A stretch of DNA of 33,591 nucleotides from Phycisphaerales bacterium (GCA_011053195.1 DRKT01000043.1:1-33591), one strand, 5' to 3'; shown: positions 1 through 33,591, counted from the stretch's first letter. Made by a program: numbers and translations. The notes: generated by a model from the sequence alone, not told the origin.

Positions 1-338
1 AGAAGCTATAACCCCGTTCCGATCCGACCCCTCATCATACAAGCCTGTAAACCGAGAGTGAGAGCGTGAGAGTTCGTGCGGGATCGGCATATGGTTCGCT
101 CTGTCGACGACACGGCCCGCCACCGCACTGCCCCCTTTCCAATCGACCTTGTTAACCCGTACCCGCTCTCGCCGGTGAGAGTTTGAGAGTTTCGGCTGGA
201 AATCGCCCCAACCCCGTCATCGCGGTGAACAGACGAGAGAATCGGGTTGTATCCGAGGCGGAACCTCATGTCTCCATATCCCTTTGCGACAGCGGGTTAT
301 GGGCATATCGGCTCGCGACCTGCTGACCGCAGAATGAA

Positions 339-364
339 GGCCAGTACCGTGCTCGATACTGGCC
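339..364 (-). terminator. Perfect 8-bp stem-loop just downstream of tRNA-Asn (candidate 3' processing/termination hairpin)
   Basis: GGCCAGTA-ccgtgctcga-TACTGGCC; on the minus strand followed by TTCATT, only a weak T-tract. Confidence 0.4.
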
Positions 365-370
365 CTGAAG

Positions 371-443
371 CTCCCCGAGTAGGACTCGAACCTACAACCT
401 AGCGGTTAACAGCCGCTCGCTCTACCAATTGAGCTATCGGGGA
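371..443 (-). tRNA. tRNA-Asn (GTT)
   Basis: Reverse complement TCCCCGATAGCTCAATTGGTAGAGCGGCTGTTAACCGCTAGGTTGTAGGTTCGAGTCCTACTCGGGGAG: 7-bp acceptor stem, D arm, anticodon loop CTGTTAACC with GTT, TTCGAGTCC T-loop. Confidence 0.96.
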
Positions 444-635
444 TTCGATTCGCTCCCGCAAATCTAGCCCAAACACGCTCTCAGTCAAGCCCCGGGCCGA
501 CTCGACTCCGGCCAATCGGCTCCTATTCTCGGACCCCGCTCAAGATGCCCCATCCATGAGGACGATCCTTCCTTCCATACGCACCCCCGGCCCCCGGCAC
601 AGCGGCCTGGGACCACTCCGAACGGAAGGCTTTCC

Positions 636-1409
636 ATGATCACCAACGACAGCCTGATCGACGACCCCAAGGCCCGCCAAGAGCACGCCCCGGGCGGGCC
701 GCTCGGCGACTGCCGGCACGACGACCCGGCCGAGCACGCCGTCTACGCCATCATGAATGCCCAGCTTCGGACCTACCCATACCAGCACATCGTCCTCGCG
801 GAGTTCTTCCCGCCGGAGTACTACCAACTCCTCATCGAACATCTCCCCGATGATGACGCCTACACCCCCGCTGCCACCGGCCGATATCCCGAACGCGGCC
901 GACTCATGCTCGCCGGCGAGTCCGGCGATGATCTTGACCGTCTCACCGGCCAACAGCTCAAGTTCTGGTCACTCTTCAAGAACGATGTGCTCACCGACAA
1001 ACTCTGGGGCGCCCTCATCGATCGCTTCGTCCCCACACTTGCAACTCGTCTGAAGAAAACGTGCTGGCTCCATGCCTTCCTCAGCCGGGATCGCGGAGGT
1101 TACGCCATCAGCCCGCACACCGACACCAGCCGAAAGCTTGTTTCCGTTCTCGTCTATCTTCCAGAAAGCACCGAACTCATGTCCTGTGGCACGAGCATCG
1201 TCGTCTCCGACAAACCAGAGCACAACGTATTCGATGTCCCCCACTCCGGCCGATGGGATGGATTCAAAATCGCCAAAACGCTCCCCTTTGCTCCAAACTC
1301 GATGATCGCATTCCTGGTCAGCGACACAAGCCTGCACGCGGTCCGCCCGACACCCCCCGGCTCGGTGCGAAACACCTTCCAGTTCAACATCATGATGCCA
1401 AACCCGTGA
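636..1409 (+). CDS. 2-oxoglutarate/Fe(II)-dependent oxygenase-like protein
   Basis: 257 aa; HTD motif in 'ISPHTDTSRKLVSVLVYLP' and distal 'HAVRPTPPGSVRNTFQFN' (H...R) typical of 2OG-Fe(II) oxygenases; start may be internal. Confidence 0.75.
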   Translation: MITNDSLIDDPKARQEHAPGGPLGDCRHDDPAEHAVYAIMNAQLRTYPYQHIVLAEFFPPEYYQLLIEHLPDDDAYTPAATGRYPERGRLMLAGESGDDLDRLTGQQLKFWSLFKNDVLTDKLWGALIDRFVPTLATRLKKTCWLHAFLSRDRGGYAISPHTDTSRKLVSVLVYLPESTELMSCGTSIVVSDKPEHNVFDVPHSGRWDGFKIAKTLPFAPNSMIAFLVSDTSLHAVRPTPPGSVRNTFQFNIMMPNP

Positions 1410-2356
1410 GTAAGCTACAGAACATCGCGTTTACCGTCCCGAGGTCTGCGGTCTTCTCCCCCCGCCGATTTGACAGAACCGATCTCGGCATCGCCACCGA
1501 CCCCTCATTCCAAATCCATCAAAACGACCGCGTATTCTGCATCGGAAGCTGTTTCGCTCGAGCTGTGCAGCGCATGCTCGGCAGTTGCGCGATCCAGAGC
1601 ACCTTTGCCGGTCTGACCCACCGATACAACATCTTCACCATCGAGCAAACCATCCGATGGGCCTTCGATGATGCACTCTCTGAAGATCATTTCATCAGAC
1701 TCAACGACGGATCATTCTTTGACCCATACGACCGTTCCCGCATCGAGACCGGCTACCAAATCGCCAATGAAGCCTACGAGCTCAATGCTGCCCAACTCCG
1801 GAATGTGAAACAGGAAGTCTCCGTCTGCGACACACTGGTGATCACCCTCGGTCTCGCTGAGGTCTGGCGTGATACGTTCACCAACGCATGGCTCAACCAT
1901 CGGCCACCCGATTCAACCGCCGACCCCTTCGATTCCCGGTTCCGGATCACACAAACCACAGTCGCCGAGAATCGAAATGCCATTGTCAACCTCGTGCGAT
2001 ACGTTCGCAGCATCAACCCAAAGGCCAAGTTCATCTTCAGTGTCTCGCCCATTGCGCTCAATGCAACATTCACGCAGACTGATGTCCTGGTCGCGACCAT
2101 GCTCGGCAAGGCAACGCTCCGGGCCGCGGTCCACGAAGCGATCGCAGAACTGGCTCGAACTCAGGATTGCCTTGTCGATTACTTCCCGAGTTTCGAGATC
2201 GTCATGTTTCAGCGCAACAATGATGTCTATGTCGAACGTGATGACCGGGGCAGACGTGACCGTCAGCACATCCGCGAGGACTTCCTCCACAACGCCATTC
2301 GGCCCGCGTTCCTCAAGGCCTACATCAACCCGAACCTCACAGCCCAGTCCGCCTGA
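1406..2356 (+). CDS. GSCFA domain-containing protein (SGNH-hydrolase-like)
   Basis: Contains the family signature 'FCIGSCFARAVQRML', 'DTLVITLGLAEVWRD', 'FSVSPIALNATF'; GTG start overlaps the preceding stop (GTGA), so the ORF-track start at 1061 is too early. Confidence 0.85.
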   Translation: MSKLQNIAFTVPRSAVFSPRRFDRTDLGIATDPSFQIHQNDRVFCIGSCFARAVQRMLGSCAIQSTFAGLTHRYNIFTIEQTIRWAFDDALSEDHFIRLNDGSFFDPYDRSRIETGYQIANEAYELNAAQLRNVKQEVSVCDTLVITLGLAEVWRDTFTNAWLNHRPPDSTADPFDSRFRITQTTVAENRNAIVNLVRYVRSINPKAKFIFSVSPIALNATFTQTDVLVATMLGKATLRAAVHEAIAELARTQDCLVDYFPSFEIVMFQRNNDVYVERDDRGRRDRQHIREDFLHNAIRPAFLKAYINPNLTAQSA

Positions 2357-2421
2357 GCAGAGAATCCCGGCACGCTGCCCTCGTCGAAGCCCACGCCGGA
2401 CTGTCCGACTATGCTGATCGC

Positions 2422-3597
2422 ATGACCACCCGGACCGCAACACGCTTTCGGCCCTTCGGCACAACCATCTTCGCCACCATGACCCGTCTGGCCAACGAGC
2501 ACAACGCGGTCAATCTTTCCCAGGGCTTTCCAGATTTCGACGGCCCGGATTTCGTCAAGCGGGCCGCCACCGAAGCCATGGATGCCGGGCACAATCAATA
2601 CGCCAGATTCGCCGGCGAAATCCCCCTTGTCGAGCAACTCGCTGCCGGGTTTGCCGATCGTACCGGCATCCCGGCCGATCCGATCACCGACATCACCATC
2701 ACCAGCGGCTGCACCGAGGCCATCGCCGCAACGTTCCTCGGGCTCATCAACCCGGGCGACGAGGTCATCCTCTTTGAACCTTTTTACGACAGTTATCAGG
2801 CCGCCGTCGCCATGGCCGGCGCCACGCCGAAGTTTGTGCGCCTGACCCCGACCGATGGCCGATTCACCTTCGATCCGGCCGAGCTCGCCAATGCGTTCAC
2901 AAGCAAAACTCGCGCCATCCTCATCAACACACCGCACAATCCTACAGGCACTGTCTTCACCATCGAAGAACTCCGAACAATCGCGGACCTCTGCAAAGAT
3001 CACGACTGCCTCGCCATTGCCGACGAGGTGTATGAAGAGCTCGTGTTCGATCGCACCCACATCTCCATCGCCTCACTCCCTGGGATGGCGAACCGAACTG
3101 TCACACTCTCGAGCCTTGGAAAGACCTTCAGTCTGACCGGCTGGAAAATCGGGTGGGCCATCGCATCGCCGGAACTTTCCGCCGGCGTCCGCAGCGCCCA
3201 CCAGTTCCTGACCTATGCCGTTCCCACGCCGTTGCAGCACGGCGCGGTCGCAGCCCTGCGCGATGGTCAGGATTACATCCGCGACCTCGTCACCCGCTAC
3301 CGCAGTGCCCGCGATTATCTCGCTGAGGGGTTGTCCGGGATCGGCTTCGAGGTCATCATCCCCGAGGGCACGTATTTCATCATGGCCGAACACACCGAAA
3401 TCAGTCGTCAACTCGGAACATCCAACGACATCGAGCTCAGCCGGAAACTCATCACCGATTTCGGAGTCGCCTCGATCCCGCCGAGCGTATTCTGCACGAC
3501 CCCCGGGCTGTGTGCGAACTATCTCCGCTTCGCATTCTGCAAGAAACCCGACACACTCACCGAAGCCGTGCACCGACTCCGGGCGATCCGGGGTTGA
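2422..3597 (+). CDS. PLP-dependent class I/II aminotransferase (methionine/kynurenine aminotransferase-like)
   Basis: 391 aa; 'AVNLSQGFPDFDGPDFVK', 'NQYARFAGEIPL', 'NTPHNPTG', 'SLGKTFSLTGWKIGW' PLP-lysine motif. Confidence 0.9.
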   Translation: MTTRTATRFRPFGTTIFATMTRLANEHNAVNLSQGFPDFDGPDFVKRAATEAMDAGHNQYARFAGEIPLVEQLAAGFADRTGIPADPITDITITSGCTEAIAATFLGLINPGDEVILFEPFYDSYQAAVAMAGATPKFVRLTPTDGRFTFDPAELANAFTSKTRAILINTPHNPTGTVFTIEELRTIADLCKDHDCLAIADEVYEELVFDRTHISIASLPGMANRTVTLSSLGKTFSLTGWKIGWAIASPELSAGVRSAHQFLTYAVPTPLQHGAVAALRDGQDYIRDLVTRYRSARDYLAEGLSGIGFEVIIPEGTYFIMAEHTEISRQLGTSNDIELSRKLITDFGVASIPPSVFCTTPGLCANYLRFAFCKKPDTLTEAVHRLRAIRG

Positions 3598-3600
3598 ACT

Positions 3601-4887
3601 GTGAACATCTCGTGGCCCCATGTCGTTCAGGTCGATACCGTTCGTTGTGTGGTCGAGCAGGTGCTCAAGGCTACAGACCCATCACCACCGACACGCGCAT
3701 GGTGCTGTGATACTTCCCGGCCGAACGGGCCGGTCCGACTGCTCGCCTTTGGCAAGGCTTCGATCTCCATGGCCGAAGCCGCATTCAGCGCCCTCGGCAA
3801 CCGCATCTCATCCGGGTTGGTCATCGGCTACCCCGATCAGATCGCCTCGTGGTCCGCACCGCCCCGCTGCTCGGCCCTGCCCGCGGATCATCCACTCCCC
3901 ACCCAACGCAACATCATCGCAGCGAATCGAGTACGGGACTTTGTCGCCGACCGATCCAATCCAGACCCCATCCTTGCACTCATCTCGGGCGGCGGGTCCT
4001 CCATGCTCACCAGCCCGGCACCGGGCATCTCACTGGACGACATCCGAACACTCTCAAACGCTCTCATGCGCGCCGGCGCCACGATCGAAGAACTCAACGC
4101 CGTGCGCAAGCACATCGACACCATCAAAGGAGGACGACTCGGGTTGGCTGCCAATGGACTTCGCGTCGATGTCGCGCTGCTCAGCGATGTCATCGGCGAC
4201 CGCATCGACACCATCGCCTCCGGCCCGTTCGCGCCGGACCAAACCACCTTCTCCGATGCACTGACCATCCTTCAGCGGACCGGGTTGCTTGGTCTGGTCC
4301 CTTCGGTGACGGCTCACCTCGAGCACGGCCACCGCACCGGGATCGGCGAAACACCCAAACCCGGCTGCCCGGAACTCGCCTCGATCTCGCATACGATCCT
4401 CGCCGGCAATACATCCGCAGCCACCGCTGCGGACCACGCGCTCAGAGGATTGCATCTGAACACCGCCGTGCGCACGGAATGGACCGGCGAATCCGACGAA
4501 CTGGCCAAAGAACTGGTCGCCTCGCTCGTCGGACCGAACAGCGCCGCGGTAATCGCCGGGGAGCCGACAGTCTCCAACGTGGCCCCCGATGCCCGTGGCG
4601 GGCCGGTGCAGCAGGCCGTCCTCGCCGCTGCGATCTTGCTTGAGAAACTCGCCGGCGACTGGCTTGTGTGCGGAGTCGCCACCGACGGCTTCGACGGCCC
4701 GACCGATGCCGCCGGCGCTGCGATGGACCAAACATCGCTCTACACAGCCCGCGCCCTCGACCTTGATCCGCAGCAATGCCTGCACGAACACCGGAGCTAT
4801 CCACTCTTCAAGGCCATCAAGACTCATATCCAGACCGGCCCGACCGGAACCAATATCAACGATGTTCTTTTCGCCATCCGCTGGTGA
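3601..4887 (+). CDS. Glycerate 2-kinase, type II (DUF4147/MOFRL family)
   Basis: 'LALISGGGSSMLTSPAPGISLDDIRTLSNALMRAGATIEELNAVRKHIDTIKGGRL', C-terminal 'GVATDGFDGPTDAAGA'; GTG start. Confidence 0.88.
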   Translation: MNISWPHVVQVDTVRCVVEQVLKATDPSPPTRAWCCDTSRPNGPVRLLAFGKASISMAEAAFSALGNRISSGLVIGYPDQIASWSAPPRCSALPADHPLPTQRNIIAANRVRDFVADRSNPDPILALISGGGSSMLTSPAPGISLDDIRTLSNALMRAGATIEELNAVRKHIDTIKGGRLGLAANGLRVDVALLSDVIGDRIDTIASGPFAPDQTTFSDALTILQRTGLLGLVPSVTAHLEHGHRTGIGETPKPGCPELASISHTILAGNTSAATAADHALRGLHLNTAVRTEWTGESDELAKELVASLVGPNSAAVIAGEPTVSNVAPDARGGPVQQAVLAAAILLEKLAGDWLVCGVATDGFDGPTDAAGAAMDQTSLYTARALDLDPQQCLHEHRSYPLFKAIKTHIQTGPTGTNINDVLFAIRW

Positions 4888-4935
4888 TCGTTCCCCGGCC
4901 AGCCAATAATGCGCCAACAGATAGGGGATACCGCC

Positions 4936-6045
4936 ATGAGCGCCGGATACACGATCAATCGACTCCTGGCCTCGATGGCCAAGCACAACGCCTCGGACCT
5001 GCACATCAAGGTCGGCCTGCCCCCCACATACCGGATCGGTGGCAAACTCCATCCGATCGGCAACGAGCCCCTCACCGCAGAAGAAGCCGACCACATGCTC
5101 GATCCAATCGTGCCCGATGCCATGCGCTCAACGTATGAAACCGGGGGCAACCTTGATTTCGCCACACACCTGCCCGACGGCGATCGCTTCCGCGTCAACA
5201 TGTTCCGCGCCGGAGGCCATACGCACGCCGCGATCCGAAGGGTCAAGGCCGAGATACCAACCTACGAATCGCTCCACCTCCCGCCCGTCTACAGCGACAT
5301 CGTCGAAAAAAGCCACGAAGGACTCGTCATCATCTGCGGCGTCACCGGCTGCGGGAAATCCACAACCCTCGCCGCCATGATCGAACACATCAACCAAACC
5401 CGATCGGTCAACATCATCACCATCGAGGACCCCGTCGAATTCCGTTTCACTCCGGCCAAGGCGATCATCAGCCAGCGCGAGGTTGGAATCGACGTTTCAG
5501 ACTTTCCAACTGCGATGCGATTCGTCGTTCGGCAGGACCCGGATGTCATCTTCATCGGCGAGATGCGCGATCGCGAGACCCTGATGTCCGCGATCCAGGC
5601 CGCGGAAACAGGCCACCTTGTCTTTGCCACACTCCACACCGCCGACACCATGCAGTCGCTCGGCCGAATCCTCGAGTTCTTCCCGACCGAAGAACGCGAT
5701 TTCATCCGCATGAGTCTGTCCAACAGTCTCCGCGCGGTGTGCGCGCAGCGGCTGCTTCCCGCGCTGGATACATTCGACAAGAGCGTTGTTCCCGCCACCG
5801 AGGTTCTGCTGGCCAACCCAACGGTTCGTGAGTTGATCCGCGATGCCCGGGACACGGATCTGCCGGCGGTGATCGCTTCGAGCCGAGCCGAGGGCATGCG
5901 CACGTTCAACGACTCGCTCGCCGAGCTGGTCGATAGCGAAGCCGTCGATATCCAGACGGCGCTGGACTACTCGCCCAATCGCGATGCCCTCTCGAGTACA
6001 CTCAAGGGCGTCCAGATCAAGTCCGATCGGCTCATCGGTCATTGA
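4936..6045 (+). CDS. pilT: PilT-like type IV pilus twitching-motility ATPase
   Basis: 'LLASMAKHNASDLHIKVGLPPTYRIGGKL', Walker A 'GVTGCGKSTT', 'TIEDPVEF', 'GEMRDRETLMSAIQAAETGHLVFATLHT'. Confidence 0.88.
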   Translation: MSAGYTINRLLASMAKHNASDLHIKVGLPPTYRIGGKLHPIGNEPLTAEEADHMLDPIVPDAMRSTYETGGNLDFATHLPDGDRFRVNMFRAGGHTHAAIRRVKAEIPTYESLHLPPVYSDIVEKSHEGLVIICGVTGCGKSTTLAAMIEHINQTRSVNIITIEDPVEFRFTPAKAIISQREVGIDVSDFPTAMRFVVRQDPDVIFIGEMRDRETLMSAIQAAETGHLVFATLHTADTMQSLGRILEFFPTEERDFIRMSLSNSLRAVCAQRLLPALDTFDKSVVPATEVLLANPTVRELIRDARDTDLPAVIASSRAEGMRTFNDSLAELVDSEAVDIQTALDYSPNRDALSSTLKGVQIKSDRLIGH

Positions 6046-6075
6046 TCCTCATCTGCCCATTGCCGGAGGGTTGCC

Positions 6076-7278
6076 ATGAGTGTGAGTTATTGGCGCCGAG
6101 AGCGTTCTCCAGTGCGTCAGCCATCGTGTGATGTCGTGATCGTCGGCGGCGGGATCACCGGGCTGACTTCGGCGTATGAACTCTGTCAGCGGGGCATGCG
6201 TGTTGCCATTCTCGAACGTCACACCCTCGGCAGCGGAGCCTCGTCCCGCAATGCGGGCTACCTCATGCGGGGTATGGCCGAGAGCTATGCGCTCGTCTGC
6301 AACCATCTCGGCCGGGACACCGCCAAACTCGTCTGGCGGTTCACCGAAGAAAACCTGACCCTGCTGATCGAACGCTACAGCATCGACTCGCTCGACTCAT
6401 TCCATCGCAAGCCTTCCATCCTCGTCGCCATGTCGGACAGCGAAGCTGAGGAATTGGCCGATTCCGAGCGTTTGTTGTGCGAAGATGGTTTTGAGACGCA
6501 TCTTGTGCGCTCGGGAAGTGACTCGCTGTGGCGGTCGTTGCAGCCAACGCTCGCCCTGGTCAACCCGCACGATGCGGCATTGAACCCGTGGCAACTCGTT
6601 CAACGGCTCCGCGATGGGCTCATCAGCCGATTCGGCGACCTTGCCACGATCCATGAGAACAGCGAGGTCGTCGGGTTCCACCCGGACCCATCCGGCATCG
6701 TTGTCCGTACCGAGCGAAGCGAATACCCGTGCAACCGAGTGCTCGTGTGCACCAATGCCTGGGCGCAGGAGTTGCTGCCGGACCTGGGCGCCAGAATCAA
6801 ACCAAATCGAGGGCAAATGATGGCACTGCGTGCGCCCGGTGTTCGGCTTGATGCGTCGTATTACCTCAACCGTGGTTCCGAGTATCTGAGGCAAGCCGCC
6901 GACGGTTCCATCATCCTCGGCGGAAAGCGCACGCATCGAGAAGGCGAGGAGCAAACCGCCAGCGATGCCACCACGCCGGAGATCCAATCAGAACTCGAGC
7001 GGTACGCGAAGATGGTGCTGCAATGCGATTTCAAGGTCATCGCGCGATGGGCCGGCACGATGGGATTCTCACCCGATGGACTCCCAATCATCGCACGCGC
7101 GGACGCCCAGCCGGCCGAGGTGTGGTTCTGCGGCGGGCTGACCGGCCACGGCATGTCGCTCGGAGCGAAAACGGCCCAAGCTGCGGTCCAAACCATGCTC
7201 GGGGAGATCGAAAGCCCGTTCCCGGCCGATCGGTTCCGCGAGAAAGAGCCACCTGCCGGACTTGAACCGGCGACCTGA
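6076..7278 (+). CDS. FAD-dependent oxidoreductase (DAO/glycine oxidase-like)
   Basis: N-terminal Rossmann 'CDVVIVGGGITGLTSAYELCQRG', 'GSGASSRNAGYL', C-terminal 'WAGTMGFSPDGLPIIA...FCGGLTGHGMSLGAKTA'; SD GGAGG upstream; stop codon lies inside antisense tRNA-Thr. Confidence 0.88.
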   Translation: MSVSYWRRERSPVRQPSCDVVIVGGGITGLTSAYELCQRGMRVAILERHTLGSGASSRNAGYLMRGMAESYALVCNHLGRDTAKLVWRFTEENLTLLIERYSIDSLDSFHRKPSILVAMSDSEAEELADSERLLCEDGFETHLVRSGSDSLWRSLQPTLALVNPHDAALNPWQLVQRLRDGLISRFGDLATIHENSEVVGFHPDPSGIVVRTERSEYPCNRVLVCTNAWAQELLPDLGARIKPNRGQMMALRAPGVRLDASYYLNRGSEYLRQAADGSIILGGKRTHREGEEQTASDATTPEIQSELERYAKMVLQCDFKVIARWAGTMGFSPDGLPIIARADAQPAEVWFCGGLTGHGMSLGAKTAQAAVQTMLGEIESPFPADRFREKEPPAGLEPAT

Positions 7279-7319
7279 GCTTTACGAAAGCTCCGCTCTA
7301 CCAACTGAGCTAAGGTGGC
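7247..7319 (-). tRNA. tRNA-Thr (CGT)
   Basis: Reverse complement GCCACCTTAGCTCAGTTGGTAGAGCGGAGCTTTCGTAAAGCTCAGGTCGCCGGTTCAAGTCCGGCAGGTGGCT; anticodon loop TTCGTAA with CGT. Confidence 0.95.
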
Positions 7320-7470
7320 GTTTCCGAAGGCTCTTCGGGCGGGAGTATATCCAGCCTGAATCCGATGGTACTGGGTTCTCGATCAAGCCCCCGGGATCTT
7401 GACTCCGCCTGCACCGGCTCGTATCGTCCGTGCCACAGGTTTGCCGGCATTGCCCGGGCTGGAGTCTGCC

Positions 7471-7716
7471 ATGAAGAAAGATACGCATCCGACCATGCAT
7501 CCCTGCAAGGTGTACTACAACGGCGAGGTCGTCATGGAAGTCGGGGCCACGGTCCCGGAGTTGCACGTCGATGTGTGGTCCGGGTCGCACCCGTTCTTCA
7601 CCGGCAAGCAGACCTTCGTTGATGCCACCGGCCGGCTGGAACGCTTCCAGAACCGATTCAAGAGCGGCTACTTCAAGAAGCCAGACACCAAAAAGGGCAA
7701 AAAAACGCGGAAGTAA
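7471..7716 (+). CDS. rpmE: 50S ribosomal protein L31
   Basis: 'MKKDTHPTMHPCKVYYNGEVV...VDVWSGSHPFFTGKQTFVDATGRLERFQNRF'. Confidence 0.88.
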   Translation: MKKDTHPTMHPCKVYYNGEVVMEVGATVPELHVDVWSGSHPFFTGKQTFVDATGRLERFQNRFKSGYFKKPDTKKGKKTRK

Positions 7717-7743
7717 TGTTCGCCACTTACTCGGGTGCCGGAT

Positions 7744-7772
7744 ACCCCGCCTTTGGTGCGGGGTTTCTTTTT
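7744..7772 (+). terminator. Rho-independent terminator after rpmE
   Basis: ACCCCGC-ctttggt-GCGGGGT followed by TTCTTTTTC. Confidence 0.85.
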
Positions 7773-7859
7773 CGGATCACATGTTTTAGCATCCGTTTAT
7801 CCGGCTGAATGGATATACTCAGCCCGGCCCGATCAATGATCATCAGGAAGGATTCCGCC

Positions 7860-10800
7860 ATGCCAGCCAATATCGCAGCCCACCTCGAGCGACGGGTGCT
7901 CATCCTCGACGGGGCGATGGGGACATCCATCCATGACCAGAATCTCGATCTGGAACGGGACTACTGCGGCTGCGAGAACTGCACGGACATCATCTCGCTC
8001 ACCCGGCCCGATGTGCTGCAGTCCATCCATGAGTCCTTTCTCGCTGTCGGCGCCGATGCTGTCGAGACGAACTCCTTCGGCGGAGCCCGGCATGTGCTGG
8101 CCGACAACGGGCTGAGTGAGAAGACGTTTGAACTCAACAAGGCGGCAGCGGAGATTGCGCGGGCTGCGTGTGATGCGCACTCGACCGATGACAAACCACG
8201 CTTTGTGCTCGGCTCGATGGGCCCCGGCACCAAACTCATCACACTCGACCAGATACATTGGGACGATCTGCACAGCAGCTACTTCGAGCAGGCCCGTGGG
8301 TTGATTGCCGGCGGGGCCGATGCGCTGATGATCGAGACGTGCCAAGATCTTTTGCAGGTCAAGTGTGCGATCAACGCAAGCCTCGCCGCGATGGAGAGCA
8401 CGGACCGGTCGCCTGAAACAACGCCGATCTTTGTATCGGTGACGATCGAACAAACCGGCACGATGCTGATGGGCACAGCGATCGAGGGCGTGCTGGCGGC
8501 GTTGGCCGAGTATCCGATTCTGTCGCTCGGCCTCAACTGCGCCACCGGGCCGGCCGAGATGGCCGAGCACGTCGCGTATCTTGGTCGACACTGGCGTTCC
8601 AAGGGTCGGCATCTTTCCGTCGTACCCAACGCGGGTCTGCCGGTGCTGGTCGATGGGCGGACGGAGTATCCGCTGGCACCGGAGCCATTCACCGATTCCA
8701 TCGAGCGGTTCGTGGATCGATTCGGCGTTGGCATCGTGGGAGGATGTTGCGGCACCACACCCGAGCACATCAGACTCCTCGCCGAGCGGTTCGAGGGAAG
8801 ATCGCCGGGATTGTGCGAGCATCGTCCGATGGCGCCGGCGGCCACCTCGCTCTACGGCCCGACCGAATACCGGCAGGACAGCTCGATCCTCATGATCGGC
8901 GAACGGTGCAACGCCTCGGGTTCTCGGAAGTTCAAGAGACTTCTTGAATCAGAGGATTGGGATGGCATCCTCGCTCTGGCTCGGGAGCAGGTCCGTGATG
9001 GATCGCATGTTCTCGACATCAATGTGGACTACGCCGGCCGTGACAATGGCGCCGACATGGCCGAGATTGTCAAGCGGCTCGTGCGGCAGGTCGATGCGCC
9101 ACTCATGCTCGATTCGACGCAGGTCCGCACCATCGAGGCCGGGCTGAAGCATGCCGCGGGCAAGTGCATCATCAACTCGGCCAACTTCGAGGACGGAATT
9201 GAGAAGTTCGACCAGCTCTGCGGCCTGGCGAGAACATTCAATGCGGGACTCGTGATCGGCACAATCGACGAAGACCCGGATTCACCAATGGCCCGGACCG
9301 CCGAGCGCAAAGCCGACATCGCCCGTCGCGCCATCGAGCGGGCCACGTCGGTGCATCACCTGCCGATGCACGACCTGTTCATCGACCCGCTTGTGCTCCC
9401 GATCTCGACGGGGATGGAGACCGACCGACGCTCGGCTCTCGAACTGATCGAGGGCATCCGAACCATCGCTGACGAGTTTCCCGATGTTCAAATCACCTGC
9501 GGCCTGTCGAATGTCTCATTCGGGCTCAAGCCCGCTGCGAGGGTGATCCTCAACTCTGTCTTTCTTCATGAATTGGTCGATGCGGGGCTCACCAGTGCGA
9601 TCGTCCATTCAAGCAAGATCCTGCCCCTGAACAAGATTGAGGATGAGCACCGCGAGGCTGCATTGGATCTGATCTACGATCGCCGCGACACGGTCGAGGA
9701 CCCGCTGGCGACATTTGTTGATCTGTTCAGCGAAATCGACCAGATCGGCGGTGCAGCCAAGGTGCGGACGAACCTGACCCTTGAGGAACGCCTGCGGGCA
9801 CACATCATCGACGGCGAGAAGGAAGGCCTGAATGATTGCATCGACGAGGCGCTGCTGAGGTATCGGCCGCTGGAGATCATCAACGACCACCTGCTCGACG
9901 GGATGAAAACGGTTGGTGAGCTCTTTGCCAGTGGCGAGATGCAGTTGCCGTTTGTGCTCCAATCAGCCGAGGTGATGAAACTCGCGGTCTCGCAGCTCGA
10001 GCCGTTGATGGAGCGGACCGAAGGCGAGAGCCGGGGGACGATCGTGCTCGCCACGGTCAAGGGTGACGTGCACGACATCGGCAAGAACCTCGTCGACATC
10101 ATTCTCTCGAACAACGGCTACACGGTGCACAATCTCGGGATCAAGCAGCCCATCGCCGACATCCTCAAGGCCTTCGAGTCGGTCAATGCCGACGCGATCG
10201 GGCTCTCGGGGCTGCTCGTCAAGAGCGTCAATGTGATGGAAGACAACCTGCGTGAGCTCAATGCAAGGGGAATCAGTGCTCCCGTTCTGCTCGGCGGGGC
10301 CGCCCTCACGCGACACTACGCCGAGGGATATCTGCGATCGGTCTACAACGGCAGTCTCTACTACGGAAAGGACGCCTTTGAGGGTTTGCGCATCATGGAT
10401 TGCCTCGGCAGCGACACGCTCTCAGAGATCGACGAGGAAGTCGAGCAGCGCCAGGCCAAGCGATCATCAGCAGAGACCAAGGTCGCATTGAACAGAGCCC
10501 GTCAGGCCGAGGCTCAGGATGACTTTGCCCGGTCCAAGCAGCCCGGTGTCATGACCGCACAGCGAAGCCGGGTCGACACGGAAGCCGACATCCCGAGACC
10601 TCCATTCTGGGGCACACGTGTCATCGATCATATCGATCTCGATCAGGTGTACCAGTTCATCAATCCGATCGCCCTGTTCCGCACACAATGGCAATTCAAG
10701 AAGGGCAAACTTACCAACGAAGAGTATGAGCAGAAACTTGCCGATGAAATTCTGCCCGTCTACGAACGACTCAAAGCGCAATGCAAAGTCGAGCACATCC

Positions 10801-11384
10801 TGCAACCCGCGGCCGTCTATGGCTACTTCCCGGCCAACAGCTCCGGCAACGACCTGATCGTCTATGACCCCGAAGACCACGACCGGGAGATCGAGCGATT
10901 CGTCTTCCCGAGACAATCAAAGGGAAAGTTTCTGTGCATCAGCGACTTCTTCCGTGATGTCGATTCCGGCGTGCGGGATGTGCTGCCCATGAGCTGCGTC
11001 ACCATGGGGCGAAAAGTATCCGAAGTGACGGCTTCATTATTTCAATCTGATCAGTATACAGAATATCTGTACCTGCACGGCCTCGGCGTCGAGGCTGCCG
11101 AAGGACTGGCCGAGCTCTGGCACAAGCGAATCCGACAGGAACTCGGCATCGCCGGCGACGACAGCCCCACCGTCAAAGGCCTGTTCACCCAACGCTACCG
11201 GGGCTCTCGCTACAGCTTTGGCTACCCGGCATGCCCCGACATGGGCGACCAGAAGATCCTCTTCCGGCTTACTCAACCCGAGCGCATCGGTTGCACACTC
11301 ACCGAGAACTGGCAGATCGACCCGGAACAATCCACCAGCGCCATCATCGTCCACCACCCCGAAGCCAAGTATTTCAACGTGTAA
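7860..11384 (+). CDS. metH: Cobalamin-dependent methionine synthase
   Basis: 'ILDGAMGTSI', zinc Cys 'GGCCGTTPEHI', pterin domain 'GERCNASGSRKFK', B12 motif 'VKGDVHDIGKNLVDIIL', SAM-reactivation domain ending 'HHPEAKYFNV'. Confidence 0.96.
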   Translation: MPANIAAHLERRVLILDGAMGTSIHDQNLDLERDYCGCENCTDIISLTRPDVLQSIHESFLAVGADAVETNSFGGARHVLADNGLSEKTFELNKAAAEIARAACDAHSTDDKPRFVLGSMGPGTKLITLDQIHWDDLHSSYFEQARGLIAGGADALMIETCQDLLQVKCAINASLAAMESTDRSPETTPIFVSVTIEQTGTMLMGTAIEGVLAALAEYPILSLGLNCATGPAEMAEHVAYLGRHWRSKGRHLSVVPNAGLPVLVDGRTEYPLAPEPFTDSIERFVDRFGVGIVGGCCGTTPEHIRLLAERFEGRSPGLCEHRPMAPAATSLYGPTEYRQDSSILMIGERCNASGSRKFKRLLESEDWDGILALAREQVRDGSHVLDINVDYAGRDNGADMAEIVKRLVRQVDAPLMLDSTQVRTIEAGLKHAAGKCIINSANFEDGIEKFDQLCGLARTFNAGLVIGTIDEDPDSPMARTAERKADIARRAIERATSVHHLPMHDLFIDPLVLPISTGMETDRRSALELIEGIRTIADEFPDVQITCGLSNVSFGLKPAARVILNSVFLHELVDAGLTSAIVHSSKILPLNKIEDEHREAALDLIYDRRDTVEDPLATFVDLFSEIDQIGGAAKVRTNLTLEERLRAHIIDGEKEGLNDCIDEALLRYRPLEIINDHLLDGMKTVGELFASGEMQLPFVLQSAEVMKLAVSQLEPLMERTEGESRGTIVLATVKGDVHDIGKNLVDIILSNNGYTVHNLGIKQPIADILKAFESVNADAIGLSGLLVKSVNVMEDNLRELNARGISAPVLLGGAALTRHYAEGYLRSVYNGSLYYGKDAFEGLRIMDCLGSDTLSEIDEEVEQRQAKRSSAETKVALNRARQAEAQDDFARSKQPGVMTAQRSRVDTEADIPRPPFWGTRVIDHIDLDQVYQFINPIALFRTQWQFKKGKLTNEEYEQKLADEILPVYERLKAQCKVEHILQPAAVYGYFPANSSGNDLIVYDPEDHDREIERFVFPRQSKGKFLCISDFFRDVDSGVRDVLPMSCVTMGRKVSEVTASLFQSDQYTEYLYLHGLGVEAAEGLAELWHKRIRQELGIAGDDSPTVKGLFTQRYRGSRYSFGYPACPDMGDQKILFRLTQPERIGCTLTENWQIDPEQSTSAIIVHHPEAKYFNV

Positions 11385-11607
11385 ATCGATCTACCCGGCG
11401 ACTTCCTACACCGCTGCCTGTGTCCTGCGCCCCACCGACGTCACGGACTGCCCGGGAAACTAGAACTAATTTCTTGCACATCCTGTCGCAATTGAAATCC
11501 GTTTTCGCATATCTGGTTGAGAACGGTTTGATGTTCTCCCCATTCGCTTTGCTGGTATCGGCAGTGGAGCATGAAAGTGTGGGGCATTCCGTTCAACAGG
11601 GTAAGAA

Positions 11608-11627
11608 AGCCCTTCACTCAAAGGGCT
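11608..11627 (+). promoter_or_regulatory. Leader stem-loop upstream of the PEP-CTERM-like gene
   Basis: AGCCCTT-cactca-AAGGGCT, 7-bp perfect stem ending 24 nt before the ATG, followed by SD GGAGGT. Confidence 0.4.
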
Positions 11628-11651
11628 CAACAGCAAAGACGGAGGTGCACA

Positions 11652-12359
11652 ATGCAAAAGATCATTTCTCTCGTAGCAGCCGGTTTGGCGATTTCTTCGG
11701 CTGAAGCCCAAGATACATGGCAGATCACGATGACCGTGGACAATCAGTACGCGGCCTATGTGGGCACAAACTCATCAACCACCGGGTCGGTGATCGCATC
11801 CGACAACAACTGGATGACCACCGAGAGTTTCACCGTCTCCGGTATGGCGGCAACCGACTATTTCTACATGGCCACAGCCTCGGATTGGAGTGTGGCCCAG
11901 GGATTCCTCGGTGAATTCACCAACGTCACGCAGGGATTCACCTTCCACACCGGCTCGTCTGCATGGGAAGTCCTGCCGGCGGGTGCCTACCTCCAGCAGA
12001 TCAACAGCAGCTGGCCCTCGACATGGAGTCCGTCACAGATGCCGACACAGTCTGAGATTGATCAAGCGCTCGCATGGGCTGCAGCCAATCCGTGGGCTTG
12101 GGTCACGCCGGCCGAATGGACCGACTGGGACAACCGGGCAGTCGGCAACGTCACCCAGTGGGGACACCGGGTCGGGATTGACGAATCAGCCCAGTGGATC
12201 TGGAACAACACCGGCACGGGGAATCCATTCTCTCCAGGCGCCAACCATGACGAGTTCCTGATCTTCCGCGTCCCGGGCGTGCCGACGCCGAGCGGGGCTA
12301 CCGTGCTGGCCATCAGCGGGCTGATGGCGATGCGCCGCCGGCGATGCGGGGCTCGCTGA
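11652..12359 (+). CDS. Secreted protein with planctomycete-type PEP-CTERM-like sorting tail
   Basis: Signal peptide 'MQKIISLVAAGLAISSAEAQ', C-terminal 'VPTPSGATVLAISGLMAMRRRR'; SD GGAGGT at 11641. Confidence 0.8.
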   Translation: MQKIISLVAAGLAISSAEAQDTWQITMTVDNQYAAYVGTNSSTTGSVIASDNNWMTTESFTVSGMAATDYFYMATASDWSVAQGFLGEFTNVTQGFTFHTGSSAWEVLPAGAYLQQINSSWPSTWSPSQMPTQSEIDQALAWAAANPWAWVTPAEWTDWDNRAVGNVTQWGHRVGIDESAQWIWNNTGTGNPFSPGANHDEFLIFRVPGVPTPSGATVLAISGLMAMRRRRCGAR

Positions 12360-12417
12360 ATCATTAACCAATCATTGCCAACACTTTCGGTGATCGACAT
12401 CTGAAAATGATTCAACC

Positions 12418-12454
12418 CCGGAGCATCGGTTAACACCCGGTGCCTCCGGCTTTT
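12418..12454 (+). terminator. Probable terminator downstream of the PEP-CTERM-like gene
   Basis: CCGGAGCATCGG...CCCGGTGcCTCCGG stem followed by CTTTT. Confidence 0.6.
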
Positions 12455-12689
12455 CCATCCACCCGATCTGGCCATTGGAGTCGGACATCAAACCAGACCC
12501 CATTCTTTGCTTCATGTCAGATCGTGAAGTGGCGTTAAAGAACGACATCGCTCAGATGCTGCCCTTTGCATCTGTTGCGGACGGGCATGTTGAATACGGC
12601 CAGAAAGACTGCAACTGCACATGTAAGGTCAGCCTGCATCCAGCGTCTCGGCAGTCCCTCGGAGTGGCCCGGACGATCTAGAATGATCC

Positions 12690-13361
12690 ATGCTCCGTCC
12701 TACCCGTCTCTTTTCCGATGCTCAGAAGACCGCAGTCGAGGATGCGATCTTTGATGCCGAGCAGCGAACGGGTGCCGAGATTGTGGTTGCCGTCGCGGCT
12801 CGGTCGGGTGGATATCGCCGATTCGCCGATGTGTTCGCGTTGGCTTTGGCGGTCGTGGTGCTCTTCGCTGTGATGTGGATGTTCGGTGAGGGCTCCGACA
12901 GCCTCGGCTTGCCCGCACGCACAACCCTCCACCCCGGTTTGATCGTGGGCACCCTCGTGGCGACATTCTTTCTTGCTGTGGTCCTGGCCGATCTCTCGCC
13001 AGCGATCATCCGGGCCGTCGCCGGGCGGCGGACGCTCCGGCGGCATGTCGAGAGATCGGCGCCGGCGCACTTCCAACGCCTGCGCCTGCGCCGGACCGAA
13101 GATCACGTCGGCCTGCTGATCTACATCTCGCTCCTCGAGCACGAGGTCGTCATCGTGCCGGATGATGGGATTCTGGCCGCGTTGAACGAGGGCGACCTGG
13201 ATCCAATCCGCGAGACGATCCTCGATGGGATGAAACAGGGTCGGCTGCCCGAGGCCTTGACCAGTGCGATCGAGCAGGCCGGCCGGGTACTGGGCGAGCG
13301 TCTGCCGGCGCCGAAACGCAACATGGATGAGTTGGGCAACGAGCTCTACCTGATCGACTGA
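12690..13361 (+). CDS. TPM-domain (TPM_phosphatase-like) membrane protein
   Basis: 'FSDAQKTAVEDAIFDAEQRTGAEIVVAVA' TPM-like N-terminus, two hydrophobic segments, 'LLEHEVVIVPDDGI'. Confidence 0.75.
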   Translation: MLRPTRLFSDAQKTAVEDAIFDAEQRTGAEIVVAVAARSGGYRRFADVFALALAVVVLFAVMWMFGEGSDSLGLPARTTLHPGLIVGTLVATFFLAVVLADLSPAIIRAVAGRRTLRRHVERSAPAHFQRLRLRRTEDHVGLLIYISLLEHEVVIVPDDGILAALNEGDLDPIRETILDGMKQGRLPEALTSAIEQAGRVLGERLPAPKRNMDELGNELYLID

Positions 13362-13392
13362 TCTCCCAGATCAAGCACCCTCAAATCGTCAA

Positions 13393-13406
13393 GGCACGCC
13401 AGTTGC
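13393..13406 (+). promoter_or_regulatory. Sigma-54 (-24/-12) promoter for the flgF operon
   Basis: GGCACGCCAGTTGC: GG-N10-GC spacing, matches TGGCACGN4TTGC core. Confidence 0.8.
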
Positions 13407-13450
13407 GTTGGTCTCTCTGGGCGACTGCCCACATTGGAGGCTCCGGCGCG

Positions 13451-13687
13451 ATGGCTCACCCTGATTTCACCGACTCACACCAGGCACTCACCGGCTCGCA
13501 GGCGGCTTCACTCCTGACCCAAGGTCGGCTCGGAGCGGTACTTGTGCGCCGGGCTGAGACCCTTGCGGCCAAGGCTCGACAAGAACACTTCGGCCATCCC
13601 GACGATCAGGCCGCACGTTTGCGCCGCGCAGTTGCTGCGCCCATGCGTCTGATCCCGCCTGTTGATCCATCGGGGGATGCCGCATGA
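13451..13687 (+). CDS. Small uncharacterised protein, first gene of the flgF operon
   Basis: 78 aa from ATG at 13451 with SD GGAGG about 10 nt upstream, behind a sigma-54 promoter; stop overlaps flgF start (ATGA). Confidence 0.65.
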   Translation: MAHPDFTDSHQALTGSQAASLLTQGRLGAVLVRRAETLAAKARQEHFGHPDDQAARLRRAVAAPMRLIPPVDPSGDAA

Positions 13688-14463
13688 GTTATGGCCTGAA
13701 TCTCTCCGCGTCGGGCGCCCTGACCAGCATGTACCGGCTCGATGCGCTCACCAACAATCTGGCCAATGTCAATACCGTCGGCTTCAAGCCGCACACGCCC
13801 TACACAAGGCAGCGCGATGCGGCGAGAATCGAAGACAATCTCGGCCGCGTCGATTCGGACCCGCTGCTCGAACGCCTCGGCGGCGGGGTTCAGCTCGCAC
13901 CAACCCTCATCGACTTCACGCAGGGCTCGCTCCGCCAGACCGGGAATCAGCTCGATGTTGCCTTTGATGGTGACGGATTTCTCGCGGTGCGCGGCGATTC
14001 CAGCGGTGACACCACCGTGCTCAACCTCACACGCGACGGCCGACTCTCGCTTGACAGCACCGGAAAGCTCGTCATGAGCAGCTCGGGCCGACCCGTCCTT
14101 GATATCGCGGACCAACCCATTCGCCTTGAGCGCGATGCCGAGGTGCTCATCGGGACCGACGGCACGATTTCGCAGTCCGGCCGACGCGTGGCGCAGCTGA
14201 AACTCGTCGATGTCGCGGACCACAGCCGACTGCGCAAAGTCGGCCAGGGCCTGTTCGCCATGACCAACGATGCCATCGAAAGCCTGCATCCCGCCTCGGG
14301 TCGGCTCAAACAGGGGCATGTCGAGGGATCGGCTGTGAATGAGATTTCGACACTGATGAAAGTCCAGGCCGCGGCCGGTGATGTCCGCGCCAACCTCGCC
14401 ATGATCAGCTACCACGATCGACTCATGGATCGCGCCATCAACCGTCTGGGCCGGGTGGCCTGA
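13684..14463 (+). CDS. flgF: Flagellar basal-body rod protein FlgF-like
   Basis: 'LNLSASGALTSMYRLDALTNNLANVNTVGFKPH' rod-protein N-terminus, C-terminal 'EISTLMKVQAAAGDVRANLAMISYHDRLMDRAINRLG'. Confidence 0.85.
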   Translation: MSYGLNLSASGALTSMYRLDALTNNLANVNTVGFKPHTPYTRQRDAARIEDNLGRVDSDPLLERLGGGVQLAPTLIDFTQGSLRQTGNQLDVAFDGDGFLAVRGDSSGDTTVLNLTRDGRLSLDSTGKLVMSSSGRPVLDIADQPIRLERDAEVLIGTDGTISQSGRRVAQLKLVDVADHSRLRKVGQGLFAMTNDAIESLHPASGRLKQGHVEGSAVNEISTLMKVQAAAGDVRANLAMISYHDRLMDRAINRLGRVA

Positions 14464-14484
14464 CACACACAGGATTTTACGCTT

Positions 14485-15282
14485 ATGGCAAGTATTGCGC
14501 TCCAATCCGCCGCCTCGGGACTCAGCGCCCTCTCCACCAAGATGGATGTCGTGGCCAACAATCTCGCCAACGTCAACACCACCGGCTTCAAGTCAAGCCG
14601 AGCCAACTTTCAGGATCTGCTCTACGTCGAACGCCAGCAGCCGGGCACCGAGAACGCCAACGGCGACCAGAGGCCCATCGGCCTATATGTCGGCCTCGGC
14701 GTTGAAGTCTCCGGCACCCAGCTCGACTTCAATCAGGGTTCGCCCATCGCCACCGATCGACAGCTCGACATCATGATCGACGGCCTCGGATTCTTCCAGG
14801 TCCAGATCGAGAACGGACAAACCGCCTACACACGCGCCGGAAACCTGACACTCAACTCCGACGGCGAACTCGTGCTCGCCAACAACGTCGGCCGGAGAAT
14901 CCAACCCAATATCACCATCCCATCCGATGCACAGAACATCACCTTCGGCTCAGATGGACGCGTCTTCGTCTCCCAGCCGGGCGAGCCTGAGCCTCAGGAA
15001 GTCGGGCAGATCCAACTCGCCTCGTTCATCAACCCCGCCGGTCTCAAGCAGATCGGCGAGAACCTCTTTACCGAAACATCCGCCAGCGGTGCCCCCATCA
15101 CGGGCGTACCCAGCCAGGACCACTTCGGAAGAATCCTCTCAGGCCAACTCGAATCATCGAACGTCAATGCGACATTCGAGCTGATCGAACTGATCCGGAC
15201 CCAGCGGGCGTTCGAGATGAACTCCCAGGCCATCCGGGCCGCTGATGAAACACTCCGCGCCGTCGCACAGCTGCGCCAGTAA
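14485..15282 (+). CDS. flgG: Flagellar distal rod protein FlgG
   Basis: 'ALQSAASGLSALSTKMDVVANNLANVNTTGFKSSRANFQDLLY', C-terminal 'SSNVNATFELIELIRTQRAFEMNSQAIRAADETL'. Confidence 0.95.
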   Translation: MASIALQSAASGLSALSTKMDVVANNLANVNTTGFKSSRANFQDLLYVERQQPGTENANGDQRPIGLYVGLGVEVSGTQLDFNQGSPIATDRQLDIMIDGLGFFQVQIENGQTAYTRAGNLTLNSDGELVLANNVGRRIQPNITIPSDAQNITFGSDGRVFVSQPGEPEPQEVGQIQLASFINPAGLKQIGENLFTETSASGAPITGVPSQDHFGRILSGQLESSNVNATFELIELIRTQRAFEMNSQAIRAADETLRAVAQLRQ

Positions 15283-15307
15283 GCGGACATTCACAGGATT
15301 TCGGAGC

Positions 15308-16336
15308 ATGATCCGTCGTTTCGCCATGTTGATGCTTCTCCTGTTCGCCGCATCGGCTGTGCGCGCCCAGGGAACCGTCTCGCTCAAGCCCGTGGCACGG
15401 CTCAGCATCGGTATCCCCGTCACACTCGCCGATGTCGCCGAGCTCTCGGGCTCGGCTCAGCACCTCGCAGATGTCGAGGTCGTGGCCGATCCTCTCGCAG
15501 CCGCCGGTGCCGACAACCGGCTCACCATCACCATGGACGATCTTCAACGAGCGATCCACGCCGGGAGCACGTCTCTGATATCCCGCCTGCGATTCACGGG
15601 CAGCTCGTGCACGGTCATCCTCCGGCCGGCGCCCCCCACTTCTGCCACAGAGCAGACCACAGATCCAATCCCAGCCAAGCCCCATCCCACAGGGCTGGTG
15701 GTCCGGGATCACATCGAAGCAAGGCTCCTCGAAACGCTCGCTGTTTCGAGAGATCGGCTCGAGCTGACATTCGCCAATCGCGACATGGCGCTGCTGATGA
15801 CACCGACGACCGGGTGGACGGTTGATGTCCAGCCGACGGGCTCATCCGCCGAGTTGCCGCTGCGCATCACGATGTACGACCGGTCCGGCGACATCCGAGA
15901 TGAGTCGATCCGCGTGGGCGTGCGGATCTTGCGCGATGTGGTGCGCACATCCCGCGCTCTCAGACGGGGATCGACCCTGACGGAAGAAGACCTCACACAC
16001 GATACCGCGTGGCTTGCACCGGATGTTCCGTTTATTGAACCGAATAGCGCCGTCGGGCTTCGGCTCAAGCGGAACGTTGGTGCCGGTGACCTGCTCACCG
16101 CCGGTCGGGTCGAGCTCGGACAGGTCATCAAGAAGGGTGACATCGTTGCCATCCACGTCATCAGCGGCAGCATTGTTATCCGCACCCCCGCACGGGCATT
16201 GGCATCGGGCCGGATTGGCGACCAGATCGAGTTTGAATCGTTGAAGGGCGATGGAACATTCACCGCTGAGGTCAAGGCGCCGGGCCGGGCCGTTCTGATC
16301 GCAAACATGGAATCACTCACCGGAGCAGACCATTGA
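15308..16336 (+). CDS. flgA: Flagella basal body P-ring formation protein FlgA
   Basis: Signal peptide 'MIRRFAMLMLLLFAASAVRAQ'; SAF-like 'TSRALRRGSTLTEEDLTHDTAWLAPD...GLRLKRNVGAGDLLTAGRVE'; located between flgG and flgH. Confidence 0.85.
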   Translation: MIRRFAMLMLLLFAASAVRAQGTVSLKPVARLSIGIPVTLADVAELSGSAQHLADVEVVADPLAAAGADNRLTITMDDLQRAIHAGSTSLISRLRFTGSSCTVILRPAPPTSATEQTTDPIPAKPHPTGLVVRDHIEARLLETLAVSRDRLELTFANRDMALLMTPTTGWTVDVQPTGSSAELPLRITMYDRSGDIRDESIRVGVRILRDVVRTSRALRRGSTLTEEDLTHDTAWLAPDVPFIEPNSAVGLRLKRNVGAGDLLTAGRVELGQVIKKGDIVAIHVISGSIVIRTPARALASGRIGDQIEFESLKGDGTFTAEVKAPGRAVLIANMESLTGADH

Positions 16337-17013
16337 AGACTGTTGTATTCACTGTCATTGGATTGTGTACATGGTCGGCGAATGCTCAGGATCTGTACTC
16401 GACCCGCCCCGTCGGCACGCCGGTAGACCACAACGGTGTCGAGCAGGCCAGCCAATCGCTCAGCGGCTACAGCATGCTCGTGATCACACCCCCACCCCCG
16501 AAACAACTCCGCCTGCACGACCTGGTCACCATCATCGTCAACGAAACCAGCCGAGCCACGCGCACCCAATCGCTGGACACCAAGAAAGACTACAAGGCCA
16601 ATGTCAGGCTTTCGCAGTTTCCGAGCCTCGCCGATTTGATCGAAGCGAGGCTCGAAGCCGGCGACAGCAACACCACCGACCTGCTCAACATATTGGGCAA
16701 GTTTCAGACGAAAAACAAGGGTGAATACGAGCGCACCGACCGAATGACCACGCGCATCCAGGCCGAGGTGATCGACATCAAGCCCAACGGCGTGCTCGTG
16801 CTCGAGGCCAGAACCCGCATCCAGACCGACGAGGAAATCCAACTGTTCGTCCTCTCGGGCAACTGCCGAACCGAGGATGTCACCGACCAGAATACCATCC
16901 TCTCGGGCCAGATGCACAACCTGAACATCATCACCAAAAACGAGGGCGAAGTCCGAAAGGGCGCCCGGAAGGGGTTCATCCCGCGCGCACTGGAAACACT
17001 GTTCGCCTTCTGA
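16333..17013 (+). CDS. flgH: Flagellar L-ring protein FlgH
   Basis: 'LRLHDLVTIIVNETSRATRTQSLDTKKDY', 'NGVLVLEARTRIQTDEEIQLFVLSGNCRTEDV'; TTG start overlapping flgA stop. Confidence 0.9.
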   Translation: MKTVVFTVIGLCTWSANAQDLYSTRPVGTPVDHNGVEQASQSLSGYSMLVITPPPPKQLRLHDLVTIIVNETSRATRTQSLDTKKDYKANVRLSQFPSLADLIEARLEAGDSNTTDLLNILGKFQTKNKGEYERTDRMTTRIQAEVIDIKPNGVLVLEARTRIQTDEEIQLFVLSGNCRTEDVTDQNTILSGQMHNLNIITKNEGEVRKGARKGFIPRALETLFAF

Positions 17014-17018
17014 ACACC

Positions 17019-17034
17019 TTGGCACGCCTCTTGC
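17019..17034 (+). promoter_or_regulatory. Sigma-54 (-24/-12) promoter for the flgI operon
   Basis: TTGGCACGCCTCTTGC: near-perfect TTGGCACGN4TTGC consensus, between flgH stop and flgI start. Confidence 0.88.
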
Positions 17035-17087
17035 GGTGTGTCTGGCATGAATCCCTCTCGATACACATCGCGCCGTGGAGACGACGC

Positions 17088-18176
17088 ATGAGCCGATGGA
17101 TCGCCTCACTCTTGGCCCTGCTGCTCTGCGTGCCCGTGCATGCGGACACGATCCGCGATCTTGTGCGCATCGAAGGATCACAAGAGAACGTGCTGTTCGG
17201 CCTCGGGCTCGTCTTCGGGCTCAACGGCACCGGGGATTCCGGCGACGAACTCGCCACCGTCCGCCCGCTCGCGCAGGTTCTGGTCAACTCGGGCAACGCC
17301 GTCGCAAGTCTTGAGGAACTTCAGGACTCCAAATCCGTCGCCCTTGTGATGGTCAAGTGCGTCGTCCCCGAGGGTGGCGGCCGACGGGGCGACAAGCTCG
17401 ATGTCCGCGTCTCAACCCTCGGAAGCGCCACAAGCCTGGCCGGGGGTGAGCTTTTCCTCGCGCCGCTGCGCTACGAAGTGCGGGGACCGATCGACGTCGA
17501 CCGCCCACTGGCCATGGCGCAGGGCACCATCACCATCGGAGCCAACAGCCTGCCGACCAACGGCACCATCCGCGGCGGCGCCCGCATGCTCGACGACCTC
17601 ACCATGAGACCCGTCGGCTCATCGTTCAACCTCATCATCAATCGCCACTTCGCCGGCCGATCATCCGCCGCGGCCATCGCAAGCCGAATCAATCAGGAAT
17701 GGTTCGGAACTCCCGATCTCTTCGGCCCGGTCATCGCGACCGCACTCGACGACCGCACCATTCGCATCACCGTCCCGCCCGAGCAACGCTCCAACAGCAC
17801 CGCCTTCGTCGCGGAGATTATGAGCTATCCGATCGACCAACGAGACCTCGGCCTGCCAGCCATGGTCATTGTCAACCGAGAAACAGGGCTGATCCTGGTC
17901 ACCGCGGATGTGCGCATCGGACCGGTCGCCATCACGCACAAGGACCTGAGCATCACGACCACGCTGCCCGAACCTATTCCCACACCGGAACGCCCGCTCG
18001 TCCAGCAGGACGGCTGGACCGGGATCGCCACAGAAACGCGACTCAGCGAAACCGCCCGTTTCGAGGATTTATTGGCCGCGATGAAGCGGCTGAGTGTCCC
18101 AGTTGAGGACCAGATCGAGATTCTTCAAAGTTTGCACAAAACGGGGAGGCTGCAGGCGCAGCTCATCATCGAATGA
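17088..18176 (+). CDS. flgI: Flagellar P-ring protein FlgI
   Basis: 'IRDLVRIEGSQENVLFGLGLVFGLNGTGDSGD', 'EIMSYPIDQRDLGLPAMVIVNRETGLILVTADVRIGPVAITHKDLSITT'; ORF-track start 17019 is the sigma-54 element, real start is ATG 17088. Confidence 0.95.
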   Translation: MSRWIASLLALLLCVPVHADTIRDLVRIEGSQENVLFGLGLVFGLNGTGDSGDELATVRPLAQVLVNSGNAVASLEELQDSKSVALVMVKCVVPEGGGRRGDKLDVRVSTLGSATSLAGGELFLAPLRYEVRGPIDVDRPLAMAQGTITIGANSLPTNGTIRGGARMLDDLTMRPVGSSFNLIINRHFAGRSSAAAIASRINQEWFGTPDLFGPVIATALDDRTIRITVPPEQRSNSTAFVAEIMSYPIDQRDLGLPAMVIVNRETGLILVTADVRIGPVAITHKDLSITTTLPEPIPTPERPLVQQDGWTGIATETRLSETARFEDLLAAMKRLSVPVEDQIEILQSLHKTGRLQAQLIIE

Positions 18177-18541
18177 CCATCTCTGCCGCACAACTCGGCT
18201 CATCAACCGATCAACTCGCATTGCTTGGACTGCGCCGGCCGCCGAACCCGTCACAGGCGTTCGATGCCCTACTCGACAGAGCCTCGCGCGGTACGACATC
18301 GGACGAGGTGCGTCGATCCGCCGAGCAGCTCGTCTCGGCTACCTTTGTCGTGCCGCTGCTGCGACAGGTGCGTGAATCAAGCCAAGCGGTCGAGCCGTTT
18401 GCGCCGACACCCGCGGAGAAACAGTTCGGTGCCTTGCTCGATCAGCGCGTTGCGGATGATCTCGTCCGCGCTTCGAAGCTGCCGATTGTTGACCGTCTCG
18501 TTGCCACGATCGATCCCTCGCAAGGAGGGGCAAACCGATGA
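18173..18541 (+). CDS. flgJ: Rod-binding (FlgJ N-terminal domain) protein
   Basis: 'RSAEQLVSATFVVPLLRQVRES...EKQFGALLDQRVADDLVRASKLPIVDRLV'; ATGA overlaps with flgI and flgN; no muramidase domain. Confidence 0.75.
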   Translation: MTISAAQLGSSTDQLALLGLRRPPNPSQAFDALLDRASRGTTSDEVRRSAEQLVSATFVVPLLRQVRESSQAVEPFAPTPAEKQFGALLDQRVADDLVRASKLPIVDRLVATIDPSQGGANR

Positions 18542-19044
18542 GCCTGACGACTGATGTTCAGACCGAGGCACTCGAGCGCGTGCTCGCCGACTTGCTGGCT
18601 GAGTACGAGCAGTTGCTCGAACTTGCCGAACTCCACCGCAAGGCTCTGCGCGAAGCCGACGCGCAGATGATCGCCAGAATCTCCTCGGCCAGAGTCGGCC
18701 TCAATGCCCGGATCGAAGCACTCAACACCGAGCGCGCCGAGCTTGTGGCATCCATCGCCGGCGGTATCGAGCCCGGAGGCACCACGATTCGCTCCGTCTT
18801 ATCCGAACTCGGCAAACCCGCATCGGATCGGATTTCTGCGCTGGCGGATCGGCTCCGCGAAGTCATCGAGCGGGCCAGACACGAGCACCGGGCCATCGGC
18901 GAGGCGACGACGACCTTTGCCGGGCATCTCAGCGGGATACTCAATCACGTTATTCAGAATTATCGTGTTGGACAAGTTTATACATCGAACGGGCAGGTCG
19001 CTTCAGGACCCGCGATGCCCGCGGCCATGGACCTTCGACACTAA
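18538..19044 (+). CDS. flgN: FlgN-like flagellar chaperone
   Basis: 168 aa, predicted helical coiled-coil 'LLAEYEQLLELAELHRKALREADAQMIARISS', located between flgJ and flgK. Confidence 0.7.
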   Translation: MSLTTDVQTEALERVLADLLAEYEQLLELAELHRKALREADAQMIARISSARVGLNARIEALNTERAELVASIAGGIEPGGTTIRSVLSELGKPASDRISALADRLREVIERARHEHRAIGEATTTFAGHLSGILNHVIQNYRVGQVYTSNGQVASGPAMPAAMDLRH

Positions 19045-19056
19045 AAGGAACCACGA

Positions 19057-20793
19057 GTGGGACTCGGAGCCGCATTCCAGATCGGTCGATCGGCGCTCAC
19101 CGCGAGCCAGCTCGGGGTGCAGGTGGCCAGCAACAACCTCTCCAACGCCGCCACCCCCGGCTACTCTCGTCAGACCATCGACCTCCAATCGCTCCCGGGC
19201 GATGGATCCGGTTTCAGCGGACAGATCGGACGCGGCGTCCGCTTCGCCGGTGTCCGCCGACAGATCGACCCCGCCATCGAAGCAAGATTCAACGCAAGCA
19301 TCAGCGAATCGGCAGCGGCCGGCGAATTGCTCCGATCCTTCAGCGGCATCGAAACCACGCTCAACGAGCTTACCGACCTCGATCTCTCCAGCGAACTCGG
19401 CGCATTCTTCACCGGATGGAGCGAACTCTCCAACGGCACACAGGCCCAGCCCCAGGTCATCCAGCAGGGTGAATTGCTCGCCGGGTTCATCAAGCGCATC
19501 CGGTCAGACCTGACCAACCAACGCAACGAATTCGACCAACGGCTCGGATCGCTCGTCAAGGATGCCGACTCCAAACTCACCGAGATCGCCAGACTCAACG
19601 AACAGATCACCTCATCCGAAGCCGGCGGCGCCCAGAACAATCCGCTGCGTGATCAGCGCGACCAACTCGTTCGAGAGCTCAGCGAAGCCATGGATGTCAC
19701 CGTGATCGAACAGGCCTCCGGCGCCATCGACGTGCTCGTCGGTTCCTCGCCCGTCGTGCTCGGATCAAAGAGCCAGGGACTCGAACTGCGCGAAGTACCC
19801 AAGGGTGACAGCATCGAGCGGCGGGTTGCGGTCCGATCAACCAACCAGGTGCTCGATATCAACAGCGGCAGCATCGGCGGCGTCCTCGAAAGCCGAGACG
19901 GACCCATCGACGACACCATCGCCCGACTCGACTCCATCGCCGGCCAACTCATCTTCCAAGTCAACTCGCTCCACGCCACCGGCGCCACGGAAAGAGGCCT
20001 GACCAAAGCCGAATCAACGCTCCGATTCTCACTCAGCGACCAGACGCTGGCACTCAACAACCCCGCCAATCTGGCGATCAAGAACGTCCCGGTCGCCCCG
20101 ACCAATGGCGGATTCCTCGTCCGCACCAAAGACGAATCAACCGGAGCAATCAGCACCACGAGGATCGACATCGACCTGGATGGACTGGACAGCGCGGGCC
20201 AGCCAAGCTTCACCGACGACACGACCCTCTCCGACATCGTGGCCGATCTTGACGCCATCTCCGGCCTGTCCGCAACGCTCGGCAGCGACGGCAGGATCAA
20301 GATCACCGCTTCCGCCGGCACGAGCTTCACCTTCGGCCAAGACAGCTCCGGCGTGCTTGCGACGCTCGGGATCAACAGCTATTTCACGGGCAGCGATGCC
20401 TCCGACATCGACGTCAACACTGACCTTGTCAACAACCCGCAAAGCCTCATGACCGGACGATTCATCGACGACACATTCCATGAAAACGGCACGAGTCTGG
20501 CCATCGCCGATCTTCAGGACAACGGGCTCGAAGCACTCGGCGGAGAATCCATCAGCTCCTTCTGGCGCACCTCCGTTCAGAAAATCAGCGTACAAACCGG
20601 CTCAGCCAAGGTCATTGCTGATTCAACCGCACTCGTTCGCGACGGGCTCGAATCGCAGCGACTCGCGCTCAGCGGCGTCGACACCAACGAAGAATCGCTC
20701 GACCTGCTCGCCTTTCAGAAGGCATACCAGGGGGCCGCCCGAATTATCCAAACCACAAACCAAATGCTGGACACACTCATCAATCTGATCTGA
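19057..20793 (+). CDS. flgK: Flagellar hook-associated protein FlgK (HAP1)
   Basis: 'AFQIGRSALTASQLGVQVASNNLSNAATPGYSRQTIDL', C-terminal 'GVDTNEESLDLLAFQKAYQGAARIIQTTNQMLDTLINLI'; GTG start. Confidence 0.95.
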   Translation: MGLGAAFQIGRSALTASQLGVQVASNNLSNAATPGYSRQTIDLQSLPGDGSGFSGQIGRGVRFAGVRRQIDPAIEARFNASISESAAAGELLRSFSGIETTLNELTDLDLSSELGAFFTGWSELSNGTQAQPQVIQQGELLAGFIKRIRSDLTNQRNEFDQRLGSLVKDADSKLTEIARLNEQITSSEAGGAQNNPLRDQRDQLVRELSEAMDVTVIEQASGAIDVLVGSSPVVLGSKSQGLELREVPKGDSIERRVAVRSTNQVLDINSGSIGGVLESRDGPIDDTIARLDSIAGQLIFQVNSLHATGATERGLTKAESTLRFSLSDQTLALNNPANLAIKNVPVAPTNGGFLVRTKDESTGAISTTRIDIDLDGLDSAGQPSFTDDTTLSDIVADLDAISGLSATLGSDGRIKITASAGTSFTFGQDSSGVLATLGINSYFTGSDASDIDVNTDLVNNPQSLMTGRFIDDTFHENGTSLAIADLQDNGLEALGGESISSFWRTSVQKISVQTGSAKVIADSTALVRDGLESQRLALSGVDTNEESLDLLAFQKAYQGAARIIQTTNQMLDTLINLI

Positions 20794-20797
20794 ACCC

Positions 20798-22858
20798 ATG
20801 AGCGCCATTCCTTCCAACGTGAGTCGATCGCCGACCCTGCTGGTCAGCCAGATCCAACTGGCCAACCTGCGACGAACCAACCTCGGCCTCTTCGAGGCGC
20901 AGTCACAGCTCGCCACGGGGCGCTCGATCCTGCGCCCGAGCGACAACCCGGTCAACACCGCGGCCATCGCCACGCTCGACGACAGCATCGAACGATCCGC
21001 CCAGCGCCTGCGCAACATCGACCAGGCCGACGGCAACCTCGCACTCATCGAAACAAGCCTCGCCGAGACCGGCGACCTGCTCCTCTCGGCCAAGCAGATC
21101 GCCAGCACGCAGGTCAACATCGGTTCGACCGCGACGGAACGAGCAAACCAGGCGGCCGTCGTCAACTCCCTGATCGACGGGCTCGTCTCGCAGATGAATC
21201 GAAAGTCCGTGGACAACTACCTATTCGGGGGCAGTAAAACGGGCACGCCTCCCTTCGAAGCGTTCGGCTCCGGCTTCATCTACCGCGGCGAGTTCGACAA
21301 CCTCACCACCGACATCAACCTCGGACGAAGCGTTCCCGTCACCATGGTCGGACTCAAATCGCTCGGCCAGAATCTGCGCAAGGTGCAGGGCGATGTGGAT
21401 CTCAACCCCACGCTCACGCCGGAAACATTGCTCAAAGACCTCAGCGGAGCTCGAGGACTCGGCATCTCCACCGGCACCATCCAGATGCAATTCGATGGCG
21501 GGGCAACCGTCGAAGTCGATCTCACATCCGCCGACACGGTCGAAGACATCACCACTCGCCTCGAGGCTGCCATTACCCAGTATGAATCGGCCAACAGCGT
21601 CAGCATCCTCGGGCCCGGCGGGGTCTCAACCAACGGCGAAAGCATCTCCATCGATGTCCTGCCGGCATCGACCGGCGCCGATCCGCTGCTGAGCTTCTCA
21701 GACATCGGCAACGGCACAACCGCCGAGGATCTTGGGCTTACAACTCCAGCCGGAGCTTCATTTGAAGCCACCCAGCCCGATGGTGTGGCCCTGGCGCCGA
21801 GGCTCACCATGCGCTCCACCATCGCCTCGCTCGCCGGGCTGACCGCAAGCCTCGATCAGATCGTCATCAACAACGGCGGCCGGCGCGCCCAGATCGACCT
21901 CTCACAGGCCGAGACCATCGAAGACCTGCGCAACGCCATTCAGGCCGCCGACATCGGTGTTCGGCTGGTCATTAACGATCAGGGCACCGGCATCGACATC
22001 GTCAATCTGGTCTCGGCGGATCCGGATGAATCGCTCACCATCGAGGAAGTGCCCGGCGGATCACGTTCTGCGGAATTGCTCGGCGTCAGAACCCTCAAAT
22101 CCTCGACTCGCGTCGACACGTTCAACGACGGCATCGGTGTCCGCATCGCCACAGGCGGAACCGATCCCGTCACCGGTGCCGCCGACCCGACCCTTGATAT
22201 CGACTTCGCTGTCAATCTTGGCGATGGATCATCGTTCACCGTCAACCTCCGGCCGCAGGACATCGTCACGACCGCGGACGTGATCAACCGGATCAATTCC
22301 GAGGCTGCTGCCCAGGGCATCGCAGCGACCGACTTTCAGGCCGGGCTCGGCGACGGGACCAACGGCATCCAGTTCACGCAGAACGCGTCCTTCACCGGGG
22401 CGATCTCGCTCGAACAGCGGAACAACTCCACCGCGATGTTCGATCTTGGGCTGGGACAGGACGACTCGGCATACGACACAGCCAGCGCAACTCTTACCGG
22501 TGCAGATCCTGCGCCTGTCGTCGCCGACACCGTATTTACCCGCCTTTTACAGATCAGAAAGGCCCTTTCGGCGGACGACACGGCTGGCATCACCCTTGCT
22601 GGGTCCAAGCTGGAAGATGTCATCGATTCGGTCGCACAGTCGCGCGGCCTGGTCGGGAGCTACAGCAAGCGTCTCGCGACAGCGCGAACGCGGGAAGAGG
22701 ATGTCAACGTTATGGAGCAGAGTTTCAGGAGCGAACTTCGAGACCTGGACTTTGCGCAGGCATCGACACGGCTCAATCAGTTGCAGACCCAGCTCCAGGC
22801 CGGGCTGCAGAGCATGTCGATCGTTTCACAGTTGAGTTTGCTCGACTTTCTCGGATAG
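20798..22858 (+). CDS. flgL: Large flagellar hook-associated protein FlgL-like (HAP3)
   Basis: 'QLANLRRTNLGLFEAQSQLATGRSILRPSDNPVNTAAIATLDDSI', 'KSVDNYLFGGSKTGTPPF', C-terminal flagellin-like 'FRSELRDLDFAQASTRLNQLQTQLQAGLQSMSIVSQLSLLDFLG'. Confidence 0.88.
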   Translation: MSAIPSNVSRSPTLLVSQIQLANLRRTNLGLFEAQSQLATGRSILRPSDNPVNTAAIATLDDSIERSAQRLRNIDQADGNLALIETSLAETGDLLLSAKQIASTQVNIGSTATERANQAAVVNSLIDGLVSQMNRKSVDNYLFGGSKTGTPPFEAFGSGFIYRGEFDNLTTDINLGRSVPVTMVGLKSLGQNLRKVQGDVDLNPTLTPETLLKDLSGARGLGISTGTIQMQFDGGATVEVDLTSADTVEDITTRLEAAITQYESANSVSILGPGGVSTNGESISIDVLPASTGADPLLSFSDIGNGTTAEDLGLTTPAGASFEATQPDGVALAPRLTMRSTIASLAGLTASLDQIVINNGGRRAQIDLSQAETIEDLRNAIQAADIGVRLVINDQGTGIDIVNLVSADPDESLTIEEVPGGSRSAELLGVRTLKSSTRVDTFNDGIGVRIATGGTDPVTGAADPTLDIDFAVNLGDGSSFTVNLRPQDIVTTADVINRINSEAAAQGIAATDFQAGLGDGTNGIQFTQNASFTGAISLEQRNNSTAMFDLGLGQDDSAYDTASATLTGADPAPVVADTVFTRLLQIRKALSADDTAGITLAGSKLEDVIDSVAQSRGLVGSYSKRLATARTREEDVNVMEQSFRSELRDLDFAQASTRLNQLQTQLQAGLQSMSIVSQLSLLDFLG

Positions 22859-22868
22859 GAACGAGGAA
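22847..22868 (+). promoter_or_regulatory. Candidate CsrA-binding hairpin 1 of the fliW leader
   Basis: TTTCTCG-gatAGGAa-CGAGGAA, 7-bp stem (one G-U), loop contains AGGA; overlaps flgL stop. Confidence 0.35.
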
Positions 22869-22928
22869 TCGGGCTGGTCAGAAAGAAGGCTCGCCGTCTC
22901 GGCCACGGCAAGCTGGACAGGAGTACGA

Positions 22929-22945
22929 CCGGCGAAGGACGCCGG
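22929..22945 (+). promoter_or_regulatory. Candidate CsrA-binding hairpin 2 of the fliW leader
   Basis: CCGGCG-AAGGA-CGCCGG, perfect 6-bp stem with AAGGA loop. Confidence 0.55.
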
Positions 22946-22985
22946 GAAGGCAGGATAGCCAAGGCCGAAGGTCAAGGACGATCGC

Positions 22986-23432
22986 ATGGAAGTCCATACG
23001 TCACGCTTCGGGGTGATCGAAATCGCGGAGGACCGCGTCATCACCTTCTCGAAGGGCCTACTCGGGTTCCCCTCGATGTGTCGGTTTTGCCTGTTGCAAC
23101 CGGGCGACGATGCAATGTTTTTCTGGTTGCAATGTCTCGACGATCCTGATCTCGCATTCGTGATCACGGATCCGACCATGTTCTATCCGGATTACACCGT
23201 TCCGATCCGGGCGGAACAGATGGAGGCATTGAACCTCGAAAAACTCGAGGATGCTCAGGTATTCGTTATTGTGAACAAGGTTGAGCAGCAGCTGACGGGC
23301 AATCTCCAGGGTCCGTTGGTCGTCAACACGCTAGACAGAACGGGCGAACAGCTCGTCCTGGCCGACAAGCGGTGGACGACCAGACAACCGCTGATGAAGG
23401 TAGGAAAGGCCGCCAACGCGGCCACTGCCTGA
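22986..23432 (+). CDS. fliW: Flagellar assembly factor FliW (CsrA antagonist)
   Basis: '[33 protein letters not shown]...[26 protein letters not shown]'; adjacent csrA; SD AAGGA. Confidence 0.93.
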
Positions 23433-23451
23433 TTCATCGGTTTGTGCGGAG

Positions 23452-23471
23452 CGTCTGGAAGGATCCAGACG
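23452..23471 (+). promoter_or_regulatory. Candidate CsrA-binding hairpin in the csrA leader
   Basis: CGTCTGGA-AGGA-TCCAGACG, perfect 8-bp stem with an AGGA tetraloop. Confidence 0.65.
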
Positions 23472-23556
23472 AATGCAGGGCACGGAGGTCGCTCGGCCAG
23501 TGGCCGGGTACCCGAACGGAGATGTTTCCGGGCGGGTAATGGAAGGAGCCTATCGA

Positions 23557-23943
23557 ATGCTGGTGCTTTCACGTCAGCGCGATGAAACGATCATGATCGG
23601 CGATGAGATCGAGATCACGATCGTCGATATCCGGGGGGACAAGGTTCGCCTCGGGATCACCGCGCCGACCCACATCGCCGTACACCGAAAAGAGGTGTAC
23701 GACGCGATCAAAAGAGAAAATGAACAGGCAGCGCGCTTCAAGCGCGACGACCTGGGGCCGTTGGGTTCGGGCGCGGCCCCGAAATCCGTCCGTCCGGGGA
23801 GAACCGCAAGGGCGTCATCCCTCGCTTCCCCGGCCGGTTCTGGTGGCGTCAAACCCACTGCAAGCAACGGAGTCCATCCAAAGCGCATCGAGATTAACTC
23901 GACAAGCTCACACGACTCATCACCAACGCGGACGCCGGCCTGA
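23557..23943 (+). CDS. csrA: Carbon storage regulator CsrA with C-terminal extension
   Basis: Canonical start '[55 protein letters not shown]' followed by a long low-complexity tail; SD GGAAGGAG; ORF-track start 23473 is too early. Confidence 0.95.
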
Positions 23944-23957
23944 AAAGGCACGCCCCG

Positions 23958-23984
23958 CATCGCTCGCGAGGAACGCGAGTGATG
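23958..23984 (+). promoter_or_regulatory. Candidate CsrA-binding hairpin in the fliC1 leader
   Basis: CATCGCTCGCG-AGGAA-CGCGAGTGATG, 11-bp stem (one G-U) with AGGAA loop; second GGA site in SD (TCACGGAGGAT, 24000-24010). Confidence 0.65.
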
Positions 23985-24015
23985 GTGATCGAACGTCAGT
24001 CACGGAGGATCGACA

Positions 24016-25566
24016 ATGGGTCGAATCAATACAAATGTCCCGAGCCTCATCGCTCAATCTCACCTGAACCGAAGCAATGAAGACTTGCAGGTCAGGCTCG
24101 AAAGGCTCTCCACCGGTCTGCGCCTCAATAGAGGCAAAGACGACCCGGCGGGCCTGATCATCTCAGAGCGAATCCGCTCGGATCTCGAAGGTGTCTCGCA
24201 AGGCATCAAGAACGCACAGCGGGCAAGCTCCGTCATCGCCACAACCGAGGGCGCCCTCACCGAAGTGTCAGATCTGCTCAACTCGATCAAGGCATTGATC
24301 GTCGAATCCGCCAACACCGGCGGCAGCAGCGCCGAGGAACGGGCCGCAAACCAGCTCCAGATCGACTCGGCCATCGAGTCCATCACGAGAATCGCAAACA
24401 CCGCAACATTCGGCGGGCTCCGACTCCTCGACGGATCGCAGGACTACATCCTCTCAGGCGTACGAAGCTCCGCCATCAGCAAAGCGCAGGTCTACAGCGC
24501 CAACTTCGTCGGCGCCAACGCCATCCAGGTCGATGTCACCGTCCTCGCTTCCGCGCAGCTCGGGGCCCTCTATCTCTCCGGCTTCAACAGCGGAACCGGT
24601 GGACAGGTCACCAGCACCACAACGCTCCGAATCGCCGGTGCACTCGGCGTCGGAACCATCGAGGTCGTCTCGGGAACCACCCTGGCCAACCTCGTCAACG
24701 CTGTCAATAACCTCACCTCCGTCACAGGTGTCTCGGCCTCACTCATCAGCGCCACCGACGCCACCTCAGGCGTCGTCTTCAACACCACGACCTATGGCTC
24801 GGACTCGTTTGTATCCGTCGAACGCATCGGCGGACCAAGCGACCCGGCTGAGGACACTGTTAAAATCTACAAGGCTGCGGATACATACCAGAACGGCACC
24901 GGATCGATCTGGACCGCCTCCAGCGCCAACCTCACCATCTCCAACAGAGACGAGGGACGGGACATCACAGCCCTGGTCAATGGCACACTCGCCGACAGCT
25001 CCGGGCTCGAACTCTCCATCTTCTCGGGAAGCCTCTCGCTTCAGATGGAGGTCCACGAGGATCTGGCAACCACACTCAACGGCACAACGTCCTTCAATAT
25101 CACCGGGGGCGGCGCCCTCTTCCAACTCGGGCCGGAAGTGAACGCGCTCCAGCAAACCTCGATCGGTATCCAATCGGTTGCCTCGGAAAACCTCGGCGGG
25201 AGCCTCGTTGACGGCCGGCTCAACTTCCTGAACTCGCTCAAGAGCGGCCAGAACAACGATCTCAGGTCAAGCGCCGGACGAAACGACTTCAGCCAAGCCA
25301 GCGATATCGTGGCCACGGCCATCGACGAGGTTTCAATCCTGCGCGGGCGGCTCGGGGCATTCGAGCGAAACACGCTCAACACCAATGTCCGCTCGCTCCA
25401 GGCTGCATTTGAGAACCTCACGTCAAGTGCCTCGGTCATCCGGGATGCCGATTTCGCGGTCGAAACAAGCAACCTGACCCGCGCTCAGATCCTGACGCAG
25501 GCCAGTACAAGCGTGCTCAGTCTGGCCAACCAGCAGGCCAGCCAGGTGCTCTCGCTGCTCGGCTAA
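24016..25566 (+). CDS. fliC: Flagellin 1
   Basis: 'MGRINTNVPSLIAQSHLNRSNEDLQVRLERLSTGLRLNRGKDDPAGLIISERIRSD', C-terminal 'SASVIRDADFAVETSNLTRAQILTQASTSVLSLANQQASQVLSLLG'. Confidence 0.96.
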   Translation: MGRINTNVPSLIAQSHLNRSNEDLQVRLERLSTGLRLNRGKDDPAGLIISERIRSDLEGVSQGIKNAQRASSVIATTEGALTEVSDLLNSIKALIVESANTGGSSAEERAANQLQIDSAIESITRIANTATFGGLRLLDGSQDYILSGVRSSAISKAQVYSANFVGANAIQVDVTVLASAQLGALYLSGFNSGTGGQVTSTTTLRIAGALGVGTIEVVSGTTLANLVNAVNNLTSVTGVSASLISATDATSGVVFNTTTYGSDSFVSVERIGGPSDPAEDTVKIYKAADTYQNGTGSIWTASSANLTISNRDEGRDITALVNGTLADSSGLELSIFSGSLSLQMEVHEDLATTLNGTTSFNITGGGALFQLGPEVNALQQTSIGIQSVASENLGGSLVDGRLNFLNSLKSGQNNDLRSSAGRNDFSQASDIVATAIDEVSILRGRLGAFERNTLNTNVRSLQAAFENLTSSASVIRDADFAVETSNLTRAQILTQASTSVLSLANQQASQVLSLLG

Positions 25567-25610
25567 GCCCGATAACACCCCGGAATCGGGCAAATACCCC
25601 CTAAATCGGA

Positions 25611-25640
25611 GAGCCGGTGGATCATTCCACCGGCTCTTTT
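25611..25640 (+). terminator. Rho-independent terminator after flagellin 1
   Basis: GAGCCGGTGGA-tcat-TCCACCGGCTC followed by TTTTCTT (11-bp perfect stem). Confidence 0.92.
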
Positions 25641-25719
25641 CTTATTGGATGTCGGAAATTTGACTCTTGTGAACACGTCCGACTGAACACCCCCACCCTG
25701 ACCGCCGATGCCGCTACGT

Positions 25720-25744
25720 CCCCGGATGATGGATCGTCCAGGGG
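25720..25744 (+). promoter_or_regulatory. Candidate CsrA-binding hairpin upstream of flagellin 2
   Basis: CCCCGGATGA-TGGA-TCGTCC(a)GGGG, 10-bp stem with one G-U and one bulged A, loop TGGA. Confidence 0.4.
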
Positions 25745-25789
25745 CGGGGTGGCCCGGCACGGTGCTGGGCATGTGCTCCGGATCGGAAT

Positions 25790-25824
25790 GTTTCGAGGGT
25801 CGCACAACGCGACCGGCACGAAAC
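25790..25824 (+). promoter_or_regulatory. Two-tier stem-loop in the fliC2 upstream region
   Basis: GTTTCG-ag-GGTCGC-acaac-GCGACC-ggca-CGAAAC: two 6-bp perfect helices separated by an internal loop, 59 nt before the ATG. Confidence 0.5.
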
Positions 25825-25883
25825 CTCCGGCGACGAGCTTTGCAAAAGGGCAAGGGCCCAAACGTTCACGGAGGATTCATCGA

Positions 25884-27416
25884 ATGAGTCGCATCAATAC
25901 CAATGTTTCATCTCTTGTTGCTCAGCGCGTGCTGGGTCAGAACAACTTCGGGCTGAACAATTCGCTCGAACGATTGAGCACAGGTCTTCGGATCAACCGG
26001 GGCAAGGACGACCCGGCCGGTCTGATCGCCTCGGAAAACCTGCGTTCGGAGATCAAGGCCGTCAGCGCCGCGATCAACAACGCCGAACGGGCCGAACGAG
26101 TCGTCAACATCGCTGAGGGTGGTCTCTCGGAAGTTTCGGGCCTCTTGGTCGAGCTTCAGGGTCTCATCACCAACTCGGCCAACACCGCCGGCCTGAGTGA
26201 TGCTGAGAAAAACGCAAACCAGCTCCAGATCGACTCGATCCTGCAAACCATCGACCGCGTTGCCGACCAGACCTCGTTCCAGGGTTCCAAGCTGCTCAAC
26301 GGCAACCTGGACTTCCGGGTCTCCAGCCAGGCTTCCGGCATCGACGACCTCAGGGTCAACGGGGCCAAGTTCGACGGCGACAGCCTCGACGTCAACGTCC
26401 TCGTCACGCAGTCTGCCCAGCGCGGCGGCCTGTTCCTCTCCCTCGGTGCAACGAGTCTGAACCTCGGCGGCACCGGCGGCACCGATGGCACCACCTCGAC
26501 GTTCGTCGTCGAGATCACCGGTTCGCTCGGAAGCCGTGAGTTCAGCTTCGCCTCGGGTACCACGCTTGCTCAGGTCAAAGATACCATCAACACCTTCTCC
26601 GACGTGCTCGGCGTTTCGGCCGTCACCTCGGGCACCGGCATCCGACTTCAGTCGACCGAGTTCGGCGAAGACGCCTTCACCACCGTCAAGGTCATTGACG
26701 ATGCCCAGCAGGCCGGTGGCGTGTACAACCTCACCTCGACCAACTTCGCTTCGGCGGACACATCCTCGGGTGTTGCGTACAGCGCCACATCGGCGGCAAA
26801 CGGCATCCGTGATGAAGGTCAGGACATCGGCGCCACCATCAACGGCATTGTCGCCACGACCGATGGCAAAACCGCCAAGATCGACACCGACTTCCTCAAC
26901 CTTCAGGTCACACTGGATACCAGCACCTCCCAGACACTCGGTGCCGTCGGCACGGGCAGAACCTTTGCCATCGCCGGAGGTGGTGCGACCTTCCAGCTCG
27001 GCGGCAAGGTCGACATCCAGTCCAAGGTGACCCTCGGTGTCTCGGAAGTCGCCATCCGCAAGCTCGGCTCCAATGCCGCAGGCGGGTTCCTTGATGACCT
27101 CAGCTCCGGCAAGAGCTTCAATGTGGTCGATGGTGATCTCACCGCCGCCCAGAAGGTCGTGTCCGAAGCCATCGAGCAGGTCTCGACCCTGCGAGGCCGC
27201 CTCGGTGCGTTCCAGCGGAACACACTCGGAGCGACCCGTCGAAGCCTGGGCGTCAACCTCGAGAACAGCTCGGCTGCCGAGTCCGTCATCCGTGACACCG
27301 ACTTCGCATCCGAGACCGCGGCCCTCACACGGTCGCAGATCCTGGTCTCCGCAGCGACCAACACCCTGTCGCTGGCCAACAGCCAGCCGCAGACCGCGCT
27401 GCAGCTCCTCGGCTAA
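25884..27416 (+). CDS. fliC: Flagellin 2
   Basis: 'MSRINTNVSSLVAQRVLGQNNFGLNNSLERLSTGLRINRGKDDPAGLIASENLRSEIKAVSAAINNAERAERVVNIAEGGLSEVS', C-terminal 'SVIRDTDFASETAALTRSQILVSAATNTLSLANSQPQTALQLLG'; SD GGAGGA; ORF-track start 25617 is too early. Confidence 0.96.
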   Translation: MSRINTNVSSLVAQRVLGQNNFGLNNSLERLSTGLRINRGKDDPAGLIASENLRSEIKAVSAAINNAERAERVVNIAEGGLSEVSGLLVELQGLITNSANTAGLSDAEKNANQLQIDSILQTIDRVADQTSFQGSKLLNGNLDFRVSSQASGIDDLRVNGAKFDGDSLDVNVLVTQSAQRGGLFLSLGATSLNLGGTGGTDGTTSTFVVEITGSLGSREFSFASGTTLAQVKDTINTFSDVLGVSAVTSGTGIRLQSTEFGEDAFTTVKVIDDAQQAGGVYNLTSTNFASADTSSGVAYSATSAANGIRDEGQDIGATINGIVATTDGKTAKIDTDFLNLQVTLDTSTSQTLGAVGTGRTFAIAGGGATFQLGGKVDIQSKVTLGVSEVAIRKLGSNAAGGFLDDLSSGKSFNVVDGDLTAAQKVVSEAIEQVSTLRGRLGAFQRNTLGATRRSLGVNLENSSAAESVIRDTDFASETAALTRSQILVSAATNTLSLANSQPQTALQLLG

Positions 27417-27451
27417 CGCTGAGGCGGCCTCCTGAACGGCAACACACCCCG

Positions 27452-27489
27452 CGTCCGCTCCGGTCACACCGGAGCGGACGTCTTTTTTT
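27452..27489 (+). terminator. Rho-independent terminator after flagellin 2
   Basis: CGTCCGCTCCGG-tcaca-CCGGAGCGGACG followed by TCTTTTTTT. Confidence 0.95.
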
Positions 27490-27532
27490 CACGCACGCTC
27501 CACCAACCATCCCCGGCGAGCCGAAGGCATGA

Positions 27533-28495
27533 ATGACCATGCCGACACCAACGCCAGTTCAGAGCAATATCCCCGCGATGCTCGATGCCGCAAGACGCTC
27601 GTTCGAGATATTCCTCCGCGTTGAGTGCGGCCTGCGTCCCAATTCACTCGATGCCTACCACAGAGATATCACCGAGGCCCTCGCCTTCTTCACCGAGGCC
27701 GGCATCACCAAACCCGACCAGATCACACCGAGGCTCCTCAGCGACCACCTCCAGCACCTCTCGGCGAACAGAGGCCTGGCCGGCAGCTCGGTCGTCCGGC
27801 ACCTCGCCACGATCCGAGTCTTCTGCCGATGGCTTCACGCGATGGGACTGATCGAAGACAACCCCGCAGACATCCTCGATCGCCCCTCGAGCTGGCAGAA
27901 GCTCCCCGGCGTATTGAGCCCAAGCCAGATGCGCCGGCTGCTCGATGCCCCCCGCGAACCCGACGACCCCAAACCATCAGCACCACCACTCTGGATTCGA
28001 GACCGAGCCATCCTCGAACTCATGTATGCCAGTGGCCTGCGCGCCTCGGAGGTCGGGGCGGTTGGGCTGAATGACTTCATCCCCGATACAGGGCTCATCA
28101 AAATCACAGGCAAGGGCGACAAGCAACGCCTCGTCCCCGTCGGCAGGCCCGCGATGGATGCGGTCCAAACCTATCTCAATCTCTGCCGACCGATGCTGCT
28201 CATGGCTGCTGATTCACCAACCGATCGCCTCTTTCTATCAAGAACAGGACGACCGCTCGAAAGGGTCGCCCTCTGGCAGATCGTCAAGAAATATGCCAAA
28301 ATCGCGGGCCTTTCGGATGTTCACCCGCACACCCTCCGCCACAGCTTCGCCACCCACCTGCTCTCAGGAGGCGCCGATCTTCGGGTCGTCCAAGACCTGC
28401 TCGGCCATGCCGACATCGCCACCACACAGATCTACACACACGTCGATTCCGACCGTCTGCGCACCATCCACAGGCAGTTCCACCCAAGAGCCTGA
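27533..28495 (+). CDS. xerD: Tyrosine recombinase XerD/XerC-like
   Basis: 'LMYASGLRASEVGAV', 'KGDKQRLVPVG', 'VHPHTLRHSFATHLLSGGADLRVVQDLLGHADIATTQIYTHVDSDRLR' catalytic R..HxxR..H..Y. Confidence 0.93.
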   Translation: MTMPTPTPVQSNIPAMLDAARRSFEIFLRVECGLRPNSLDAYHRDITEALAFFTEAGITKPDQITPRLLSDHLQHLSANRGLAGSSVVRHLATIRVFCRWLHAMGLIEDNPADILDRPSSWQKLPGVLSPSQMRRLLDAPREPDDPKPSAPPLWIRDRAILELMYASGLRASEVGAVGLNDFIPDTGLIKITGKGDKQRLVPVGRPAMDAVQTYLNLCRPMLLMAADSPTDRLFLSRTGRPLERVALWQIVKKYAKIAGLSDVHPHTLRHSFATHLLSGGADLRVVQDLLGHADIATTQIYTHVDSDRLRTIHRQFHPRA

Positions 28496-28580
28496 CACCC
28501 GGAACCACGCTGAGAACACCACCGAGGGGCAAGCCCACAGCTCGGCGGGCGCGGGAAGATCCACCCTCTGAAAACCAGCC

Positions 28581-29498
28581 TCAGATCGGCCGTTTGCTCG
28601 GGTTGGAATCGTCTTGGCCCATGGTCAGCGATCGCCGACGCGCCGGCGGCTCCGAAGATCGCACCCGTGGCGCCGGCTCCTCGGTCAGCGTCAGGCCTGC
28701 TGCAGGCTGGGACTTGAAATCATTCCGGACGGATCCGAGCTGGCGATTTGATGCCAATCCCGCTCGGGTCGCTGCCATGTCGGCCTCGATGGGGTCGACA
28801 GGAGCCGGCGCGGTGCCCGCAAGGATACCGCTCTCCACAGCCGAACTGAAACGAAACCCGACAAGCATCGCACCGGCCATTGCGACCAGTGGTACGCCCA
28901 CAAACACGACCATGAGCTGGAGAGAGCCGGTCGCACCATCGCTCGCGGACACCATCGTGGTATACCCGGTAAAGACCCCGGCAAAGGGCATCGAGGCAAA
29001 GAGATCCTGCCAAGGCAACGCCAGCAGGCTCAGAACCAGCCCCCAAGTGCACGCCGAGACGGCCTTGTCCACACCCGGATAGCAGGCCCCCCCGGCGACA
29101 ACCACCCCCAGGGCCGTCAGCACCGCCAACGCCACAGCTGAGAATATCCCGACAATCACCGCCCCCTGGCTCACCCGCTCGAGATACACATTGGCTGTCG
29201 CATGGACCCGGTTTACATCAACCGGTCCACCGGCCGGTATCTCCTGCCCACTCTCTAAATCAAACTCCGAACTTGGTACGCCCGCATCCGGCCCGCTCGT
29301 GCTCGTCTGCGTCACCACAACGGTCCGGTGCGAGGTCTGGGTTGGGCTCTCGAGAGTCTGAAAGCGGATATCCGTGTAATGGACGAACCCAAATACCAAC
29401 AGCTGCACCAGGGCCGAGAGAAAGACACCCAGCGCACAGGTCACCACACCCCATTTCAGGTGGAGCAAGGCCGACGAGATGTGGTTCTTTGGTGTCAT
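28581..29498 (-). CDS. Uncharacterised multi-pass membrane protein
   Basis: From ATG at 29498: 'MTPKNHISSALLHLKWGVVTCALGVFLSALVQLLVFGFVHY'; several hydrophobic segments; the upstream 69 codons of the ORF look like non-genic extension. Confidence 0.65.
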   Translation of the reverse strand: MTPKNHISSALLHLKWGVVTCALGVFLSALVQLLVFGFVHYTDIRFQTLESPTQTSHRTVVVTQTSTSGPDAGVPSSEFDLESGQEIPAGGPVDVNRVHATANVYLERVSQGAVIVGIFSAVALAVLTALGVVVAGGACYPGVDKAVSACTWGLVLSLLALPWQDLFASMPFAGVFTGYTTMVSASDGATGSLQLMVVFVGVPLVAMAGAMLVGFRFSSAVESGILAGTAPAPVDPIEADMAATRAGLASNRQLGSVRNDFKSQPAAGLTLTEEPAPRVRSSEPPARRRSLTMGQDDSNPSKRPI

Positions 29499-29694
29499 GG
29501 CAATGGTTCCCCAGCGTACAGGGGGAATCGGTCCCTTCACTCGCTGGGTATCGGGGGAAACCAGAGCGTCTGCAAGGCCTGCAACCACCAGCCCGACCAA
29601 TCCCCAAAGGTTGCACGACCCGGAATCTTGACCGTCCGAGAAATCTCCCGCCCGGGTGGACATCCCTTCAAGGCTTCCTGAAAATACGAAAGCC

Positions 29695-31170
29695 ATGACC
29701 ACCATTTACAAGCCGCTCCAAACCAAGCCCGACGCCGACGCCCTTGATCCGGGGTTCCTTCGGGATGTCGCGCTCGGTGCGGTCCGGCTGACACCCGAGC
29801 AGGGACTGGACCTCTTCCGGCAACAGGAACTCTTCGAGCTCGGCCGCTGGGCCGATGCACGGTGCCGACAGATCCATGGCGACCACATCCGAACCTACGT
29901 CATTGACCGGAACATCAACTACACCAACGTCTGCACCGCCAAGTGCATCTTCTGCGCCTTCAAGCGGGCGGTCGGTGACGATGACGCCTACACGCTCGAA
30001 TACGAACAACTCTTCGAGAAAATCCACGCCCTCTCCGAGATCGGCGGAACCCAGGTCCTCATGCAGGGCGGCATGAACCCGGAACTCAGCCTCGACTGGT
30101 ACATCGACCTGCTCCAAGGCATCAAGGAACGCTTTCCGCACATCCACGTCCACGGCTTCAGCCCGCCGGAATTCATCGAATTCGTCAACTTCTTCAACCC
30201 ACCCGGCTCGAGTCTCGAAGACAAACTCCGCTGGGTCATGGTCAGACTGCGCGAGGCCGGGCTCGATTCCATCCCCGGCGGCGGGGGCGAGATTTTCGCC
30301 AATCCTGTGCGCACCAAGATCGGCCTGGGCAAGTGCGACGCCGAGGCGTGGCTCACCACCATGTACGTCGCCCACTCCCTCGGCATGTTCACCAGTGCCA
30401 CCATGATGTTCGGCCATATCGAGGGCATCGCCGACCGCATCCACCACATGGATCTCGTTCGTCAGTGGCAGGATAAGGCCCTGCTCGACTTCGGCGCGCC
30501 GGACTTCCCTGACTTTCCGATCGACCAACCACTCCAGCCCCACACGCCGCACACCCAAAGCCGAACCGCGGGTGGACACTACAAAGCCTTCATCAGTTGG
30601 CCCTTCCAGCGCGACAACACCGCCCTCGGCCGGGTCAGGGAATGGGGCGCTCAGCCCGAGGACCATGAGCCGGGCGCTGTCTTTCCCGGCGATGCTGTCG
30701 CCTCGCTCGCCGGTGATGGTGATCCGAAATCACACGCCGAGTTCGGGCGGAGGCTTCGGCTTTCAGGATCGACCGACTACCTGCGCACACAGGCGCTCAG
30801 CCGACTCTACCTCGACAACATCTATTCCATCGGCGCCAGTTGGGTGACGATGGGCCCCCACGTCGGCCAGATCGGCCTCCAGTTCGGCGCCAGCGACATG
30901 GGCAGCGTGATGATGGAGGAAAATGTCGTCAGCTCCGCCGGCACGACCTACTGCCTCGATGAAGCCGTCCTGTGCAAACTCATCCGAGATGCCGGCTTCA
31001 CCCCGGCTCAGCGCAACAACACCTATGACATCCTCTCCATCAAGGACGGCCCCGACGCCCCGGACCATCTCGTCGAGGACTGGTCCACCCACCGCGCCCA
31101 AAGATTGCACATCCAGGGCGCCTGCGAAGCCCAATCGACAGAACTCACCATCGGCGCCAGCAGCGATTGA
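29695..31170 (+). CDS. mqnC: Cyclic dehypoxanthinyl futalosine synthase-like radical SAM enzyme (menaquinone biosynthesis)
   Basis: 'NINYTNVCTAKCIFCAFKRAV' (CxxxCxxC), 'GLDSIPGGGGEIF', 'FTSATMMFGHIE', 'FISWPFQRDNTALG', 'ASWVTMGPHVGQIGLQFGASDMGSVMMEENVVSSAG'. Confidence 0.88.
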   Translation: MTTIYKPLQTKPDADALDPGFLRDVALGAVRLTPEQGLDLFRQQELFELGRWADARCRQIHGDHIRTYVIDRNINYTNVCTAKCIFCAFKRAVGDDDAYTLEYEQLFEKIHALSEIGGTQVLMQGGMNPELSLDWYIDLLQGIKERFPHIHVHGFSPPEFIEFVNFFNPPGSSLEDKLRWVMVRLREAGLDSIPGGGGEIFANPVRTKIGLGKCDAEAWLTTMYVAHSLGMFTSATMMFGHIEGIADRIHHMDLVRQWQDKALLDFGAPDFPDFPIDQPLQPHTPHTQSRTAGGHYKAFISWPFQRDNTALGRVREWGAQPEDHEPGAVFPGDAVASLAGDGDPKSHAEFGRRLRLSGSTDYLRTQALSRLYLDNIYSIGASWVTMGPHVGQIGLQFGASDMGSVMMEENVVSSAGTTYCLDEAVLCKLIRDAGFTPAQRNNTYDILSIKDGPDAPDHLVEDWSTHRAQRLHIQGACEAQSTELTIGASSD

Positions 31171-31173
31171 CCG

Positions 31174-32172
31174 CTACGCCCCGGTCAGCTCGTCGTACAC
31201 AAAGTCGATCGCCCGGCTTCGGATCTGCTCGAACCCAAGCCCATCCATAAATGGCCAACTCATCTCGACCACCTTCTCCTTGGGCGTGCCCTGATCAATC
31301 TCGTACTGCACCGCGGTAACGAGCTTTTCGAGATAGTCCTTGGCTGCGGCGATGATCTCCCTGCCCCCGACCGGGCCATGTCCCGGCACCACGACCGTGT
31401 CCTCATCGCACAGCGCCAATGTCCCCTCAAGACTCTTGATCCACCCCGAAGCCGATCCCCCGCCATCGGGATCAAAGAATGGGTGCAAGCCTGAGAACAC
31501 AAGATCGCCCGTATGGATCAGGTTGTCCTGTTCAACGCGCACAACCACGTCATTGTCGGTGTGCCCCGGACCGAAATGGCTGATCGAAAGATCGAGCGTG
31601 CCGACGGTGAGCGCATCCCCATCCCCGACCGCGTGCTTCGGGACCCAGTCCTCGGGCTTGAGAGAATCCGCGTTCTCGGCGGTCTCTGCAGCGAGCTGCG
31701 CCAGAACGTGGTTGTCCGGCATCGTCTGATGGGCCTGCGCCACCGCGGCAGCGACACCCGCCTTGTACCGCTCGAACTGACCCGCGATCCGGGAAATGGC
31801 CTTGATGTGCGCATGGCTCTCGCCCCGGCCAACGAATGCGTGATTGCCCCCGGTGTGGTCGCCGTGGTGGTGCGTGTTGAGCATCGCGACGGACTCGATC
31901 CCGCTGCCGGCGAGCGAGACGGCATCCTCGCGAAGGGCCGCCCCGAGGTAGGGGAACTTGGTGTCGATCACCATGACCTGTCCATCCGAGTAGATCGCCA
32001 GCGAATTGCCACCGAGTTCGAGTGAGACGACCGCGCTGGTGTTCTTGCTCGTCATGGACCAGTGCAGAATCTGGGGCGGCGTCGGTCGACCAATCGCCCG
32101 CCTCGGCCAGAACGACATCCCCGCAACGGTCGCGGCGGAACCCAGAACAAAGCTTCTCCGGTCGATCAACAT
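31174..32172 (-). CDS. Metallo-beta-lactamase-fold hydrolase with Tat-type signal
   Basis: From ATG at 32172: 'MLIDRRSFVLGSAATVAGMSF' (RR motif), 'NTHHHGDHTGGNHAF', 'HFGPGHTDNDVVVRVEQDNLIHTGDLVF', 'VVPGHGPVGG'. Confidence 0.88.
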   Translation of the reverse strand: MLIDRRSFVLGSAATVAGMSFWPRRAIGRPTPPQILHWSMTSKNTSAVVSLELGGNSLAIYSDGQVMVIDTKFPYLGAALREDAVSLAGSGIESVAMLNTHHHGDHTGGNHAFVGRGESHAHIKAISRIAGQFERYKAGVAAAVAQAHQTMPDNHVLAQLAAETAENADSLKPEDWVPKHAVGDGDALTVGTLDLSISHFGPGHTDNDVVVRVEQDNLIHTGDLVFSGLHPFFDPDGGGSASGWIKSLEGTLALCDEDTVVVPGHGPVGGREIIAAAKDYLEKLVTAVQYEIDQGTPKEKVVEMSWPFMDGLGFEQIRSRAIDFVYDELTGA

Positions 32173-32296
32173 CACAACGCTCCTTGGACCGAGTGCCCGG
32201 TCGGCCGGGCTGAGCCTACCATGCCCCGTCGTGGATGGGCAACACGCCCCACCACCGGACCCAACGGAAACCACACTTTTTCAGGCAGGATCACGC

Positions 32297-32860
32297 ATGC
32301 GGGCCAATGAACTTCGACCGGGCATGGCTGTCAACATGGATGGCCGACTGTACCTCTGCGTTAAAACCGACCACGTCAAACCCGGAAAGGGACCTGCGTA
32401 TCTTCAGGCCAAGCTCCGCGCCATCGGTGTCGGCGGGATCACCGAAAAGCGTTTCAACTCCGACGCCGAGATCGACGGCGCCACCCTCGACCGCCGCGAG
32501 ATGGAATACCTCTACTCCGACGCCCAGGGCGCGACCTTCATGGACACCGAAGACTTCGACCAGGTCGTCATGCCGACCGATGTCCTCGGCGACGCGCTGC
32601 TCTACATCCGACCCAACGGCACCTGCACCTGCCTATTCCATGAAGGCAACCCCGTCGCCATCGAACTGCCCTCGGCGGTCGATCTCGAAGTGACCGACAC
32701 CCCGCCCGGTATCAAGGGTGCCACCGTCACCAACCAACAGAAAGAAGCGACGCTCGAAACGGGTCTCAAAACCAAGGTCCCACCCTTTATCGTCACCGGC
32801 GAAACCATCCGCGTCAGCACCGAAGACGGCTCGTACCTCTCGCGCGTGAAGACCGACTGA
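32297..32860 (+). CDS. efp: Elongation factor P
   Basis: 'MRANELRPGMAVNMDGRLYLCVKTDHVKPGKGPAYLQAKLRAI...KRFNSDAEIDGATLDRREMEYLYSD', C-terminal 'PPFIVTGETIRVSTEDGSYLSRVK'. Confidence 0.95.
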   Translation: MRANELRPGMAVNMDGRLYLCVKTDHVKPGKGPAYLQAKLRAIGVGGITEKRFNSDAEIDGATLDRREMEYLYSDAQGATFMDTEDFDQVVMPTDVLGDALLYIRPNGTCTCLFHEGNPVAIELPSAVDLEVTDTPPGIKGATVTNQQKEATLETGLKTKVPPFIVTGETIRVSTEDGSYLSRVKTD

Positions 32861-33418
32861 ATGACTGAGATCCGTTCGATCGTGCTGATGGGCCTGCGCA
32901 GCGTCGGAAAATCAACCATCGGACGTCAACTCGCGGACCGTCTCACCGGCTACGACTTCAAAGACCTCGATCAATCCATCCTTGATGATTGTCGGTATGA
33001 CAGCATCCAGGAGATTGTCGCTGTCGAAGGTTGGGCCGGATTTCGAAAGCGAGAATTTGAACAACTTCAGATCTGGCTCTGGTGCATGCACGAGCTGCCA
33101 GAACGCCGGTTCGTCCTCGCCCTCGGCGGCGGCACACCAACCTACGAGCACTCCCTCGCCCTGCTCCAGTCTGCGCAGCTTCACAGCATGATCCGGACCG
33201 TCTACCTCCGCGCCCAACCCGAACAGCTCATCAAACGCATGCAGCCCACCGAGAACCGTCCGAGCCTGACCGGTGCCGACCCCGTCCGCGAGATGAGGTG
33301 GATCTTCGACGAACGCGACGAGCTCTACCAATCGCTGGCCGACATCACCATCGACGTCGGCACCCAATCCGTGGACCAGACCGTGGCTGCGGTTCTGAAA
33401 TCACTCGACGAGTCGTAA
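32861..33418 (+). CDS. aroK: Shikimate kinase
   Basis: '[22 protein letters not shown]', 'KDLDQSI', '[13 protein letters not shown]', '[10 protein letters not shown]', '[35 protein letters not shown]'; starts immediately after efp stop. Confidence 0.88.
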
Positions 33419-33591
33419 ATCCGCGTCCCGCACCGCTCGGCAGAAGGCACGGATCAGCCCCGGGTCTTTTTTACCACGCTCGGATTCCACGCCGCTGGAC
33501 ACATCGACCGCAAAGGGCCGAACTTCCTCGATCGCCCGTCCGACATTCTCGGGTGTCAGACCACCCGCGAGAATGATCGGCGTCGAGATGC
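33401..33591 (-). CDS. trpF: Phosphoribosylanthranilate isomerase, C-terminal part (truncated by window edge)
   Basis: Hand translation of minus strand: [62 protein letters not shown], containing '[10 protein letters not shown]' and 'DVSSGVE..G.KD'; absent from ORF track because it lacks a start in the window. Confidence 0.92.

Follow-up and report, generated by a model that had tools for sequence, protein, structure and literature searches.

We propose that fliW, csrA and two flagellin genes of a Phycisphaerales bacterium are preceded by a series of cis-acting, CsrA-binding leaders, which likely join FliW, CsrA and flagellin into an autoregulated circuit. The four genes follow one another on the forward strand of the window, the whole 33,591-nucleotide stretch of DNA that was analysed (from a genome of 2.75 Mb that is split over 257 contigs). 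There is good support for CsrA-type hairpins in each of the four leaders, because the loops fit the CsrA consensus, the CsrA residues are kept and both proteins match the solved complex 5dmb.

22986..23432, + strand: fliW, 148 aa, CsrA antagonist and flagellin assembly factor (Pfam FliW 5.8e-35; 5dmb_A 1.4e-18)
23557..23943, + strand: csrA, 128 aa, a conserved 60-aa core and a variable tail (Pfam CsrA 2.6e-24; 5dmb_D match)
24016..25566, + strand: fliC1 flagellin, 516 aa (Pfam Flagellin_N 8.9e-35)
25884..27416, + strand: fliC2 flagellin, 510 aa (Pfam Flagellin_N 2.3e-30)

The protein partners are intact: FliW and CsrA both match chains of the FliW-CsrA complex, and CsrA residues L4, R6, V42, R44 and N55 are invariant in 109/109 family sequences. 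The nearest relatives of the window's FliW come from MAGs named Phycisphaera or Phycisphaeraceae. FliW is present in 118 of the 120 genomes of this family (Phycisphaerales, Planctomycetota). Of 118 loci, the window's and 117 others from the family, 108 have fliW, csrA and one or more flagellin genes in that order, and several of the others end at contig edges. As in the known switch, fliW and csrA thus adjoin a flagellin gene. The leader sets drawn from these loci hold 96–115 leaders per gene from 74 genera; the sequences are related, so that p-values are inflated and independence is overstated. Planctomycetes are among the lineages that the available text of PMC4682653 lists as possible users of FliW against CsrA. 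Term searches of the open-access literature returned no planctomycete CsrA-FliW study, no account of CsrA control of fliW, and no planctomycete CsrA binding or expression data.

Two features between the flagellin genes bear on how the locus may be transcribed.

25608..25639, + strand: intrinsic terminator 3' of fliC1, a 14-bp stem followed by a T run
25684..25710, + strand: possible sigma-28-type promoter for fliC2, TGAA-N16-GCCGATG, conserved within the genus and suggestive only

On the forward strand from fliW to fliC2, terminator-like sites occur only 3' of fliC1 and 3' of fliC2; none coincides with any of the hairpins, and a role of the hairpins as attenuators was set aside. The sigma-28-like site recurs in 12 of 98 fliC2 leaders versus none of the fliW, csrA or fliC1 leaders, and sigma-28 and sigma-54 patterns occur at chance frequency across the whole window, in which a sigma-70 scan found no promoter. 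The terminators, together with this weak sigma-28-like site, are the basis of our predicted transcript map.

A preliminary description of this DNA had reported a stem-loop exposing GGA in each of the four leaders, and a GGA in each Shine-Dalgarno (SD) sequence. All four hairpins lie where they were placed, with the sequences given, and GGA is present in the SD of fliW, csrA, fliC1 and fliC2. When each leader is folded, the ensemble probability that GGA sits in a hairpin loop is 0.88 for fliW, 1.0 for csrA, 1.0 for fliC1 and 0.99 for fliC2. The fliW leader is more elaborate and is described below; the features of the other three are these.

23452..23471, + strand: csrA leader hairpin CGTCTGGA-AGGA-TCCAGACG, a hexaloop reading CGTCTGG-AAGGAT-CCAGACG (ANGGAN); P=1.0
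23543..23548, + strand: csrA SD, sequence AAGGAG
23958..23984, + strand: fliC1 leader hairpin CATCGCTCGCG-AGGAA-CGCGAGTGATG, 11-bp stem; P=1.0
24002..24009, + strand: fliC1 SD, sequence ACGGAGGA, the loop of a hairpin of only 3 bp here
25720..25744, + strand: fliC2 leader hairpin CCCCGGATGA-TGGA-TCGTCCaGGGG, with core GGATGA-TGGA-TCGTCC at 25724-25739 and a CCCC/GGGG extension; P=0.99
25868..25875, + strand: fliC2 SD, sequence ACGGAGGA

Ordinary RNA structure might in principle yield such a picture, with GGA loops arising by chance or serving mRNA stability in leaders that are GC-rich and have purine-rich ribosome sites: the leaders are indeed GC-rich, the SD always supplies a GGA, and shuffled leaders retain an upstream GGA loop in 10–24% of cases. 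The dinucleotide-shuffled control called for in the preliminary description, run here family-wide, nevertheless does not reproduce the hairpin frequency. With a loop probability of P>=0.5 as threshold, an upstream GGA loop is found in 75% of fliW, 63% of csrA (n=114), 33% of fliC1 and 69% of fliC2 leaders, versus 24%, 14%, 10% and 17% of their respective shuffles, and by the same measure in 1–3% of reverse-complemented leaders. Upstream GGA loops are seen in 5.7% of 157 leaders of other genes in one same-genus genome, and the 24 tested gene leaders of the window yielded no strong ANGGA-loop hairpin beyond these four.

The loops themselves also argue against ordinary structure. Position -2 is an A in 86% of the loop GGAs of csrA leaders and in 77% of those of fliC2 leaders, versus 19% for GGAs outside loops. 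Folding programs carry no CsrA consensus, yet the GGAs that they place in loops are enriched for this base. A hexamer count that involves no folding gives the same contrast: ANGGAN is flanked by >=5 complementary bases at 44/115 occurrences upstream in csrA leaders (odds ratio 62), at 95/168 in fliC1 leaders with the SD included (odds ratio 232) and at 41/160 upstream in fliC2 leaders (odds ratio 28), versus about 1% for other hexamers. On reverse complements, closure of ANGGAN by >=5 bp falls to 0/33 for csrA, 0/11 for fliC1 and 1/100 for fliC2. Ordinary structure is disfavoured, and we regard it as very improbable.

Conservation in homologous loci, whose absence would have counted against the preliminary description, is evident: the hairpins are kept, and their stems show compensatory changes. 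Within the window's genus, the stem sequence of the csrA hairpin is replaced while the hairpin and its GGA loop are retained. Across the family its distance varies, and about one third of csrA leaders have no clear GGA hairpin. Taken over all csrA leaders, ANGGA hairpins exceed chance, as expected if csrA is autoregulated.

The fliC1 leader places a CsrA-type GGA site at the SD and a second hairpin upstream, as a flagellin switch would require, with the SD hairpin weak in the window's genus. The hairpin CAATC-ACGGAG-GATTG, whose stem often has a sixth pair, displays the fliC1 SD as its loop in 88 of 108 genomes. This hairpin has shrunk to 3 bp in the window's genus, where a strong hairpin about 35 nt 5' of the SD carries GGA and shows compensatory changes between species. 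The preliminary description had missed that the SD of fliC1 is itself a hairpin loop in the family.

Upstream of fliC2, a GGA-loop hairpin with a stem of >=5 bp is found in 85 of 96 leaders, its loop mostly ACGGA and its position far upstream. The preliminary description noted that CsrA binds GGA in hairpin loops and blocks SD sites. For fliC2 the hairpin stands, but a block of the SD is not its direct consequence: in the window 139–142 nt separate the hairpin from the SD GGAs, more than the 10–63 nt over which a single CsrA dimer is reported to bridge (PMC7652899, available text). Because of this distance, the fliC2 hairpin may instead serve in tethering, mRNA protection or titration.

The fliW leader holds the most elaborate structure of the series. 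Its GGA hairpin is present as first described, but it proves to be only one helix, P3, of a larger element.

22870..22988, + strand: fliW leader RNA element (covariance model R1), starting within the gap between flgL and fliW and reaching the start codon of fliW; 53.5 bits, E 3.6e-10
22893..22909, + strand: P1 hairpin GCCGT-CTCGGCC-ACGGC, whose loop is the source of the pseudoknot 5' strand
22899..22904, + strand: pseudoknot 5' strand TCGGCC, in the P1 loop, pairing with 22963-22968
22916..22926, + strand: P2 equivalent GACAGGAGTAC, a CAGGA(U/C/A)G-type CsrA site; the 3-bp family stem GAC/GTC is broken here (GAC/TAC)
22929..22945, + strand: P3 hairpin CCGGCG-AAGGA-CGCCGG; P=0.88
22949..22960, + strand: possible third site GGC-AGGATA-GCC, loop probability 0.45
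22963..22968, + strand: pseudoknot 3' strand GGCCGA, 5 nt 5' of the fliW SD
22974..22978, + strand: fliW SD, sequence AAGGA, GGA-containing

Covariance analysis in related genomes, another of the checks proposed earlier, shows that P1, P3 and the pseudoknot covary. Among 91 family sequences, P1 is paired in 84.6% of cells with double-sided changes at 6/6 pairs, P2 in 98.7%, and P3 in 85.1% with both-sided changes at 6/6 pairs; these counts lean towards the structure because the alignment was fitted to those helices. The pseudoknot was left unfitted, and R1 was built without it. In the same number of sequences it is paired in 93.0% of cells with compensatory double-sided changes at 5/6 pairs, as in TCGGTC/GACCGA, TCGACC/GGTCGA, CTGACC/GGTCAG and CCGGCT/AGCCGG. 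It is 90.2% paired in 23 matches outside the family (L174 included), from families that were unused for the model. With P1 picked automatically, an anchor-free test gave 12 7-mer complements versus 2 and 1 in controls, a noisy comparison because other hairpins are often picked as P1. An outer helix, P0, is weak (60% paired). Recovery of the structure needed a hand-specified structure on a 53-sequence alignment; RNAalifold on a sequence-only alignment of all 115 leaders returned no structure, a failure that misalignment and the pseudoknot probably explain.

A hairpin, one unpaired loop base and then a 6-bp second stem make up the standard form of an H-type pseudoknot. This is the arrangement found here: the 7-nt P1 loop gives one unpaired base before the 6-bp second stem, the third loop of about 60 nt contains P2 and P3, and P1 and the pseudoknot are both conserved with compensatory changes. 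In the window's minimum-energy fold the two pseudoknot strands form a nested helix incompatible with P1, and the coexistence of the two, which we infer, therefore rests on their joint conservation.

R1 finds the element in 91 of 100 family loci and in more of the remainder, for about 105 of 115 family leaders overall, with genus g24 of the family lacking it. It matches once in the window's genome and once per genome wherever it matches, including 57 of the 151 genomes searched across the order. Among these hits 26 loci were examined, all from families other than the window's own except L172, a family member. The element stands 5' of fliW in 25 of them, with csrA and a flagellin downstream in all 25; the exception is L174. 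This hit and another at L215, outside the order and with a phage-like ORF, are not 5' of fliW and were rejected. In the genomes sampled from beyond the order, R1 had no true match. Searches of Rfam with the window and six relatives gave no family match above the gathering score and nothing relevant.

P2, GAC-AGGAY-GTC, contains the CsrB repeat, whose consensus is given as CAGGA(U/C/A)G in the available text of PMC7652899; within the window's genus the P2 stem is disrupted. The GGA-to-GGA spacing of P2 and P3 is mostly 16–17 nt, within the 10–63 nt bridging range and near the spacings of 18–21 nt that are discussed for CsrA dimers (PMC4894983, PMC7652899; available text). In other families a CCAGGATGG / CCAAGGAGTGG motif occupies the place equivalent to the possible third site. 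Neither this CsrB-type repeat nor the pseudoknot had been noticed in the preliminary description.

Might the pseudoknot be read by a metabolite, by FliW or by another protein rather than by CsrA, with the GGA loops incidental? Sensing of ligands or ribosomal proteins is common among leader pseudoknots, and here the pseudoknot and P1 can form without CsrA. The conserved unpaired bases outside the pseudoknotted loop, however, are the GGA motifs and the CAGGAYG loop, with no further conserved unpaired core seen in the leader alignments, and the element sits 5' of the gene for the CsrA antagonist. We consider such a non-CsrA reader rather improbable. A CsrA-bound, ribosome-occluding fliW leader is the most economical reading of the element.

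Each leader has a hairpin with the CsrA signature and a GGA in its SD, so that a CsrA dimer could tether to the hairpin, bridge to the SD where distance allows, and occlude the ribosome site. The fliW leader would fold as an H-type pseudoknot whose third loop carries two, and in some genomes three, CsrA-type hairpins; CsrA bound there may favour the pseudoknotted, ribosome-occluding form. We propose that free CsrA would in this way repress flagellin, csrA itself and the antagonist FliW. As secretion drains flagellin, freed FliW would remove CsrA, and all four messages would open together. At fliW the effect of CsrA may have either sign: if CsrA represses fliW, CsrA and FliW would inhibit each other, and if CsrA activates fliW, the loop would be homeostatic.

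Taken further, the fliW leader could be a new protein-gated RNA switch, in which CsrA on tandem CsrB-like hairpins would lock a ribosome-blocking pseudoknot and thereby repress its own antagonist. Removal of CsrA by FliW would then complete a double-negative loop giving switch-like flagellin production throughout Phycisphaerales, where Bacillus subtilis instead couples the translation of fliW and csrA. We put this fuller proposal forward tentatively, as somewhat short of probable.

Alternatively, the leaders, that of fliW above all, might act mainly as sponges, abundant mRNA leaders whose several high-affinity sites titrate CsrA. The CsrB-type repeat and tandem GGA hairpins of the fliW leader would suit such a role, as would a fliC2 hairpin too far 5' for bridging to its SD, and titration of CsrA by the flaA leader is established in Campylobacter jejuni (PMC4894983, available text). 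An array of three CAGGANG repeats is absent from the window's genome in a simple pattern search, which is hardly a test for csrB-like sRNAs, and the same search gave scattered matches in other genomes. Against titration as the main role, the fliW element adjoins the SD, with the pseudoknot strand ending 5 nt before it, and the fliC1 SD of the family is itself the loop; cis control therefore fits. Each leader also offers only about 2–4 sites within an mRNA, versus about 18 CsrA subunits per CsrB, a separate small RNA. A mainly titrating role thus seems unlikely to us, although sponge and cis-control roles are not exclusive.

FliW-CsrA has been studied in a few bacteria, in which control is best known from the flagellin message. 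The order-wide presence of CsrA-type sites on regulator, antagonist and flagellins together suggests that this system is controlled through its own messages. The antagonist gene also carries a conserved pseudoknot leader, absent from Rfam. If the proposed circuit is correct, the antagonist is itself under CsrA control, which would change the dynamics and could allow bistability. The leader would also provide a defined RNA for studying how CsrA acts through a pseudoknot, and more than 100 natural variants against which the code of CsrA recognition could be tested.

Several known systems resemble parts of this one. H-type pseudoknot leaders near ribosome sites likewise pair a hairpin loop with sequence directly 5' of the SD across a 1-nt first loop, but here the long third loop carries CsrA-type hairpins and no Rfam family matches. 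CsrB/RsmZ-type sponge sRNAs share the tandem hairpins with CAGGA(U/A/C)G loops. In E. coli glgC-type repression and csrA autoregulation, CsrA is anchored at a GGA in a hairpin and from there bridges to the SD (PMC7652899, available text); the genes differ from those of the glgC type, and the expected antagonist is FliW where that of E. coli is CsrB/CsrC. The flaA leader of C. jejuni has two GGA hairpins about 21 nt apart and FliW as antagonist (PMC4894983, available text). Paired GGA hairpins in a flagellar leader and a FliW antagonist are common to both systems, whereas the double-hairpin leader belongs to flagellin there and to fliW here, with a pseudoknot added. The hag switch of B. subtilis also has neighbouring fliW and csrA, a flagellin with a GGA-containing SD and an upstream GGA site, and FliW and CsrA proteins homologous to the solved complex. 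Translational coupling ties csrA to fliW in B. subtilis (PMC6529632, available text), whereas in the window each gene has a separate structured leader, with gaps of about 125–150 nt; here fliW and csrA also bear CsrA-type hairpins, and fliW a pseudoknot.

Outside the window's family, in the fliW leaders of loci L195-L213 from other families of the order, an extra motif, ATCC-AGGAT-GGAT or CCA-AGGAG-TGG, lies between hairpin P3 and the pseudoknot strand and is likely to form a third CsrA-type hairpin. Three loci of genus g24 (L140, L141 and L144), in which the gene order is retained, lack the fliW leader element.

Further features of the window, by position, are as follows.

371-443, minus strand: tRNA gene
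7247-7319, minus strand: tRNA gene
23737-23943: long and variable C-terminal tail of CsrA, past the conserved 60-residue core
25684-25710: sigma-28-like site, TGAA-N16-GCCGATG, 5' of the fliC2 hairpin

The sigma-28-like site, a candidate promoter for fliC2, is conserved before the fliC2 hairpin inside the window's genus and occurs in 12 of 98 fliC2 leaders; none was found in the leaders of fliW, csrA or fliC1.

CsrA itself ranges from 97 to 153 aa across the family. Away from the window's csrA, the same genome encodes a divergent second CsrA-family protein (locus L002, G000:C197:13285-13449; 52 bits), and almost all of the 40 family genomes checked have a comparable paralog with a low score. 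Because G022, a 94% complete genome of the same family, has no FliW match and carries this divergent paralog as its sole CsrA-family protein, the data suggest that fliW and canonical csrA were lost there jointly.
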